Below are positions 1-64,000 of a DNA stretch of 64,000 nt, in pieces (the stretch's first letter is position 1; every line of letters starts with the position of its first letter). The notes beneath the pieces are model-generated. The model was not told the DNA's origin. It did not search any database and saw only the letters and a list, made by a program, of their open reading frames with translations. The position numbers and the translations under genes are program-made. The stretch is from an uncultured Granulosicoccaceae bacterium (GTDB taxonomy: Bacteria > Pseudomonadota > Gammaproteobacteria > Granulosicoccales > Granulosicoccaceae). The stretch covers positions 1 to 64,000 of the forward strand of contig CALHOU010000041.1 of assembly GCA_938035945.1 (NCBI GenBank). Direction: 5' to 3'.

Positions 1-1827
1 ATTAAAGAATCAACAACAAATCCTCCTACTGAAACTCTTCCTATTGATACAATTTTAGATCCTAAGGTAACCAGCGCTCAACGTTTATTAACCCAAGCAA
101 CTTTTGGGGCTACCTCAGATGAGATTGAACGCGTTGTAAGTATTGGCACTAAAGCCTGGTTAATTGAGCAGCTAAACTTACCCTCTGCATACAATAGCGC
201 TATCGATAGTCATAAAACACATTTAGAACGTACTATTGAGATTGCTAAAATTACCGAACCGGATACCAAATATTTTTCTAGGAACAATATCTTTAATGAA
301 AAGGCTTCTTATAGATTATTAAGAATGCAGATGTCTAGTTGGGCTGAAAATGCTTTAGGCCATAAAGTTAATACTCGGCATGGAAGCGACCAATTAAGAC
401 AACGTATGGCTTATGCACTCAGTCAGATTCTAGTTACTTCTGGCTTAGACCCCACCTTGAGTAATCATGGAGAAAGCTTAGCCTATTACTTTGATATATT
501 AACAAAGCATGCCTTCGGAAATTACCGCGATCTCTTAGGTGAAGTTTCAAGAAGTGCGACAATGGGTGTTTATTTATCTCACAGAGGTAATAAAAAAACA
601 AACTCAGCTTTATCTACAAAACCCGATGAAAACTTTGCCCGCGAACTTATGCAATTGTTCAGCATTGGTTTGTATGAGTTGGATGCAGGTGGCGACCCTA
701 TTCCTGCTGGGAACCCAAGTCCTGCTTACACGCAAAAAGACGTTGAAGAATACGCGCGTGTTTTCACCGGTTGGAATTTTGCTGATTCGCCTGAGTGGCA
801 ATCCTCAAATCTAACGCCATACGACAAAATTACGCCGATGGTGCCGCAAGAGGAATTTCACGACTCTGGCAGTAAGCAGCTACTCGGTGGTGTTAGTGCG
901 CCAGCGGGGCTGTCACCGCGTGAAGATTTAGACTTAGCGCTGGATTCGATCTTTAATCACCCCAATGTGGGGCCGTTTATTTCCAAAGCTTTAATACAAA
1001 AACTGGTGATGAGTAATCCCAGTAAAGCTTATGTCACCCGTGTTGCTTCCGTGTTTAATGACAATGGCAATGGCCAACGTGGAGATCTGGGTGCAACTAT
1101 TAAAGCCATATTGCTCGACGTTGAAGCCCGAAGCAAGGCATTACCATCGGGTGGGAAATTTAAAGAACCAGTTCTGCGTGGAACGCACGTACTAAAAGCT
1201 TTTAATGCAGTGCCAGGTGAGAGATCAAATGGTGAGTACCATATGTATCAACGCACCAGCGATGGCGTTAGTGCTTTGTTTGGACAGGCGGTACTAAGCT
1301 CGCCTTCGGTGTTTAACTTCTACTCACCAAGCTTTGGCACAGCGCAGAATCTACCCGATAATCCGCAAAAAACTCTGTTAGCGCCAGAGCTTCAAATATT
1401 GAACGAATCTCTTGTGTCGGCGGCGAACAACAACTTTCATGCGATGATTTATAACGCACATAGCCGCGCGGAAAATCCGCATCGATCTTCAACTTTGAAC
1501 ATTGAACCTCCTATTGCCATGCTGCGCATGGGGCGTGATGTGTATCTTGAGCACATGAACATGTTGTTGTTAGGCGGGCTTATGTCGGCCGGTATGGAAA
1601 ACTTGTTAGCGGATTATATAAATGAGACCGTAGAAGCTAATCGACTCGAACTACCTGATAGTACGCCCAATGACACTGACAACACCGACAGTGAAGAAGC
1701 AGGACCTTTAACCGATGCGCAAATAGATGAACAGCTTGACGCACTGGATGACTCGGTCATTGAATCCATTGTGCTGGATACCCTGTTCATGATAATCGCA
1801 TCGCCTGAGCACTTGGTGCAACAATGA
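1..1827 (+). CDS. DUF1800 domain-containing protein (5' end outside window)
   Basis: The frame is open from base 1, so the gene starts upstream of the window; the in-frame ATG at 325 is internal. Residues read from about base 76 (AQRLLTQATFGAT...WLIEQL) are the typical start of the DUF1800 family, and the REL-type segment ENFARELMQLFSIGLYEL and ARVFTGW follow as in that family. DUF1800 proteins are exported proteins of unknown biochemical role that are almost always encoded next to a DUF1501 protein, as here (60-nt gap to the next gene). The C-terminus carries an acidic Thr/Asp-rich stretch (about bases 1648-1750). The first roughly 650 bases are clearly AT-richer than the rest of the same gene. 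The family call is firm; the function is unknown. Confidence 0.9.
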   Translation: MKESTTNPPTETLPIDTILDPKVTSAQRLLTQATFGATSDEIERVVSIGTKAWLIEQLNLPSAYNSAIDSHKTHLERTIEIAKITEPDTKYFSRNNIFNEKASYRLLRMQMSSWAENALGHKVNTRHGSDQLRQRMAYALSQILVTSGLDPTLSNHGESLAYYFDILTKHAFGNYRDLLGEVSRSATMGVYLSHRGNKKTNSALSTKPDENFARELMQLFSIGLYELDAGGDPIPAGNPSPAYTQKDVEEYARVFTGWNFADSPEWQSSNLTPYDKITPMVPQEEFHDSGSKQLLGGVSAPAGLSPREDLDLALDSIFNHPNVGPFISKALIQKLVMSNPSKAYVTRVASVFNDNGNGQRGDLGATIKAILLDVEARSKALPSGGKFKEPVLRGTHVLKAFNAVPGERSNGEYHMYQRTSDGVSALFGQAVLSSPSVFNFYSPSFGTAQNLPDNPQKTLLAPELQILNESLVSAANNNFHAMIYNAHSRAENPHRSSTLNIEPPIAMLRMGRDVYLEHMNMLLLGGLMSAGMENLLADYINETVEANRLELPDSTPNDTDNTDSEEAGPLTDAQIDEQLDALDDSVIESIVLDTLFMIIASPEHLVQQ

Positions 1828-1887
1828 ATCCAAGGGTTGACGAAATGGGAATGGGAAACGGCAAGTGCAAGAACAGGACTGAACTAA

Positions 1888-3339
1888 ATGAATAAGCCAT
1901 CGCGTCGCAATTTTCTAAAAAAATCCATCGCCATTCCAGCAGCTTATACAGCGAGCCGGGTAGGTGGCGTATCGATGATGAACATGGCACTGGCCGCGGG
2001 GGCAGGTTTAGCGCCAGCTGCGGCAAGTGCTCAGGCAGCGCAGTGTGGTGGCGGGGCAAAATCGTTAGTGTGTTTGTTTTTAGCTGGCGGTGCAGATTCA
2101 TTCAACATGTTTGTTCCCTTGGGCAATGGCTACGGTGAGTATCGAGCAACACGAAACGATTTAGCGGTTGATGAAAACGATCTTCTCGGTGTGTCCGATG
2201 CGCGCCAGGGTGAATTTGGATTTCACCGACTACTGCCTAGTTTTCAACAACTCTATACGGCCGGTGATATGGCCGTAGTGAGTAACGTTGGGCCATTGTT
2301 AAAGCCAACGGTGCAGGCTGATGTGGGCAATATTGCTTTATTACCGCAGAGTTTATTTGCGCATAATACACAGCAGAAACTATGGCAAAATGCGGCCGGC
2401 AACATCAGTGGTAACGGCGCATTTGGTTGGGGTGGGTCGATGGGGGTGCAATTAGCGCAGTGCAATCCAAACGCTAAAGTATCGGCCATGATGTCGGCTG
2501 CAGGTTCTAACACCTGGCAAACTTCGCGAGATGGTCGTTACATTGCGCTTAGCCCTAACGCCGATATCCAACGCATGTACGGATATGACCCTGGCGTTGC
2601 TACCTGGATACCACAAAGTTCAAGAATGGCAACCAGTGTACGTTTGCAAAAAATGCTTGAGTTGGCCAGTACGCAGGAGCAATCCCTTTTACTCAAAGAA
2701 GCTGGGGATGTGCTATCAGCGTCGAAGGACGTTGCACAACAATTAGAAGAAACGTTTGATAATTTCACGCAAATAGATTGGCAGCCTGATGCGCGTAATG
2801 CGCTTGAACGTCAATTGCATCTTGTTGCCCGTCTAATAGAGGCGCGCGAATCACTGGGCATGGAGCGTCAGCTGTTCTTCGTGCGCATGGGGGGATGGGA
2901 TACTCACAGTAATCAGAACGAACGTCTACCCTTGCTCATGGGTGAATTAAACAGCGCGGTAGGGAATTTTCAAACGGCGCTTGGTGCGATGAATAAAACC
3001 GATTCTGTCACCACCTTCACCGCATCTGACTTTGGCCGTACACTCACCAGCAACGGTAACGGTACTGACCATGGTTGGGGTGGGCATAACTTCGTCTTCG
3101 GTGGTGCCGTTTCCGGTGGCCAAGTAATCGGTGACATGCCCAGCTACGCAAAGGTGGGTAATCCGGATGATGCTGTGGATGATCGCGGCGATTTCGCTGG
3201 CCGCATTATTCCCAAGCAGTCGGTAGGTCAATACGGAGCAACCCTTGCGCGTTGGATGGGCGTGCAAGAAGAATCACTGACAGCTATGTTTCCTGATCTA
3301 TCAAATTTTGGTGTGCAGGATCTTTCATTTATGGGATAG
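1888..3339 (+). CDS. DUF1501 domain-containing Tat-exported protein
   Basis: A 483-residue protein beginning MNKPSRRNFLKKS, a twin-arginine (Tat) signal, followed by an alanine-rich h-region ending near ASAQA. The body shows DUF1501 (sulfatase-like fold) landmarks: LVCLFLAGGADSFNMFVP, the MGGWDTHSNQ motif and FTASDFGRTLTSNGNGTDHGWGGHNFVFGG. It lies 60 nt after the DUF1800 gene on the same strand, the usual pairing. The two proteins probably act together in the periplasm, but no reaction has been established for the pair. The start is supported by the Tat motif beginning at residue 6. Confidence 0.93.
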   Translation: MNKPSRRNFLKKSIAIPAAYTASRVGGVSMMNMALAAGAGLAPAAASAQAAQCGGGAKSLVCLFLAGGADSFNMFVPLGNGYGEYRATRNDLAVDENDLLGVSDARQGEFGFHRLLPSFQQLYTAGDMAVVSNVGPLLKPTVQADVGNIALLPQSLFAHNTQQKLWQNAAGNISGNGAFGWGGSMGVQLAQCNPNAKVSAMMSAAGSNTWQTSRDGRYIALSPNADIQRMYGYDPGVATWIPQSSRMATSVRLQKMLELASTQEQSLLLKEAGDVLSASKDVAQQLEETFDNFTQIDWQPDARNALERQLHLVARLIEARESLGMERQLFFVRMGGWDTHSNQNERLPLLMGELNSAVGNFQTALGAMNKTDSVTTFTASDFGRTLTSNGNGTDHGWGGHNFVFGGAVSGGQVIGDMPSYAKVGNPDDAVDDRGDFAGRIIPKQSVGQYGATLARWMGVQEESLTAMFPDLSNFGVQDLSFMG

Positions 3340-3378
3340 TGCACCTTATCGGTGTTCACCCATAGATAGCCCCAGACA

Positions 3379-4263
3379 GTGAAAACTTCTTTACGCGGCA
3401 GCCTTGCCGCGATCTTCGCCTATGGCACATGGGGTTTGTTTCCAGTTTATTTCAAGCTGATCTCTGCAATTAACCCTGTTGATGTGATTGCCTGGCGCGT
3501 GCTTCTGTGTTTTATTTTCTTGTTCTTGGTTTTACTCATTTGGTTGCGACCGGCAAAATTCATTCGACAACTTAAGTCGATTGATCAATGGTGGTTGCTG
3601 CTTGCGTCGGCGATCTTGTTGGCTATCAACTGGCTGGTGTTTGTGTACGCTGTAAAGACCGACCAAGTGTTGCAGTCAAGTATGGGGTATTTTCTAGTGC
3701 CCATCATTAGTGTGGGTTTGGGGATGTTGGTGTTTTCAGAGCGACCGAACCGGCTAAAGTTGTTTGCCGTCGTTCTTGCAGCAGTGGGTATGCTTTTGAC
3801 GTTTATCGTTGCAGGAGAAATACCGTGGATTGCGTTGGTATTGGGTATAACGTTTGGCATATACGGAATGTGTCGTAAAAAAGCCAAGTTCGATAGCACT
3901 ATCGGTTTGTTTTTGGAAACCGTGATGTTGTTACCGATAGCAATCCTATACCTGCTTTTCTGGACTGAGCCATTAAGCTCCTTTGATACGCCAACACGCA
4001 ACGCCTTATATCTACTGGGAGTTGTAACCACAGTTCCGTTAGTCGCGATGTTGTTCGCAGCTCGCCGGATTGAATTAAGTGCACTTGGGTTTTACCAGTA
4101 CATTACGCCCAGTGTGCAATTAGTCTTAGCCGTGTTAATTTACAACGAAACACTGGATTTGGTGCGAACGATGGCTTTGGTGACTACGCTCGTTGCGGTG
4201 TTCTTTTGGTTGTGTGGTAGTTGGGTTACCTTGTCGCAACGGCGAAAACGGGCGCAATGCTGA
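3379..4263 (+). CDS. rarD: EamA/RarD family permease
   Basis: A 294-residue inner-membrane protein with about ten hydrophobic segments. The N-terminus (GSLAAIFAYGTWGLFPVYFKLI), the segment INWLVFVYAVKTDQVLQSSMGYF and LGFYQYITPSVQLVLAVLIYNE are typical of RarD (chloramphenicol-sensitivity protein) of the drug/metabolite transporter superfamily. RarD proteins are putative transporters with uncertain substrate. Translation starts at a GTG. The gene follows DUF1501 by 39 nt but is probably functionally unrelated. Its stop codon lies inside an 11-bp hairpin (4259-4291) shared with the converging downstream gene. Confidence 0.88.
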   Translation: MKTSLRGSLAAIFAYGTWGLFPVYFKLISAINPVDVIAWRVLLCFIFLFLVLLIWLRPAKFIRQLKSIDQWWLLLASAILLAINWLVFVYAVKTDQVLQSSMGYFLVPIISVGLGMLVFSERPNRLKLFAVVLAAVGMLLTFIVAGEIPWIALVLGITFGIYGMCRKKAKFDSTIGLFLETVMLLPIAILYLLFWTEPLSSFDTPTRNALYLLGVVTTVPLVAMLFAARRIELSALGFYQYITPSVQLVLAVLIYNETLDLVRTMALVTTLVAVFFWLCGSWVTLSQRRKRAQC

Positions 4264-4291
4264 TACACAAAAAGGGCTTATGTGTATCAGC
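4259..4291. terminator. Convergent hairpin at the end of rarD
   Basis: GCTGATACACA (4259-4269) is perfectly complementary to TGTGTATCAGC (4281-4291), giving an 11-bp stem with an 11-nt loop. It overlaps the rarD stop and lies 16 nt past the stop of the converging GlcG/HbpS-like gene. T-tracts are weak on both sides, so it is a probable rather than certain intrinsic terminator. Confidence 0.6.
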
Positions 4292-4306
4292 GCGCAACTG
4301 TTTTAA

Positions 4307-4738
4307 CTAGCCGCCAGTGTCAGCCACAAAGCCTGCCGCTTCAATACCAGCAACAGCCACGATTTCATCGTTATCTGATGTGTCACCAGTAACGCCAACT
4401 GCGCCGATAAGATTGCCTTCTTTATCGCGAACTAATACGCCACCTGCAACAGGTACCAATGCGCCATCACAAAGTGAGTTGGCTGCTTGAATAAAAAATG
4501 GCTCAACCTTTGCGCGTTCAAACAAGGCTCGCGAACCTATGCCAATTGAAATTGCACCATATGCTTTGCCGTGTGCAACTTTTGGTCGAAGTAGGCTGGT
4601 ACCGTCCTGACTTTCGCTTGCCCGGATAGTGCCTGCAGCGCCAAGCACAACCACGGCCATGGGTTTGAAGCCGTTTTTCGCTTGGGCGGCTAGTGCGTGT
4701 TCTATGATGCTTTTCGCATCTGCCAGTTTTAAATCCAT
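4307..4738 (-). CDS. GlcG/HbpS family heme-binding-like protein
   Basis: A 143-residue cytoplasmic-looking protein (no signal peptide) whose whole length matches the GlcG/HbpS (formerly DUF336) family: LADAKSIIEHALAAQAKNG, the PVAGGVLVRDKEGNLIGAVGVTG core and the GDTSDNDEIVAVAGIEAA end. Members bind heme or act as poorly defined small-molecule binding proteins; in some genomes they accompany glycolate oxidase genes, but none is present here. It is monocistronic, with the nearest same-strand gene far away. The family is confident, the role is not. Confidence 0.85.
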   Translation of the reverse strand: MDLKLADAKSIIEHALAAQAKNGFKPMAVVVLGAAGTIRASESQDGTSLLRPKVAHGKAYGAISIGIGSRALFERAKVEPFFIQAANSLCDGALVPVAGGVLVRDKEGNLIGAVGVTGDTSDNDEIVAVAGIEAAGFVADTGG

Positions 4739-5005
4739 GTTTTGTATGCTCGCGCGTTCGAAGTGAGTGGCATATTGTAGGCGTTTTCAGCTACAAACGT
4801 ACTTCCATGAAGGCCTCGCTCTTGTATGTTTGCGACCCGCCTTTTACTGATTTAAAGTGGGTCATGCCCTGAAAACGTCACAAATTTTTGGATTGGCATA
4901 CCTAACTAGGTTACTTGCTGGGAAATTGTTGGGAAATTACTAGCTCTCGTGTGGTGCATTGTTTACTATTCCTAAAAAGACAGATTGTTTATTTCCGAGA
5001 AACAA

Positions 5006-5701
5006 ATGCGTGCTACCTGGAAAATAGTATTACTCGTTGTAAGTGTAAGCCTAAGCGCGTGCAGTAATTCAGGCGGTTCCTCTTCGTCTACAGATGGCAA
5101 CTCAGATGGCAGTGATGCATTTGGCGAATCTGACGGTGGCGCCACCGGTGGCTCAACCGGTTCTGAGGGTGTCGGCACGACCGGTGGTGGCACCGATATA
5201 TTAGGTGCTGCGGCTATTCCAGAAATCCAAGGCTTATGGGCAACGCGCTGTTTGGCACGTGGAACTATTTTCGCCGAGGAAACTATTTACAAATTACAAT
5301 CACTATCGGTTGTTGGTTCACGCATGCGCCACGAATCGGGTTCGTTTTCAGATCAAGATTGCACTACTCCTATTGATCTAGGTTTGCCCACGAGTGGAAC
5401 CACAGTTCAACAAAACGCAACAACGGTAACTTTAAACAACACCAGAACCACTACTCTCGGTGACGCCATCGAAGTTGACTTTCATTTTGAAGACGCAACG
5501 ATTGATAACAAGCCTATAGCTGAAGATGATTTTGACTCGCAAGGACACTACGTTGCAAGAACAGAATACAACATCGTTTATGTGAGTGAGGGTGTCTTAT
5601 ATCTAGGTGATACTGCACTAACCGGTTATGACGGCTCTTCTGCGGCAACACGACCAATATCGCTCGACACACTTATGCAGTTTCTTTTTGTGCCTAAATA
5701 G
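5006..5701 (+). CDS. Hypothetical lipoprotein with Ser/Gly-rich linker
   Basis: From the ATG at 5006 the protein is 231 residues with a classic lipoprotein signal (MRATWKIVLLVVSVSLSAC, lipobox LSAC). An upstream in-frame TTG at 4985 would add seven residues and is less likely. After the lipidated Cys comes a low-complexity Ser/Gly/Asp/Thr linker, then a compact C-terminal domain of about 160 residues rich in beta-prone segments (IQGLWATRC...YKLQSLSVVGSRMRHESGSF), with paired cysteines (CLARG, DQDCTTP) that may form a disulfide. I do not recognise the domain. It is followed after 7 nt by yigZ. Likely membrane-anchored and periplasm-facing. Confidence 0.75.
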   Translation: MRATWKIVLLVVSVSLSACSNSGGSSSSTDGNSDGSDAFGESDGGATGGSTGSEGVGTTGGGTDILGAAAIPEIQGLWATRCLARGTIFAEETIYKLQSLSVVGSRMRHESGSFSDQDCTTPIDLGLPTSGTTVQQNATTVTLNNTRTTTLGDAIEVDFHFEDATIDNKPIAEDDFDSQGHYVARTEYNIVYVSEGVLYLGDTALTGYDGSSAATRPISLDTLMQFLFVPK

Positions 5702-5708
5702 TTACGGC

Positions 5709-6317
5709 ATGGATTCCTACCCAGTTCCTGCCAGTCGCCAACAATTCGAAACCGAAGTAAAACGCAGCCGTTTTATTACAACGATCGATTGCGTAAACTC
5801 TCGAGACGCTGCAAAACTATTTATCCAATCGGTACGAGACGCATACCCCGATGCAAACCATCATTGTTGGGCCATGCTGGCAGGCTCGCCTGACGATATT
5901 TACTTGCAGGATCAAAGTGACGACGGAGAACCCAAGGGCACAGCAGGTAAACCGATGCTTAATGTGCTTCAGCATTCAGCGCTTGGCAATGTCGCCGTTG
6001 TGGTCACACGGTATTTTGGTGGTGTAAAGCTTGGGGCGGGTGGTTTGGTTCGGGCCTATACACAGTCTGTTAGCAATGCATTGGGCCAACTGCAAACCAG
6101 CGAGCAATATATTCAGTTTAAATGGCAGCTAAAGGTGCCCTATGGCTTATACGATACGCTCGAGCACAAGCTCCAAGGCACCAATATCCATATTGGAGAA
6201 AAGCAGTTTGACCAGCTAATTAGTGTTGAATTACTGGTGCCAAAGTCGGAGAACGATTCGCTTAGCATGTTGCTTGCGGAACTTGGAAACGGCAAAATCG
6301 AAGTAAGCCACGACTAA
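5709..6317 (+). CDS. yigZ: YigZ / IMPACT family protein
   Basis: 202 residues from the ATG at 5709, close to the usual length of about 204 for YigZ. The N-terminus EVKRSRFITTIDCV, the HHCWAM motif, the DDGEPKGTAGKPML signature and VAVVVTRYFGGVKLGAGGLVRAY are diagnostic of the UPF0029/IMPACT fold, followed by the small YigZ C-terminal domain. The family is linked to translation-associated control in eukaryotes (IMPACT); the bacterial role is unclear. An upstream in-frame start at 5628 lies inside the lipoprotein gene and is rejected. The stop overlaps the stop of the converging xylanase gene (CTAA at 6314-6317). Confidence 0.93.
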   Translation: MDSYPVPASRQQFETEVKRSRFITTIDCVNSRDAAKLFIQSVRDAYPDANHHCWAMLAGSPDDIYLQDQSDDGEPKGTAGKPMLNVLQHSALGNVAVVVTRYFGGVKLGAGGLVRAYTQSVSNALGQLQTSEQYIQFKWQLKVPYGLYDTLEHKLQGTNIHIGEKQFDQLISVELLVPKSENDSLSMLLAELGNGKIEVSHD

Positions 6318-8236
6318 TTTTCAAGTGCATTTTGAATCGCAGTGTAGGCAGGCTTAGGCTGATAGTCTTTGCCAAAAAACAACGGTGTAAACACCTCTCT
6401 GAACGAATATTGATCGGTGAAGCCCCATGTTTGAATGGCTTTGCATCGTGGTTGCTCTAAACATATCTCAACGATGGATCGATAAACCTGGGCCTGTTTG
6501 TCAAAACCATCCTCCCCATTTAAAGCTACATCTAATTCTGTGATGTAAATATCCAAATCGCGATCGGCGACTTTTTGAAAATTACTGCGAACTTCTTCAA
6601 ACTGATCAAAACTTGTAAAAACATGCAATTGAAACCCTATGGCATCAAGCGGGATGTTGCGTGCTTGTAGCGAATCTATCATGTTAAAAAGCGTATCTGC
6701 TTTTGGGCCATTGATTGCTATGTCAAAATCATTCAGCACCAAAGTAGCTTCCGGGTCTTGTTCGCGTGCTTGTTGGAATGCGATATCTAAATAGCGCTCA
6801 CCCATACCTTTATACCAAACTGATTCTCGATAGCCGCCGTTGTCGCCAATGGGTTCATTGACAACATCCCACAACTTCACATCATCTTTATAACGGTTCA
6901 TTAGTCGCACGATGTACTCGCGCATGTGACCCTGTAACGACGTTGGTTCGGCATTGAGTATCCAATCGGGTACTTGCCGATGCCAGACTATGGGGTGGCC
7001 GTGTACTTCAATGTCGTTTTGCTTGGCGTAGGCGACAAGGTTATCTACGTCGGCAAATTCGTATCGACCTGGAAATGGATTGACCGTCGCCATCTTCATT
7101 GAACTCTCTGGCGAGACCAAATTAAATTCTTCCGCTGCAATGGCCGCATAGATACCGCCATCAGGTCGGTGATAGAAAAACGGTAAGGCTGCAAAGCCGA
7201 ACTTTATATTGCGTGCGGCGGCAAGATCACGCAGCCTTTGCCCATTGCGATTAAAGTCGGATTCTGCCAGCACATCAACGGTCACGGTGCCAATGCTTGT
7301 GAGACTGGTGTCTACGGTGTCACGCACAAGCACATCAATATCGAGCGGCCCAACTGTGGTGGGCGTGAACTGTAAGGTGTAGATTTCTTCAAATCGCGGG
7401 TGCTGAACAAAGCTTGAGCCGGGCAGGTCGCTTAGCAGTTCTAGCGTTGCCAGTGTGCCGTTCAGATCAATGCCTTTTAACTCAAGCACAACCGGGTCGT
7501 TTCGTCTTACCGTGTGAGGCACGAACGGGTCGAGTGTTGGGGCTACATTTGGGATGCTGCTCGGGTCCTCCGGTAAAGTCACCTTGATGCGAATAGTGCG
7601 AGTTGTGCGGTATTGATTATTGCGGAAGTCCAATGCTGTCACGGTAAATTCGTTAATACCAACATCCATTTGCAAGGGTTGCCAGCGAAAGGTTTTGGTC
7701 CCGTCCAAATTATCATCAAAACTGCCGCCTACTGGAAGCTCCTCTGGAAACATGCCCGGTAAGTCACCGTCATCGTCTACTGGCTTATAGAGCACTTCGA
7801 GTAGTTCACCCGCAACCACTTCAACGTCGTTTAAATTCTCGAATCTGGGCGCTGCATTGTTTGCTGGGTCCAGATCATCAGGAATGCTAACAATCGCCGG
7901 CAAGGGGCCAGCGGCGAAATCAGCATCAGTTAATTCAACTTCAATCGGTTGTGGAATTCGGGGGCCTGGGTTACGCACCAGTTGAAGTGGGCTGGCAGTG
8001 TTGAATATACCCGGTTCTGGAATGGGTTCATCATCGGCTGAAGGTGCTTCGGTTAAAGATGGGTTGGGCAATGGGCCTAGCGAGGTGAGGGCGCCGATTG
8101 TTGTGTCTTCATTGTTGGTATCGTCGTCACCACTGCCCGAGCAGCCGGTAACGATCAGCAGGCTCACACAGGCGACGATAACGCAGGCGCGTGAGCATGT
8201 AACCGGGCTGTGAATAAATTTGATCCAATCTTTCAT
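6314..8236 (-). CDS. GH10 endo-1,4-beta-xylanase lipoprotein with Ig-like domains
   Basis: 640 residues. A lipoprotein signal ends at lipobox VTGC (Cys32), followed by an acidic Ser/Asp linker. Residues about 125-325 form two cadherin/Ig-like beta-sandwich repeats (NAAPRFENLNDVEV...; NVAPTLDPFVPHTV...). The C-terminal half (about 340-640) is a glycoside hydrolase family 10 barrel: HGHPIVWHRQVPDW, LWDVVNEP with acid/base Glu461 and IYITELDV with nucleophile Glu567. GH10 enzymes cleave beta-1,4-xylan; lipid anchoring suggests surface or periplasmic action on xylan or xylo-oligosaccharides. No other xylan-utilisation genes are adjacent. The convergent 4-nt stop overlap with yigZ is noted separately. 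Confidence 0.93.
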   Translation of the reverse strand: MKDWIKFIHSPVTCSRACVIVACVSLLIVTGCSGSGDDDTNNEDTTIGALTSLGPLPNPSLTEAPSADDEPIPEPGIFNTASPLQLVRNPGPRIPQPIEVELTDADFAAGPLPAIVSIPDDLDPANNAAPRFENLNDVEVVAGELLEVLYKPVDDDGDLPGMFPEELPVGGSFDDNLDGTKTFRWQPLQMDVGINEFTVTALDFRNNQYRTTRTIRIKVTLPEDPSSIPNVAPTLDPFVPHTVRRNDPVVLELKGIDLNGTLATLELLSDLPGSSFVQHPRFEEIYTLQFTPTTVGPLDIDVLVRDTVDTSLTSIGTVTVDVLAESDFNRNGQRLRDLAAARNIKFGFAALPFFYHRPDGGIYAAIAAEEFNLVSPESSMKMATVNPFPGRYEFADVDNLVAYAKQNDIEVHGHPIVWHRQVPDWILNAEPTSLQGHMREYIVRLMNRYKDDVKLWDVVNEPIGDNGGYRESVWYKGMGERYLDIAFQQAREQDPEATLVLNDFDIAINGPKADTLFNMIDSLQARNIPLDAIGFQLHVFTSFDQFEEVRSNFQKVADRDLDIYITELDVALNGEDGFDKQAQVYRSIVEICLEQPRCKAIQTWGFTDQYSFREVFTPLFFGKDYQPKPAYTAIQNALEN

Positions 8237-8445
8237 ATTGACCGTGCTAGGGCTGGTGCAGTGCGTGGATCGTAGCGCAATACTGGTTCAATGTGCAGTA
8301 TTGGTCAATTGCATTGTGGGAGGGTACGCAAATGATATCGAAGTTTCCTGCGCTGTAATACAGGTACTATTGCACTGGATTGTCTTTTATACTCAGTGGC
8401 TAAGCGGCCGCCGAGGGCCTTGGCACAGAATTTTAAGGAACCAAA

Positions 8446-9213
8446 ATGCAAACCAACACATTTCTACAAGGCATTAAGCAGCGCGAACCGCAATTGGGTT
8501 TGTGGGTGTCTCTGTGCAGCAACTTCGCCGCCGACGTGGTCGCAACCGCTGGTTTCGACTGGGCATTGTTGGACATGGAACACTCGCCAAATGAGATTGG
8601 CATTGTCATGAGTCAGATGCAAGCCTTTCAAGCCGGTACTACCTCATGTATGGCAAGGCCCATGTGGAACGACCCCGTATTGGTAAAAAGATTGATGGAT
8701 ATTGGTTCACAATCATTACTGTTTCCGATGATTCAATCTGTGTCTGAGGCTGAGCTGGCGGTTAGCGCAACCCGTTATCCGCCTGAAGGTATACGAGGCG
8801 TGAGTGGTACACAGCGTGGCAATCAGTTTGGCAGAGTGTCTGACTACTTCGAAAAAGTGCACAGCGAAACCTGCGTGATTGTGCAAATTGAAACATTGCA
8901 TGCGCTGGATCAAGTTGAAGAAATAGCGAAAGTTGATGGTGTTGATGGTGTGTTCTTTGGCCCAGCTGATTTGTCGGCTGACATGGGTAAGCTTGGCCAG
9001 ATAAACGATTCGCAACTTTGGGAGCACATTACTAATGCGGCAAAGAAAGTAGAAGCCGCTGGAAAACCTGCAGGAACCTTGGTCTTCGATCCTGCCAAAG
9101 CCACGGCATTGTTAAAAGATGACTTTACGTTTGTTGCTTGTGGCTCAGACTTAGGGCTGTTGGCAAGAGGTGCCGATAACTTGCTGGCCGAGCTGCGTAA
9201 GAACCTTAGCTAA
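8446..9213 (+). CDS. HpcH/HpaI family aldolase
   Basis: 255 residues with a good ribosome site (AAGGAA, 7 nt upstream). It is a class II pyruvate aldolase of the HpaI family, which cleaves 4-hydroxy-2-oxo acids to pyruvate plus an aldehyde. The active-site residues are all present: His46 in DMEHSPNE, Arg71 in ARPMW, and metal ligands Glu149 (QIET) and Asp175 (FFGPADLS). The substrate is not evident; relatives act on 4-hydroxy-2-oxoheptanedioate or 2-keto-3-deoxy-sugar acids. The next gene (66 nt downstream) is an SDR dehydrogenase and a LIV-type importer follows, suggesting a small catabolic cluster for a hydroxy/keto acid. Confidence 0.9.
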   Translation: MQTNTFLQGIKQREPQLGLWVSLCSNFAADVVATAGFDWALLDMEHSPNEIGIVMSQMQAFQAGTTSCMARPMWNDPVLVKRLMDIGSQSLLFPMIQSVSEAELAVSATRYPPEGIRGVSGTQRGNQFGRVSDYFEKVHSETCVIVQIETLHALDQVEEIAKVDGVDGVFFGPADLSADMGKLGQINDSQLWEHITNAAKKVEAAGKPAGTLVFDPAKATALLKDDFTFVACGSDLGLLARGADNLLAELRKNLS

Positions 9214-9279
9214 AATTTAAGTGCAACAGTTAGTACAACAGTTAGCTATTTTCAATGTACCAATTAATAAGGAACTGCC

Positions 9280-10032
9280 ATGTCTGAACGACCAATTGCG
9301 CTAGTTACCGGAGCCGCTCAAGGTATTGGTTATGCCTGCGCTCAAAGCTTGGCGAAAGACGGTGCGCGTTTAGTGCTTTCAGATATAAACGAAGACGGTG
9401 TTAAAGCCGCGGCTGAAAAGCTCGGACACCATAGTGTTGCCATAGCCTGCGATGTTGCCGAGCCCGAACAAGTTGCTCAAATGTTTAAGCAAATCGAAGC
9501 CAATACGGGGACAGTGTCCTTATTGGTTAACAACGCCGGTATTGGAAAACCAAATGACTTTCTCGAAACCAGCGTCGAAGATTTCGCGCGCGTGATAGCG
9601 GTTAATTTAACCGGTGCATTTTGCGTGTTGCAAACAGCGGCTAAGAGTATGGTGCGCGAAAAAATGAGTGGCAGTATCGTTAACATGTCATCGATCAATG
9701 CGCAGGTTGCGATTCCAACTATCCCAGCGTATTGCGCCTCGAAAGGTGGCATCATGCAGTTAACCAAGTCCAGCTCGCTGGCACTGGCGCCGCACAATAT
9801 TCGGGTTAACGCCGTTGGCCCAGGTTCGATCGATACTGAAATGATGGCCGCTGTAAATTCATCGCCTGAGGCTATGCAACGGGTAATGTCGCGCACACCG
9901 ATGCAACGAGTTGGTGAGCCAGAAGAAATTGCCAATGTCGTCAGCTTCCTGTGCAGCGACAAGGCCAGCTATATCACTGGAGAGACCATCTATGTTGATG
10001 GCGGGCGCTTGGGAATGAATTACACCTGTTAA
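9280..10032 (+). CDS. SDR family NAD(P)-dependent oxidoreductase
   Basis: 250 residues, the usual length of classical short-chain dehydrogenases. It has the nucleotide-binding TGAAQGIG (residues 10-17), NNAG (84-87), the structural Asn109, catalytic Ser138 and the YxxxK pair Tyr151/Lys155, and ends with the [11 protein letters not shown] motif. It oxidises or reduces an alcohol/carbonyl pair; the substrate cannot be read from sequence. The ribosome site AAGGAACTGCC precedes the ATG. Likely co-transcribed with the HpaI-type aldolase, so a sugar-acid or hydroxy-acid dehydrogenase role is a reasonable inference. Confidence 0.92.
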
Positions 10033-10266
10033 CGTGAAAGCGCATACATATGTGTGCTGTGGGTCAAAAAATAGACCGTAGTTAAGGAAAATCACCGCGC
10101 TGTCACGGTGAATCTGTCGCATCTACGTTTCGCTGAGCGCAATGGGTTTGGTAAACTAGCCGTCTTGGAGAAAAATTCAGGCCAGAACGCCGTGGTGTTT
10201 TTGCTTTGAGTGATTGACGAGAATAAGTATGTTTAGCGGGTCATCGAATGGTCCGAACATATGCGC

Positions 10267-10295
10267 TCTGGAACTAACTAAAGGTTCTGGAACTA
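10267..10295 (+). repeat. Short direct repeat upstream of the LIV-type binding-protein gene
   Basis: TCTGGAACTA occurs at 10267-10276 and again at 10286-10295, a 19-bp period, just before the ribosome site of the substrate-binding-protein gene. It could be a regulator site or a leader element; nothing in the window identifies a binding protein. Confidence 0.45.
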
Positions 10296-10317
10296 CACCA
10301 TTAGGAGAGAGCTCTTT

Positions 10318-11505
10318 ATGAAAAAATTAGCAATATCATCAGCGGTAGCGTTAACGCTAACCACCGCTGCAAGTTCAGCCATGGCTGAAGACATCAAGCT
10401 TGGTGTTTTCCTTGGTCTAACGGGTCCAATTGAATCATTGGTTGCGAATATGGCACCTGCTGCAGAACAAGCCATCGCTGAAGTTAGTGAGTCCGGCAAG
10501 TTGCTGGATGGTTCAACTGTTACAGCTGTACGTGCTGACACAACTTGTGTTGACGCTGCTGCGGCCACTGCTGCAATCGAACGACTAATCACATCTGACA
10601 AAGTATCTGGTGTTGTTGGTGGTGATTGCTCTGGTGTTACCACAGCTGCACTAACTAACGTTGCACTGCCAAACGGAATGGTAATGATTTCACCTTCTGC
10701 TACTTCACCTGCACTATCTACAGTTGAAGACAATGGTCTGTTCTTCCGAACAGCACCATCTGATGCACGTCAAGGTGTTGTTATGACAGAAATCATTTCT
10801 GACAAAGGCTACAAAGAAGTCGCTTTGACTTACACCAACAACGACTACGGTAAGGGTCTAGCTGATGCCTTCCAAACTGCTTTCGAAGCGGCGGGTGGCA
10901 CAGTGACTATCTCTGCGGCACACGAAGACGGCAAAGCGGATTACTCCGCTGAAGTTGGCGCGCTAGCATCTGCTGGTGGTGAACTACTGGTTGTTGCGGG
11001 CTACATCGATCAAGGCGGTAAAGGTATTATTCAGGGCGCGCTGGATACAGGCGCTTTCGATACTTTCGTACTTCCAGACGGCATGGTTGGTGATGCACTA
11101 CCTGAAGCGATCGGCCCGGACCTGAATGGTTCATTTGGTCAGGCGCCAGGAACAGACAGCCCAGGTGCTGGCAAGCTAGTTGAAATGGCTTCAGGCTACG
11201 ATGCAACTTCACCGTTCGCAGCTGAAAGCTACGATGCTGCCGCATTGATCATGCTGGCTATGCAAGCGGCTGGTTCATCTGACGCTGGCAAGTACAAAGA
11301 CAAAGTCATGGACGTTGCCAATGCGCCTGGCGAGAAAATCCTACCGGGTGAACTTGCAAAAGGCCTTGAAATCCTAGCCTCTGGTGGCGAGATCGACTAC
11401 GTTGGTGCTTCTAACGTTGAGTTGATTGGCGCTGGTGAAAGTGCTGGTAACTACCGCGAAATCGAAATCAAAGACGGTGCGCTGTCTACTGTTGGTTATC
11501 GATAG
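10318..11505 (+). CDS. LIV-type ABC transporter substrate-binding protein
   Basis: 395 residues with a Sec signal peptide cleaved after AMA (MKKLAISSAVALTLTTAASSAMA) and a strong ribosome site (AGGAGAGA). The mature protein is a type I periplasmic binding protein of the branched-chain amino acid (LivJ/HAAT) family: IKLGVFLGLTGPIESL, VVGGDCSGVTTAAL, SPSATSPALS, FRTAPSDARQG and TYTNNDYGKGLADAF. It would capture a ligand in the periplasm for the permease and ATPase genes that follow. The ligand is unknown: the HAAT family covers amino acids, urea and aromatic acids, and the neighbouring aldolase and SDR genes make an organic acid possible. A terminator-like hairpin separates it from the ATPase genes. 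Confidence 0.93.
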   Translation: MKKLAISSAVALTLTTAASSAMAEDIKLGVFLGLTGPIESLVANMAPAAEQAIAEVSESGKLLDGSTVTAVRADTTCVDAAAATAAIERLITSDKVSGVVGGDCSGVTTAALTNVALPNGMVMISPSATSPALSTVEDNGLFFRTAPSDARQGVVMTEIISDKGYKEVALTYTNNDYGKGLADAFQTAFEAAGGTVTISAAHEDGKADYSAEVGALASAGGELLVVAGYIDQGGKGIIQGALDTGAFDTFVLPDGMVGDALPEAIGPDLNGSFGQAPGTDSPGAGKLVEMASGYDATSPFAAESYDAAALIMLAMQAAGSSDAGKYKDKVMDVANAPGEKILPGELAKGLEILASGGEIDYVGASNVELIGAGESAGNYREIEIKDGALSTVGYR

Positions 11506-11542
11506 ACGTTTAAGTATCTCTCGATACTATTAGTTAAGTGGA

Positions 11543-11566
11543 GCGGCCCATTCGTGGGCCGCTTTT
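11543..11566 (+). terminator. UUCG-tetraloop hairpin between binding protein and ABC ATPase genes
   Basis: GCGGCCCA (11543-11550), loop TTCG, TGGGCCGC (11555-11562), then TTTT: an 8-bp GC-rich stem with a stable UUCG loop. It sits 37 nt after the binding-protein stop and 63 nt before the first ATPase gene. It probably terminates most transcripts and stabilises the binding-protein mRNA, letting a minority read through into the rest of the transporter. Confidence 0.85.
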
Positions 11567-11629
11567 GGTTATCCTAGTCGCAACGCCATTCCTCCACACG
11601 TTGCCGCAAAGCTGCAAGTTAGTTCAATC

Positions 11630-12406
11630 ATGATTAAAGTCGAAAAACTAACCAAGAAGTTCGGTGGATTTACCGCTGTAAACGAAGCTTCGCTGGACAT
11701 AGCCACGGGCTCAATAACGGGCTTAATCGGTCCGAATGGTGCGGGTAAAACGACACTGTTTAATGTTATCGCTGGTGTGTACACGCCCAGCTCAGGAAAA
11801 GTGTTTCTCGATGGTGAAGACATAACGGGTTTACCACCGCATGAACTTTTCCATAAAGGTATGTTGCGTACCTTCCAAATCGCACATGAATTCTCTTCTT
11901 TAACTGTTCGTGAAAACCTGATGATGGTGCCGGGGCAACAGGCTGGCGAATCGTTAAAAGACGTTTGGTTTAATCCTAAAAAGGTACGTGAACAAGAAAT
12001 TGATGTTTTAGCTAAAGCCAATGAAGTTATCGAATTTCTAGAAATCAAACAAGTAGCTGATGAGTTGGCTGGCAATTTATCCGGTGGCCAGAAGAAACTA
12101 TTGGAGCTTGGGCGCACCATGATGGTTGATGCCAAAGTCGTGTTCTTAGATGAAGTTGGTGCAGGTGTTAACAGAACCCTGCTCAATACCATTGGTGATG
12201 CCATTCTTCGACTAAACAAAGAACGTGGTTATACCTTCTGTGTTATCGAGCACGACATGGACTTTATCGACAAGCTGTGTGACCCGGTGATTGTTATGGC
12301 CGAAGGTGCTGTATTAGCAGAAGGTACATTGGCTGACATTAAAGCTAACGAACAGGTGATTGAGGCCTATCTTGGTACGGGATTGAAAAACAAGGCGGCA
12401 TCATGA
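11630..12406 (+). CDS. LIV-type ABC transporter ATP-binding protein (LivG-like)
   Basis: 258 residues. Walker A GPNGAGKTT, the Q-loop region TFQIAHEFSSLTVRENL, signature LSGGQKKLLELGR, Walker B VVFLDEVGAGVN and the switch His in VIEHDMDF are all visible, with the C-terminal GTLADIKANEQVIEAYLG of LivG-type ATPases. The residue after the Walker B Glu is Val rather than the usual Pro, a mild deviation. It powers uptake of the ligand bound by the upstream binding protein. The stop overlaps the next start by 4 nt (ATGA), indicating translational coupling. Confidence 0.93.
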   Translation: MIKVEKLTKKFGGFTAVNEASLDIATGSITGLIGPNGAGKTTLFNVIAGVYTPSSGKVFLDGEDITGLPPHELFHKGMLRTFQIAHEFSSLTVRENLMMVPGQQAGESLKDVWFNPKKVREQEIDVLAKANEVIEFLEIKQVADELAGNLSGGQKKLLELGRTMMVDAKVVFLDEVGAGVNRTLLNTIGDAILRLNKERGYTFCVIEHDMDFIDKLCDPVIVMAEGAVLAEGTLADIKANEQVIEAYLGTGLKNKAAS

Positions 12407-13107
12407 GTTATTTAATTGGTGAAAACATGACGGGTGGCTATGGTGGTGCAGACATATTGCACGACTGTACTATCGCGGCCGAAAAAGGTGAAATAGCGGT
12501 TATTGTTGGACCTAATGGCGCGGGTAAATCTACCGCGATGAAGGCTGTATTCGGTATGCTCAATATCCACACCGGCCGGGTCATGCTAGACGGTGAAGAT
12601 ATCACGAAGCTGTCCCCGCAAGATCGAGTCGCTAAGGGTATGGCCTTCGTGCCACAAACCAGCAACGTGTTTCCATCGATGTCAGTGGAAGAAAATCTGG
12701 AAATGGGAGCGTTTCTTCGCCGCGATGATATTTTCAAAACTATGGACCAAGTTTATGAGTTGTTTCCAATTCTCAAGGAAAAGCGCAGACAGAACGCGGG
12801 CGAACTCTCCGGTGGGCAACGTCAGCAAGTAGCTGTTGGTCGCGCCCTGATGACACAACCAAAGTTACTCATGCTGGATGAACCAACCGCTGGTGTTTCA
12901 CCCATTGTTATGGACGAATTGTTTGATCGCATCATAGAGGTGGCGCGAACCGGAATTTCGATACTAATGGTGGAACAAAATGCACGACAAGCCCTGAATA
13001 TAGCCGATAAGGGCTATGTGCTGGTGCAGGGGCGTAACCGATATACCGACACAGGCGAAGCATTGATGAACGACCCTGAAGTTCGTAAGAGTTTCTTGGG
13101 AGGCTGA
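12403..13107 (+). CDS. LIV-type ABC transporter ATP-binding protein (LivF-like)
   Basis: 234 residues, the normal LivF length. Walker A GPNGAGKST, signature LSGGQRQQVAVGRAL, Walker B LLMLDEPTAGVSP and the LivF-style VEQNARQAL switch region are intact. It forms the second ATPase half of the importer together with the LivG-like protein. It overlaps the LivG-like gene by 4 nt and is followed after 2 nt by the first permease gene, so the four genes form one tight operon. Confidence 0.94.
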   Translation: MSYLIGENMTGGYGGADILHDCTIAAEKGEIAVIVGPNGAGKSTAMKAVFGMLNIHTGRVMLDGEDITKLSPQDRVAKGMAFVPQTSNVFPSMSVEENLEMGAFLRRDDIFKTMDQVYELFPILKEKRRQNAGELSGGQRQQVAVGRALMTQPKLLMLDEPTAGVSPIVMDELFDRIIEVARTGISILMVEQNARQALNIADKGYVLVQGRNRYTDTGEALMNDPEVRKSFLGG

Positions 13108-13109
13108 TC

Positions 13110-14123
13110 ATGACTGAAATACTCAATGCATTAGCGCTATTCTCAAACTTCGTATTGGTGCCCGCCATTGCCTATGGCAGTCAATTGGCCTTAGGTGCCT
13201 TAGGCGTCACACTCGTGTTTGGCATCTTGCGATTCTCGAACTTCGCGCATGGCGATACCATGGCGTTTGGAACCATGCTCGTCATCCTTGTGACTTGGTG
13301 GTTTCAGTCTCTGGGGCTGAGTCTAGGGCCACTGCCAACGGCCTTGCTGGCTTTGCCATTTGGTATTGCTGGGTGCGCAGCCTTTGTGCTGCTCAGTGAT
13401 CGTTTAGTTTATAAGTACTATCGAAAGAAAAAGGCTGATCCAATTATCTACCTTATCGCCTCGGTGGGCGTGATGTTCGTAACCAACGGTGTGGTGCGTT
13501 TTATCATCGGCCCCGACGACCAGAACTTTGCCGATGGTGAGCGATTCATCATAAAGGCGCGTGATTTTAAAACAATGACCGGGCTGTCTGAAGGCATCTC
13601 AATAAAAGTGAGCCAGGGGCTGACGGTTGTGACCATGATTATCGTGGTTGCTGCGTTGTTTTGGTTTTTGAATAAAACACGTACAGGTAAGTCCATGCGT
13701 GCTTATTCAGACAACGAAGACCTTGCCTTGTTGTCGGGAATCAATCCCGATAAAGTTGTTGCCGTTACATGGATTCTTGCCGCTGCGTTAGCAACCATTG
13801 CAGGCACCTTGTATGGGCTTGATAAGTCGTTTAAGCCATTTACTTATTTCCAATTACTCCTGCCGATCTTTGCATCAGCCATTGTGGGTGGTTTAGGAAA
13901 TCCTTTGGGTGCGATTGCAGGTGCGTTCGTTATTGCCTTTTCAGAGATCATGATCACCTATGCATACAAGCGTTTCGCTGGCTATATTCTGCCGGAGGAT
14001 TGGGTGTCTGGCGGTTTACTGCAACTGTTATCCACAGATTATAAATTTGCCGTGAGCTTTATTATTCTGTTGCTGGTGTTGCTGTTTAGGCCCACGGGCA
14101 TCTTTAAGGGGACGGGCGTATGA
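13110..14123 (+). CDS. LIV-type ABC transporter permease (LivH-like)
   Basis: 337-residue integral membrane protein. The segment QLALGALGVTLVFGILRFSNFAHGD is the typical LivH start, ALATIAGTLYGLD the cytoplasmic coupling region and PIFASAIVGGLGNPLGAIAGAFVIAFSE the conserved C-terminal motif. It forms one half of the translocation pore in the inner membrane. It overlaps the next permease gene by 4 nt. Confidence 0.93.
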   Translation: MTEILNALALFSNFVLVPAIAYGSQLALGALGVTLVFGILRFSNFAHGDTMAFGTMLVILVTWWFQSLGLSLGPLPTALLALPFGIAGCAAFVLLSDRLVYKYYRKKKADPIIYLIASVGVMFVTNGVVRFIIGPDDQNFADGERFIIKARDFKTMTGLSEGISIKVSQGLTVVTMIIVVAALFWFLNKTRTGKSMRAYSDNEDLALLSGINPDKVVAVTWILAAALATIAGTLYGLDKSFKPFTYFQLLLPIFASAIVGGLGNPLGAIAGAFVIAFSEIMITYAYKRFAGYILPEDWVSGGLLQLLSTDYKFAVSFIILLLVLLFRPTGIFKGTGV

Positions 14124-15436
14124 TCTCCGGTGCAAAAAACGTATTTCTGTTTGCGATCATGGCCGCGCTGGTTGTGTTTGTGGGTCAGTACCAAAGCTGG
14201 AACCTGTCCTTATCCATTTTAAATCTGTGCTTAATCTCCGCCATCATGTCTTTGGGTGTGAATATCCAATGGGGTTACGCTGGTTTATTTAATGTTGGGA
14301 TAATGGGATTTGCCGCAATGGGTGGCTTGGCGGCCATGTTGATTTCAGTATCTCCAGTGCCCGAAGCCTGGGCGGCAGGCGGCGTTGGCGTCATCATTGG
14401 CCTGTTCATCTTGATCGCAACAGTTCTGGCAGCCATGTTCAGTTATAGAAAAATGGCCAAAAGCCCGATGCGCACTTTCTTGATCGTTCTAATAAGCGTT
14501 ATTGGCTATTTCATTTTACGTTCAGTCGTTGATCCTGCAACTGGCGCCATTGAAAAAGTTAATCCAGCATCAACCGGATATCTTGGTGGCTTAGGATTGC
14601 CAATTATTTTAGCCTGGCCTGTTGGCGGTTTGTTCGCCGGTGCCGTTGCCTGGGTGGTTGGCAAAATCACGCTAGGCTTGCGTACCGACTACTTAGCCAT
14701 TGCAACGCTTGGTATCTCAGAAATTATTGTAGCCGTGTTAAAGCATGAAGACTGGTTAACACGCGGTGTTAAAAACGTCACAGGCTTGCCGCGGCCGGTA
14801 CCCTACGAAATTGAATTGCAAAAAAGCGAATGGTTTTTGTCATTGTCACAACGGTTCAACGCCGACCCGGTGACCTTTTCGAGCATATTCGTAAAGCTGT
14901 GTTATGCAGGGTTGTTTACGGTTGTACTACTCATTGTATTGTGGCTGTCGGAAAAGGCCTTACGCTCACCTTGGGGCCGAATGATGCGCGCTATTCGGGA
15001 CAACGAAGTGTCGGCCAATGCCATGGGTAAAGATATCAAAGCACGGCACTTACAGGTGTTTGTACTGGGTTCAATTGTCGTGGGTATTGCTGGCGCTATG
15101 CTTACGACTCTGGATGGCCAGTTAACGCCATCTACTTATCAGCCCTTGCGTTTTACGTTCTTAATATGGGTAATGGTCATTGTTGGTGGCTCAGGTAATA
15201 ACTGGGGTGCGGTGCTTGGCGGATTTGTTATTTGGTTCTTCTGGATTGAAGCTGAGCCCTTAGGGCTTTGGTTTATGGATGTTATTACATCGGGAATGGC
15301 TGAAGACAGTTCGCTCAAAGCACACCTGATTGAATCTGCTGCGCATATGCGATTAATGACGATGGGATTGATCTTGCTATTAACGCTGCGGTTTAGCCCA
15401 CGTGGACTCATTCCTGAAAAGGTTGGCAGGCATTAA
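14120..15436 (+). CDS. LIV-type ABC transporter permease (LivM-like)
   Basis: 438 residues with multiple membrane spans; the second half of the importer pore. LivM hallmarks include SLGVNIQWGYAGLFNVGIMGFAAMGG, GLRTDYLAIATLGISEI, GRMMRAIRDNEVSANAMGKD and the VIVGGSGNNWGAVLGGF motif. It is longer than minimal LivM proteins because of an extra hydrophobic and polar stretch around residues 85-175. It is the last gene of the operon, ending at a 10-bp terminator hairpin that overlaps its stop. Confidence 0.93.
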   Translation: MISGAKNVFLFAIMAALVVFVGQYQSWNLSLSILNLCLISAIMSLGVNIQWGYAGLFNVGIMGFAAMGGLAAMLISVSPVPEAWAAGGVGVIIGLFILIATVLAAMFSYRKMAKSPMRTFLIVLISVIGYFILRSVVDPATGAIEKVNPASTGYLGGLGLPIILAWPVGGLFAGAVAWVVGKITLGLRTDYLAIATLGISEIIVAVLKHEDWLTRGVKNVTGLPRPVPYEIELQKSEWFLSLSQRFNADPVTFSSIFVKLCYAGLFTVVLLIVLWLSEKALRSPWGRMMRAIRDNEVSANAMGKDIKARHLQVFVLGSIVVGIAGAMLTTLDGQLTPSTYQPLRFTFLIWVMVIVGGSGNNWGAVLGGFVIWFFWIEAEPLGLWFMDVITSGMAEDSSLKAHLIESAAHMRLMTMGLILLLTLRFSPRGLIPEKVGRH

Positions 15437-15456
15437 CAAAGCTTAATGCCTGTTTG
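15427..15456. terminator. Hairpin terminator at the end of the LIV operon
   Basis: CAGGCATTAA (15427-15436) pairs with TTAATGCCTG (15443-15452) through a 6-nt loop and is followed by TTTG on the plus strand. It spans the stop of the LivM-like gene and lies just beyond the stop of the converging response-regulator gene, so it may serve both. Confidence 0.75.
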
Positions 15457-15461
15457 TTGGA

Positions 15462-16112
15462 TCAATCTAACGGCATCCCCGCTCGGGCGGCAAAATAGAA
15501 TGCTTCAGTTCTGTTGTGAACGCCAAGAATTTTAAAGATAGTCGCCAGATGAGCCTTAACCGTATTTTGAGAAATATTCATCTCTGCGGAAATGCCTTTG
15601 TTCGAAGAGCCACGAGCTATGTGCTTTAACACTTCTTTTTGCCGGTCGGACAAGGATGAAAGCACTGATATATCGGATGCTGAATGATGGTGCGATCGTG
15701 TTTGTGTGGTTTTGTTAGTTAGCTCTGGTGATAAATACACTTTGCCATCGCTGACGCTGTCAATCGCACGTTGTAACTCCTGATAAGAAGACGTTTTACT
15801 CACGTAGCCTGAAGCACCTAAACTAATTGCTTGATTAGCCAGATGTAAATCTAGTTCATCTGAAATAGTGATAATGGGCGTAATAGATGCAGATTTTTTT
15901 ATTCCTCGCAGTGAATCAAGCCCCATTGCGTCGCGCAGTTTTATATCGAGCAGAATAAGATCAAACTGTTGTTTTGAAAGTAAATTAAGTGCATTGCTAA
16001 GCTCATCGGCTTCTCCGCACTTGCTAAGAATGTTTGATTTTTGAAGTAGTAACTTTACGCCATCACGAAATAGTGTGTGATCGGCAACGAGCAAAATGTT
16101 CATGGTGTGCAT
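15462..16112 (-). CDS. NarL/FixJ-type response regulator (REC-LuxR HTH)
   Basis: 216 residues: an N-terminal receiver domain (about 1-125) and a C-terminal LuxR/GerE helix-turn-helix (about 148-212; LSDRQKEVLKHIARGSSNKGISAEMNISQNTVKAHLATIFKILG). The phosphoacceptor is Asp56 (LILLDIKLRD), with Ser84 and Lys106 as the switch residues. The usual Asp-Asp acid pair is Ala10-Asp11, so one metal-coordinating acid is missing. The ribosome site AAGG supports the first ATG. No cognate kinase is adjacent; the hybrid kinases at 22.7-24.8 and 58.9-60.7 kb are candidate partners by class only. Confidence 0.9.
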   Translation of the reverse strand: MHTMNILLVADHTLFRDGVKLLLQKSNILSKCGEADELSNALNLLSKQQFDLILLDIKLRDAMGLDSLRGIKKSASITPIITISDELDLHLANQAISLGASGYVSKTSSYQELQRAIDSVSDGKVYLSPELTNKTTQTRSHHHSASDISVLSSLSDRQKEVLKHIARGSSNKGISAEMNISQNTVKAHLATIFKILGVHNRTEAFYFAARAGMPLD

Positions 16113-16325
16113 ACCGCCTTATCCCATAGGCTTTCACTATATATTTAATGCGGTCCTTCTGCCAAGTGCTGGTATGAAATAAAAGTGTTGTTGGTAATGT
16201 TTGTCTGAAAGTTAAATGCTAGTTAATGACTAAGTCGTAGTTCAAAGGGTTAGTTTAATGTTAAGCGCATATACAAAAGTATGACTATGTTCAATTTGCA
16301 ATAGCTCAGTTGGGTGTGTAGATGA

Positions 16326-16754
16326 TTAATCAGTAAACGATTGTGCGAATGCAATGGCGCGCTTTTGCATCTCCTCTGGTGATACATCTTCTACCTTGTG
16401 TGCAAAAGTCCATTCATAGCCGTGGCCGTCGAGTACTTTGGCATTGCGATCTCCCCAAAACATATCTTCTGGTTCAGATGAAGAACTCATTCCGGCGTCA
16501 ATCGCTTTTGCGTAGGCCTTGTCCGCGTTGTCCACATACAACATGAAATTGACCGGTGAGCGTGTGGTAGGGGCCATTGAAAAACCTAGCCATTCACCGC
16601 TGAACATAAATCGTTGTCCGCCTATGTTGAGCTCTGCGTGCATCACCGAGCCATCGGGTCCTTCCATGATGTTGGCGACAGAGGCATCAAAAGCCTTTTC
16701 ATATAATGCGATCGCGGCCCTAGGGTTTGCGATGGTAGCGTATGGAATGAGCAT
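16326..16754 (-). CDS. VOC family (PhnB-like glyoxalase-fold) protein
   Basis: 142 residues. Beginning MLIPYATIANPRAAIALYEKAFDA with an internal MHAELNIGGQRFMFSGE and the terminal NAKVLDGHGYEWTFAHKVEDVSPEEM, it matches the PhnB/DUF1428-like branch of the vicinal-oxygen-chelate superfamily. Such proteins are small cytoplasmic dimers with diverse or unknown activities. It is a single gene between the response regulator and the ABC operon. The family is confident, the reaction unknown. Confidence 0.85.
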   Translation of the reverse strand: MLIPYATIANPRAAIALYEKAFDASVANIMEGPDGSVMHAELNIGGQRFMFSGEWLGFSMAPTTRSPVNFMLYVDNADKAYAKAIDAGMSSSSEPEDMFWGDRNAKVLDGHGYEWTFAHKVEDVSPEEMQKRAIAFAQSFTD

Positions 16755-16903
16755 AAGCGTTCTCCTTGCCTGTGGATTGACTATAACGGATGCTTGTTGG
16801 TTCGAGCAAGATTGCCACAGTTATTGTCTGTATCGAACCGCGTGTGGTCCGAACCGGTGCTAAAATCGCCTAAGTGCCTCATTTTTATTAATTAAAATAG
16901 CTT

Positions 16904-17827
16904 ATGCCTGAATTAGCGCCCGCGCCTTTGACTGCACAGCCGGTTATTGAGCTCGACAATGTTTGTAAGCGGTATGGCTCGCTAGAAGTGCTGACTGGGC
17001 TTACGTTGCAAGTAAATCGTGGTGAGGTTTATGGCTTTCTGGGACGCAACGGTGCAGGAAAGTCTACGGCCATCAGAATGATGATGGGAATCACCAAAGT
17101 GAGCAGTGGCTCTATCCATCTATTCGGCAACTCCATAGCGCACAATTTTGTTGGAGCGCGTCAGCGAATTGGCTACGTAGCTCAGGAGCAGCATTTCTAT
17201 CCGTGGATGACGCCTAAGCAGCTCGCAAAATTTGTCCGCGGTTTTTATCCAAAATGGAATCAACAGCGTTATGAAAGTTTGGTGACTTTATTTGAGTTGC
17301 CGATGACGCGAAAAATAGGCAATTTCTCGGGCGGTATGAAAGCGAAAATGGCACTGACCATGGCGTTAGCCACTCAGCCTGAATGTTTGATTCTCGATGA
17401 GCCTACGGCTGGCATGGATCCGGTCGCAAGACGAGAGTTTCTTGATTTGGTCAGTGAGGAGGCTCGGCGGGTTGATGCCACCATTTTGTTTTCAACTCAC
17501 TTAATCGACGACATAGAAGCTATAGCCGACCGCATTGGCATTGTTGAATCGGGAAAAACGGTTTACGAAGGTGGGTTGAAACCGTTATCAGACAGTATTG
17601 CCACTTATTCAATTGTAGAGGAGCTTTACACACCTGGCAGTGTGCCGGGTGCGTTTGCCAACGGTGCCGATCATGTTCTGCAAAGCCATGCGCGACATGG
17701 CCGTCATCATATAGTTCTGCAATTTCCCTACGGTGCTCCGCGCTCACCGATACTCGACTATGGTTGGCAAGAAGACGCCATGACGCTTGAAGATGTGTTT
17801 ATTGCCGTGGTGGCCAAGTCGGGTTAA
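16904..17827 (+). CDS. ABC-2 type transporter ATP-binding protein
   Basis: 307 residues, CcmA-type exporter ATPase. It has Walker A GRNGAGKST, signature FSGGMKAKMAL, Walker B CLILDEPTAGMDP and switch His in FSTHLIDD, then a C-terminal extension of about 90 residues. It heads a four-gene cluster: 6 nt to the first permease-peptidase gene, an ATGA overlap to the second, and 9 nt to an MscS channel gene. It should energise an ABC-2 transporter built from the two permeases. The cargo is unknown. Confidence 0.93.
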   Translation: MPELAPAPLTAQPVIELDNVCKRYGSLEVLTGLTLQVNRGEVYGFLGRNGAGKSTAIRMMMGITKVSSGSIHLFGNSIAHNFVGARQRIGYVAQEQHFYPWMTPKQLAKFVRGFYPKWNQQRYESLVTLFELPMTRKIGNFSGGMKAKMALTMALATQPECLILDEPTAGMDPVARREFLDLVSEEARRVDATILFSTHLIDDIEAIADRIGIVESGKTVYEGGLKPLSDSIATYSIVEELYTPGSVPGAFANGADHVLQSHARHGRHHIVLQFPYGAPRSPILDYGWQEDAMTLEDVFIAVVAKSG

Positions 17828-17833
17828 ATATAC

Positions 17834-19744
17834 ATGGGCTGGTTTAATCTACTTGTAAAAGATGTTCGAGAGCATGGTTTTGCCATGTTGCTATTGGGCG
17901 TGGGTTTTATTCTGGTGGTATTTCTCGCACTTGAGCAGCAACTCTCAGGTGCGTTCAGTATGAGCGGGTTTGAGGTTGTTCGCTTTTCGTTGATTACAAA
18001 CGTCCCGTTAATAGCATTTATTTTAGGCAATAGACTCATAGTAAAAGAGTACATTGGTGGAACGCGAAAATTTGTCGAAGCGCTGCCAATAAAGCCGTAC
18101 ACACCCTTGCTGGTCAAGTATATATTAGGCCTTTTTTATATCATCACCTTATGCGTGCTGGTAGTGATGATCGTTGCCGGTACTGCCAGTGCTGCTGAAG
18201 ATATCGACAAAACCTATTTGCAATTACTGATAATAAAAACAGCTGCGATTGGTTTGCTCTATTGGAGTGTTGTGTTCTTTGTCAGTTTGACGGGTCGTAT
18301 TCGTCTTGTGTTGTATGTGCTCATGGGCTTAGCCCTTATGTACTTTATCAACGTGCCGAGTATTGATGAAACTCGATTTGCACCGCTGGCGCTGATGGAT
18401 CGTCAGCTGTTCGTGTTCGAACGAGAGATATTTCCATGGGGTGAGCTGATACAAACCGCTCTGATCGCGCTGGGTTTTGTTGTAGCCGGGTTTGTGCTTG
18501 CTTTACTCAATGAAGGTTCGATTGCTGAACAGTTAGGCAAGCCGATATCCCGCAGAGACATGGTTGCGTTCGCACTGCTAGGCCTTGGCTGTATGACGGT
18601 CTACTCGACGTTGCAAAAGAAGTGGGAAACACCGTTCTACGAACTCTCAGGTGCGCAAGTTATACGGGTTAGTGAGCCAGTAATAGCTGTGTCCTATGTT
18701 GAGGATCAGTATCTCACTCAGGCCCAACGCGTTGTTGATTCCTTGCAGCAAGTGATAAGTGATTTCAAAGCCGATGTTGGTATAGATCAATTACCTCAAG
18801 TGCAAGTGGTTTTAAATACCGATCTTGAGAAAACTGAAATTGAGCCTGAATTAACCGACGGCGTTTTGGTCACAGCAAATTTTATACAGTACGACGATTT
18901 TGAGTACGACATGCTGAGCTCAATTGCTATGCACCATTTATTGTTGAGCTTAACCAATGGACGTTGGGACTACGAAACTCGGCATTGGTTACTTGACGGG
19001 TTGGCGCGATGGTGGGCCGATGGTGGGGAGAATGCGCGCGACAGTGTGCATAACGATGAATTATTTGCATTGGCCCTGGTTGCATTGCGTCGTATTAAGC
19101 TCAGTGATAATCCGTTACACACTTGGCAAACAATCACCGATAACTATGGGTTTGAGGCCGCTAGCGCAATGTCCTATAGCGCGCTACTTTACCTTGAAGA
19201 GCAAAAAGGCACGGACATGATCGTGCAATTGGCGGCTGATTATATAAATGAAGATATTGGCTCATCTGTCGTTGAATCGGTGCAAAGCAAATTTTTATCA
19301 GATGCAGCGCGATTTGAAAATATTACTGGCATCGAATTCACTGCGTTCACGGCTCAATGGTTTGAATGGCTTAAAGCAAAAGAGTCCGAGCCGGTCGTCG
19401 CTGAACTTTTGGATGCAGTTCCGCGCATAGAAGGTGAAATTAAGAGTGTGGTGGATGAACGAGGCGTGCACCGTCTTGAGGCAAGCTTCAGCAAACGTGA
19501 GGGCTACATCGACGGAGTAGAAGGCACTTGTGTGCTCAGACATCAGTTGGCATCTGCCTACGATCGTGAAACGATGATCTACACCATCGAACGCGACCGG
19601 CAGCCATGTAAAACCAACGGTGTTGCGCATACCATCGAGTCTCCATACGCCGCAGGTGACCGGGTCTATGGCTTGTTAGAGTTTGAATCCGAGCGTTTTC
19701 ATCGGCCTATACCCTTGTGGGTTGGCAGGATACATGTCAAATGA
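17834..19744 (+). CDS. ABC-2 permease fused to a degenerate peptidase-like extracytoplasmic domain
   Basis: 636 residues. The N-terminal half (about 1-262) holds seven or so hydrophobic segments with the ABC-2 coupling motif NRLIVKEYIGGTRKFVEALPI typical of such permeases. Residues about 265-636 form a large hydrophilic domain that should face the periplasm. Its IAMHHLLLSL (His367, His368) aligns in position with the HExxH motif of the paralogous next gene, but the Glu and second His are replaced, and LLDGLARWW (Asp388) takes the place of the downstream Glu region. So this looks like a catalytically inactive gluzincin-like domain. It overlaps the next gene by ATGA. Related fusions are known as ABC permease/M1-type aminopeptidases. 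Confidence 0.8.
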   Translation: MGWFNLLVKDVREHGFAMLLLGVGFILVVFLALEQQLSGAFSMSGFEVVRFSLITNVPLIAFILGNRLIVKEYIGGTRKFVEALPIKPYTPLLVKYILGLFYIITLCVLVVMIVAGTASAAEDIDKTYLQLLIIKTAAIGLLYWSVVFFVSLTGRIRLVLYVLMGLALMYFINVPSIDETRFAPLALMDRQLFVFEREIFPWGELIQTALIALGFVVAGFVLALLNEGSIAEQLGKPISRRDMVAFALLGLGCMTVYSTLQKKWETPFYELSGAQVIRVSEPVIAVSYVEDQYLTQAQRVVDSLQQVISDFKADVGIDQLPQVQVVLNTDLEKTEIEPELTDGVLVTANFIQYDDFEYDMLSSIAMHHLLLSLTNGRWDYETRHWLLDGLARWWADGGENARDSVHNDELFALALVALRRIKLSDNPLHTWQTITDNYGFEAASAMSYSALLYLEEQKGTDMIVQLAADYINEDIGSSVVESVQSKFLSDAARFENITGIEFTAFTAQWFEWLKAKESEPVVAELLDAVPRIEGEIKSVVDERGVHRLEASFSKREGYIDGVEGTCVLRHQLASAYDRETMIYTIERDRQPCKTNGVAHTIESPYAAGDRVYGLLEFESERFHRPIPLWVGRIHVK

Positions 19745-21633
19745 TTAGCTTAATTCGAAAAGAACTTAAGCAGCTAATGCCATTCGCCCTGTTATGGTTT
19801 TGCCTGGTGGTGATGTTCTATGGCGCAGAGCTAGCGACCGTTCGTATCGATGAGCAAAGTTATCTTGGGTGGTGTGATCAGTACTGCGATGTTGGGACCA
19901 ACGTTGATATAGCACTGTTCACGATTTTGCTTTACATGATCGCCGCTTATAGTTTATTTCCGCGCGAATTTGATGACTACACGGTTGATTTTCTGCGCAG
20001 CTTGCCCCTATCACGTACGAGTATATTTATATCGAAAGTTTTGGCGGCCTGGATTTTGTTGTGTTTTTTGTTGGTGCTCGATCGTATCATTCAGGCAGCG
20101 TTCCTGTTAATGAATACGCAAACCATCACGGGTAAACATTATTGGAATATCGACTTGCAGTTTTTACTTCGCGATAGCCTGTTTGCCTTTGTAATTGTTG
20201 CGCACGGTGTGTTTTTGTCATGGTTTCGCACCGTCGGTCTGATTTTATATTGTATCTATCTCGTATCGCTGATTTGGCTGGAGCAGGCTGCTGGTGTATC
20301 GGGTATTTATAATATCTTCAGTTTTTTCAATAACGAATACGATGGCACTAACTTATTATTGGATTGGACAACCATCGGTTTTCATATAACGGTTGCACTT
20401 ATCTTACTTCTGATCAGCTACATGCTTTGGACCCGCACCGATTCCAAGCCCAGTGCACCAAGGCGTGGAAAAGTAACCAAGCTATTGTTATCGATTGGCT
20501 TATCTATAGTGTCATTTTTGTTTGTCGCAGGTTACATGGTGAGTATGACTCAGCGTAGCGTGATTGAGTCTGTCGACTCTGGCATTCGGAAACTGCAGAC
20601 TGAGCACTTCCATTTTTCATACAGAGATGTCAATGAAAGTGCGATGCGAAAACTGGAACCATTTGTCGAACCTGACTATCAAGCTTTAGTGGCTTTGCTG
20701 GGCGCACAAACTCAACCGATAATTCATGCCGATATGACATCTGACAGTGAGCACGCTCTGGGATTGGCTAGCTGGAAGAAAATACGCATGGTCCTGGAAT
20801 CCGAGGACGAGGTAGATCCGCTATATCGACGGGTGCTAAGCCATGAAACTGCGCACGTATTCCAAGCAGTGGAATCAGACCGGATGTTAGCAAAGGCGGG
20901 CGGCAGTGTTGGCTTCTTCATTGAAGGCATGGCTCAGTACACGTCGTTCTCGATTGTTCCCGATCCTGAATCTCGACAGTCGAACTGGCTGATTTCGTCG
21001 GTCGCATGGGACCGGCACAATATCAAATTCGAAGAAATGGTCAATCGTTCGGTGTTTGAATCCTTATACGATCCTGAATTGTTATATGGTATTGGCGACA
21101 TCTGGGTTGATGCAATGGCACAAGCTTGTGGTGAAGAATCCATCGGTAATTTTTTACGCGCAGTCAAGCGCAAAGAGGCTGCGCCAAATCTTTCTGGTCC
21201 AACCTATTGGAGATATCATCTTCAACACATTGGTTGTGAATTAGAAGAGGTGAACAACCTATGGCGAAAACTAATGCAAGAAGCGATAGAGCAGCAGTCG
21301 GCAGGCGCGTTTCCGTATTTTGATAATGTCGTCGTTACTCGATCAGAAGCGACCGACTTAATTACGATAAGTGCCGAACTCAGGGCCGATGAGTCGGGTA
21401 TATTGCCGCAGTACTACTACTTGCGCGTACAAAGCGAAGCCAAACTTGCCAACACGGTTAGCCCGGTTTTAAACGGAAAATTAGTTACGGAGGGAGCCAG
21501 GGCCACGGTGGAATTCGCAGTATTGCCACGGTTAATCGATGGCAAACGTTTTCGGTATCAACTCGGTTACACCCCAGTACCTGATTCCAGAACCTATTTT
21601 GATAAGTGGCGATCTGGCGCCGTTCCGGACTGA
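19741..21633 (+). CDS. ABC-2 permease fused to a gluzincin-type (HExxH) peptidase domain
   Basis: 630 residues from the ATG at 19741, which overlaps the previous stop (ATGA); a GTG 24 nt upstream is a less likely start. About six membrane segments occupy residues 1-268, including the FPREFDDYTVDFLRSLPLSR coupling region. The hydrophilic remainder contains SHETAH (His368-Glu369-x-x-His372) and FFIEGMAQY (Glu395), a zinc-metallopeptidase HExxH-x22-E arrangement resembling the peptidase-MA/gluzincin clan. The domain should lie in the periplasm. Together with the upstream ATPase and degenerate paralogue it suggests a heterodimeric ABC-2 transporter carrying one active and one inactive protease domain. 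The substrate is unknown. Confidence 0.82.
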   Translation: MISLIRKELKQLMPFALLWFCLVVMFYGAELATVRIDEQSYLGWCDQYCDVGTNVDIALFTILLYMIAAYSLFPREFDDYTVDFLRSLPLSRTSIFISKVLAAWILLCFLLVLDRIIQAAFLLMNTQTITGKHYWNIDLQFLLRDSLFAFVIVAHGVFLSWFRTVGLILYCIYLVSLIWLEQAAGVSGIYNIFSFFNNEYDGTNLLLDWTTIGFHITVALILLLISYMLWTRTDSKPSAPRRGKVTKLLLSIGLSIVSFLFVAGYMVSMTQRSVIESVDSGIRKLQTEHFHFSYRDVNESAMRKLEPFVEPDYQALVALLGAQTQPIIHADMTSDSEHALGLASWKKIRMVLESEDEVDPLYRRVLSHETAHVFQAVESDRMLAKAGGSVGFFIEGMAQYTSFSIVPDPESRQSNWLISSVAWDRHNIKFEEMVNRSVFESLYDPELLYGIGDIWVDAMAQACGEESIGNFLRAVKRKEAAPNLSGPTYWRYHLQHIGCELEEVNNLWRKLMQEAIEQQSAGAFPYFDNVVVTRSEATDLITISAELRADESGILPQYYYLRVQSEAKLANTVSPVLNGKLVTEGARATVEFAVLPRLIDGKRFRYQLGYTPVPDSRTYFDKWRSGAVPD

Positions 21634-21642
21634 GAGTAATTC

Positions 21643-22728
21643 ATGTTAAGCCAACAAATTAATACGTATCTGTTACAAAGCAGTGGAGTGTTGTACGGAT
21701 TACTCATCATCAACTTATTGTTGATTGTATTTGCCCCTTATTTGGTTCGCTTGTTTTCAAACGATGAAGTCGCAGACGGTGCGCGTGAATTTCGTATTAA
21801 CGTCATCCGTGGATTGAACGTTTTAATTATTGGCTTACTCGGGCATTTTCGATTCTACAGTGAGGGTCAGTCGGGTCAGGGCATTGGGATAAAAATACTC
21901 TCTATTCTCGTGATCATATACCTAAGTTATCTAAGTGTTCACTTGATAGGGCGGTTCGTGCGTGTGCGGTTTGGGCGTACCGTGCAAAATGTTGGAGCGA
22001 GCAATCGGATTGCTGATACCTATGCGTCACGCGCGTTAACCATATTTATTAGCGTGTTCATTGGCATCATGGCTTTGATATCGATAATTCGTGTTGCAGG
22101 GTTTAGTAGCTTGCTCGAAGCGGGTGGCGTGATCGGTTTTGTGGGTGTTTTTCTAGCCTTAACCCAAGGTGCTTGGGCGCCAGACATCATTAGTGGATTG
22201 GTTATCTTGAACAGCAAGATGTTCAAAGAGCGTGATGTCATTAAAATTTCGGATGGTAATCAAGAAATGCTGGCGATTGTTTATCGTACCTTGGCGTTTC
22301 ATACCGAGCTACTTAACTTGGTCGACAATCATCGCATCATGATTCGTAACTCGAAAATACGAGATCAAACCGTGCATAATTTGTCTCGTTTTGCATCCGC
22401 GCGCGGCTTACGTGAAACCTTGTTGTTTAAGATTGGATATGATGTATCTAGCAATGATGTCAAATCCATGTTTGAGTCGGCGTTTCAGGCTGCGGTGATC
22501 GACCCGGAAATTCCCTTGGAAGAACAATACCCGCTAGAGATTCGATTGAAGGACACTGGTGATCACGCGATAGAGTGGTCGGTTCACTACTACACTAAGG
22601 ATGAATTTTCGCTGATTAAAACTAGGCAATTGTTTAGAGAGCGTATTTTAGAAGCGAGCGTGGATGCAGGGATATCGTTGTCTACCCCGTTTTCACATCA
22701 AAGCGTTCCAGCTATGGTAGTCACCTAA
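21643..22728 (+). CDS. MscS-family mechanosensitive channel
   Basis: 361 residues. About four or five N-terminal membrane segments precede the MscS pore-lining helix and beta domain: GGVIGFVGVFLALTQGAWAPDIISGLVIL, RDVIKISDGNQEMLAIVYRTLAFHTELLNLVDNHRIMIRNSKI, then the C-terminal alpha/beta domain with FKIGYDVSSNDVKSMFESAF. It starts 9 nt after the permease-peptidase gene, so it is probably part of that operon. MscS channels release solutes under membrane tension; here a link with envelope stress or the exporter is an inference. The stop overlaps the stop of the converging histidine kinase gene (CTAA, 22725-22728). Confidence 0.85.
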   Translation: MLSQQINTYLLQSSGVLYGLLIINLLLIVFAPYLVRLFSNDEVADGAREFRINVIRGLNVLIIGLLGHFRFYSEGQSGQGIGIKILSILVIIYLSYLSVHLIGRFVRVRFGRTVQNVGASNRIADTYASRALTIFISVFIGIMALISIIRVAGFSSLLEAGGVIGFVGVFLALTQGAWAPDIISGLVILNSKMFKERDVIKISDGNQEMLAIVYRTLAFHTELLNLVDNHRIMIRNSKIRDQTVHNLSRFASARGLRETLLFKIGYDVSSNDVKSMFESAFQAAVIDPEIPLEEQYPLEIRLKDTGDHAIEWSVHYYTKDEFSLIKTRQLFRERILEASVDAGISLSTPFSHQSVPAMVVT

Positions 22729-24812
22729 CCAAAATTAGATTCTGACAAGCTGCATTCTTTGATTGCGCTGTTGATCGAGCTGAGTAAAACGTTAGCGTTA
22801 ACTGGTTTGTTTAGTACTCGGTAGGTCGATTGACTGGCTTTTCTAATCAATGCATTGTTTGTGTTGCCGGTGACAATGATCGATGGTAAGTCTTCACCAG
22901 CGGCTTCACATATCTTGGCGATGGCTACATCACCTGTCACGCCATCGGCGAGTTGGTAGTCAACAACTAATAGTTCAGGCAGCTCATCCAATTCTTCAAT
23001 AATTTCTAAGGCCTCGGGAATATTGCTGGCGGGATAAGCATCGCAGTTCATGCCAGAAAGCATTTGTTGCATTGCTTCCAATACGAGTGGGTTGTCTTCG
23101 ACAATCATTATTCTGAGCGCTTCCAATGTTTCGGGCTTTGCATTTTTTGCCTTTTCTGACTTGCTGTCAGTAGCTTCGCCTAAAGGCACGGAAAGTGTGA
23201 AGCGCGTTCCACCATCGAGTTTGGAATCAAGTGTGATATCCAAGTCAAGTAGATCAGTTAAGCGTTTAACGATCGAAAGCCCTAAGCCCATACCAAAATT
23301 TGGTTGGGAATCTTGATTGTCTAATTGATGGTATTCATCAAAAATGGCCATGTACTGTTCTTCAGGAATACCTGGTCCAGAGTCTTTTACATGTATGAGT
23401 AGAGAGTCTGACTCGACCTCAGTAATAAGGTTAACGCTGCCATAGTTTGTGTATTTTACCGCATTGCTAACCAAGTTCTTTAGCACGCGTGTTAGTAGCA
23501 GACTGTCTGTGTGCACAACTGCGTTCGTGTTTGCAACGTGCAATGTCAAAGACTTATCCTTAGCAACTGTACCAAATTCATCTTCTATGGATTGTAGAAT
23601 GTGCGCGATACTAAAGTGTGTTTTGCTGGCTTGAACAGCATCAGCATCTAGCTTTGAAATATCCAGGATACTATTGAGAAGTTCGTTTAAATCGGCAGAT
23701 GATTGCTTCATCTTCGCAAGCGTTGAGAGCTGCTCCGGATTAACAATTTGTTGTTGCAAGCTTTCGATGAAGAGCCCGATGGCGTGCAGGGGTTGCCGCA
23801 AATCGTGACTCGCTGTAGCGATAAAATTATTCTTTCGCTTGAATGCTGACTGTACTTGAGATTTAAGTGCAACAGCTTTGTTTCGTTCATCGTCAAGGCC
23901 TTTGATAATAGGCGAAACCTCAATGTTCCGTCGGCTGGCCAATTCTGACTTAGTACCACCGAGAATTTTCGACTCATGAACTTGGGTTATGCACACGAGT
24001 AAGCCGATAACGTTGCCTTGGTGATTTTTTATCGGTATTTTGGCCACGTGTTCACGCACTTGCTCCAACGCGTTTTCATGAATAACCAAGTGTTCCGTGT
24101 GGGAAGGTTCTCCAGACGCTATGACTTCATCGTCAAGCTTCCAATAACCTTTCCAGTTTTTATCTTCATTACCTAGTACCAGTTCCTCAGGCGTACCGAT
24201 TTCCAAATCGTTTTTACCGATTATTTCTTTCGCTGTTTTTTTGTGCGATTTTAGGAAGCGATCAGAAACCATCAAGAAGCGATGCTCAAGATCCTTAAAC
24301 ACCATCCAATCGGTACTGTTGCGTACAAACGACGTCAAAATTTCATAAGCATTGCCTTTCACGATGTCGTCACTTGGCATTAGTGGCACTGGCTTGATAG
24401 AAGCCAGCGCATTGAATCGTTTACACGCTGCAATACGTAATGGCAGCGTCGAGCTGTCAAGATCGGATTCGCTAAGCAGTTCCATTCGACTGGTTGTGTC
24501 TTGAGGTGAGACAGGTAAATACGAATGTTCGTCAATCAAAGCAAAAATGATCGCGGGTCTATGGTTAACGGTTTCTTCCGGGCAGTCGATGACGGTGCCG
24601 CGACAGTCAATCAAGCCAGCATCGAAGCTATCCATGTCTAAATCGGGCGAATATTGCGTGAGATGAAAATGCTTGGTTAACTTGTAGTAAAGCGTGCTGG
24701 GAAGTTCATTGCACACGATCAACGAGTAGCTTTCACCGCTTTGCAAGGGCCTAACCGATTTCGAGCGCGGCAATGCCGTGTTCAAAGAATATGTGCATTG
24801 GCTTAAGGGCAT
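22725..24812 (-). CDS. Hybrid histidine kinase (PAS-HisKA-HATPase-REC)
   Basis: 695 residues without obvious membrane segments, so probably cytoplasmic. An uncharacterised N-terminal region (1-150) is followed by a PAS domain (about 160-275; NSTDWMVFKDLEHRFLMVSDRFL), a short coiled region, HisKA with ATASHDLRQPLHA (His336), HATPase (NLVSNAVKYT, DSGPGIP, GMGLGLSIVKRL) and a C-terminal receiver with Asp618 (LLVVDYQLADG). The HDLRQPLHA box marks the kinase subgroup shared with the hybrid kinase at 58.9-60.7 kb. No separate histidine phosphotransfer domain is present. A partner could be the NarL-type regulator at 15.5 kb, but this is unproven. Confidence 0.92.
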   Translation of the reverse strand: MPLSQCTYSLNTALPRSKSVRPLQSGESYSLIVCNELPSTLYYKLTKHFHLTQYSPDLDMDSFDAGLIDCRGTVIDCPEETVNHRPAIIFALIDEHSYLPVSPQDTTSRMELLSESDLDSSTLPLRIAACKRFNALASIKPVPLMPSDDIVKGNAYEILTSFVRNSTDWMVFKDLEHRFLMVSDRFLKSHKKTAKEIIGKNDLEIGTPEELVLGNEDKNWKGYWKLDDEVIASGEPSHTEHLVIHENALEQVREHVAKIPIKNHQGNVIGLLVCITQVHESKILGGTKSELASRRNIEVSPIIKGLDDERNKAVALKSQVQSAFKRKNNFIATASHDLRQPLHAIGLFIESLQQQIVNPEQLSTLAKMKQSSADLNELLNSILDISKLDADAVQASKTHFSIAHILQSIEDEFGTVAKDKSLTLHVANTNAVVHTDSLLLTRVLKNLVSNAVKYTNYGSVNLITEVESDSLLIHVKDSGPGIPEEQYMAIFDEYHQLDNQDSQPNFGMGLGLSIVKRLTDLLDLDITLDSKLDGGTRFTLSVPLGEATDSKSEKAKNAKPETLEALRIMIVEDNPLVLEAMQQMLSGMNCDAYPASNIPEALEIIEELDELPELLVVDYQLADGVTGDVAIAKICEAAGEDLPSIIVTGNTNNALIRKASQSTYRVLNKPVNANVLLSSINSAIKECSLSESNFG

Positions 24813-25143
24813 ATGAATAGGTTCAAACTAGAAGATACAAAGTCTATACCTATAAGCTAGCAACAAGGCATGGATGTCACAACAGCCTCTTTGGGTAGTG
24901 TGTGGCTTTGAGTGTTACTAGGTGGAGGGTTAGATAGAAATATATAGTACGGATTAAGGGTCGTACCCGATAATTTACGGGTATAAAGCATTAAATCTAA
25001 CAGCTTGAATTGCTTGAGCGTTTACAAAGTTACACAATTTTGTAGTGCGTCGACGTTGGTAAATTTTTCCAACTGGATTGTTTTACAAATGACTGGCCTT
25101 TCAATATTACGAAAGGCCAGTTAATAGTTGTTTACAATTCAAC
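24813..25143. other. Intergenic region upstream of the hybrid kinase
   Basis: This 331-nt stretch is AT-rich and has no convincing gene. It contains a small inverted repeat (TACCCG at 24964-24969 with CGGGTA at 24978-24983) and the terminator-like hairpin at 25092-25121. The kinase promoter should lie in the part near 24813, but I see no clear consensus boxes. Confidence 0.5.
25092..25121 (-). terminator. Hairpin downstream of the DUF2330 gene
   Basis: ACTGGCCTTTC (25092-25102) is perfectly complementary to GAAAGGCCAGT (25111-25121), an 11-bp stem with an 8-nt loop, 22 nt past the DUF2330 stop. The T-tract is weak on the minus strand. Confidence 0.65.
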
Positions 25144-26754
25144 CTACCGTTGCTGGCGTCTTAACATTACCAATGATAACAATAACCACCATGGTGATAC
25201 ACCGCCTAAGAACGAATTGCTGGATTTAGCATCCGATAAACTAATCCGATCAAAGCTATTTACACGCAATAATTCTGGCATTGCGTCACCTGAGGTTTTT
25301 GCTGTGCTAAACACGGCGTCCTGTTGCACAGCGGGTGCAGGTACGCTAATTGGTGACTGCGAAGTTCCGTTCATAACCGTTTCACCGTCCCGCCCGGTTC
25401 CTTCGCCAAGAATCAAAGACCAAACGGTTTCATTGTTTTCGCAATTCTCAACTAAGGTTGCCCGTCGGGTTCTACTTTGCGGTTCCATGGCTGGATTAAA
25501 TTCAAAGCTGGGGTCGAGGGTCATTTCATCCGCTGATAAAGTTGTATAAAGCCGAGTCAGGTAGCGACCTGTAGGGATTAGATCAATACTGTTACGCAGT
25601 GGATCAATTTCTACATCAATAAACGCTTGCCTTATATTGACGCGCGCTTGCGCGAGTTCATCGGCAGTGTAGTTGGATTCTAATGCAAAAGATTCAAAGT
25701 ACACACCCTCATCCTGTCCTTGCGGCAAAGGTAAATACTGTTGGTAGAGCGCTCGTAGCGCATCAGTTCTCGGCCCACGATACAAGGATGCTAAAAATTC
25801 GTTGTCGTTGCCACGCTGATCTAAGTTATCTAACTCTTGCTGTAAATCCTCTGCGGTCGTTAGAAACTGCGTTGTCGCATCATCTATGGTGCCGGCAAAA
25901 TCGGTAGCGAAGCCTTGTCCGCCTGCTTCATTCATTGCAGCCGTTATTAAAGATTGGTAGCTGCCATAAGCGTTATTTGGACCTGTATACCAGTTCAACC
26001 GAGTGTAGTTTGGCACTACGTGTAAATAGTTATCAGGTACGGCGCGTGCGTCTGACACTAACCAAACCAGAACTCCCATGTCTTCTAAAGCAGCAACAGC
26101 GGTGAGCTTTATCGGCACCATAGGCTTAGTGCTTTTGTATTTCATAATCAACGGTTGAATAGCACCCGAGCTCTGTCCACTACGCAATTTAACGGCAACG
26201 AATTTCATACCATCTGCGACATAAGGTGCGATAAGTTCACGACCACGGTCCGATAAGTCGTAGTTATTGTCTTCCAACCACGTTGCCATTTCGTCTGGGT
26301 TTGTACTGCTAACAATTTGAATATCGAACGGACCCACCGAGAGTTCTTGTTCAATAGTGACGCTGTCACCTGCGCTTTCACCTGCTGCATCGGGTAGAGA
26401 TGCTTGTACAGTCCCATCAAAACCGTTAATGAAGCAAGCACCGTTGCCCGAACGATCTAACACAAAGCGCGGACGCGTCGAATTATCAAGTTCATCAAAA
26501 AAAGAATCCGAGCCCGTGCTTAACTCTGGCGTGTCTGGAACTGGCACCACCCAGCTAAAATCTTGGGCGTCGCCTTGGTACAAAATACGAACCATAGCGG
26601 TTGTGTAGTCATCTTCTTGATGAAACAGGATTTGTTCGCCCGCTTGGTTGACTGGAATGTTTTGGCAAAACAGTCCGCCGCAGGCTGAGGCCGGTGATAT
26701 GTGTACGGTAGTGGCGATAATCAGTAGAGCTGCTACTCGGAATGCAAATTTCAT
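25144..26754 (-). CDS. DUF2330 domain-containing exported protein with GlyGly-CTERM-like tail
   Basis: 536 residues. A Sec signal (MKFAFRVAALLIIATTVHISPASA) is followed directly by the DUF2330 hallmark CGGLFCQNIPVNQAGEQILFHQED and DFSWVVPVPDTPEL. The final 25 residues (NSFLGGVSPWWLLLSLVMLRRQQR) consist of a GG pair, a hydrophobic helix and a basic end, the tripartite pattern of GlyGly-CTERM sorting signals processed by rhombosortase. No rhombosortase gene is visible in the window. The DUF2330 function is unknown; a cell-surface or secreted location is expected. It stands alone between two regulatory genes. Confidence 0.88.
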   Translation of the reverse strand: MKFAFRVAALLIIATTVHISPASACGGLFCQNIPVNQAGEQILFHQEDDYTTAMVRILYQGDAQDFSWVVPVPDTPELSTGSDSFFDELDNSTRPRFVLDRSGNGACFINGFDGTVQASLPDAAGESAGDSVTIEQELSVGPFDIQIVSSTNPDEMATWLEDNNYDLSDRGRELIAPYVADGMKFVAVKLRSGQSSGAIQPLIMKYKSTKPMVPIKLTAVAALEDMGVLVWLVSDARAVPDNYLHVVPNYTRLNWYTGPNNAYGSYQSLITAAMNEAGGQGFATDFAGTIDDATTQFLTTAEDLQQELDNLDQRGNDNEFLASLYRGPRTDALRALYQQYLPLPQGQDEGVYFESFALESNYTADELAQARVNIRQAFIDVEIDPLRNSIDLIPTGRYLTRLYTTLSADEMTLDPSFEFNPAMEPQSRTRRATLVENCENNETVWSLILGEGTGRDGETVMNGTSQSPISVPAPAVQQDAVFSTAKTSGDAMPELLRVNSFDRISLSDAKSSNSFLGGVSPWWLLLSLVMLRRQQR

Positions 26755-26828
26755 CAGTGTCTCCTCACACTAGAAACATGGATTGGGAAAAATAACCCAA
26801 AAAACTTAACTTTGCAACTAACCTATCG

Positions 26829-27437
26829 TTAAGGGTTGAGCTTCCAACTGCGCAAAAACTCGCGGACTAAGGTTTCGACGATGTCGCGATCAGGGTGCTT
26901 GGTCTTTAAGTAGAACTGTCCAGCCAGTCCAAGCTGGGCTGTGCCATGCACACCTGACCACAAGGCTCGCGCACCAACCCTGACGTGATTGGCTGAGCGT
27001 TTCGGATTCAGGGTGGCTAACTCTGTTTCGATCAGCGCGAACAAATCGCTGATGAGTGTGCGCAGTTGGTCGCGCTGTTCTTTTGATGGGGTAGAGCGCG
27101 TTCGCGTAAACAGTAAATCAAATTGGTGGGTTCGGTTTTCTGCAAACTTTAAGTAGGCAAGACCTAGGGCCAGTACCGCTTTTTCCGGTGTGCGCCGACG
27201 TTTACTTGCTTGCGCGCATTCTTCATATAAGCAGTTTAGGGTTTGCAGGTTTACGTGTAAAAAAATATCGTGTTGATTTTCAAACACCGAGTACAACATA
27301 CCTGGTGTATAGCCAACGGCTTTAGCAATCTGACGAGCGGTGACTTGATCGGCACCGTGCTTAATGATGAGGTCTGTGGTTGAGTGAACGATCAGTTGTT
27401 GTAATTCTTCGCGAGAATGTTCGCTTCTGCGGCCCAT
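26829..27437 (-). CDS. TetR/AcrR family transcriptional regulator
   Basis: 202 residues from the ATG at 27437 (MGRRSEHSREELQQLIV). The N-terminal helix-turn-helix is clear (ADQVTARQIAKAVGYTPGMLYSVFENQHDIFLHV), followed by a ligand-binding-like domain of the WHG type (ARALWSGVHGTAQLGLAGQ). A TTG at 27497 overlaps the stop of the upstream MscS-type gene and would add 20 residues; I prefer the ATG because it begins at the usual distance before the HTH. It lies 56 nt after the large MscS-type gene on the same strand and may regulate it. Confidence 0.9.
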   Translation of the reverse strand: MGRRSEHSREELQQLIVHSTTDLIIKHGADQVTARQIAKAVGYTPGMLYSVFENQHDIFLHVNLQTLNCLYEECAQASKRRRTPEKAVLALGLAYLKFAENRTHQFDLLFTRTRSTPSKEQRDQLRTLISDLFALIETELATLNPKRSANHVRVGARALWSGVHGTAQLGLAGQFYLKTKHPDRDIVETLVREFLRSWKLNP

Positions 27438-27493
27438 TTTATTCTCAATTCCTGTGTTCGCCGATATCTTAAACCATAGGAGCTTAGCAGCTA

Positions 27494-29305
27494 TCAACTT
27501 GCCTCACTAAAAGGTGTTGCGGGTCCTAACTGCGATACGTCAATTTGTTCTGTGGGCTTATTAACCACCGATAGGTGTGGATACGGTATAGACCATTGAT
27601 TGTCACTACATGCTTTTATACAGGCGCTTTGAATGATGCGTTGCACGCGAAAATATGAAAAAGCAGCAGAGCTGTTCATTGTTACAAAAATCCAATAGTT
27701 AATTGAAGAATTTGCTGCCTCTGCCAATTCGACGCGAACCTCTTCCAACGCATCAACAAGATTGCTTTGAGTAATCGCATTTTCTACATCGTGCTTCAAT
27801 CGATTGGGTATAACGCTATCACTTATGCTTTGATGAGCGTAATCCACACCAAAAGAACCCGTAACGCCAAACGTGCCGAGCCTGGTTAGGTTGGTCATGG
27901 AAGTTGAGTAAAACTGCGCAGTTGGTATCGAGATTAATTCACCCCCGCGCTTCATAAGTTCTACGGTGTCAGGATTTTGCTGCAAAACACGTAGTAGGTT
28001 CCCATCGGCCATAATCACAACATCGCCTTTGGATGTTGGAAACCAACTGTCTTGCGTTACTGGACGAGAGCTGATTTTGGTAAGTTCCGCTAACGGTATG
28101 CGTAGTATGCCAGCAAGTTCAGGGTTTCTAAATACCGTGTACATATTGATCGACTCAACACGGTAGGGCAGATTGTTGAAAATAACTCGCTCACCTTCTC
28201 GCATAGCACCTAAATTTAATAACAAGCGTGCTTCTTTTACATAGCGTGGTAGTAATTGTTTTGCATTGAGCACGAAACCAACAATCAGCAGTATTAACAA
28301 GCCTAATAGCAACACATCGTGCCTTTCATAAAACACGATAAAGATTGCAATGAGAATTAGCGAGAAAGTCAGTGCTTGAATGCTGTACTTGGCAACGCGA
28401 TAACGTGTCCTGCTATCCGGTTCGCGTTTGTCTAACAAGGTGTGGCGATACGTTTTTAACAGCACGCGCACGGCGATCCAAACAAACCATGCCGCTGCAA
28501 TCGCCATAAGAATGGTTAGTCCTCGACCCTTTGCGAATTTTACTAGCGCCGAGTAAATGGTTTTTGAAATAGGTTGATCGCCCTCTAGACCTTGCAGTTG
28601 AATGTGTGCGACTTTTATTGTGCTTTGGGCATCGTCTAATCGCTTTTGCCATTTGTTGGTTAAATTTAAAAGCGAGCCGTGCAGCGAATGAGTATCATCG
28701 GACAGCGTTGTTGATGCTAAGCTCGCCAATGCATTTTTACTGACCTCTATTTCAGCGTTCTTTGCGTCGATAAGGTCATTAAGCTCTTTGATCTGCCGAG
28801 GCTTTTCCGTTATCTCTTTTAAGCTATCAAGCACAGGCCGTGCGATAAGCGATACATCCTCGCGCCAATCTTTTTTCTGTTTTTCCTCAGCGGTTTCAAA
28901 TAGTTTTCTGTCAACACCACCGGTTGCGATCGTTTCAATCGTGGTTCTAAGTTGGGTGATGTCTTCTGTTAGTTCGTTTGCGGCACGCCTTAAATCGGCT
29001 CGGTCTTGTTCATTGGCAGCGGCTATCTTGTTACCAAGTTCGCGTCGGTCGTGCAGCTTAGCGTCGAGTACGGATTGGACATATTGAAGTTGCCTTATGC
29101 GGGCATCTTCACCGCTAGGATTGATTGCTTGTGGTTTTTCGTCTGTTGTAATGTCCGAAATAATGTCGGGGGTTGATTGTGCCAATGAGGCGGTTGCAAA
29201 AAAGAGAAAACAGAAGGCTGCGCCCACACGTGCCCACATACGCAAAGTACCTGCAGGCGTGAGTTTTGTGTCAATTGAATGGGTGGAGCTTATGGCCGAA
29301 TTCAT
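27494..29305 (-). CDS. Large MscS-type mechanosensitive channel protein
   Basis: 603 residues. A hydrophobic signal-like segment (WARVGAAFCFLFFATASLAQ) comes after 22 residues, so the real start may be the ATG at 29239. A periplasmic, coiled-coil-rich region (about 60-250; repeated charged heptads such as RELGNKIAAANEQDRADLRRAANEL) precedes four membrane segments (about 265-350), then a region where MscS beta-domain features appear (MREGERVIFNNLPYRVESINMYTVF, ISIPTAQFYSTSMTN) and a C-terminal domain. It is related to extended MscS-like proteins of the MscK/YbdG kind. Its likely role is osmotic protection. A TetR gene follows on the same strand. Confidence 0.8.
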   Translation of the reverse strand: MNSAISSTHSIDTKLTPAGTLRMWARVGAAFCFLFFATASLAQSTPDIISDITTDEKPQAINPSGEDARIRQLQYVQSVLDAKLHDRRELGNKIAAANEQDRADLRRAANELTEDITQLRTTIETIATGGVDRKLFETAEEKQKKDWREDVSLIARPVLDSLKEITEKPRQIKELNDLIDAKNAEIEVSKNALASLASTTLSDDTHSLHGSLLNLTNKWQKRLDDAQSTIKVAHIQLQGLEGDQPISKTIYSALVKFAKGRGLTILMAIAAAWFVWIAVRVLLKTYRHTLLDKREPDSRTRYRVAKYSIQALTFSLILIAIFIVFYERHDVLLLGLLILLIVGFVLNAKQLLPRYVKEARLLLNLGAMREGERVIFNNLPYRVESINMYTVFRNPELAGILRIPLAELTKISSRPVTQDSWFPTSKGDVVIMADGNLLRVLQQNPDTVELMKRGGELISIPTAQFYSTSMTNLTRLGTFGVTGSFGVDYAHQSISDSVIPNRLKHDVENAITQSNLVDALEEVRVELAEAANSSINYWIFVTMNSSAAFSYFRVQRIIQSACIKACSDNQWSIPYPHLSVVNKPTEQIDVSQLGPATPFSEAS

Positions 29306-29465
29306 CGCAGCATGAAAGCTGTTGCTGTGTTGAATTCAATGAAGCGACAACCGTGCCTAACATCGACACGTTTTGTGCCTAATACACACTATTTAAATGG
29401 TGGCGGCCGGTTGGTGTCGTAAAATTAAGTCAAATAAATGACCATTATTGCGTCATAACCTACTA

Positions 29466-30053
29466 TTAACGACGGTAAACAGGAAAAGCGGTGTTAATGC
29501 CGCCGCGCTGGGTTGTGTAGCCTTGAATGTTAAAGCCCAGTCCGGATGGGCCCTGCCAGGGCTGCGCTGATTTGTTATTGCTGTTGTTATAGGCGTGCAG
29601 AATGATGTCGATGACTTCGTTTTGCGACAGACTGTCTGGGAAAAATGACGAGAATTTTCGTTTCCATTGGTTGCCATCTCGAACTTCAATGTTCGCGGTG
29701 TAGACGCCAGCTTTGTTTGGCTTATCTTTAACCGACACAAGACGTGCATTGGGCGCATCAACCCCACCTGGCCGTGAGTGGTATCCGGTTGCCTTGCCTT
29801 TACGGTTTATCTCGCCATCGAACACATGCCATAAGTTAATTTCAGGCTTGGTCGACGACCATTGCTTGGTGGTGACGTGCGACTGCTTTTTGGTTAACGT
29901 GGCATCAGAATTCCCTGAGCTCGTTTGTGTTGGTGCAGTGCCAGATTCACCCCGCGATATCGCGTCAAGATCGATACCCAACTTGTCTAAATTGACGCCG
30001 AAAAGCACCAATATGGCAGCAACTATGGGTATGTATCGTCTGTACCGGTTCAC
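29466..30053 (-). CDS. Membrane-anchored EndoU-family ribonuclease domain protein
   Basis: 195 residues from a GTG at 30053 that has a strong ribosome site (AGGAGAG, about 7 nt upstream); an ATG 45 nt further upstream has none. One N-terminal membrane segment (YIPIVAAILVLFGVNL) is followed by a low-complexity Ser/Thr linker, then a bacterial EndoU nuclease domain (about 70-195): LWHVFDGEINRKGKATGYH with His76 and His92, KFSSFFPDSLSQNEVIDIILHAY and the terminal GGINTAFPVY (Thr188, Tyr193). EndoU domains cleave RNA and are common toxin tips of CDI and polymorphic toxins. Here the domain is stand-alone with no recognisable immunity gene next to it. The catalytic domain call is strong, the role open. 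Confidence 0.85.
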   Translation of the reverse strand: MNRYRRYIPIVAAILVLFGVNLDKLGIDLDAISRGESGTAPTQTSSGNSDATLTKKQSHVTTKQWSSTKPEINLWHVFDGEINRKGKATGYHSRPGGVDAPNARLVSVKDKPNKAGVYTANIEVRDGNQWKRKFSSFFPDSLSQNEVIDIILHAYNNSNNKSAQPWQGPSGLGFNIQGYTTQRGGINTAFPVYRR

Positions 30054-30405
30054 GAAATCTCTCCTGGGCGCTAATCTGTTGGAAGTGTAACACTCCATAT
30101 TGTGCGTTGCGCGAGCAGGCGAAGCCGCAAATTATCGTCAATTCTGGCCATAATCCGTGCACGAAGACTACTGTAAATGGGAAGGTACGAGTAGAGTGAC
30201 GTTTTGCTCATGTCGCTGTCTGATTCATGACCATCCTGGCTGAGCTCGACCTCGGCAAAAAGTGTGACTAAAGCCAAGCGAATCAGCGGTTTGAACGGTA
30301 TTATTACCAGTCAAGTTATTTTACTTGGAAGCTGTCGTGTTTTTAGTCAGAATCAAGTGATCGGTGTGGAATCGCCGAGTTTGCGCAAATTCGCTAGAGG
30401 AGTGC
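30054..30405. other. Divergent intergenic region between EndoU and the envelope cluster
   Basis: These 352 nt separate two divergent genes and presumably hold both promoters. A 68-codon minus-strand open frame (30071-30277) has no ribosome site and no recognisable content. No tRNA, repeat or strong regulator palindrome was seen. Confidence 0.4.
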
Positions 30406-31035
30406 GTGTCTTTGATCGCTAAGCTGTTAAGAGTCGGATTTGTCTGCTGGTTTGCGCTCGCGCAAACTTTGTTGGGCGTGTCCGCCGCTTATGCTCAAAG
30501 TGGTGCAATCGATGTTGAACCACCGCTTATCGAACATGATGTGGTTAGCGCGGTCGAAGCCGATATTCGGCAATCGTTTTTCGCAAGCGTCGTAGACGAT
30601 AACCAGCTTGATAGCGTCAGTCTTTATTATCGATTTGAAAATGACCCAGCCTATAGCTCGGTCTTGATGAACCGCGTTTCCTACTCCTCCACGTACATCG
30701 CTCATATCCCTACTGACGCCAGTAGCGACCGCAATATCGAGTACTACATTCAAGCGCGAGACAAAGCCGGGAACAGGACCGTGCGCGGGTATGCCTTTAA
30801 TCCGCTAGTACGTGAAATTCGTGCGCCTGAATCTGCTGCATCGAGCACGGTCGCCGATAACGCGCCTGCGGCTAAAGAGCCGATTACCATCAAACGAAAA
30901 ACTGCAGTTTATGTTGTGCTGGGTGTATTGGCGTTGGGCTTTTTGGCCAGCAGTGCAACCGGTGGTGATTCAACCCCCACCGAAGCGTGTCCAAACGATC
31001 GATGCACTATATCTGTGATAGTGGGGCAACCCTAG
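30406..31035 (+). CDS. Exported Ig-like domain protein, hypothetical
   Basis: About 209 residues from a GTG at 30406, chosen because TAGAGGAG ends 3 nt before it; a GTG at 30364 is a longer alternative. A signal peptide (LLRVGFVCWFALAQTLLGVSAAYAQ) leads into a beta-sandwich-like domain (PPLIEHDVVSAVEADIRQSFFASVVDDNQLDSVSLYYRF ... IEYYIQARDKAGNRTVRGY), a fold frequently seen in bacterial surface proteins. A C-terminal hydrophobic helix (TAVYVVLGVLALGFLASSA) and a two-Cys tail follow. It overlaps the next gene by one base, so the two are probably co-expressed. No specific function can be assigned. Confidence 0.7.
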   Translation: MSLIAKLLRVGFVCWFALAQTLLGVSAAYAQSGAIDVEPPLIEHDVVSAVEADIRQSFFASVVDDNQLDSVSLYYRFENDPAYSSVLMNRVSYSSTYIAHIPTDASSDRNIEYYIQARDKAGNRTVRGYAFNPLVREIRAPESAASSTVADNAPAAKEPITIKRKTAVYVVLGVLALGFLASSATGGDSTPTEACPNDRCTISVIVGQP

Positions 31036-32321
31036 TGGTGTCAGCAGTATCGTCCAAGCTCGCTAAAGCATTGTCCGGCTTAGCACTGTTTGCGCTGCTT
31101 ATAACCTTAAGCGCTTGTCAACAAAATACGTCCACGGTGACGACCGATGTCAATGGTCAGTCAAACATAAAAATGGTCGCACCCACTTTTTTGCAAACGC
31201 GTGAAATCGATCCTAGCCAACTCGACCTTGAAGTGACGATCAACAACGACCCCGTAACCATGACGGCGCAAGGTGAAACATGGACCGGTTCAATGGACGT
31301 GGATAAAGACAGTTCGGTGACTCTGCGCGTCGTATGGCATGAAAGAATGCCCGATGGCCAACTGCTACTGCTGGCTGTTGCAGAACAAACCCTGGACAAC
31401 GTTAATAGGGCGATTGCTTTTTCTGTTATCGATTCGAGCTACATGACCGAAGGTGAGGGCTTTGATGCCGATGGGGATTTGATTTCGAACATCGTTGAGC
31501 GCAGACAAAATACTGACCCATATAATCCTGGCGACCCTGGTCAGGGACCGGAAGCGCAAGTAAAGGTTTTCGCCAGTGCGCGCACCAATCTCATTGATGG
31601 TGTTTTTAAAGATGGCACCAATTTTTGGGGTAACGCGCAGTTTCAAGATCGGATGGGGCAATCCCTACGCATAAACAATTTGATCGTTGATGCGCGAGGG
31701 GAGAATGTTAATGAGGGTCCGCGATATCAATGGGCAGCAATTCACGATGCGCGCTACCTAACCCTCTTTGTATTCGGCAAGGATATAAGAGTTGATGGTA
31801 TAGACCCACAAGGCGACTCAGGTGTTAATTTCTTTCAGGACGACTCCTTAGAAATTTTCCTGGACGGCGATTACAGTCAAGAGCCTGATTACGATATGGT
31901 GGATGATTTACACATCATCATACCGCTGGTGCGAGAGACGGCGACGGGCGTTGTAGCAAATTCAAGTGATTCGCCTAACAAGCGCATACAACGCGGTGTG
32001 AATGTGCGCAATGAGGTAGAGTTCGATGTAATCGACTCGGATGTCGTTGAATTTGCCACCTGCCTGTGTGCCGGTGATGGGGAGCGTGTTACTTGGGAAG
32101 TTCGGATAGATTTAGAAGCAGCCAATATTCCAGTCGGCGTAACTTTTGGTTTTGAAATTCAAATTAACCGTGACGATGATGGTGGTCCGCGAGACTCCAA
32201 ATGGGCATGGGCTGCACCACCGCTAACACCTACGCAAAACAATGGTGAGGCCGATCAAGCATGGCGTTATCCTAATACCTTCAGCTCCATGCGGCTGTTA
32301 CCGTTTCCTGTAACCCCTTAG
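31035..32321 (+). CDS. Lipoprotein with CBM9-like sugar-binding domain
   Basis: 428 residues from the GTG at 31035, which overlaps the preceding TAG; longer in-frame starts lie inside the previous gene. A lipoprotein signal ends in lipobox LSAC. After an N-terminal region comes a calcium-binding thrombospondin-3-like loop (DADGDLISNIVERRQNTDPYNPGDPG), then about 240 residues resembling the CBM9-like domain: LIDGVFKDGTNFWGNAQF, WAAIHDARYLTLFVFGKD, FFQDDSLEIFLDGD and VTWEVRIDLEAANI. Such domains bind sugar ends or occur in outer-surface proteins. It is likely an outer-membrane lipoprotein paired with the preceding Ig-like protein and the following phospholipase. Confidence 0.78.
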   Translation: MVSAVSSKLAKALSGLALFALLITLSACQQNTSTVTTDVNGQSNIKMVAPTFLQTREIDPSQLDLEVTINNDPVTMTAQGETWTGSMDVDKDSSVTLRVVWHERMPDGQLLLLAVAEQTLDNVNRAIAFSVIDSSYMTEGEGFDADGDLISNIVERRQNTDPYNPGDPGQGPEAQVKVFASARTNLIDGVFKDGTNFWGNAQFQDRMGQSLRINNLIVDARGENVNEGPRYQWAAIHDARYLTLFVFGKDIRVDGIDPQGDSGVNFFQDDSLEIFLDGDYSQEPDYDMVDDLHIIIPLVRETATGVVANSSDSPNKRIQRGVNVRNEVEFDVIDSDVVEFATCLCAGDGERVTWEVRIDLEAANIPVGVTFGFEIQINRDDDGGPRDSKWAWAAPPLTPTQNNGEADQAWRYPNTFSSMRLLPFPVTP

Positions 32322-32385
32322 TTGTAGGCTCGCGGTGCGGGCTCGACACGTTTGGGTTTATTCTTCGTTAACAACAACATTTATC

Positions 32386-33333
32386 ATGTTTTCTAAAACC
32401 AGCGCATTGAATGCGCGACGCGTAACCTTGTTTTTTATCGGCGCAATCTGTTGCAACAAGGTATGGGCAGATACTTCGTCGCGTGATGATGCATTGCCCG
32501 CCGATACACCGGTGGCAACAGCGGTTATTGCAGAACGTGTTGAAGCCGAACGTCAGGATGCTTTTAACCCTTATGTCATAACGGCGCACAAACACAATTT
32601 CTTTTTACCGGTAAGTTTTACCAGCAATGTTAATACGCCGGATTTCGAATTGCCGGGCGACGCGGACGATTTGTCCTACAAACCTTATGAGGTTAATTTT
32701 CAAATCAGTTTGAAATCGCAGGTTAATCAAAACGATTTGTTTTTCGAAGGAGACGCGGTCTATTTCGGTATTACGATTGAATCCTGGTGGCAGCTTTACA
32801 ATGCCCCCTTGTCCAGCCCATTTCGTGAAACCAATTATCAGCCAGAGGTGTTTTACCTCACCCCATTACTATGGGGCCCATACGGCGGAAAAACCGGTTT
32901 AGCCATTGGTCTGGAGCATCAATCGAATGGCCAATTGAAGGATTTATCACGTAGTTGGAATCGAATTTACGCTGAACTGATCTATGGGCGGGGTTCTTTC
33001 GTAGCCTCCTTAAGACCGTGGTATCGATTGCCGGAAAAGCGCAAACAGAGCCCATTGGATGCTGAAGGCGATGATAATCCTGATATTCAAGAGTATCTGG
33101 GATATGCGCAGCTTTCCTTGGCATGGAAAAACCCAACGCTTGAGTTGTCTAGTGTTCTAAGAGGCAACACATCATCGGGCAAAGGCTCAATTGATACCAC
33201 GTTAACATTTCCATTAAGCGGAAAATTTCGTGGCATGGTTCACTACTTCAACGGTTATGGCGATTCGTTAATTGATTACAATCGCTTTCAGCATCGATTA
33301 GGGTTTGGCGTTGCGCTAACTAATTTGTTCTGA
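32386..33333 (+). CDS. pldA: Outer-membrane phospholipase A (OMPLA)
   Basis: 315 residues from the ATG at 32386, giving a standard signal peptide cleaved after VWA; a GTG at 32335 would add 17 residues. The family's active site is intact: GLEHQSNGQ with His178 and Ser180, and Asn192 in SRSWNRIY. Alternating beta-barrel strands and a terminal aromatic Phe (LTNLF) fit a 12-stranded outer-membrane barrel. The enzyme hydrolyses phospholipids mislocalised to the outer leaflet. Its position after two envelope proteins suggests an envelope-maintenance cluster. Confidence 0.92.
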   Translation: MFSKTSALNARRVTLFFIGAICCNKVWADTSSRDDALPADTPVATAVIAERVEAERQDAFNPYVITAHKHNFFLPVSFTSNVNTPDFELPGDADDLSYKPYEVNFQISLKSQVNQNDLFFEGDAVYFGITIESWWQLYNAPLSSPFRETNYQPEVFYLTPLLWGPYGGKTGLAIGLEHQSNGQLKDLSRSWNRIYAELIYGRGSFVASLRPWYRLPEKRKQSPLDAEGDDNPDIQEYLGYAQLSLAWKNPTLELSSVLRGNTSSGKGSIDTTLTFPLSGKFRGMVHYFNGYGDSLIDYNRFQHRLGFGVALTNLF

Positions 33334-33364
33334 AAAGTTAACGCTACAGGCAAACAGCGACAGC

Positions 33365-34696
33365 ATGGATAACAGTCCGACAAGAACAACGATTGCAGCA
33401 TACGGTTCGCTAGCATTTCCATTGGCAGCAGCGTTTATTGCACTGCAAGTTTTTGTTCCTACCTTCTACGCCGAATCAACCGGCCTAAGCTTAACGACCA
33501 TTGGGCTTGTATTGCTTATCGCCCGTCTGTGCGATACGGTGACCGATCCTGTAGTTGGGTATTTGTCTGACAGAACACCAACAGCGTGGCGACGACGCAA
33601 ATTGTTTGTGGTTATTGCCACACCCTTAATCGCAATTTCAACATTCTATTTATTCAACCCACCAGCTGATGTTGGTCGCAGCTACCTATTACTCTGGACC
33701 ATCGCGATCTACATTGCAGGTACCTTATCCATCGTGCCATTGGGTGCCTGGGGCGCCGAGCTAAGTTCTGATTACAACAAGCGCAGCACTATTACCGGTG
33801 TGCGTGTGGCGTTTGGCTTGGCTGGCTCTTTAGCGGCTTTGTTAATTGCCGTTGTATTCTCTGCTGATGATTCTGCGCAGTTAGGTAGAACTTTATCGGG
33901 GGTGACATGGTTAGTCATTGCGACGCTTGTTGCCGCGACGGTTTTAGCCGCCATGCTAGTGCCGGATGATAAAGACACAAGTTTGCCAGAGAATACCTTG
34001 TCGGCTGCTTGGGACGTTATCAGTAAGCCCACGCCGTTTCGACAGCTGTTGGGTAGCTTCTTTCTGAATGCGGTGGGTAACGCAATTCCTGCGAGTTTGT
34101 TTATTTTGTTTGTAACGCATGTAATCGGTGCACCCGAAGCGGTTGGACGGTTGTTGTTTCTCTATTTTATTTGCTCAGCCTTGTCGGTACCTGTGTGGGT
34201 AGCCGTATCGAAAAAATTGGGTAAGCATCAAACATGGACTGTAGCGATATTGCTTGCTGCTGCATTTTTTGTGTGGACACCGTTTTTAAACGCAGAATCT
34301 GTGGCCATCTTTTATGTCATTGTTATCGTCACAGGTTTTGCTACCGGTGCCGATCTTGTTTTGCCAGCAGCTATAAACGGCGATATTATCGAGTGGGATG
34401 CATTGCAGACAGGCTATAAACGCCCTGGTTTGTTTTTTGCCTTGTGGGGTACGGCTACTAAATTGTCGTTTGCCTTGGCCATTGGTATCGCATTTCCTCT
34501 GTTAGATGTAATCGGGTTTAGTGCAACAGGTGCTAACGATGGTAATGCGATTCAAGGCTTGGCCATTATGTATGGTTTGCCTTGTATAGCTTTTAAACTA
34601 ACGGCCTTGTTTTTAATGCGAGGCTATCCAATAACAGAAGAGAAGCACAAAGAAATTCGCGCGCAGTTAGAAGCACGCGACGCCGCGCAGGTTTAA
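33365..34696 (+). CDS. MFS transporter, GPH (sugar:cation symporter) family
   Basis: 443 residues with about twelve membrane segments. The MelB-like signatures are clear: ARLCDTVTDPVVGYLSDRTPTAWRRRKLF in the first cytoplasmic loop, PLGAWGAELSSDYNKRSTITGVR in the middle, and YFICSALSVPVWVAVSKKLGKHQTW. The conserved Asp of the TDP motif, which couples cation binding, is present. The family carries glycosides or glucuronides with Na+ or H+. The substrate is unknown. It follows pldA by 31 nt, so is probably in the same transcript. It ends in a 4-nt convergent stop overlap (TTAA). Confidence 0.9.
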   Translation: MDNSPTRTTIAAYGSLAFPLAAAFIALQVFVPTFYAESTGLSLTTIGLVLLIARLCDTVTDPVVGYLSDRTPTAWRRRKLFVVIATPLIAISTFYLFNPPADVGRSYLLLWTIAIYIAGTLSIVPLGAWGAELSSDYNKRSTITGVRVAFGLAGSLAALLIAVVFSADDSAQLGRTLSGVTWLVIATLVAATVLAAMLVPDDKDTSLPENTLSAAWDVISKPTPFRQLLGSFFLNAVGNAIPASLFILFVTHVIGAPEAVGRLLFLYFICSALSVPVWVAVSKKLGKHQTWTVAILLAAAFFVWTPFLNAESVAIFYVIVIVTGFATGADLVLPAAINGDIIEWDALQTGYKRPGLFFALWGTATKLSFALAIGIAFPLLDVIGFSATGANDGNAIQGLAIMYGLPCIAFKLTALFLMRGYPITEEKHKEIRAQLEARDAAQV

Positions 34697-37600
34697 GCCA
34701 CTGACGATTCGTCGGAGTCGTCTATGACGTCTGTTTGGAATAGGGCAAGAATTTCATCGGCGGTAAGCTTGCTCATGGTGTGTTGCTCACCTTGGTTCAA
34801 GGTTTGATCGGCAAGTAATTTTTTATGCTGTTGCATGGCAAGGATTTTTTCTTCCACCGTGTTGGTCGCCACCAGCTTATAAATAAATACAGGTTTTGTT
34901 TGACCAATTCGGTGTGCGCGATCACTGGCTTGGTTTTCAACCGCTGGGTTCCACCAGGGATCGTAGTGAATAACCGTATCTGCTGCGGTTAAGTTCAAGC
35001 CTGTACCACCGGCTTTCAAGCTTATGAGAAACAGCGGCACTTCACCGTGCTGGAACGAATCAATCACTTCATCTCGTTTACGCGTTCTCCCAGTTAATTT
35101 TGCGTAATTGATATTGGCTGCCACCAATTCTTTTTCTATCAGTGCCAACATTTCAGTGAACTGCGAGAACAATAATATTTTCTTACCTTCAGCGATGAGC
35201 TCATGCAACATCGACATCAGTAATTCTGTTTTGGCTGACTCTTCAATGCCACGGGCGGTATCGAGCTTGACAAGCTTGGGGTGGCAACAGGTTTGACGCA
35301 ACTTTAGTAAGGCATCGAGCATTTCAATGTGGCTGCGTGCAAGCCCACGTTCTGCCAGTAGTTGCCGCACTCTGTGTTCCATGGTTACTCGAATGCTTTC
35401 ATACAGGCGCGCTTGCGCACCCTCTAACGTGACTTCGCGAATGATCTCAGTTTTCGGTGGTAGCTCGGATGCAACTTGTTCTTTGCGTCGGCGCAACAAG
35501 AATGGTTTTATCAGTTCAGCCAAGCGCTGCTGACGCTCGTAACTGTTGTGGGTTTCAATCGGGTTGCGAAAATAGCGATTAAAGTGCTTTCGCGTACCTA
35601 GAAAGCCCGGCATCAGGAAATCAAACTGCGACCATAGCTCACCAAGGTGGTTCTCTAGTGGTGTACCTGTTAGGCAAAGTCTGCGCGGAATTTCCAAGGT
35701 TTTTAATGCTTGAGTAACTTTCGCACCCGGATTTTTAATTGCTTGCGATTCATCGAGCACGATGAATCCAAAATCTTGTTCTGCAAGTAAGTCGATATCG
35801 CGTGTTACCAGCGCATAGCTGGTGATGATGATATCGAATTCCTGAAATTCTAAGCCCTGTGATTTGCGATCGCTGCCATGCCACACTTGCGTGCTTAGGC
35901 TTGGGGTGAATCGCGCCGCCTCTCTTGACCAGTTACCCAACAAGCTGGTGGGTGCAACAATTAACGTCGGTTGGGTTAATCGGCCTATCGTGTGTTCGTG
36001 AAGAATGTGCGCCAGTGTTTGTAGGGTTTTACCCAACCCCATATCATCGGCAAGAATGCCGTTAAACGTATATTCGGCCAAAAAGCCTAGCCAACCAGTA
36101 CCATCAAGCTGGTATGGACGCAGCCGTGCTTGCAGGTTCGATGGCATCTCTGGGTTTTCAATGCCTTCGAACGCGTTCAACTTGTCGGCCAACTTGAACA
36201 TGTCGCGGGCTCCGTGCCAGCGCACGTTTAAACCCGACTCCTGCCAATGCTGTTCTAGGTTTTCCAGGCTGGTAACACGTTGCCTTGGCAATCTGATTCG
36301 ATCGCTTTGCGATGGATCATCAAATAACTCAAGCAAGGTGTCGGCGACGGGGGCAAACACTTCTGGTGCAACTTCAAGCCATTGTCCACTTTCGGCTTGC
36401 AACAAAATGGATTGATCTCGACTGTCTGATTGCAACCATTCAATGACTAAGGGCAGCAAATCAAACATTTGGTTTTCGTGCGTGAGTTGCAATGCCATAT
36501 CAAACCAGCTAGACGTGCTGTCACTGAGGGTGGCTTCAATGGTTGTGATAGGCGTGAAATCTAAGTCAAACGGCTCACGACATTGCACTTTCCAGCCTTC
36601 TGCTTCTAAGGCAGGGCGATCGGCTAACAGAGCATGCCAGGCGCGAGCGATGGATTGCACATCTTTTGCACGCGGCTTGCGGTCAGCTCGAGAGAAAAAG
36701 TTAGGGTCGCTTTGCATAGCAGATTCAAATTCGGTAAAGCGTTTACCGAACTCCACCGCGTAGCGGGTTTCTGCGCCTAAGTCCCGGGTGAGCATGAGCG
36801 GGCTGCCGTCGCTGGTTTTGCCTTCTAAGGTGGCTTCTGCTTCCATTCCATCGAATGGCAACAGGTAATCGCCATAGCGAAAACGAATCGAGGCGTAGAA
36901 CTCACGAATGTCGGCACTGTCTTCGCGTGATTGCAAAACCAGCAAAGGTTCAGGGGATACATCGACGCGAACAAAGTTTGGTTTTACCGGCAATGGGATA
37001 GATGCATCGGGTAGGCGAGAGGCTAAGTAATTACTCACCGCTTGCGCATGCGCTTCTGGCAGTTCGGGCGCATTAATCAAGTTCGCCAAAACACCTGAAG
37101 GTGGCACGTCTTGCAGTGGGCCTGCTTGTAAGGTGTCGATATCCACATACCAGGGTGGGTCGGCAGGGATAAGTTGCCATGCTTGAGTGTCGGGCAGTTC
37201 GATGTTGAGTTTTAGGGATTGCTCTTTTGACTCGGCCCAATCGAATTGTAGACTTTTGGCCTCACCCATGCGTAATGGCGCTTCTCGATCATTTCCCCAG
37301 TAGCAACGGTTAGTGCTGAGCAACTTGCCCATCAACAGGTGGCCAATATCGCCTTCGATAGTTAACGTGCGATAGGTGAAATCCGAATGGCGCCCAACCG
37401 CGAGTTCCAGAATTGAGCGGTCGCTGGCCAACACCCATTCCGGATGGTGGTAATGACCGTGGTATCGATACGGTGTTTCTTTGCCATAGCCGCCACGCTT
37501 TAGCAGACGGCTTTGTAAAATTTCGAGCGTGATACCGGTTTTACTTTGGGTTAACGGGCTGCTATCGAGCTGATAGAACAACAGTGGTTCGCCAGGCTCG

Positions 37601-37989
37601 TGATGTTCTAAGCGTATGGCGCTGGTTTTTCCCTGTTCGACTAATTTTTGCAGCCATCGATTGACGGCACGTAGAGCCTGATCATCGGCGGTTGGCTTTG
37701 CTGACTGTTTGTCTATCCAGCACAGCAGCGCTGCGGCTACATGTTTACAGTTGTAGTGGACCGGGCAGGAGCATTCACCATCGAGCCGGTGGGCCGCTAT
37801 GAGTGTGCGTTGTTGGTAGGGCTCAGACTCAGAGCCTTGAACGGTGCTGTATAACACGCTGCCGTCGCTAATCCAGTCAAGCTCTTTGACCGCACCGCTG
37901 GTTTTATACACCCGCCCACGCGAAGTGGCCACTGAACCGCAAAGCTCAATGACGTCGTCAAAGTTGATAACACGTGGCGGGATGTTCAC
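34693..37989 (-). CDS. SNF2-family helicase with SWIM zinc finger
   Basis: 1098 residues. An N-terminal SWIM zinc finger CSCPVHYNCKHVAAALL (CxCx6CxH) lies around residues 74-90. A long middle region follows, then the SNF2 ATPase core: LRPYQLDGTGWLGFL, Walker A GILADDMGLGKTLQT, Walker B VLDESQ, CLTGTPLENHLGELWSQFDFLMPGFLG, and the helicase C domain LISLKAGGTGLNLTAADTVIHYDPWWNPAVENQASDRAHRIGQT. Such proteins are DNA-dependent translocases; bacterial SWIM-SNF2 proteins are poorly characterised but may remodel DNA-protein complexes. It is a single gene, convergent with the GPH transporter gene. Confidence 0.95.
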   Translation of the reverse strand: MNIPPRVINFDDVIELCGSVATSRGRVYKTSGAVKELDWISDGSVLYSTVQGSESEPYQQRTLIAAHRLDGECSCPVHYNCKHVAAALLCWIDKQSAKPTADDQALRAVNRWLQKLVEQGKTSAIRLEHHEPGEPLLFYQLDSSPLTQSKTGITLEILQSRLLKRGGYGKETPYRYHGHYHHPEWVLASDRSILELAVGRHSDFTYRTLTIEGDIGHLLMGKLLSTNRCYWGNDREAPLRMGEAKSLQFDWAESKEQSLKLNIELPDTQAWQLIPADPPWYVDIDTLQAGPLQDVPPSGVLANLINAPELPEAHAQAVSNYLASRLPDASIPLPVKPNFVRVDVSPEPLLVLQSREDSADIREFYASIRFRYGDYLLPFDGMEAEATLEGKTSDGSPLMLTRDLGAETRYAVEFGKRFTEFESAMQSDPNFFSRADRKPRAKDVQSIARAWHALLADRPALEAEGWKVQCREPFDLDFTPITTIEATLSDSTSSWFDMALQLTHENQMFDLLPLVIEWLQSDSRDQSILLQAESGQWLEVAPEVFAPVADTLLELFDDPSQSDRIRLPRQRVTSLENLEQHWQESGLNVRWHGARDMFKLADKLNAFEGIENPEMPSNLQARLRPYQLDGTGWLGFLAEYTFNGILADDMGLGKTLQTLAHILHEHTIGRLTQPTLIVAPTSLLGNWSREAARFTPSLSTQVWHGSDRKSQGLEFQEFDIIITSYALVTRDIDLLAEQDFGFIVLDESQAIKNPGAKVTQALKTLEIPRRLCLTGTPLENHLGELWSQFDFLMPGFLGTRKHFNRYFRNPIETHNSYERQQRLAELIKPFLLRRRKEQVASELPPKTEIIREVTLEGAQARLYESIRVTMEHRVRQLLAERGLARSHIEMLDALLKLRQTCCHPKLVKLDTARGIEESAKTELLMSMLHELIAEGKKILLFSQFTEMLALIEKELVAANINYAKLTGRTRKRDEVIDSFQHGEVPLFLISLKAGGTGLNLTAADTVIHYDPWWNPAVENQASDRAHRIGQTKPVFIYKLVATNTVEEKILAMQQHKKLLADQTLNQGEQHTMSKLTADEILALFQTDVIDDSDESSVA

Positions 37990-38265
37990 CGGCTGATTGT
38001 ACCTTTTATAAGCTCTGTTTTTGCCTCTTTAAGGAACTAAATTTACCCGTTGCGCAGCTTTTGGCTGGCCGGCCAACTAATCCGATAAATCATGTACTGG
38101 GTGTAATCGAAAAAATGCTCAAGTTTTCGCTGACCCGGCATCACGCCGGAAAACCCTTAATGATCAGAGGCTTGGCGTTAGATGTTCATTGTGTAACTTT
38201 TTTCCGCTTATACCGTCCCGTTTTCAGCCGTTATCCAGAATACAACTTCACGAGGTAGGAAGCAC

Positions 38266-38637
38266 ATGTACAAAACGTTGATGAAAAGTGGTGTTTTGCT
38301 AGCCGCAATGGCATCCGTTGCCGCGTGCTCAAGCACGCCAAAACCTAATACTGAAATGGCATTGTCGAACGCTGCTTTGCAAAACGCAGAAGTGGCTGGT
38401 GCAACAGAACTTGCACCGATAGAGCTACGCACTGCAAAAGAAAAGCAGGCGATGGCTGATACTGCCGCGTCGAAAAAGAAATTTCTAACGGCAAAGCATT
38501 TGTCTGAGCAGGCAGCGGTGGATGCTGAGCTTGCAAAGGCAAAAAGTGAAGCTGAGAAATCGCGCGCAGCGGTTACTGAGGTCGAAGACAGTATTCGTAT
38601 GATTAAAACTGAACTTGATCGCTCTAACGCGCAATAG
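38266..38637 (+). CDS. DUF4398-type small lipoprotein
   Basis: 123 residues with a lipoprotein signal (MYKTLMKSGVLLAAMASVAAC, lipobox VAAC). The mature part is alpha-helical and alanine-rich, matching DUF4398 (MALSNAALQNAEVAGATELAPIELRTAKEKQAMAD). It lies 51 nt before an OmpA-family lipoprotein whose N-terminal region is similar, the usual tandem arrangement. The pair probably anchors the outer membrane to peptidoglycan or stabilises the envelope. Confidence 0.88.
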   Translation: MYKTLMKSGVLLAAMASVAACSSTPKPNTEMALSNAALQNAEVAGATELAPIELRTAKEKQAMADTAASKKKFLTAKHLSEQAAVDAELAKAKSEAEKSRAAVTEVEDSIRMIKTELDRSNAQ

Positions 38638-38688
38638 CGCGTTTGATTCGACCGATAACCTAACTCTAAATTTTTAAGGATTGCATAC

Positions 38689-39501
38689 ATGAAAAATCCT
38701 ATCGTTACTACTTTGCCTATCGCGGCTGTATTGGTTTTAACAGCATGTGGTGGCGCACCGAAAAAAATTGATTCCCTCGAATCTGCTCGCGCGTCCTACT
38801 CAAGCGCTAGCTCAAATCAGATCATTGCAAAGCATGCAGCCGCTGAATTGGATGCCGCCAAAGTGGCATTAAACAAAGCTGATCGACTATGGAGAGAAAA
38901 AGAAAAGCGTTCGCACACTGAGCACTATGCTTATGTTGCCAGCCAAAAGGTGAAAATTGCCCAGCTAATCGCTCAACGTAAAGAAGATGATGCTCGGCTT
39001 GAGAATATGAACATGGAGCGCCAGCGTGTGCAACTTGACGCCCGTTCTGCTGAGGTTGATCGTGCACGCGAAGAAACTCTGGCGATGCAGAAGCAACTCG
39101 AAGATATGCAAGCTGAAGTCACGGCTCGCGGCATTGTTGCAACATTAGGCGATGTGTTATTCGATGTTGGTCAAACCAGCTTGAAAGCTTCTTCGTCGGT
39201 GAACATCGACAAAATTGCTAACTTCATGCGTAGCTTCCCGGAGCGCACAGCCCTAATCGAAGGTCATACCGACAATATGGGTGATGATGATTTCAATCTG
39301 GACCTTGCACGTGAGCGTGCTTTCTCGGTGAGAACTGCATTAGTTGCGCGTGGTATTGCCGGCTCACGCATTACCACCAGCAGCCGTGGTGAAGCTTCAC
39401 CGATAGCGGATAATAATACGGCAGAAGGACGTCGTAAGAACCGTCGTGTTGAGGTGGTCTTTCCCGATCTTGGTACGCAGGTGAGTGGTTTAACGCAGTA
39501 A
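38689..39501 (+). CDS. OmpA-family lipoprotein (DUF4398 plus OmpA domain)
   Basis: 270 residues. The lipobox LTAC is followed by a helical DUF4398-like region (SARASYSSASSNQIIAKHAAAELDAAKVALNKAD), a coiled coil (residues about 85-140) and a C-terminal OmpA peptidoglycan-binding domain: LGDVLFDVGQTSLKASSSVNIDKIANFM, IEGHTDNMGDDDFNLDLARERAFSVRTAL, ITTSSRGEASPIADN and GRRKNRRVEVVF. It would link the membrane to peptidoglycan in the periplasm. A UUCG terminator follows. Confidence 0.93.
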   Translation: MKNPIVTTLPIAAVLVLTACGGAPKKIDSLESARASYSSASSNQIIAKHAAAELDAAKVALNKADRLWREKEKRSHTEHYAYVASQKVKIAQLIAQRKEDDARLENMNMERQRVQLDARSAEVDRAREETLAMQKQLEDMQAEVTARGIVATLGDVLFDVGQTSLKASSSVNIDKIANFMRSFPERTALIEGHTDNMGDDDFNLDLARERAFSVRTALVARGIAGSRITTSSRGEASPIADNNTAEGRRKNRRVEVVFPDLGTQVSGLTQ

Positions 39502-39540
39502 TTGTTGAATTAAAACCTAACAATTAATGCTGTAATTAAA

Positions 39541-39566
39541 GGGCGCTGCTTCGGTAGCGCCCTTTT
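39541..39566. terminator. UUCG-loop bidirectional terminator
   Basis: GGGCGCTGC (39541-39549), loop TTCG, GTAGCGCCC (39554-39562) then TTTT. The 9-bp stem follows the OmpA gene by about 40 nt, and on the other strand the same stem lies about 45 nt past the converging hydrolase gene, so it can serve both. Confidence 0.85.
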
Positions 39567-39608
39567 GGTTTTTGCGTTTGCTCAAACGGCTGGCTTAAGC
39601 ACGTTGCT

Positions 39609-40493
39609 TCAACCACCGAGCTCTGGCGTGGTGCCTAAAAATTGGTTCATAGCTGCCGCCACCGGCTGTGGTGTATCCATGTGAAGATGATGATTGCCGG
39701 CGTAGTTTACCGATCTATGATCTGGAATAAGATCCATTCTTGAGGCAGTTTGCTCTCTTGACGTTAAAAAGCCATCGTTGGCAATAATCGTTAATACCGG
39801 GCAGCTAATATGTCTATTTACCTCACACACATGCTCTTCGGTTAGTCGGTGGGCGGTAGAGATTCTGAGCTTAGGATCGAAGCGCCATCGCCACCCATCT
39901 TCGTATTCGGCTAATTGCCGATCGATGATTAATCGTGCAGAGCTTAGTTCCATTTTGGCGGATCGCAGTCGCGTTTCCACGGCCTCTTGCTTGTTGGTAT
40001 AAACGCGAGACTGGTATTTGTTTTCGGTAAGTTGATCGTTCATGGAGTTACGCAAGCGTGTTACAAATTCGTCCGACTCGGCTGTTAGTGCGCCGCTGGA
40101 TTCTATAAGGATTAATGATTGCACAAGCTCTGGTGCGCCAACCGCAACCAAGGGTGCAATGATTCCGCCGAGTGAATGGCCAACAATATGACAACGTTCC
40201 CACCCGAGTGCTTTGATAGTGGCCGCAGCCCAATAGGCTGAATCAGGAACAGAGTAAGTTGAGTCTAAATGGTCAGAATAACCGTGTCCTGGCATATCAA
40301 TCGCGACCAGATCGACTTCGGGTAGTAACGACATCAATGGTAGAAAGCTATTGGCGTTGTCTAGCCAGCCATGCAAGCAAAAAAGTTTTGTAGGGGCATC
40401 CTCACCGTCCACTCGATGGCGAATACCTGCGATAGTTTTGCCATTGACGTTTAAGCTGATGGTTTCAGGTCTTGGTACTTTTCTGTTTTGCAT
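39609..40493 (-). CDS. Alpha/beta hydrolase
   Basis: 294 residues of the alpha/beta-hydrolase fold. It has the oxyanion region LFCLHGWLDNANSFLPL, nucleophile elbow GHSLGG and the late catalytic His in GNHHLHMDTPQPVAAAM. Such proteins hydrolyse small esters or related bonds; LHGWLDNANSF is typical of the serine hydrolase-like branch. It starts 15 nt after the Pat-type gene on the same strand, so the two are probably one transcript. The substrate is unknown. Confidence 0.9.
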   Translation of the reverse strand: MQNRKVPRPETISLNVNGKTIAGIRHRVDGEDAPTKLFCLHGWLDNANSFLPLMSLLPEVDLVAIDMPGHGYSDHLDSTYSVPDSAYWAAATIKALGWERCHIVGHSLGGIIAPLVAVGAPELVQSLILIESSGALTAESDEFVTRLRNSMNDQLTENKYQSRVYTNKQEAVETRLRSAKMELSSARLIIDRQLAEYEDGWRWRFDPKLRISTAHRLTEEHVCEVNRHISCPVLTIIANDGFLTSREQTASRMDLIPDHRSVNYAGNHHLHMDTPQPVAAAMNQFLGTTPELGG

Positions 40494-40508
40494 GAATGGC
40501 TTTAACGG

Positions 40509-43157
40509 TTATGACAGGGGCAGAGTGAATAATAGAAGTTCTCGATCATCCGGATCGGGTTTGGCGATAAAGCCTAAGCTTTTCATTAAGCCGCGCATGG
40601 GGGCGTTAGTTACGAGCACGTCCCCAATTAAGTATTGCAAGCCTTGCGCTTTCGCATGTTCTATAACCAACTTCATCAATGCCGACGCTAGGCCCTGGCC
40701 TTGCCAATCATCTGCAATGGATACGGCAAATTCTGCGCTTAAGCGGTCTGTAGTCATGGTGTAGCGGCTAACGCCAACTACATCACCAGTACCATTATTG
40801 CCAACGGCTACAAATGCCATTTGGCGATCGTAGTCGAGCTTGGTAAATTGCGCGATTAATTGCGGTGATAGGTCGTTGATGGCGTGCATAAAGCGAAAGT
40901 AACGCGATTCGGCCGACATGTTTTGTACCATCTTGCGAATCGACTCACCATCTTCTGGTCGAATGGGTCTTAGCTGCACGGTTCGGCCACGTTTGAGTTT
41001 TTCTAAGCGGACCCAACGCCATGGGTAGGGGTGAATGGCCAGATGTGCGTACTCTTTGCGGTTTTTTGCACGCTCAACCACCACTTGCACATCCATGGCA
41101 ATTGCTTCATTCGCACCTACCCGTACCGGGTTGATCTCGACTGAATATACGTCGGGTAACTCACAAGCTATTTCTGATAAACGACGTAATACGTGTGCTG
41201 CCCGCTTTTTATCAACCGGTTTTTGATGCCGAAATTCACCCATGTAATTATCAATGGTGGGCGTGGAGAGCATGCTATCGATAAGAAAGTTATTCAGCGG
41301 TGGCAGTTGTGCGGCACGTTCGTGTATCAGTGTAGCTAAGTCTCCGCCAACGCTTACGCTTAGCACCGGGCCGAAAGTTGCATCGCGGGTTAAGCTCATA
41401 GCGAGGTTGCGCGTGTTTTTATCGCTGTGCATACTTTCGATCAACACGCCACGAAACTCTGCATCGGGTCGAAGCTTGCTCATCTGGTCTGATATGTCTT
41501 TATACGCATCAGCTAACTGTTGATCGTTTTCAATGTTAAGCACCGTGCCGTGCACTTCAGATTTGAAGCGTACGTTCGGTGAAACCAGTTTCATCGCAAC
41601 TGGATAGCCAATTTTATGCGCGCTGGTAATGGCATCGTCTAAGCTGGTTGCTCGTCTGGCCGGCAGCACTTTTATATCAAACAGCTCTAAAAGGGTGCGC
41701 GTTTTTTGTGGGCCTAAGACACGTTCGCCGTTATTCAAGGCTTTAGTCACGAGTTCTCTTGCGCTGGTGGCATCCGCGCGGGTGTAGCGCGAAGTTGGGT
41801 TTGGTAGTTGCAGCAGTTCTTGCTGACTGACTAAGTAACGATGCAGAAAATCAAACGCATCAGTCGCAGCTTCCGGCGTCCGAAAGCAGGGGAGGTTTGC
41901 CTTGGCAAGATTCTCGCGACTCGATTTAACGCTGGTCTCTCCCATAAAACTTGTTAGCACAGGTATGTGTTTCGGTCGATGTTCAATAATGGTGTTGGCA
42001 ATAGCTTCGGGGTTGTTGCGTGCATCGGGTGCGAATAACACCAGCACGGCGTCAACGCTATCTTCATCTTTAAATAGCTGTAGGCAGTTTGCATACTGTT
42101 CGCTCAGGTTTTCTGCATCACGCAAAACGATAGGATTGCGCCCACTCCATTGGCTGCCGACTTGTTTGCGCAAACCTTTTAAAAAGTCTTGCGATAATTC
42201 AGGCAGTGAATAGTTTTTAGTGGCGATGCGTTCGCAAGCTAGCATTGCAGGTGCTGCACCGTTACTGATGATGGCAATGCGTTTGCCCCTGGTGCGAAGG
42301 CCAGAGGTGAGAATTTTCGCCGCTGAAAACAAATTAGAAAAGGTGCGCACACGAACAACACCTGCGCGCCGCATTGCCGTTTGAAAAACGTGTTCGGTTG
42401 AATACACTTGCCCGGTACGGGTTAATGCATCGCAAAAGCGCGCAGCATCTTGCGTAGATTTCATGAGTACAACCGGTTTTGTGCGCGCAGCTGCACTAAT
42501 CGCACTTAAGAAGGATCGCGTTTGATGAATGCGATCTAAATAGACGATGATGGCTTTGGTATGCTGATCTTCGGCCAGTAGATCAAGTAAGTCTGGCAAA
42601 GAAACATCGGTATCAGCGCCAGTTGATAAGACAGCTGAAAAACCAACACCGCTCGGTTCTGCCCAATCGAGAATCGCAGCACCTAGTGATGCTGATTGGG
42701 TGACGATTGCCAATGAGCCAGCGCTGACCTTGTTTGTTGAATAGGTTGCGTTTAGATTCAGGTGCGGGCGAATCATACCTGCGCAATAAGGGCCGATCAG
42801 GCGCAAACCAATTTTTTGCGCTAATTCGTGTATGGCTTTACTGTCTTTTACCGCTGACATCACAATCGCCACTTTGCAACCACTGCCAGCGGTTTGCAGC
42901 AGTGTACGGCGGATGATTTTTTCCGGCACCAAGATAATGACCAAGTCAGGCGGAGACTCGAGTTTCTTTAATGAGCGCAAGCACGGTTGACCCAAAACGG
43001 TTTTGTAGCGCGGATTCACAAAGCTTAAAGGTCCGGGGAATTGAGCGTTTAACAGATTTGCTGCGATGGCTCGCCCCGGTGCACCCTCACGGTCGCTAGC
43101 GCCAACGACTGCGATGGAAGATGGGTTCAGTAACTTGTCTAGGTGAATGGTTGACAT
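40509..43157 (-). CDS. Pat/YfiQ-type protein lysine acetyltransferase (ACD-like plus GNAT)
   Basis: 882 residues: a CoA-binding domain (AVVGASDREGAPGRA), succinyl-CoA-ligase-like domains, an ATP-grasp domain (about 475-690; PVAMKLVSPNVRFKSEVHG) and a C-terminal GNAT domain (about 720-882; RPIRPEDGESIRKMV ... VSIADDWQGQGLASALMKLVIEHAKAQG). This is the architecture of E. coli YfiQ (PatZ/Pka), which acetylates lysines of enzymes such as acetyl-CoA synthetase. The His that ADP-forming ligases phosphorylate is replaced by Arg247 (ALTRTG), as expected for the non-ligase Pat branch. Confidence 0.9.
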   Translation of the reverse strand: MSTIHLDKLLNPSSIAVVGASDREGAPGRAIAANLLNAQFPGPLSFVNPRYKTVLGQPCLRSLKKLESPPDLVIILVPEKIIRRTLLQTAGSGCKVAIVMSAVKDSKAIHELAQKIGLRLIGPYCAGMIRPHLNLNATYSTNKVSAGSLAIVTQSASLGAAILDWAEPSGVGFSAVLSTGADTDVSLPDLLDLLAEDQHTKAIIVYLDRIHQTRSFLSAISAAARTKPVVLMKSTQDAARFCDALTRTGQVYSTEHVFQTAMRRAGVVRVRTFSNLFSAAKILTSGLRTRGKRIAIISNGAAPAMLACERIATKNYSLPELSQDFLKGLRKQVGSQWSGRNPIVLRDAENLSEQYANCLQLFKDEDSVDAVLVLFAPDARNNPEAIANTIIEHRPKHIPVLTSFMGETSVKSSRENLAKANLPCFRTPEAATDAFDFLHRYLVSQQELLQLPNPTSRYTRADATSARELVTKALNNGERVLGPQKTRTLLELFDIKVLPARRATSLDDAITSAHKIGYPVAMKLVSPNVRFKSEVHGTVLNIENDQQLADAYKDISDQMSKLRPDAEFRGVLIESMHSDKNTRNLAMSLTRDATFGPVLSVSVGGDLATLIHERAAQLPPLNNFLIDSMLSTPTIDNYMGEFRHQKPVDKKRAAHVLRRLSEIACELPDVYSVEINPVRVGANEAIAMDVQVVVERAKNRKEYAHLAIHPYPWRWVRLEKLKRGRTVQLRPIRPEDGESIRKMVQNMSAESRYFRFMHAINDLSPQLIAQFTKLDYDRQMAFVAVGNNGTGDVVGVSRYTMTTDRLSAEFAVSIADDWQGQGLASALMKLVIEHAKAQGLQYLIGDVLVTNAPMRGLMKSLGFIAKPDPDDRELLLFTLPLS

Positions 43158-43274
43158 TTACTGATAGTACCGCAGACGGTGAGCTAGTGTATGTCATAAG
43201 CGTGTTGTTGCTTGGGCGCGAATCTTGGGTTGCTGGTATATTGGCCTTTTCAATATCCAAATTCATTTGTAATC

Positions 43275-44201
43275 ATGTCTACAGCACTGCTCACTCATAA
43301 CGATTGCGTTTTGCATGAAATCAGTCCAGGTCACCCTGAATGCCCTCAGCGTATTGGCGCCATACTCGACCAACTTAAAAAACAAGACCTGTACGACTAC
43401 CTTGTACATGTGGAGGCGCCGCTAGCCGACCCCGGCAGTGCAGCCTTGTGCCACCCCCAATCTTATATTGATGCAATCGTTGCCAGTTCCCCAGAATCAG
43501 GGCGCGTGCAACTCGATGCTGACACGGCAATGAACCCGCACTCACTTAATGCAGCATTGCGTGCCGTTGGTGCGGGCATGTTAGCGACCGATAAAGTTAT
43601 GTCTGGCGAAGTTAACAACGCATTTTGTGCTGTGCGCCCACCTGGTCATCATGCGGAGAAATCTGAGGCCATGGGTTTTTGTTTTTTTGGCAGTATAGCT
43701 ATCGCTGCAAGGCATGCGATTGAAAAGCACGGATTAGATCGCGTGGCGATAGTTGATTTTGATGTTCACCATGGAAACGGTACAGAAGACCTGGTGGATG
43801 GTGATAGAAAGATTTTGTTTTGCTCATCTTTTCAACACCCGTTTTATCCAGGTGGCCATCGACCAAATGTTGCGGGTCAACGGGTTAACGTACCTTTAAG
43901 CAGTGGCACTGGCAGCGATGACTTTCGTCATAGCATTCTTGAAAGTTGGATTCCTGCGCTAAATAAATTTAAACCGCAAATGATTTTTATAAGCGCAGGT
44001 TTTGATGCTCACGCGGAAGACCCACTTGCAGGTTTGCAATTAACCGACAATGATTTTGTATGGATTACGCAGCAGCTTATGCGTATTGCCGATGATCATG
44101 CCGGTGGGCGTATTGTGTCTATGTTGGAAGGCGGGTATTCTTTACCAGCGCTAGCAAGAAGCGCAACAGGGCATGTTAGAGAATTAATGCGCCTGAGTTG
44201 A
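43275..44201 (+). CDS. Histone deacetylase-like (HDAC-superfamily) amidohydrolase
   Basis: 308 residues from the ATG at 43275; a start 63 nt upstream is unlikely because the family motif TALLTHNDCVLHEISPGHPECPQRI begins right here. The Zn site and active site are visible: RPPGHHAE (His125, His126), AIVDFDVHHGNGTED (Asp163, His165) and ISAGFDAHAEDPLAGL. The class covers acetylpolyamine and acetoin-type deacetylases as well as protein deacetylases. The gene is divergent from the Pat-type acetyltransferase, a suggestive but unproven acetylation/deacetylation pairing. Confidence 0.92.
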   Translation: MSTALLTHNDCVLHEISPGHPECPQRIGAILDQLKKQDLYDYLVHVEAPLADPGSAALCHPQSYIDAIVASSPESGRVQLDADTAMNPHSLNAALRAVGAGMLATDKVMSGEVNNAFCAVRPPGHHAEKSEAMGFCFFGSIAIAARHAIEKHGLDRVAIVDFDVHHGNGTEDLVDGDRKILFCSSFQHPFYPGGHRPNVAGQRVNVPLSSGTGSDDFRHSILESWIPALNKFKPQMIFISAGFDAHAEDPLAGLQLTDNDFVWITQQLMRIADDHAGGRIVSMLEGGYSLPALARSATGHVRELMRLS

Positions 44202-44208
44202 ATAATTA

Positions 44209-45012
44209 GTGGCTGACGTGGAACGCTCCGCAAACGAGATTAATTTTTATCCGATTGTCCAGGCGACTAATGCGGTTTTCCCCGATTTGTATTTACGCCA
44301 GACCTTTTTGTTTTTCATTGAGCAGGGTGCTAAACGCGTATTAGATACTGCTGGAAATGAATGGCTTGCCGAGGAGGGTGATATGCTCATCTTCCCTCCG
44401 GACTCGTTTGTCACAATGGAAAACAGACCGGTCATGGAGAAAAATTACCGCGCTACCGGCATTTCCTATTCCGCAGAGGCCGTCGCTTCAATCTTTCCAC
44501 TGTCCAATGCGCTCCAGTCGGTAATGGATGTACAAATTATTCGTTCAGAGGAGTATGAGTCCTCGACACTTGTCCCGTTGCTTAAAAACTCTATATCTAA
44601 TGAACAGCTTCCTGAATCGATACGCCATCATCGGTTGTTGGAACCACTGATTTGGCTTAAACAACTCGGTATTCAGTTACCGCAAAAAACGCAGGTTTCC
44701 TTGTTGAGCCGGGTGCGTGAAGTTATTGATTCTGATTTAAGCCAATCCTGGCAGGCTGCTGAGGTTGCCAGTCGGCTGGCCATGAGTGAATCAACGTTTC
44801 GGCGGCGAATGGTTAAAGAAGGGCAATCGTTTTCAAAGGTGTTACTTAACTCTCGACTTGAATGCGGTTTGAACTTGCTGCAGACCACGTCTAGATCTAT
44901 TTCGGAAATTGCTTACGAAAGCGGTTTTAAAACACCTTCGCATTTTTCCGATGTTTTCAAAAAGCGTTTTGGCATACCTCCAAAAAATATTCGCTCAGCA
45001 GAGGATGACTGA
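44209..45012 (+). CDS. AraC-family transcriptional regulator
   Basis: 267 residues from a GTG at 44209, 7 nt after the HDAC-like stop. The N-terminal part (about 15-85) resembles an AraC cupin-like sensing domain (QGAKRVLDTAGNEWLAEEGDMLIFPP), and the C-terminal 100 residues hold the two helix-turn-helices (WQAAEVASRLAMSESTFRRRMVKEGQSFSKVLLNSRLECGLNLL and SISEIAYESGFKTPSHFSDVFKKRFGIPPKNIR). Its targets are unknown; it may control the adjacent deacetylase gene or the downstream PEBP gene. Confidence 0.9.
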   Translation: MADVERSANEINFYPIVQATNAVFPDLYLRQTFLFFIEQGAKRVLDTAGNEWLAEEGDMLIFPPDSFVTMENRPVMEKNYRATGISYSAEAVASIFPLSNALQSVMDVQIIRSEEYESSTLVPLLKNSISNEQLPESIRHHRLLEPLIWLKQLGIQLPQKTQVSLLSRVREVIDSDLSQSWQAAEVASRLAMSESTFRRRMVKEGQSFSKVLLNSRLECGLNLLQTTSRSISEIAYESGFKTPSHFSDVFKKRFGIPPKNIRSAEDD

Positions 45013-45102
45013 GAACCGATAGTTTCTGACCGGCAGGCGGAAGTTCAAAAGCGGATTAGGCCGTAAATTACTTACACCTTAAATAAATCAAAGGAGAAGT
45101 AA

Positions 45103-45636
45103 ATGCGTTACCCTAAATTCTTATTATCAATCCTTCTCGCCGTGAGCATTGTAAGTCCGGCCTTTGCAAGTGATTTTCGCATCAGTAGTTCGGATATAGC
45201 CGAAGGGGCTCAACTGAAAACGGCTCATGTGTTTCAAGGTTTTGGTTGCGATGGAGGCAACACTTCGCCCGCGTTGTCGTGGGAAAATGCCCCTGCAGGA
45301 ACAAAGAGTTTTGCAGTTACAGTATACGACCCGGACGCACCTACTGGCTCTGGCTGGTGGCACTGGTTTGCGTTTAATATCCCTGCCGATGTATCCGAGT
45401 TATCAAGTGGTGCGACACTGCCTGAAGAGGCTGTCGCGTTGAGTAACGATTATGGCTCCGTGGGGTTTGGCGGCGCGTGTCCACCTCCAGGAGAAGTGCA
45501 TCGTTATCAATTTACCGTTCACGCCTTGTCTACAGTATTAGAAATTGATGCATCAGTATCGAACGCGCTGGCTGGCTTTATGGTGAATGCAAACAGTATC
45601 GCATCATCAACAATTACTGCGGTGTACAGTCGGTAA
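45103..45636 (+). CDS. YbhB/YbcL family (PEBP / Raf kinase inhibitor-like) protein
   Basis: 177 residues with a signal peptide (MRYPKFLLSILLAVSIVSPAFA) and a very good ribosome site (AAAGGAGAAG). PEBP signatures: FGCDGGNTSPALSWENAPAGTKSFAVTVYDPDAPTGSGWWHWFAFNIPAD and GGACPPPGEVHRYQFTVHAL. Bacterial members are periplasmic or cytoplasmic ligand-binding proteins of uncertain function. It is followed by a long-stem hairpin. Confidence 0.92.
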   Translation: MRYPKFLLSILLAVSIVSPAFASDFRISSSDIAEGAQLKTAHVFQGFGCDGGNTSPALSWENAPAGTKSFAVTVYDPDAPTGSGWWHWFAFNIPADVSELSSGATLPEEAVALSNDYGSVGFGGACPPPGEVHRYQFTVHALSTVLEIDASVSNALAGFMVNANSIASSTITAVYSR

Positions 45637-45651
45637 CAAGCGATAAGGTAG

Positions 45652-45692
45652 GAAACCAGTTCAAAGATTGCCTTGATCAGCGAACTGGTTTC
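45652..45692. terminator. Long-stem hairpin between PEBP and DHH genes
   Basis: GAAACCAGTTC (45652-45662) is perfectly complementary to GAACTGGTTTC (45682-45692), 11 bp with a 19-nt loop, ending in TT. It sits 15 nt after the PEBP stop and about 100 nt past the converging DHH gene. A plausible terminator with a poor T-tract. Confidence 0.6.
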
Positions 45693-45789
45693 TTGTGATT
45701 TCACATGATAGAACGTGATTCGTTTTGCGTACTGTAAATAACTAATTGGTCGCAATAAAATTGCTCGTTAACTTGCGATAGGGATAAAA

Positions 45790-46749
45790 CTACCCACCAA
45801 ACTGCCCACGGAACGCGTCGGTAAACCGATCAAGATCACTAGCCGGTAAGAAGTTAATGCCTGCTGCAGCCTTTCTACCGCCACCCGATTCAAACTGCCG
45901 ACAAAGTTCATCTGCACCGGTTTTATTTGAAAGTGGTGCACGCACGCTCACTAAGTAACCGTCACCTGGCAATGTGCTTAACATCGCGTGCGCACGATCA
46001 GGGTTTTGTTGGGCCAAGTCATTGGCAAACACACCACTAACGCGGCGAGCAAAGGCTTCTTCAGGAAATACGAACACAGCGGTTGTGTCATCCGCGCTTA
46101 GTGGTTTTGTACTCAGCGCTTTTTCCATATCGCTGCTATAACCGGTTTCAAGTTTTTCATAAGCGTCGTCTTCATTAACAAACGCCAATGGATCGCTGTA
46201 CGGTTTTACTCGCGCATACAATTCTGCGGGTGGAAAAAACAAATCGTCCAACGAGCTGCCATAGCCGTTGTAGTTTAATAGTGTGCCCAGTGTTTGCAAT
46301 TGGCTTAGTTGTTCTTCGCTTAAATTTAATGGCGCTGCAGCTTCCCGCGCGGCATCTAATAAGTTGTCGCCAAAAGCTGCAGTTACAGCCCACGCTAAAT
46401 GCGCGCCCTTTAATTCGCGATTCACGATCAAGCCCGTGCAAATGTTTGCATCAGTATCGATATAGGAGCTGAGCTTATCTGTATCCGGAATTTCGCCAGC
46501 AAAATGATGATCGTAGTAGCTAACAGGAATGCCGGCATCAAGTAGTGGTAGTAGTGCATCGCGGTTCTTATCCATCGACACATCCAGTACTGTCACGCTT
46601 GTAGCCTTATCAACCGGTATTTGTTTTACCAAATCGATATCACGTTTAACGCCGGTGATTAATACGCTGTCGATAGGATCAGCCAAGCGTAATTGGTGCA
46701 GTGCACATATACCGTCTGCGTCGCCGTTGAATATGTCATAGTGGGTCAT
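45790..46749 (-). CDS. DHH-family phosphoesterase
   Basis: 319 residues. The DHH motifs are all present: DIFNGDADGICAL, TVLDVSMDKN and SYYDHHFAGE, with a C-terminal DHHA1-like segment (GAD...CRQFESGGGRKAAAGINFL). Family members are metal-dependent phosphodiesterases acting on oligonucleotides, cyclic dinucleotides or polyphosphate. The start overlaps the stop of pyrD by 4 nt, so it is translationally coupled to pyrimidine biosynthesis. The substrate cannot be read from sequence. Confidence 0.88.
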   Translation of the reverse strand: MTHYDIFNGDADGICALHQLRLADPIDSVLITGVKRDIDLVKQIPVDKATSVTVLDVSMDKNRDALLPLLDAGIPVSYYDHHFAGEIPDTDKLSSYIDTDANICTGLIVNRELKGAHLAWAVTAAFGDNLLDAAREAAAPLNLSEEQLSQLQTLGTLLNYNGYGSSLDDLFFPPAELYARVKPYSDPLAFVNEDDAYEKLETGYSSDMEKALSTKPLSADDTTAVFVFPEEAFARRVSGVFANDLAQQNPDRAHAMLSTLPGDGYLVSVRAPLSNKTGADELCRQFESGGGRKAAAGINFLPASDLDRFTDAFRGQFGG

Positions 46750-47798
46750 GCTGTTTTCCTAATGCAGTCGCGTACCAAAGCCGGCCCATGATAAATGAGT
46801 CCTGTATACAGCTGTACAAGATCTGCACCAAGTTGCCGTTTTTTGAGTGCATCGGCGCCACAACTGATTCCCCCAACCCCGATAAGTGCTGCTTTGCCTG
46901 ATAAGGCCTGTGCCACAGTGCTCATTTTGTCATCGGCCAATGGGCGCATGGGCTCGCCGCTTAGACCACCGGTTTCTTGCGCATGTGGGTGTCCTGCCAC
47001 GATGTCGCGCTCTTGTGTTGTGTTGCCAGCAATCACCCCGTCGATTTCAAACTCAATCACTGTTGCACAAAATGCGTTGAGTTCTTCGTCGCTCATATCG
47101 GGTGCGATCTTCACGACAATCGGTTTGTACACACCGTGTTGCGTGGCCAGTTTTGACTGTGTGTTTTTTAAAGTGTCCAGTAAAGAGCGCAAGCGTTCGC
47201 CGTGTTGTAAATCGCGCAAGCCCTGTGTGTTCGGGGAGGAGACATTCACGGTGATGTAGTCTGCGGCGGCATAGACCTTTTCCAGACAAGTAACGTAATC
47301 GCCTTCGGCATCATCCAAGGCGGTGCTCGCGTTCTTTCCAATGTTGATGCCCAAGCAGCCTTTGAATGTCCGTTTTTCCGCCTTCGCAACCAGGTGGTCT
47401 ACACCTAAGTTGTTAAAGCCCATGCGGTTGATCAGGGCGCCATGTTCGGTCAGCCGAAATAATCGTGGTTGTGGGTTACCGTCTTGTGGCTGAGGTGTGA
47501 TTGTGCCGATTTCAATGAAGCCAAATCCCATGGCGCCCAGTGCATTGATATAGTCGCCGTTTTTATCCAGCCCGGCTGCAAGGCCAACACAATTGGGTAA
47601 GGCCAAACCCATGCTGGTGGTTGGTGTGCCAGTGACGGCGTAACGTTTGCGATTAAAGGATTTTGCGAGTCCATTCGATGCCGCTGACAAGGCAAAATCG
47701 TGTGCCTTTTCTGGTTCCATTTTGAACAGTACGGCTCGGGCAAGTCGAAAAAGCGTATCATTAGGCGCAAGGTTCGCGTCATTGTTAGAAGTGGTCAT
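46746..47798 (-). CDS. pyrD: Dihydroorotate dehydrogenase (quinone), class 2
   Basis: 350 residues, normal for class 2 enzymes. It has the N-terminal membrane-associating helix region (LARAVLFKMEPEKAHDFAL), GLAAGLDKNGDYINALGAMGFGFIEIGTITP, the active-site Ser in ITVNVSSPNTQGLR, KIAPDMSDEELN and GVGGI near the FMN phosphate. It oxidises dihydroorotate to orotate in UMP synthesis and passes electrons to the quinone pool at the inner membrane. The next gene (DHH phosphoesterase) overlaps by 4 nt. Confidence 0.96.
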   Translation of the reverse strand: MTTSNNDANLAPNDTLFRLARAVLFKMEPEKAHDFALSAASNGLAKSFNRKRYAVTGTPTTSMGLALPNCVGLAAGLDKNGDYINALGAMGFGFIEIGTITPQPQDGNPQPRLFRLTEHGALINRMGFNNLGVDHLVAKAEKRTFKGCLGINIGKNASTALDDAEGDYVTCLEKVYAAADYITVNVSSPNTQGLRDLQHGERLRSLLDTLKNTQSKLATQHGVYKPIVVKIAPDMSDEELNAFCATVIEFEIDGVIAGNTTQERDIVAGHPHAQETGGLSGEPMRPLADDKMSTVAQALSGKAALIGVGGISCGADALKKRQLGADLVQLYTGLIYHGPALVRDCIRKTA

Positions 47799-47904
47799 GA
47801 ATACAGGGCAGTCGCGGGCGATTTTGGTACTATCTTACAACGCTGTACCGCTGTGCGGGCGGTGCTAAGGCGATTCGAATCATCTTGTTGCAGCGAACTA
47901 TCAC

Positions 47905-48945
47905 GTGAAACTCTATCCCGACAAACTCGACGCGCATCTGGCCAAACAATGTGCCCCCGTGTACTTGTTACACGGTGACGAGCCTTATCAGCTAATGGAG
48001 TTGGGAGACAGGCTAAGAACCTACGCGCGTGGTGCTGGTTTTGATGAGCGCCAAGTGTTGATTGCGAATGAAGATGCGGATTGGGCATCATTTCGTGAAG
48101 CTGCCGACAGTATGTCTTTGTTTGCCGAGAAACGCATTATCGAGCTACGTTTGCCAACCGGTAAACCGGGTCGCACCGGCGGTGAGGTGCTTAAACAATA
48201 TTGTGCAAACCCAGCGGCTGATGTGCTGTTGATTATCACCAGCGCGAAGTTGGACAGAGGCGGTAGTAGCAGTGCTTGGTTTAAAGCAATCGACAAGGTC
48301 GGTGTCACCATTGGTGTTTGGCCTATTGAGCCGGCAAAGTTAAAGCCTTGGCTTAAAACTAAGTTAGCCGGGCATGGACTCATTGCCAGCGACGATGCCA
48401 TTGCCTTAATTACCGAGCGGGTTGAAGGCAACATGCTTGCAGCATCCCAAGAAGTTGAACGCCTTGCTTTGCTATACCCGCAAGGAGAGCTTAGTGCCGA
48501 ACAAGTGTTGGCAGCCGTTGCCGATAGCGCGCGCTACTCGATCGGTGATTTAGTTCAAGCTGCCTTGGCCGGGCAAAGTGCGCGTGCGGTTCGTATTGTC
48601 CGCGGCTTGCGAGATGAGGCGGTGGCGCCGGTACTGATACTCTGGGCCTTGTCACAAGAGATTCGTAGCGGGGCACGTGCAGCCGAAGCGCACGAACGAG
48701 GCGTGAGTGTCGATGCTGCATTAAAGGGTGCAGGGGTATGGCCCAGCCGCGCAACCCCACTTAAAGCTGCCATGGCGCGACACACGGCGGTAAGTTGGTT
48801 AAGCATGTTGGCGGCAACATCCCAGCTGGATCGTCTTATAAAAGGTCAGGCTGCGGGTGATGTGTGGGATTCGTTTGAATCCTTAAGCGTGCAATTGTGC
48901 GCTGGCAGTGAAATAAAACTACCAATAGATCAGGCTGCGTTGTAA
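47905..48945 (+). CDS. holA: DNA polymerase III subunit delta
   Basis: 346 residues starting with a GTG. The HolA N-terminus is clear (LDAHLAKQCAPVYLLHGDEPYQLMELGDRLR), with the divergent AAA+ middle region and the C-terminal collar domain (YSIGDLVQAALAGQSARAVRIVRGLRDEAVAPVLILWALSQEIR). It is the clamp-loader subunit that opens the beta clamp. In many gammaproteobacteria holA follows leuS-lptE; here it stands divergent from pyrD and upstream of asnS. Confidence 0.94.
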   Translation: MKLYPDKLDAHLAKQCAPVYLLHGDEPYQLMELGDRLRTYARGAGFDERQVLIANEDADWASFREAADSMSLFAEKRIIELRLPTGKPGRTGGEVLKQYCANPAADVLLIITSAKLDRGGSSSAWFKAIDKVGVTIGVWPIEPAKLKPWLKTKLAGHGLIASDDAIALITERVEGNMLAASQEVERLALLYPQGELSAEQVLAAVADSARYSIGDLVQAALAGQSARAVRIVRGLRDEAVAPVLILWALSQEIRSGARAAEAHERGVSVDAALKGAGVWPSRATPLKAAMARHTAVSWLSMLAATSQLDRLIKGQAAGDVWDSFESLSVQLCAGSEIKLPIDQAAL

Positions 48946-48993
48946 ACGCTACGTTTATAACTTCGAATCAAAATTTTTACAGTGACAACGACT

Positions 48994-50388
48994 ATGACGT
49001 TTCAATCAGTTGCAACTTTGTTTAAATCTGGCAGTGTAGGCAATGATGTTCATATCAAAGGTTGGGTGCGCAGTCGACGTGATTCCAAAGCCGGCTTATC
49101 GTTCGTGGCCGTGTATGACGGTACATGCTTTGATGCGATGCAAGTTGTGGTTGAAGCCGATCTGCTTAACTACGAAGCAGACGTATTAAAATTATCTTCC
49201 GGATGTGCGGTTGACGTAAAAGGTAAGCTAGTTGAGTCTCAAGGTAAGGGGCAGAGTGTAGAGATTCTTGCCAGTGAGGTGAACGTATTGGGCTGGGTGG
49301 ACGACCCGGAGACTTACCCCATTGCCAAAAAGCGCCATACCTTTGAATACCTAAGAACCGTTGCGCACTTGCGCCCGCGCACCAATGCGTTCGGTGCAAT
49401 CAGTCGCGTGCGTTCAACGCTTTCCAGCGCGATTCATCGTTACTTTCACGAACGTGAATTCCATTGGGTAAATACTCCACTTATAACAACCAGTGATTGT
49501 GAAGGTGCCGGCGAGTTATTTCGGGTGAGCACCTTAGATATGGTTAATACGCCGCGTAACGACAAAGGTGAAGTCGATTTCAATCAAGACTTTTTTGGTA
49601 GCGAAGCATTTCTTACCGTGTCAGGGCAATTAAATGCGGAAGCCTATGCCATGGCCTTATCGAAGGTATACACCTTCGGCCCAACGTTTCGAGCAGAGAA
49701 CTCAAACACCAGCAGGCACTTGGCTGAATTTTGGATGATTGAGCCCGAAGTCGCCTTTGCCGACTTGGCCGATAATGCCGATTTGGCTGAAGACTTTTTA
49801 AAGTACCTGTTTAACGCTGTGCTGAGCGAATGCGAAAGTGATATGGCGTTCTTCGCGCAACGCGTCGATAAAGAAGCGATCAACCGATTAAACAGCGTTG
49901 TGCGTTCGGACTTCGAACGTATGGACTACACCGATGCCATTGACATTCTACTGGCAACGAAAAAGAAATTTGAATTCCCGGTTAAGTGGGGCGTTGATCT
50001 GCAATCCGAGCATGAACGCTTTTTAGCCGAAGAACACGTTGGTCGGCCTATCGTATTAATGAACTACCCCAAAGAGATCAAAGCATTCTACATGCGCTTA
50101 AACGATGATGAAAAAACCGTGGCAGCAATGGATGTGCTGGCGCCGGGGATAGGGGAAATCATTGGCGGCAGTCAACGTGAAGAGCGTCTCGATTATTTAG
50201 ATGCGCGCCTGCAAGAGAACGATTTGTTTGAGCACTTGGGTTGGTACCGAGATTTGCGTCGCTACGGCACCGCACCGCATGCAGGTTTTGGCCTGGGCTT
50301 CGAACGCTTAGTGACTTATGTTACTGGTATGGAAAACATTCGTGATGCGATACCGTTTCCGCGTGTTCCGCGCAGCGCACCTTTTTGA
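48994..50388 (+). CDS. asnS: Asparaginyl-tRNA synthetase
   Basis: 464 residues from the ATG at 48994; a GTG 12 nt upstream is also possible. The N-terminal OB-fold ([32 protein letters not shown]) is followed by the class II core: [77 protein letters not shown] and the terminal [29 protein letters not shown] (motif 3). It charges tRNA-Asn with asparagine, so this organism has a direct route for Asn-tRNA. Confidence 0.97.
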
Positions 50389-50537
50389 TTTAGAAATTGT
50401 TATTTTGGTTTAAGAGAATTGGTAATGGATAGGCACTATAAAGCTATTGCTATTTTAGCGTGTTTGGCTGACACTAAAAATGCGCGAAGGGATCGCGTTT
50501 GTTCTTCAAATCTGACATTACTCATGGAGGTTTAACT

Positions 50538-51248
50538 ATGTCACGAGCAATATCGTTGACTTCAAATACGCAGCAAAAAAACTCTGCAGCGAAAGTGCTC
50601 AACCCTAAGCAGGGCGGCTTTACGTTAGTAGAGATGGCGATTGTCCTGGTTATTATCGGCCTGATTCTTGGCGGTGTCTTTAAAGGCCAGGCCCTGATCG
50701 ATTCGGCACGAGTGCGGTCCTTGTCTACCGATGTCTCCGGTATTCGGGCAGCATGGTACTCGTTTCAAGAGCGTTATCGCTCCATACCGGGCGACTTCTC
50801 AAACGCACAATCGCAAATCGACAGTGCATCGTCGCAAGGCAATGGCAATGGTCGTATCGACGGGGGTCAAGAGCGTGCAGCGGTTTGGCAGCAAATGGCC
50901 TTGGCGGGCTTTATTCCTGGCAGTTTTAACGGTGCTCAAAATGCAGCTGGCAGTGCATCGGACATGGCCTGCGCGGATGGCACTTGCCCCAAGAACCCAT
51001 TTAATGGCTTCTATAAAATTAGTTATAGCGCGCAAGCGGCCGATGTTGATGGTTTGGCACACGAGATTTTCACCGGCGAGCAAATTCCAGTAAGCATTTT
51101 GTCTCAACTGGATAACAAGCTTGACGATGGTAAACCTGCAACAGGGCGCTTTCGTGTACACCGAGCTTACATGACAGCATGTACGAAAGATGGGCAGTGG
51201 GATGTTGCCACTGGCCACACAAATTGTGCAGGTGTGCTTAGGGATTAA
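50538..51248 (+). CDS. Prepilin-type N-terminal cleavage/methylation protein
   Basis: 236 residues from the ATG at 50538, which has a strong ribosome site (TGGAGG). A long leader ends KQGG, followed by FTLVEMAIVLVIIGLILGGVFKGQALI, the type IV prepilin signal with Glu5 and cleavage after Gly. The mature domain has two Cys pairs (CADGTC; CTKDGQ...TNC). No pilin peptidase or assembly genes are nearby. It could be a minor pilin or pseudopilin working with machinery elsewhere. Confidence 0.9.
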   Translation: MSRAISLTSNTQQKNSAAKVLNPKQGGFTLVEMAIVLVIIGLILGGVFKGQALIDSARVRSLSTDVSGIRAAWYSFQERYRSIPGDFSNAQSQIDSASSQGNGNGRIDGGQERAAVWQQMALAGFIPGSFNGAQNAAGSASDMACADGTCPKNPFNGFYKISYSAQAADVDGLAHEIFTGEQIPVSILSQLDNKLDDGKPATGRFRVHRAYMTACTKDGQWDVATGHTNCAGVLRD

Positions 51249-51251
51249 TCA

Positions 51252-52091
51252 ATGACAAACCAACATGCCAAGGCAGACGCTTTTAAACGTTTACACGAAC
51301 GCAATAAGCTTTTTGTTTTGCCTAACCCTTGGGATGTTGGTTCAGCAAGAATGTTGGCAGGGCTTGGTTTTGAAGCTCTGGCAACAACCAGCGCAGGCTT
51401 CGCATTCTCGCAAGGCAAGTTAGATTCAATTGGTGCAATGACGCGCGATGATATAATTGCGCACGCCAAGGATATTGTTGACGCGACCAGTTTGCCGGTG
51501 TCTGCCGATCTTGAAAATGGCTATGGCGACTCGCCAGAAGACGTGCAAAAAACCATTCACGCCGCAGCCGCTGCTGGATTAGTGGGTTGTACTATAGAAG
51601 ATACGACGGGTGATAAAGATAATCCCATCTATGATAAAGCCTTTGCCATAGAGCGGATTGCGGCTGCCGTTGAAGCCGTAAAATCCTTAGACTTTCCCTT
51701 CATGCTAACCGCCCGTGCCGAGAACTACCTGCATGGTCGTGCCGACTTTGCAGACACTTTAGAACGCTTACAAGGGTATGAGGCAGTGGGCGCCGATGTT
51801 TTATATGCGCCAGGTCTACCTGATTTGGATGCCATTAAGACGGTCTGTGATTCTGTGGGTAAACCAGTTAACGTGGTTGCGGGAATTGGTTTACCGGGTG
51901 TTTTATCCAGTGAGTTAGAGCAGGCTGGCGTTCGGCGAGTCAGTGCTGGCTCTTCATTGGCAAGGGTGGCGATCGGCAGCATGATCAATGCGTCAAACGC
52001 GATACTTGAATCCGGTTCGTTTGCAGCGTTCGATACAGCTGCCTCGTTTAAAGAAATTGAAGACTTGATTCAACGCGGCGTTAAGGTTTAG
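51252..52091 (+). CDS. Isocitrate lyase/PEP mutase-family protein
   Basis: 279 residues of the ICL/PEP-mutase superfamily. FVLPNPWDVGSARMLAGLGFEALATTSAGFAFSQG, VSADLENGYGDSPEDV (metal-binding Asp/Glu), GCTIEDTTGD and LTARAENYL match the branch containing 2-methylisocitrate lyase-like and oxaloacetate-decarboxylase-like enzymes. The KKCG catalytic loop of true isocitrate lyases is absent, so a C-C lyase or phosphonate role is not proven. It is 3 nt after the prepilin gene, an unusual neighbour. Confidence 0.88.
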   Translation: MTNQHAKADAFKRLHERNKLFVLPNPWDVGSARMLAGLGFEALATTSAGFAFSQGKLDSIGAMTRDDIIAHAKDIVDATSLPVSADLENGYGDSPEDVQKTIHAAAAAGLVGCTIEDTTGDKDNPIYDKAFAIERIAAAVEAVKSLDFPFMLTARAENYLHGRADFADTLERLQGYEAVGADVLYAPGLPDLDAIKTVCDSVGKPVNVVAGIGLPGVLSSELEQAGVRRVSAGSSLARVAIGSMINASNAILESGSFAAFDTAASFKEIEDLIQRGVKV

Positions 52092-52126
52092 TTCAGTATT
52101 GGGCTATTAATAAAAGGTATGCGTTC

Positions 52127-52696
52127 ATGAGTGATGTAGCATTAAAGTGTATTTGTGGTGAGGTCACTGGGCGTGCCGGCAATGTCACGCCATCGAATAA
52201 CCAGCGTTTAGTATGTTGTTGTTCCGACTGCCAAGCATTTGCAAAACACCTTGGTCGCGAAAAAGAAACGCTCGATGAATTTGGCGGCTCTGATCTTGTA
52301 CAAATGTCGCAATCCCAGGTAGTTATAGAGCAGGGTCACAACAACTTACAGTGCTTGCGATTAAAAAAGAAAGGCTTGCTGCGTTGGCACACGAGTTGTT
52401 GCAATACACCCGTTGGCAATACAGTGAATGCCAAGATGCCTTTTATAGCCCTAAGCTCACCGTTTATGGATGAACCTAATCGCGATGCAGTGCTTGGTCC
52501 TGTAAAGGCCTATGTGCAAACTCAAGATGCGATCGGCGAGCCCAACTACCCTAAAAAGTCTGCGAAGTTTCCGATTGGAACCATCGCGAAAATGATGAGT
52601 CGGATGCTGGTTTGGAAAATTAAAGGTTTGAATAAGCCGACGGCATTTTTTGGTGAAGATGGACGGCCGATTGTGAAGCCGCGGATAGTGGGATAA
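52127..52696 (+). CDS. DUF6151 / GFA-like cysteine-rich protein
   Basis: 189 residues. The Cys pattern C-x-C (KCICGE), CCCSDCQAFAKHLG and TSCCNTPVGN resembles glutathione-dependent formaldehyde-activating (GFA)-type zinc-binding proteins and matches the DUF6151 family. The reaction is unknown. It lies 35 nt after the PEP-mutase-family gene on the same strand and 8 nt before a methyltransferase gene. Confidence 0.75.
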   Translation: MSDVALKCICGEVTGRAGNVTPSNNQRLVCCCSDCQAFAKHLGREKETLDEFGGSDLVQMSQSQVVIEQGHNNLQCLRLKKKGLLRWHTSCCNTPVGNTVNAKMPFIALSSPFMDEPNRDAVLGPVKAYVQTQDAIGEPNYPKKSAKFPIGTIAKMMSRMLVWKIKGLNKPTAFFGEDGRPIVKPRIVG

Positions 52697-52704
52697 ATTT
52701 TCAG

Positions 52705-53532
52705 ATGGCAGACAATCCAGTAGCTTCACACTATTCCAATAACCAAATATTGGAGAGCATTCTATCGGGGCTGAAGAAGGCTGGAGTCGATGCGGGTAGC
52801 GTATCTGTCGAGGACTTAGGGCCTGTTGATGAATTTCATACCGGCGGTCGATTAGCAACAGAGCATTTACTAAAAGATCTTCACTTTGATACTCACAAAC
52901 AGATACTCGATATTGGGTGCGGAATAGGTGGTACCAGTCGATTTTTAGCGCACAAATTTGACGCAACTGTTACCGGGATAGATCTAACTTCAGAATATAT
53001 AGCAGCCGGCAATACTTTAAATCAATGGGTTTCATTGGAAAAGCGAATCAATCTCCAATGTGGCGATGCGAATAACATCCCAAGTGATAATGCATCGTTT
53101 GATGCCGCGGTCATGCTTCATGTGGGAATGAATATTGAGGACAAGGCTAGGCTGTTTACTGAAGTTGCCCGTTTACTCAGAACCGGTGGAACCTTCGCGA
53201 TTTATGATGTGATGCAAAAAAGTGAATCTGAAATAAACTTTCCCCTACCGTGGGCCAGCGACGAATCAATGAGTTTTCTAGAGCCTGTGGAACATTACAA
53301 ACGCTGCTTAGAAGGAGCGGGATTCAGTATCGAGAATACCGTTGGACGTGGTGAGTTCGCGGAAAACTTTTTTCAAAAAATGTTTGAAGCGGCAAAGAGC
53401 TCTGATGGTCCGCCCGCAATTGGCCTGCATTTACTGGTTGGCCCAAGCATCAAGGAGAAAATGCAGAACTTTTCTCAAGCTATATTTGATGGCTTGGTGG
53501 AACCAACCGAAATCATCGCTAGGAAATTGTAG
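52705..53532 (+). CDS. Class I SAM-dependent methyltransferase
   Basis: 275 residues. The SAM-binding motif ILDIGCGIGGTSRFLAHKFDATVTGIDLTSEYI is followed by LQCGDANNIPSDNASFDAAVMLHVGMNI and LRTGGTFAIYDVM, all typical of methyltransferases acting on small molecules such as sterols or quinones (UbiE/Coq5-like). The substrate is unknown. It begins 8 nt after the previous gene, so probably in the same transcript. Confidence 0.9.
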   Translation: MADNPVASHYSNNQILESILSGLKKAGVDAGSVSVEDLGPVDEFHTGGRLATEHLLKDLHFDTHKQILDIGCGIGGTSRFLAHKFDATVTGIDLTSEYIAAGNTLNQWVSLEKRINLQCGDANNIPSDNASFDAAVMLHVGMNIEDKARLFTEVARLLRTGGTFAIYDVMQKSESEINFPLPWASDESMSFLEPVEHYKRCLEGAGFSIENTVGRGEFAENFFQKMFEAAKSSDGPPAIGLHLLVGPSIKEKMQNFSQAIFDGLVEPTEIIARKL

Positions 53533-53833
53533 TGTTCGCTGCGTAGGTATCTGGTTTAGGCAATAGCATTACCTGCGATGACTATATATGCGTAGAGTGC
53601 GTTCGTACCATCTAAAATCTGGTTAAGTCATTCGCGTAGATATATCAAGATTTTGGAACCCAATAATTGTGGCCAACCTATGTCCCATGCTTAATCCACA
53701 TTGATCACAGCTTCCTCAGCTAGAAATACCGATATGTATAATTTGATCGCATAACGGCCCAATCCAGCCGTTAGTGGAATACGCTAAATCCTGTTATCTT
53801 AAGCCGAACATTAGGCTGCTGGACGTGAATGGC
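53533..53833. other. Intergenic region before the PPOX-family gene
   Basis: About 300 AT-rich nt without a convincing gene. It contains a 7-bp inverted repeat (TAACGGC 53752-53758 with GCCGTTA 53767-53773). It may include the promoter of the downstream gene; no consensus boxes are obvious. Confidence 0.4.
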
Positions 53834-54433
53834 ATGAAAGATAAACACACAGGAATGTTTCACGATGGCCATCGCGAACTGCAAGATCGTTTTGATGGAA
53901 GGAGAATGGCAGATGCATTAGAGAAACATATCCGCGTGGAGCGGTTTAGAGATGAGGATATTCATTTTATTGAACGAGCTGAATTTTTCTTTTTGGCTAC
54001 GGCGCATGATGAAAGCGTGGATTGTTCGTTTAAAGGTGGTCCTCCCGGGTTTGTACGAGTGACCGGCCCGCAATCGCTACAATGGCAAGATTACGACGGA
54101 AATTCCATGTACCGTAGCCTTGGGAACATTCTAAAATCTCCGCGCGTAGGCATTCTGTTCATTCGGTTTGGAGATAAGCCCAAACGCTTACGAGTGAATG
54201 GTCGCTGTACTTTTATTGAGGACGACACAAAGAGCAAAACTAAGCTCATTGTCGAAGTTGCGGCGGATGAAATATTTCCGAACTGTCCTCGCTATATTCC
54301 AGATTTATCAACAAATACACCATCGCGATATTTGCCTAATGAGAGTGGCGCGGGCGCAAAGCCAGCGTGGAAGGCTGCGGATGAATTTAAAGAGTTTTTG
54401 CCCGAACATGACCCACACCGTGATCTGCTTTGA
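53834..54433 (+). CDS. Pyridoxamine 5'-phosphate oxidase-family (FMN-binding split barrel) protein
   Basis: 199 residues from the ATG at 53834 (an upstream GTG at 53774 would add 20). RAEFFFLATAHDESVDCSFKGGPPGFVRVTGPQSLQWQDYDGNSMYRSLGNI and VGILFIRFGDKPKRLRVNGRCTFIED match the PPOX-class split-barrel fold. Such proteins bind FMN and act in redox or heme-related roles. The precise activity is unknown. Confidence 0.82.
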   Translation: MKDKHTGMFHDGHRELQDRFDGRRMADALEKHIRVERFRDEDIHFIERAEFFFLATAHDESVDCSFKGGPPGFVRVTGPQSLQWQDYDGNSMYRSLGNILKSPRVGILFIRFGDKPKRLRVNGRCTFIEDDTKSKTKLIVEVAADEIFPNCPRYIPDLSTNTPSRYLPNESGAGAKPAWKAADEFKEFLPEHDPHRDLL

Positions 54434-54538
54434 ATGGATGGAATGGGGGGGCGGACAAAGTATGTATAGCACCAACCGTTACGAACGGCAGCTATGTAGC
54501 AAGCCGAAATCAACCGCAGTTCTGTATAGTGAGCTTAG

Positions 54539-54943
54539 ATGATTGACCTTCCCCAGCATGCACACACAAATCGTGAACTTGAATCAATGCTCGCTGGGAG
54601 CAAGCCGCTTGCACGTTTTGGGGATGATATTTCATTTCTGCCTAATGAACTGCTTATCCCAGAAGAGGCGTTTTCGCCCCATGTTGCTTCAGGTCTATTT
54701 CTTAGGGCTGAGAAAGAAATTGAAGGTTCTTACTCAGCAAAATTAGGCAGAAACACGATGATTAGACACGTATTATTTTGCGTTCCGGATCAGGCTTGGC
54801 GGATACCAGCAATGTTTCTTCTGATGGAGCAATTTAATAGAACCGGTAAATGGAATGAAACACTGGAACGAATAGAAGGGTCACTTCTTGGCTACACAGA
54901 GGAAGAAAACGACATCTGGTGCGCTGATCGTTTCAAAGATTAA
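54539..54943 (+). CDS. Hypothetical protein
   Basis: 134 residues (MIDLPQHAHTNRELESMLAG...), beginning 105 nt after the PPOX-family gene. I do not recognise the family. The composition is soluble and mixed alpha/beta, with a possible conserved segment WRIPAMFLLMEQFNRTGKWNETLERIEGSLLGYTEEENDIW. The open frame is full length, with ordinary residue use that supports a real gene. No ribosome site stands out. Confidence 0.6.
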   Translation: MIDLPQHAHTNRELESMLAGSKPLARFGDDISFLPNELLIPEEAFSPHVASGLFLRAEKEIEGSYSAKLGRNTMIRHVLFCVPDQAWRIPAMFLLMEQFNRTGKWNETLERIEGSLLGYTEEENDIWCADRFKD

Positions 54944-55009
54944 GTAGCGGATCTCGCACGCTTTTTACAGCCAATCTGGTTCCGCTGTGGGGAGCAATAC
55001 TTAAATGGA

Positions 55010-55267
55010 TTAATACGATGTAAATAGAAAGTAGCAGATGCTTAGTGCTAGCAATAATGGATATCCGATGAATTTCCATGGATCTACAGATGGTATCAGT
55101 GCTGCTATCAATCCGGTGACAAGTGACACCGCTGTGCCAATAATCATCCAAATCATATACTCTTCACTGTAAAGAATTAAATAACCGAGGGCCGCAATAA
55201 CAGCAGCTGTAGTTGTGGTTGAAATAACGAAGCGACGGGCCGCAGATTTCAAATAAGTCTTGGTCAT
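55010..55267 (-). CDS. Small integral membrane protein, hypothetical
   Basis: 85 residues with two or three hydrophobic segments (VISTTTTAAVIAALGYLILY, MIWMIIGTAVSLVTGLIAALI, FIGYPLLLALSICYFLF) and a basic N-terminus, preceded by a possible ribosome site (AAGG). The function is unknown. It stands alone on the minus strand, 66 nt beyond the end of the converging hypothetical gene. Confidence 0.6.
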   Translation of the reverse strand: MTKTYLKSAARRFVISTTTTAAVIAALGYLILYSEEYMIWMIIGTAVSLVTGLIAALIPSVDPWKFIGYPLLLALSICYFLFTSY

Positions 55268-55616
55268 TTCCTTTGCCTTGCCATATTATTCTTGTCAGTA
55301 GGTGCGTCAGTAAGGTTTATATACTAGCCCTTGGGAATTGGAATCTGGCAATGGTCGGAATAAATATATTTACGCCAGCAAGGATTGATACCAAATGGCG
55401 CTTTGCAGCGGCAAGTGCTGCCTCAAGGACCATGTTTGGACGCCACTCCAAGTTCCCTTAGGGAACCAATCAGACTTTATACCTGGGTATTTGAATGAGC
55501 ATGATTCGAATCTTCGACGTGTGAACCGCCCATTAGTCCATGACGTGGATACCGATGAAGGGTTTCGTAATAAAACAAGCGGGCATTGGTAGTATTGAGA
55601 GTAAACACTATATTAT
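55268..55616. other. Intergenic region between small membrane protein and ntrC
   Basis: 349 nt with no supported gene; the short open frames here have no recognisable content. A palindrome GTTCCCTTAGGGAAC lies at 55452-55466. It includes the 3' flank of ntrC. Confidence 0.4.
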
Positions 55617-57029
55617 TCAATCCAACTCGAGTTCCTTAATTTTCCGCGTCAGCGTATTACGCCCCCAGCCCAATAATCTTGCTGCTTCTTGCCGCTTATC
55701 CTGTGTTTTGTTCAAAGCGACCTGAATAAGTATTTTTTCAAACATGCTCGTCGCTGTTGGTAATAGATTAACTTCGCCATCGTGCAATGCTTTATTCGCC
55801 CACTGACGAAAACCTGCTTCCCAATTGGTATCTATGTCTGTTGGCAGCTCTTGATCGTGCTTGGGTAAATCGGCTACTTCTAATTCTTTGTTTGTGGCCA
55901 TCACCGTTAACCAGTGTGCGGTGTTTTGTAGCTGACGCACATTGCCCGGCCATGCCAATGCGCTTATATAGGCTCTGAATTCAGGTGACATGGTCTTTGC
56001 GGTTTCATCAAGTTCAACAGCTGCTTTTTCTAAAAAGTGATTCAGTAAGGTTGGAATATCTTCGCGGCGCTCACGCAGTGGCGGTGCTTCAATACGAATC
56101 ACGTTTAGACGGTGGAATAAATCCTCTCGAAACAGTTTTTGTTCAACTAATCGTTCAAGGTTCTGATGAGTTGCGGCAACGATTCTTACGTCTACCTTGA
56201 TGGGTGTGTGTCCACCTACCCGATAGAACTGTCCATCAGACAGTACGCGTAATAAACGCGTTTGCAGGCTTGCTGGCATATCGCCAATTTCATCCAGAAA
56301 CAAGGTGCCACTATCGGATTGTTCAAAGCGACCAATGCGTGTTGACTGTGCCCCCGTAAACGCCCCTTTTTCATGGCCAAATAATTCAGATTCCATCAAA
56401 TCGTGCGGAATCGCCGCCATGTTTAAAGCGACGAACGGTTTGTCAGAGCGTGGGCTGTGATGATGCAGGGCTTGCGCAATTAATTCTTTACCTGTGCCTG
56501 ACTCGCCATTGATCATAACGGTGACTTTGGATTTACTTAGACGCCCAATAGCCTTAAACACTTCTTGCATTGCAGGTGCATCGCCAATCAGCTCAACAAT
56601 AGGTTCTTTTTCAGAGGCTTTTTTTATCTCTTTGCTTGGACGAGATTGTTGTTCTCGTTGTAACGCACACGCGTGTTGTGTCCGTTCAATCACCGTGTCT
56701 ACATCGAATGGCTTGGCAATATATTCAAACGCTCCTTCTTCAAACGCAGAGACGGTACTATCCAGATCTGAAAATGCAGTCATGATTAATATCGGCAGAT
56801 TAGGGTGAACTGCCTTTAATTGTTTTAGTAGCGATAAACCATCTGAACCTGGCATGCGAATATCACTGATAACCGCATTCGGCGGAATGGCGTTCTCTCG
56901 AACCAACTGTAAGGCTTCATCAGCAGACTCAAACGTGGTGACTTCCATGTTGGCTTGTTTTAAGGCTTTTTCTAAAACCCAGCGAATGGATTTGTCGTCG
57001 TCTATAACCCATACATAATCGTTGTTCAT
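55617..57029 (-). CDS. ntrC: Nitrogen regulation response regulator NtrC (sigma-54 activator)
   Basis: 470 residues: receiver domain with Asp56 (AVISDIRMPGSDGL), AAA+ sigma-54-interacting domain with Walker A GESGTGKELIAQAL, the GAFTGA loop and Walker B SGTLFLDEIGDMP, and a C-terminal Fis-type HTH (QEAARLLGWGRNTLTRKIKELELD). It activates sigma-54 promoters under nitrogen limitation, and the NtrC boxes upstream of glnA in this window are likely targets. The start overlaps the ntrB stop by 4 nt. Confidence 0.96.
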   Translation of the reverse strand: MNNDYVWVIDDDKSIRWVLEKALKQANMEVTTFESADEALQLVRENAIPPNAVISDIRMPGSDGLSLLKQLKAVHPNLPILIMTAFSDLDSTVSAFEEGAFEYIAKPFDVDTVIERTQHACALQREQQSRPSKEIKKASEKEPIVELIGDAPAMQEVFKAIGRLSKSKVTVMINGESGTGKELIAQALHHHSPRSDKPFVALNMAAIPHDLMESELFGHEKGAFTGAQSTRIGRFEQSDSGTLFLDEIGDMPASLQTRLLRVLSDGQFYRVGGHTPIKVDVRIVAATHQNLERLVEQKLFREDLFHRLNVIRIEAPPLRERREDIPTLLNHFLEKAAVELDETAKTMSPEFRAYISALAWPGNVRQLQNTAHWLTVMATNKELEVADLPKHDQELPTDIDTNWEAGFRQWANKALHDGEVNLLPTATSMFEKILIQVALNKTQDKRQEAARLLGWGRNTLTRKIKELELD

Positions 57030-58093
57030 AAAATCTCCAAGGGTATGAATACCGTGAATATGGTATTACCCGGTTCGCTTTGGCACTCGATTAAACCACC
57101 AAGCTGATTCATTATGGATTGCCCTATTGAAAGACCTAAGCCCGAACCTATGTCGGTACCTGAGACCATGGGAAAAAAAATTTGATCGATTAAATCGGTA
57201 GGCACACCGGGCCCGTCATCACGAATTTCAATTGAGGCGACTAACGGGTGTCTTTCGCTGCCAATGGTAAAGCTACTGATTACTCGAGAACGGAAAACGA
57301 TGTTGCCGCTCGTGCCTACAGCATTGATCGCGTTTCCGGCGATGTTGAGTAGCACCTGCACAAGGCGGTCACGATCACTATAGAACTCAGGAATACTCGG
57401 GTCGTAGTCGAACGAGATGTTTACATTAGGTGGTGCGCCGACTCGACAGATCTTTCTAACGTGCTCCAATACTTCGTGCACATTCACCACTTCGCGCTTC
57501 GGTTTTGAAACCGGTCCTAACATACGATCGATCAGCGCATGCAAACGATCGGCTTCCTGGATAATGATGGAGGTGTATTCGTGTAGGTCTGGATTGCTCA
57601 GTTCGCGTTCCAACAGCTGGGCAGCACCACGAAGGCCGCCCAGTGGATTTTTAACTTCATGCGCCAGACCGCGCAATAAAGAACGCGTGTGATCCTGTTG
57701 CGCCAGAATCGATTCTTCGCGTGCAATACGAAGTGAGCGATCAAGCGCTTCGAGTTCTATGAGCAGTCCATGTTGTTGGTTTATGGTTTGCTGCGGTGTG
57801 ATCACGCAGTTAACTATCTTCGACTCGTGGCCATGTGGCTCAATAACCGTTTGTCTTTCCGTGAACGGCTGACCTGTTTGCAAGGCCTCTGATAGACGCA
57901 GAAGTAGGGCATCTGTTAGGTTAACGACCTGCACTAAACGCTTGCCCAAGGTTATGTCCATGCTCGCGCTGAGCAACTGCTCAGCCGCAGCGTTTAGGTA
58001 CACGATGCGTAAATTGTGGTCGAGCAGCATCACGGCCGTGGAGAGCTGATCGAGCAGGGCAAATTCGCCAGTTATGTCGGTTTTGGTGGTCAT
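57026..58093 (-). CDS. ntrB: Nitrogen regulation sensor kinase NtrB
   Basis: 355 residues from the ATG at 58093 (a longer start at 58138 is possible). The PAS-like N-terminus LLDQLSTAVMLLDHNLRIVYLNAAAEQLL, the HisKA box RGLAHEVKNPLGGLRGAAQLLE and HATPase motifs (NIAGNAINAV, DDGPGVP, GSGLGLSIGQSIM) are typical of NtrB. It is a soluble kinase controlled by PII and phosphorylates NtrC. It overlaps ntrC by 4 nt. Confidence 0.95.
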   Translation of the reverse strand: MTTKTDITGEFALLDQLSTAVMLLDHNLRIVYLNAAAEQLLSASMDITLGKRLVQVVNLTDALLLRLSEALQTGQPFTERQTVIEPHGHESKIVNCVITPQQTINQQHGLLIELEALDRSLRIAREESILAQQDHTRSLLRGLAHEVKNPLGGLRGAAQLLERELSNPDLHEYTSIIIQEADRLHALIDRMLGPVSKPKREVVNVHEVLEHVRKICRVGAPPNVNISFDYDPSIPEFYSDRDRLVQVLLNIAGNAINAVGTSGNIVFRSRVISSFTIGSERHPLVASIEIRDDGPGVPTDLIDQIFFPMVSGTDIGSGLGLSIGQSIMNQLGGLIECQSEPGNTIFTVFIPLEIL

Positions 58094-58307
58094 CGCATCA
58101 TTTATGGTGCAAATGCTGAACCGCGCTTCAAATCGCAATTCAGTTGCACAAAATTTGATTAAATGACAATGAAATCAATGAGATAAAAAGCAGATATCAT
58201 TGCGCAAACGTAAAAAGTCTGCGCTATTTTAATGCATGGAGAGCTATTTACGCACAATAATAGTGCAAATGGTGCGCGGTTTGGCTTTTGCTAGAAGAGG
58301 CGTAAGG

Positions 58308-58769
58308 CTATAACGGCTTTATGTAACGCATGAGCTCGCCGTCGTAGCCTTTGCGCTCATACAAAGCACGGGCTTTAGTGTTATTGGCAAATACATTGAG
58401 AGAAATTGTTTTAGCGCCGCGTGCCTTGGCTAAGCTGTCGGATGCGTCGATAAGGCTGGCGGCAATCCCAAACCCTTCCGCTGATTTGTCCAGGGCTAGT
58501 ACTTCCAGATGTGCGCTTGGCTCACCGCTAAGCATCTCTTTTCTATCCGATACTACAGCCACGCCAATAACTTTTTTATCAGACACGGCTATCCGAATAT
58601 GCACATCGTCGCGTTTTCCTGCTGCCCATTCGCGGACCATATCGGCATCGCCTCCCCACAGGTGATCAGGGTTGCGGTTCTTTGGTATGTCGAAGTCGGC
58701 CAAGCGAGGGAGTAGGGCAAGGATGCCATTTAAATCGTTTGCCGTAGCCGTGTTGATTGTATAGTCCAT
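58308..58769 (-). CDS. GNAT-family N-acetyltransferase
   Basis: 153 residues with the GNAT core: IAVSDKKVIGVAVVSDR, SAHLEVLALDKSAEGFGIAASLIDASDSLAKARGAKTISLNVFANNTKARALYERKGYDGELMRYIKPL. The acetyl-CoA-binding region (EGFGIAASL) departs from the usual Q/RxxGxG/A. The substrate is unknown. It sits between the hybrid kinase and ntrB on the same strand. Confidence 0.88.
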   Translation of the reverse strand: MDYTINTATANDLNGILALLPRLADFDIPKNRNPDHLWGGDADMVREWAAGKRDDVHIRIAVSDKKVIGVAVVSDRKEMLSGEPSAHLEVLALDKSAEGFGIAASLIDASDSLAKARGAKTISLNVFANNTKARALYERKGYDGELMRYIKPL

Positions 58770-58872
58770 GGCTGCTCGAACCTAATCGTTGAAGTATGGC
58801 TCAGTGTGCCATGAGTGAATGCTAGAGAGTATGTGTAAATACGACGATCTGTATTTCCCCAGGGAGTAAACA

Positions 58873-60681
58873 CTAGGCGGAATCAGCAACAACCTCAGGT
58901 ACAGACAAAAACGATTCCACCACTTTAACCAGTTCTTCTGGTTGAACCGGTTTGTGCAGTAGCCTCATGCCGCTTTCTGAAGCGTCGCGAACACGTTCGG
59001 GGGATGTGTCGCCCGTAACGATAAGCGCTGGGATATCAAGGTTCAATTCTTCACGTACAAGTTCAACAGCTTCATCGCCGGTTTTGCCTTCGCGAAGACG
59101 ATAATCTGCGATGACTAAATCAGGAATAAGAGACTGTTCGACAACGACTTGTTGCGCAGCTTCTCCTGATTCAACGGCAACGATGGTGCAGTTAATCTTT
59201 TTCAGCAGGAGCTCCATACCATCGCGAACAGCTTGTTCATCGTCTATCACCAACACAAGAGCGCCATTTAAGTCGTTCGATTGTTCCACGGGCTCGATTG
59301 CATTAACCGGTATGTCACTAGCTTGCCCTGCAGGTACTTTAAGAAGAAATCGTGTGCCTTCACCGAATTGCGATCTCATAGTGAGCTCAATACCCAGTAA
59401 GTCTGACAAGCGTCTAACGATAGCAAGCCCCAAGCCAAGCCCCTTAGAACGATCGCGCTCTGGATTGTCGAGCTGATAGTACTCAGAGAAAATGGCTTCT
59501 TGTTCATCCAATGGAATACCGGGGCCCGTATCAAGCACTTCAATGTGCAGGTATTTTTTCTGTTTGGTGCAGGAGACGACGACTTTCCCTTGTTTGGTAT
59601 GCGTTATCGCATTGTCGATCAAGTTGCGTAGAATTCGCTCCAGCAAAATATAATCTGTAAACGCTATTTCATCCGAGTGTTCTATACGAAAATATATGTT
59701 GCTACTATCGGCGACTTCCTTGAATTCTTCGTGCAACATTAGAAAAAGCCTTGAGCAATAGAAATGTCCTGGGGAAGGTTCAACTACGCCTGCATCTAAG
59801 CGTGATAGGTCAAGCAAGCTATTGAGTAAGTCGCTTAAGGCTTCGGTGGATTGTTTAATCTTTCCCAGAATAATCGGTCCGTCAGGTACTTTTACTTTAT
59901 TTTCGAGCGCGCTTACGAAAAGTCCGAGTGCGTGCAGTGGTTGTCTTAAATCGTGACTTGCCGCCGCTAAAAAGCTGTCTTTCGCCTTTTGTTCGCGTTT
60001 GCCGCTACGTAGCTCTTCTACAACGGTCGCCAGTCGCGCTTTGGAATTTTGTGCGTCGTTATAGAGTCGTGTTGATCGATTATTTAGCCGGAACAATTGG
60101 GTGACTAGCGCTGAACCTGTGATCAGTAGTAACAGTGCTGAAACCCAAAAGTACTGATACAGCTTTTCCATACGCTCGGCAATGTGATCTCGAAAAACAT
60201 TGAAACTTGCAAACACATTGTTTCCCACAGTAAGGAGGTCTGTGGATAGATCTCTTACTCGATTTTCAATTGGTTGAAGTTGAGCGTTTGCAGGGGCTTG
60301 ATTAGAAGAGAATACTGGATCGTATTGTGATAAAAACAGTTTTACGTTTGCCGTAAAGTCATCAGCAATGTCGAGCCGTTGGCCTGAAGGCAAGTGAATA
60401 TCGAATACCTGGAAGGTACTCCAAATTAAATCAAATCGAAGTTTAAGTTGTGGCCAAATAGCTTGCTTTTGAGCCTGAGTTTCTGCGCTTAGGTAATCGT
60501 GTATCGAGTAGTTCAGACGATCAAACGAACGATCTGCTTGCAGAATATAATTGAACGCGCCTTCTTTGGTGTTTTGCAAGTGAAGGCGGGTATGGTTGAT
60601 GTTCACCATGACCATCAAAAGGCTCGCCGCACAAATTAACGCAGCAAACATTAGAACGTAAATAGATTTTCTACTGTCCAA
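58873..60681 (-). CDS. Membrane-bound hybrid histidine kinase (HDLRQPLHA type)
   Basis: 602 residues. Two membrane segments (about 8-27 and 177-196) flank a periplasmic sensor region of about 150 residues. The cytoplasmic part has HisKA with AAASHDLRQPLHA (His243), HATPase (NLIDNAITHTKQG, DTGPGIP, GLGLGLAIVRRL) and a receiver with Asp526 (LVIADYRLREG). It starts 1 nt after the stop of the SUOX-fold gene, so the two are co-expressed, and that periplasmic protein may act as the input partner. It is a paralogue of the soluble hybrid kinase at 22.7-24.8 kb. Confidence 0.93.
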   Translation of the reverse strand: MDSRKSIYVLMFAALICAASLLMVMVNINHTRLHLQNTKEGAFNYILQADRSFDRLNYSIHDYLSAETQAQKQAIWPQLKLRFDLIWSTFQVFDIHLPSGQRLDIADDFTANVKLFLSQYDPVFSSNQAPANAQLQPIENRVRDLSTDLLTVGNNVFASFNVFRDHIAERMEKLYQYFWVSALLLLITGSALVTQLFRLNNRSTRLYNDAQNSKARLATVVEELRSGKREQKAKDSFLAAASHDLRQPLHALGLFVSALENKVKVPDGPIILGKIKQSTEALSDLLNSLLDLSRLDAGVVEPSPGHFYCSRLFLMLHEEFKEVADSSNIYFRIEHSDEIAFTDYILLERILRNLIDNAITHTKQGKVVVSCTKQKKYLHIEVLDTGPGIPLDEQEAIFSEYYQLDNPERDRSKGLGLGLAIVRRLSDLLGIELTMRSQFGEGTRFLLKVPAGQASDIPVNAIEPVEQSNDLNGALVLVIDDEQAVRDGMELLLKKINCTIVAVESGEAAQQVVVEQSLIPDLVIADYRLREGKTGDEAVELVREELNLDIPALIVTGDTSPERVRDASESGMRLLHKPVQPEELVKVVESFLSVPEVVADSA

Positions 60682-60682
60682 G

Positions 60683-61258
60683 CTATTTGACCGTGATGTT
60701 GGTTAGCTGCCAGACACAGTTTGCTCGCGATTGTTCGGTGTTGAGTTCAGGGAATTCATCAAACGGATACATTATCCAAAGCGGCCCAAGCTCTCTTACG
60801 CTCATATATTTTCCGTTGCGTTTGTAAGCCACAATAATCGGGAACGATTCGAACGGTTCGTTGGATGCTTCCACACTGTATTCATCTAGGGCCTGGAATA
60901 GCAAATCGTTTGATTCTGCGCCGACGAAGTTCAGCAACACATCTAAACGCACACCGGTAAATTCCACTACACCTTCGGTCCAAGGTGTTTTGGTTCGTAT
61001 GGTTTCCGCAGGTAGTGTTTCTAGCATTTTAAGATCAAGAGCGACAGCGTTTATTTCCTGCCCATCTTCCTGCCTATCTATGTCTAACTTAGTATTGTGA
61101 TGACTTAGATTTCCGGAAATTTCTAGCAGCACTGGACCTGTGGGCTGTTTAAGTTCTGAGGCGTAAGTTGAGAACACCATCACACAGGAAATGATGAGTG
61201 CTTGAAGTAGGCGTATCAATGCCCTGAAGTGCACTCTCTGTGCTGTTTTGTTTTTCAT
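60683..61258 (-). CDS. Exported molybdopterin-oxidoreductase-fold (SUOX-like) protein
   Basis: 191 residues with a signal peptide (LLQALIISCVMVFSTYASE). The mature part resembles the fold of oxidoreductase molybdopterin-binding proteins: VLLEISGNLSHHN, LDLKMLETLPAETIRTKTPWTEGVVEFTGVRLDVLLNFVGAES, YSVEASNEPFESFPIIVAYKRNGKYMSVRELGPLWIMYPFDEFPEL. The only mature Cys is near the C-terminus (NCVWQL), so the Moco-ligating Cys of sulfite oxidases seems absent, pointing to a sensory rather than catalytic role. It is directly followed by the hybrid kinase gene. Confidence 0.8.
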   Translation of the reverse strand: MKNKTAQRVHFRALIRLLQALIISCVMVFSTYASELKQPTGPVLLEISGNLSHHNTKLDIDRQEDGQEINAVALDLKMLETLPAETIRTKTPWTEGVVEFTGVRLDVLLNFVGAESNDLLFQALDEYSVEASNEPFESFPIIVAYKRNGKYMSVRELGPLWIMYPFDEFPELNTEQSRANCVWQLTNITVK

Positions 61259-61350
61259 GTGTTAGCCGTTGCAGATGCACGCGTGTTTTAAGCTAACAAA
61301 GGATACCCGTATTTTTACGTGCGGGCGAGTGTTTCAGTATGAATTTGTGA

Positions 61351-62064
61351 CTATTGTGCGACTTTGTATTTCACGTGAAGGTGCGTGGCGTCAGACTCAA
61401 GATAAAGTCTGCCATTTTCATCAACCAACTTAACCTGCAAAACATGTGTTCCGCGTTCTGGTGGATCAATGCTCAACATTGGGCGTTGACCACTCGTGAT
61501 TAAACGATCATTCATCCACAACTGAGCGGTTAAGCCTGTTTTCTTCAGGGGCGTGGGATACGATTGCAGCTCTACCCAAATTTTACCGATTGGATCATTC
61601 AACGTTGTATTGTGAATCGGCGTTAGGATTTCAACCACTGTTACCGGTAAAAATATTCTGGGCTCTTCGGGCGCTTTGTATTCACTCTTTGGTGGGTTCT
61701 TAGGTGCTGGTGCAACGAGCACACCTGCATTGCGTCGAGGTACCACATCAATGGGCTCGCCGGTACTATCGAACTGAGGTGTGGCAGCGGCAGGCTCGCC
61801 GGGTTCATCAGGATTTTTTTGCCTAGCAATTTCAACCGCTTCTCTGTTCAGCGCTTGTGCGTCTTCTAAAGGTTGATCCGTGAATATGATGTTGCCGTTG
61901 GCATCGACGGTTTTGTAAATGGCTGCAGCCTGGGCTGCGTTGCTGATGATAAAACCGGACACGCACAAGGCGGCCGTCAGTGCTCGCAGACCACGACCGG
62001 CAGGGCGATCGAGTCGTCTAGCTTGGTTGTCAGATTCACGAAAATACATTCCCTCGAAATGCAT
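61351..62064 (-). CDS. DUF4124 domain-containing exported protein
   Basis: 237 residues. A signal-like segment (LRALTAALCVSGFIISNAAQAA) is followed by the DUF4124 motif AIYKTVDANGNIIFTDQPLEDAQ. The C-terminal part is a beta-rich domain of about 100 residues (VEILTPIHNTTLNDPIGKIWVELQSYP...). In many gammaproteobacteria a DUF4124 gene lies between glnA and ntrBC, as here. The ATG at 62049 is an alternative start with a nearer GAGG. The function is unknown. Confidence 0.85.
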   Translation of the reverse strand: MHFEGMYFRESDNQARRLDRPAGRGLRALTAALCVSGFIISNAAQAAAIYKTVDANGNIIFTDQPLEDAQALNREAVEIARQKNPDEPGEPAAATPQFDSTGEPIDVVPRRNAGVLVAPAPKNPPKSEYKAPEEPRIFLPVTVVEILTPIHNTTLNDPIGKIWVELQSYPTPLKKTGLTAQLWMNDRLITSGQRPMLSIDPPERGTHVLQVKLVDENGRLYLESDATHLHVKYKVAQ

Positions 62065-62169
62065 TTATCAGTCCATTCGTGCGACGTAAGTGATGTGAAA
62101 TGTCAAATTCGCATCAAAAATGAGAGACGCTTTCATTTTTTAATGTTTTTGGCGGAAATTCAGGCACAA

Positions 62170-62194
62170 AAAAGCCCCGATAAACGGGGCTTTT
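62170..62194 (-). terminator. Intrinsic terminator downstream of glnA
   Basis: AAAAGCCCCG (62170-62179) pairs with CGGGGCTTTT (62185-62194), a 10-bp stem with a 5-nt loop. On the minus strand it is followed by a TTTTTT run about 35 nt past the glnA stop, a good Rho-independent terminator. Confidence 0.9.
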
Positions 62195-62227
62195 AAGCAA
62201 TGTCGCCGCTTGGGCTACGCGAGATAT

Positions 62228-63637
62228 TTACACGCTGTAATACATATCAAACTCAACCGGGTGAGTCGACATACGCAGGCGCGTCACTTCTTCCATCTTC
62301 AACTCAATGTAGGCATCGATCATTTCGTCGGTGAATACACCACCGGCAGTTAAGAATGCCCGATCGTTGTCCAAACCTTCAAGTGCTTGATCAAGTGAGC
62401 TAGCAACCTTTGGAATCTGCGCTTCTTCTTCTGGCGGTAGATCATACAGATCTTTATCCATAGCATCCCCTGGGTGAATCTTGTTCTGAATGCCGTCAAG
62501 GCCTGCCATCATTAATGCAGAGAACGTTAGGTACGGGTTGCCGGTTGGGTCAGGAAAACGTACTTCAATACGACGTGCTTTTTGACTTGATACCCAAGGT
62601 ATGCGAACAGATGCAGAACGGTTACGAGCAGAGTATGCAAGCATAACCGGTGCTTCAAAACCTGGAACCAAACGCTTATAACTATTCGTTGATGCGTTAG
62701 CGAAGGCATTGATCGCGTGAGCGTGTTTAATAACACCACCAATGTAGTACAGAGCAGTTTCAGACAAACCACCATACTGATCACCGGCGAACATGTTTTC
62801 ACCGTTCTTGAATAATGATTGGTGGACGTGCATACCACTACCGTTATCGCCTACGATTGGCTTGGGCATGAATGTGGCTGTGCGACCGTAGTGATGTGCA
62901 ACGTTGTGTACGACGTATTTTAAAATCTGTACACCATCAGCACGCTTTACCAGTGTGTCGAATTTAGTGCCGATCTCGCACTGACCCGCAGTACCTACTT
63001 CGTGGTGATGGACTTCAGTTTCAACGCCCATTTCATCCATGACCATACACATGTTGGCACGAAGATCATTGAGTGAATCAACTGGTGGTACTGGAAAGTA
63101 ACCACCTTTAACACCAGGGCGGTGGCCCATGTTGCCGCCTTCCATTTTCTTACCCGTGTTCCAAGCCGCTTCCTCAGAATCGATTTGGTATCCCATGCCT
63201 TTCATGTCGGTGTTCCAGCGAACATCATCGAACACGAAAAATTCAGGTTCAGGGCCAAAGAAAGCTTGGTCAGCGATACCTGTTTGTTGCAGGTAGGCTT
63301 CAGCACGTTTAGCAATGGTGCGCGGGTCGCGCTCGTAGCCTTGCATGGTGTCAGGCTCAACGATGTCACAACGGATGTTCAAGGTTGTGGCTTCGGCGAA
63401 CGGGTCAAGCACAGCAGTGGATGTATCCGGCATCATAATCATGTCAGACGCGTTAATGCTCTTCCAACCTTCAATCGATGAGCCGTCGAACATGTTGCCA
63501 CCTTCAAACGTATCTTCATCAACCTGGCTGGCGGGCATGGAAAAGTGCATTTCCTTACCGCGTGGGTCGGTGAAACGGAAATCGACGAACTTTACTTCGT
63601 TTTCTTCTATCTTCTTTAAAACTTCACTTGCGGACAT
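62228..63637 (-). CDS. glnA: Glutamine synthetase, type I
   Basis: 469 residues, the standard length. Key landmarks: [95 protein letters not shown] and the adenylylation site DLYDLPPEE with Tyr398. It makes glutamine from glutamate, ammonia and ATP, and should be controlled by GlnE adenylylation and transcriptionally by NtrC. A ribosome site (GAGGAAAG) precedes the ATG. The NtrC boxes and sigma-54 promoter lie upstream. Confidence 0.98.
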
Positions 63638-63728
63638 AGTCAGCTTTCCTCGGCTTTATTTTTCAACTATTTGTTTTTCAACTACTTATGTAGGTTGGCG
63701 TTGTTTCGTCCGACCTTGTTCATTAGGG

Positions 63729-63745
63729 AGCATCTCTCATACCAA
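63729..63745 (-). promoter_or_regulatory. Sigma-54 (-24/-12) promoter of glnA
   Basis: On the minus strand TTGGTATGAGAGATGCT has the GG-N10-GC spacing of sigma-54 promoters (consensus TTGGCACG-N4-TTGCA). The GG is at 63742-63743 and the GC at 63730-63731. The predicted transcript start is near 63718, about 80 nt before the glnA start codon. Confidence 0.85.
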
Positions 63746-63808
63746 CTCAAAATTGGATATAAAATGCTTTAAAATCAATGATTTGCAGGAAATGCTAGAG
63801 CTTGGGTC

Positions 63809-63825
63809 TGCACCATTTTGGTGCG
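63809..63825. promoter_or_regulatory. NtrC binding site 1 upstream of glnA
   Basis: TGCACCATTTTGGTGCG matches the TGCACCA-N3-TGGTGCA NtrC consensus in all but the last base. It is centred about 99 bp upstream of the predicted sigma-54 transcript start, a normal enhancer distance. Confidence 0.9.
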
Positions 63826-63839
63826 GGCATCCTGTTTTG

Positions 63840-63856
63840 TGCGCGATCATTGTGCG
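63840..63856. promoter_or_regulatory. NtrC binding site 2 upstream of glnA
   Basis: TGCGCGATCATTGTGCG is a weaker 7-3-7 match to the NtrC consensus, centred 31 bp (about three helical turns) from site 1, similar to the paired sites at E. coli glnAp2. Confidence 0.75.
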
Positions 63857-63858
63857 CT

Positions 63859-63901
63859 CTCAAATCAGCGGGTGCTAGTTTAACTTATGTGCTGATTTGA
63901 G
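63859..63901. repeat. Inverted repeat beyond the glnA enhancer
   Basis: CTCAAATCAGC (63859-63869) is perfectly complementary to GCTGATTTGAG (63891-63901), 11 bp with a 21-nt gap. No T-run follows on either strand. It may be a regulator site or the terminator of a gene outside the window. Confidence 0.6.
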
Positions 63902-64000
63902 GGGGTGACCTATCGCGTGGCACTTGTGCTCTATCAGCAGTAGTTATGCGATTTGAAATAACCATCACTGTTTATCAAGTGTCCAGTAAACTGCGGCTTA

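Follow-up and report, generated by a model that had tools for sequence, protein, structure and literature searches.

A three-gene transporter unit and a neighboring channel gene

The window (the whole stretch of 64,000 nucleotides that was analyzed, from an uncultured Granulosicoccaceae bacterium) contains four consecutive open reading frames on the + strand. The first encodes an ABC ATPase, or nucleotide-binding domain (NBD; 16904..17827, 307 amino acids; Pfam ABC_tran, 1.4e-28). It is followed by permease-1 (17834..19744, 636 amino acids), with an ABC-2 transmembrane (TM) domain and the degenerate gluzincin domain of an apparent pseudopeptidase, and by permease-2 (19741..21633, 630 amino acids counted from the ATG within an ATGA overlap), with an intact predicted zinc-peptidase site. 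The fourth gene (21643..22728, 361 amino acids) encodes an MscS-like channel. The spacings of 6 nt, −4 nt and 9 nt between successive genes were confirmed, as were the four frames described in the initial annotation. This pattern exceeds chance, because relatives whose permease-2 is 32 to 69% identical to that of the window have kept the frames, the order of the genes and the HExxH-x22-E site. Promoter-like and terminator-like sites were not in excess in the window (11 versus 11.0 and 4 versus 6.7 in shuffles, respectively).

Profile searches placed permease-2 above the Pfam cut-off for ABC2_membrane_4 (32.5 versus 27 bits), permease-1 below it (22 versus 27 bits) and the channel gene marginally above that for the MS_channel_2nd beta domain (23 versus 20.2 bits). 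The best NCBIfam profile for the ATPase, PmtA, remained far below its cut-off (186.8 versus 350 bits). Walker A, signature, Walker B and H-loop were present in 27 of 27 full-length ATPases of the family, giving the permeases a partner NBD with the complete motifs expected in an ABC-2, or type V, exporter. No Pfam or NCBIfam model scored above cut-off for the approximately 370 extra residues of each permease, which are named here on the basis of structure prediction and motif.

A match to permease-2 was found in 32 of 48 family genomes, always as an open frame free of stops; some of the 16 genomes without a match are incomplete. Thirty of the 32 genomes contributed the loci compared here. The contig-edge matches in G025 and G032 were scored as transporter-present and left out of the alignment, L063 was excluded as a duplicate of L053, and counts for permease-1 refer to 28 sequences, L038 and L053 ending at contig edges. 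The genes for the ATPase, permease-1 and permease-2 are contiguous in 28/30 loci, and the remaining two are truncated by contig ends. Among the 30 aligned permease-2 sequences we saw neither frameshifts nor losses of the site. The surrounding genes vary between clades (their identities were judged by eye from the starts of representatives), and no neighbor recurs next to the core across clades, so that the flanking genes give no hint of a substrate. Judged from this gene order, the core consists of three genes, not four. Hence, the operon proposed in the initial annotation stands for the ATPase and the two permeases, which stay together when homologues are surveyed, but not for the channel.

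The initial annotation had seen the channel as a tension-responsive partner in a four-gene machine. Such a role would fit the 9-nt gap in the window and the downstream position of the channel gene in the three closest relatives. However, the gap widens to 39, 89 and 122 nt in these relatives, and the channel gene is not found downstream in 26 of the 30 loci (L046 and L038, which are among them, have just 456 and 1726 bases downstream, respectively), leaving 4/30 linked loci, away from which it lies on other contigs or was not found. Across the 48 family genomes, 21 have both transporter and channel (on a shared contig in 4), 11 only the transporter and 12 only the channel, without association (Fisher P = 0.74). 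On these distributions we rejected the channel as a partner of the transporter; they largely contradict the four-gene machine, which we consider very improbable. The channel is probably a neighbor outside the transporter system, as its occurrence in the genomes compared suggests.

Predicted folds and the two peptidase-like sites

Both permeases are predicted to combine a NosY-like ABC-2 domain, an additional TM helix and a gluzincin domain with the M1-like catalytic fold. The domain limits are similar: an ABC-2 TM domain (residues 1 to about 227 in permease-1 and 1 to about 234 in permease-2), TM7 (240 to 263 and 244 to 279), the gluzincin domain (about 270 to 530, degenerate, and about 280 to 520) and an all-beta C-terminal domain (about 531 to 636 and about 525 to 630), with each chain read as having seven TM helices. 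The structural matches of the TM domains, among those listed, were NosY, ABCG, ABCA and CcmB, all of ABC-2 types. A sequence search of solved structures produced no usable hit, whether run with the permeases or with the profiles of their ectodomains. The two permeases are paralogous over 532 columns (hhalign probability 97%, E-value 5.6e−11).

The predicted structures place both gluzincin domains probably in the periplasm and not in the cytoplasm, consistent with the extracytoplasmic position proposed earlier for the extensions. The fraction of lysine plus arginine agrees with this orientation, with 0.157 in the loops assumed to be inside versus 0.049 outside in permease-2 and 0.126 versus 0.060 in permease-1. 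Both ectodomains also contain invariant cysteine pairs.

The predicted zinc site of permease-2 (20842..20925, + strand, counted from the start at 19741) spans residues 368 to 395, from HETAH to E395. HExxH-x22-E and YxxG (Y449 and G452) are complete in 30/30 sequences, against a background of 32 invariant columns among the 363 reference columns of the ectodomain. The corresponding site of permease-1 (18932..19000, + strand, from the start at 17834; residues 367 to 389) contains H367, E381, H384, W385, D388 and G389. The catalytic glutamate is missing and HExxH absent from the site in 28/28 sequences (a single match occurs elsewhere in the chain, in L054), and a separate set of invariant residues is retained. 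By its pattern of conservation, permease-1 is a conserved pseudopeptidase; apparently, one peptidase-like domain of the pair is working and the other is dead.

We take the M1 family to be defined by HExxH-x18-E, the exopeptidase motif GxMEN and a catalytic tyrosine in YxxG. Aminopeptidases use the GxMEN element for the free N-terminus of their substrates. The spacing in permease-2 is x22 in all 30 sequences, and GxMEN was found in 0/30 permease-2, 0/28 permease-1 and 0/8 fusion proteins (described below), so that its absence fails to separate the split system from the fusions. The predicted fold and YxxG agree with M1, but the spacing and GxMEN do not, and on the latter two grounds we rejected canonical M1 membership.

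Relation to ABC-2/peptidase fusions and distribution

Fusions of an ABC-2 permease with a peptidase M1 domain were given a transporter-class number in 2013 or earlier. According to the portion of PMC3924187 available to us, TC 3.A.1.145 (e.g., Myxococcus xanthus Q1D520) is a single chain of about 1,200 amino acids with 13 TMSs, one C-terminal M1 domain and unknown function, proposed to export an amino acid, a derivative or a metabolic product. This agrees with the remark in the initial annotation that such fusions were already annotated without an established function. A literature search aimed at the fusion found the description in this source and, in the text available, no demonstrated function; a search for Granulosicoccus with transporter and peptidase terms returned Granulosicoccus in none of the matches listed.

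We assign L087, L097 and their relatives to TC 3.A.1.145, and the genome of the window also encodes a fusion protein. Two family genomes contain matches with 89% identity to the gene beside this fusion. The contig therefore appears native and contamination is disfavored; a chimeric contig is possible. The fusions share with the split system the ABC-2 TM domains, the additional TM helix, a C-terminal gluzincin domain and, in the two loci inspected (L087, and L097 by eye), an ATPase gene immediately upstream. The TM domain and TM7 of permease-2 are homologous to the second membrane half of the fusion, TMD2 (profile A1 versus fusion profile A5, probability 95%, E-value 3.9e−8, 238 columns; A5 holds 8 of the 10 matched fusion genomes because L090 and L093 have an in-frame stop). 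The match of permease-1 to the membrane part is weak (probability 21%, 68 columns), as are the alignments of the peptidase parts (3.4% and 2.0%), in which HExxH, E and YxxG (HYRKG in the fusion) are nevertheless aligned. In the fusion, a single chain carries both TM domains and the only peptidase domain, which Pfam scores as M1 (37.6 versus 27.7 bits) and which has HExxH-x19-E in 8/8 sequences. In contrast, the split system consists of two half-transporters of 636 and 630 amino acids, each with its own ectodomain, which leaves no space for an N-terminal beta domain as in M1; HExxH-x22-E occurs in one chain, and the other lacks an intact site. Relative to the ABC-2/peptidase fusions, which are known but unexplained, the split system represents an unstudied variant.

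Within the sets searched, with profiles covering the phylum of the window, the split active-plus-dead form is confined to Granulosicoccaceae. A pattern scan of one genome per species (84,980 species), which reaches close relatives only, yielded 20 loci; the record titles name Granulosicoccaceae or Granulosicoccus for 19 of them and Chromatiales for the other. Of 369 class genomes, 3 were matched by the ectodomain profile A3, and these belong to the family and include the genome of the window. Searching 299 phylum genomes with the full profile A1 gave 10 matches: the genome of the window itself and nine others in which the matches are short and weak (E-values of 2.6e−5 to 6.9e−4). A plasmid search with permease-2 gave no match. 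One of the weak A1 matches led to a fusion protein.

Other closest known systems include the M1 aminopeptidases IRAP, ERAP2, ColAP and LTA4H, and NosDFY, whose NosY resembles the ABC-2 domain of the split permeases; we take NosY to lack a peptidase domain and NosD to be a separate periplasmic protein. AyrABC (SAUSA300_0351-0353) of Staphylococcus, an ABC-2-type transporter likened here by function and not by homology, has been linked both to the ATP-dependent release of envelope proteins and to their alternative cleavage, and its discoverers speculate that AyrBC extracts signal-peptide-anchored proteins (PMC5013292 and PMC5727409, in the parts available). Its transporter lacks a protease-like domain according to the accessible text of PMC5376350, whereas each split permease carries one. 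The peptidase-containing ABC transporters (PCAT, SunT) also unite peptidase and ABC transporter within one system, but with an N-terminal C39 peptidase (PMC11466899, as far as its text was available) instead of a C-terminal, predicted periplasmic gluzincin domain; no C39 peptidase was matched by Pfam at E ≤ 1 in the ATPase or permeases.

A possible extraction and cleavage mechanism

The three-gene unit kept while neighborhoods change, the folds, paralogy, site conservation, topology, homology to the fusion and the AyrBC precedent lead us to propose, tentatively and at somewhat less than even confidence, an inner-membrane ABC machine for ATP-driven extraction or presentation of a peptide and its periplasmic cleavage. 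Two copies of the ATPase would drive a permease-1/permease-2 heterodimer of NosY-like, type V half-transporters, the additional TM helix placing the gluzincin and all-beta domains in the periplasm. A peptide that is hydrophobic or embedded in the membrane, such as the remnant of a signal peptide or an anchored protein, may then be extracted or presented at the periplasmic face by movements of the TM domains and be cut on that side by permease-2 as a putative zinc peptidase. The retained pseudopeptidase, permease-1, probably contributes the rest of the substrate chamber or else serves to bind or position the substrate. More doubtful is an extended version, a Gram-negative ATP-driven release machine for envelope proteins or peptides that would unite extraction and endoproteolysis in one heterodimeric complex; its dead domain (invariant H367, E381, H384 and D388, possibly an alternative metal site) would serve as a receptor for the substrate or as a gate. 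If true, ABC-driven membrane extraction and proteolysis would be joined in one machine. Because the split form has active-looking and dead partners, catalysis, ATP hydrolysis and the pseudo-domain are separable and the question of coupling becomes testable.

The initial interpretation as a whole is thus partly supported, and other readings of the core have to be weighed. By analogy with FtsEX, for which the accounts available document ATP-driven switching of amidases in the periplasm via EnvC, the system might transport nothing; ATP binding would reshape the paired periplasmic domains and switch the permease-2 peptidase on or off. Pairs of active and pseudoenzymes are a common regulatory arrangement, but the TM domains matched ABC-2 types among the hits listed; as these lists are capped, a missing FtsX or MacB carries no weight. 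We regard such a switch as rather unlikely. Still less probable is the export of a small peptide or amino acid derivative from the cytoplasm with periplasmic trimming by permease-2, which would mirror the topology of exporters that contain a C39 peptidase. The ATPase is of the exporter type, with PmtA as its best profile, and an amino acid, a derivative or a metabolic product was the cargo proposed for the related fusion in the accessible part of PMC3924187; however, no recurring neighbor accompanies the core, and permease-2 lacks GxMEN throughout. Decay into a nonfunctional copy with relic peptidase domains could account for the lost site in permease-1 and the family genomes without a match, but is scarcely credible, since every permease-2 match is an open frame, its zinc site and tyrosine are invariant, the ATPase motifs are complete and permease-1 retains invariant residues of its own.

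The three-gene unit

The four ORFs of the initial annotation were borne out on the forward strand: 6 nt lie between the first two genes, the second and third share an ATGA overlap, and 9 nt separate the third from the fourth. Profile searches identified the first gene (16904 to 17827) as an ABC ATPase and the fourth (21643 to 22728) as an MscS-like channel. The second and third (permease-1, 17834 to 19744; permease-2, 19741 to 21633) encode ABC-2 permeases, each with approximately 370 additional C-terminal residues that gave no match above the cutoff among Pfam or NCBIfam models.

Permease-2 is present in 32 of the 95 genomes examined, all 32 from the Granulosicoccaceae, of which 48 were examined; named records gave 20 related loci, 19 of them under the title Granulosicoccaceae or Granulosicoccus and 1 under Chromatiales. 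Within what was searched, the split form is confined to one family. The locus and its flanks were read in 30 of the 32 genomes, and the order ATPase, permease-1, permease-2 was found in 28. At the two exceptions, L038 and L053, the contig starts less than 600 bases ahead of permease-2; at another relative's locus, L037, the ATPase gene itself is partial. The surrounding genes otherwise vary from clade to clade across the 30 loci, and the conserved unit is the ATPase and the two permeases.

Putative peptidase sites and topology of the two permeases

As we read the predicted models, seven transmembrane (TM) helices precede the ectodomain in each permease, and with an N-in start this places the ectodomain in the periplasm. 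The K+R fraction is higher in the inside than in the outside loops, which were picked under the assumed seven-helix topology (0.157 versus 0.049 in permease-2 and 0.126 versus 0.060 in permease-1). Two features of this reading are less secure. AF2 modeled TM4 and TM5 of permease-2 as a single 50-residue helix (135 to 184); we counted it as two because it is so long, because permease-1 has two distinct helices there, and because of the match to NosY. TM7 of permease-1 has a hydropathy of 1.5 in the window, below the threshold of 1.6, which is passed by 24 of 28 family members for permease-1 and by 30 of 30 for permease-2. A pair of invariant cysteines occurs in the ectodomain of permease-1 (28/28) as well as in that of permease-2 (30/30).

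In permease-2, H368, E369, H372, E395, Y449, and G452 are kept in all 30 sequences, and merely 32 of the 363 reference columns of the ectodomain are invariant; were invariance random and independent, the chance of five named sites all being invariant would be about 5e-6. In permease-1, the first His is retained (28/28) and is followed by G, H, or Q in place of the catalytic Glu; S, L, Q, or T occurs where the second His would stand, and Asp occupies the third-ligand position (28/28). This comparison uses an ungapped register; hhalign puts a three-residue gap there, and in that gapped register 8 of 28 permease-1 sequences have a second-place His. The catalytic Glu is absent in both registers. 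Judged by these site residues, permease-2 is the putative live peptidase and permease-1 its dead partner. The placement of the permease-1 His and Asp at ligand positions is inferred from predicted helices rather than coordinates. Permease-1 has an invariant set of its own (R377, E381, H384, W385, D388, and G389), and the invariant H367, E381, H384, and D388 (window 18932 to 19000) could make up a different site for a metal or ligand, as part of a pseudopeptidase.

Permease-1 and permease-2 give a collinear alignment of 532 columns (probability, 97%; E, 5.6e-11). The ectodomains compared alone showed no significant similarity (probability, 2.0%), and therefore the alignment is carried mainly by the TM part.

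Relation to the ABC-2/M1 fusion proteins and possible function

A scan of the phylum led to a protein of 1199 aa that contains two ABC-2 domains and is scored by Pfam as having an M1 domain (37.6 bits; cutoff, 27.7); an ATPase gene precedes its gene. Matches to this fusion occur in 10 of 369 class genomes, including its own and that of the window. In the latter, a canonical pair of an ATPase gene, recognized by eye, and, after it, a gene for a 1213-aa ABC-2/M1 fusion lies on contig C6 at about 58337 to 62857 (1483 to 6003 of L097, the piece read here), with 33% identity across query residues 21 to 1183. The window's genome is the only one of the 48 family genomes with the fusion, and a neighboring gene on the fusion contig is 89% identical to matches in the family; the pair seems to have been gained in this lineage. 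HExxH-x19-E is found in 8 of 8 fusion proteins, and GxMEN, which was also sought, in 0 of 8. The same architecture is filed as TC 3.A.1.145 for Myxococcus Q1D520 (PMC3924187); the assignment of the fusions found here to TC 3.A.1.145 is our own.

The TM domain and TM7 of permease-2 share homology with the fusion's second half (probability, 95%; E, 3.9e-8); for permease-1 the homology is weak. In the peptidase parts the motifs align, but the alignment is not significant. The window's transporter is therefore a distant relative of the TC 3.A.1.145-type fusions and, by architecture, stands outside their family. It probably works like them. It is a split and doubled form of a known kind, with one partner dead by its site residues.

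Our best reading, which we put forward tentatively, is that an ATP-driven permease heterodimer would extract or present a membrane-embedded peptide, which permease-2 would then cleave. The rivals, mechanotransmission and export with trimming, seem less likely to us, the second slightly more so than the first. AyrBC, a Gram-positive ABC transporter, extracts signal-peptide-anchored proteins according to a speculation of its discoverers, and the released proteins are cut at another site (PMC5727409, PMC5013292). AyrBC differs from the heterodimer considered here in that it is without a protease-like domain (PMC5376350).

The MscS-like channel and flanking genes

The initial annotation had cast the channel as the tension-responsive partner in a four-gene machine. 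The survey of homologues upheld the company of the ATPase and both permeases but not that of the channel, which lies downstream of the transporter at only 4 of 30 loci (gaps of 9, 39, 89, and 122 nt), although two of the other 26 have short downstream sequence (just 456 bases at L046 and 1726 at L038). A search of the 48 family genomes (E ≤ 1e-20), which include drafts, so that any single absence is uncertain, matched the channel in 33, mostly away from the transporter: 21 genomes have both, 11 the transporter alone, 12 the channel alone, and 4 neither. The single-contig family genome G023 has the transporter and no channel match at this threshold. Channel and transporter are on separate contigs in 17 of the 21 genomes with both. 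Identity to the window's proteins in the three relatives with linkage is 85 to 86% for the channel and 64 to 69% for permease-2; the channel at 21643 to 22728 is more conserved than the adjoining transporter. On the whole of this survey, we judge the channel to be a neighbor of the transporter.

Directly upstream of the ATPase gene, 2 of the 30 loci (L052 and L062) encode a membrane protein of 206 to 219 aa that is rhomboid protease-like by eye, from the sequence start only, and L057 and L058 have an ffh-like gene, also identified by eye, 2 nt upstream. The operon in the window is flanked by genes for a LuxR-type response regulator (15462 to 16112) and a hybrid histidine kinase (22725 to 24812); kinase matches lie close to the operon at L034 to L036 and regulator matches at L035 and L036.
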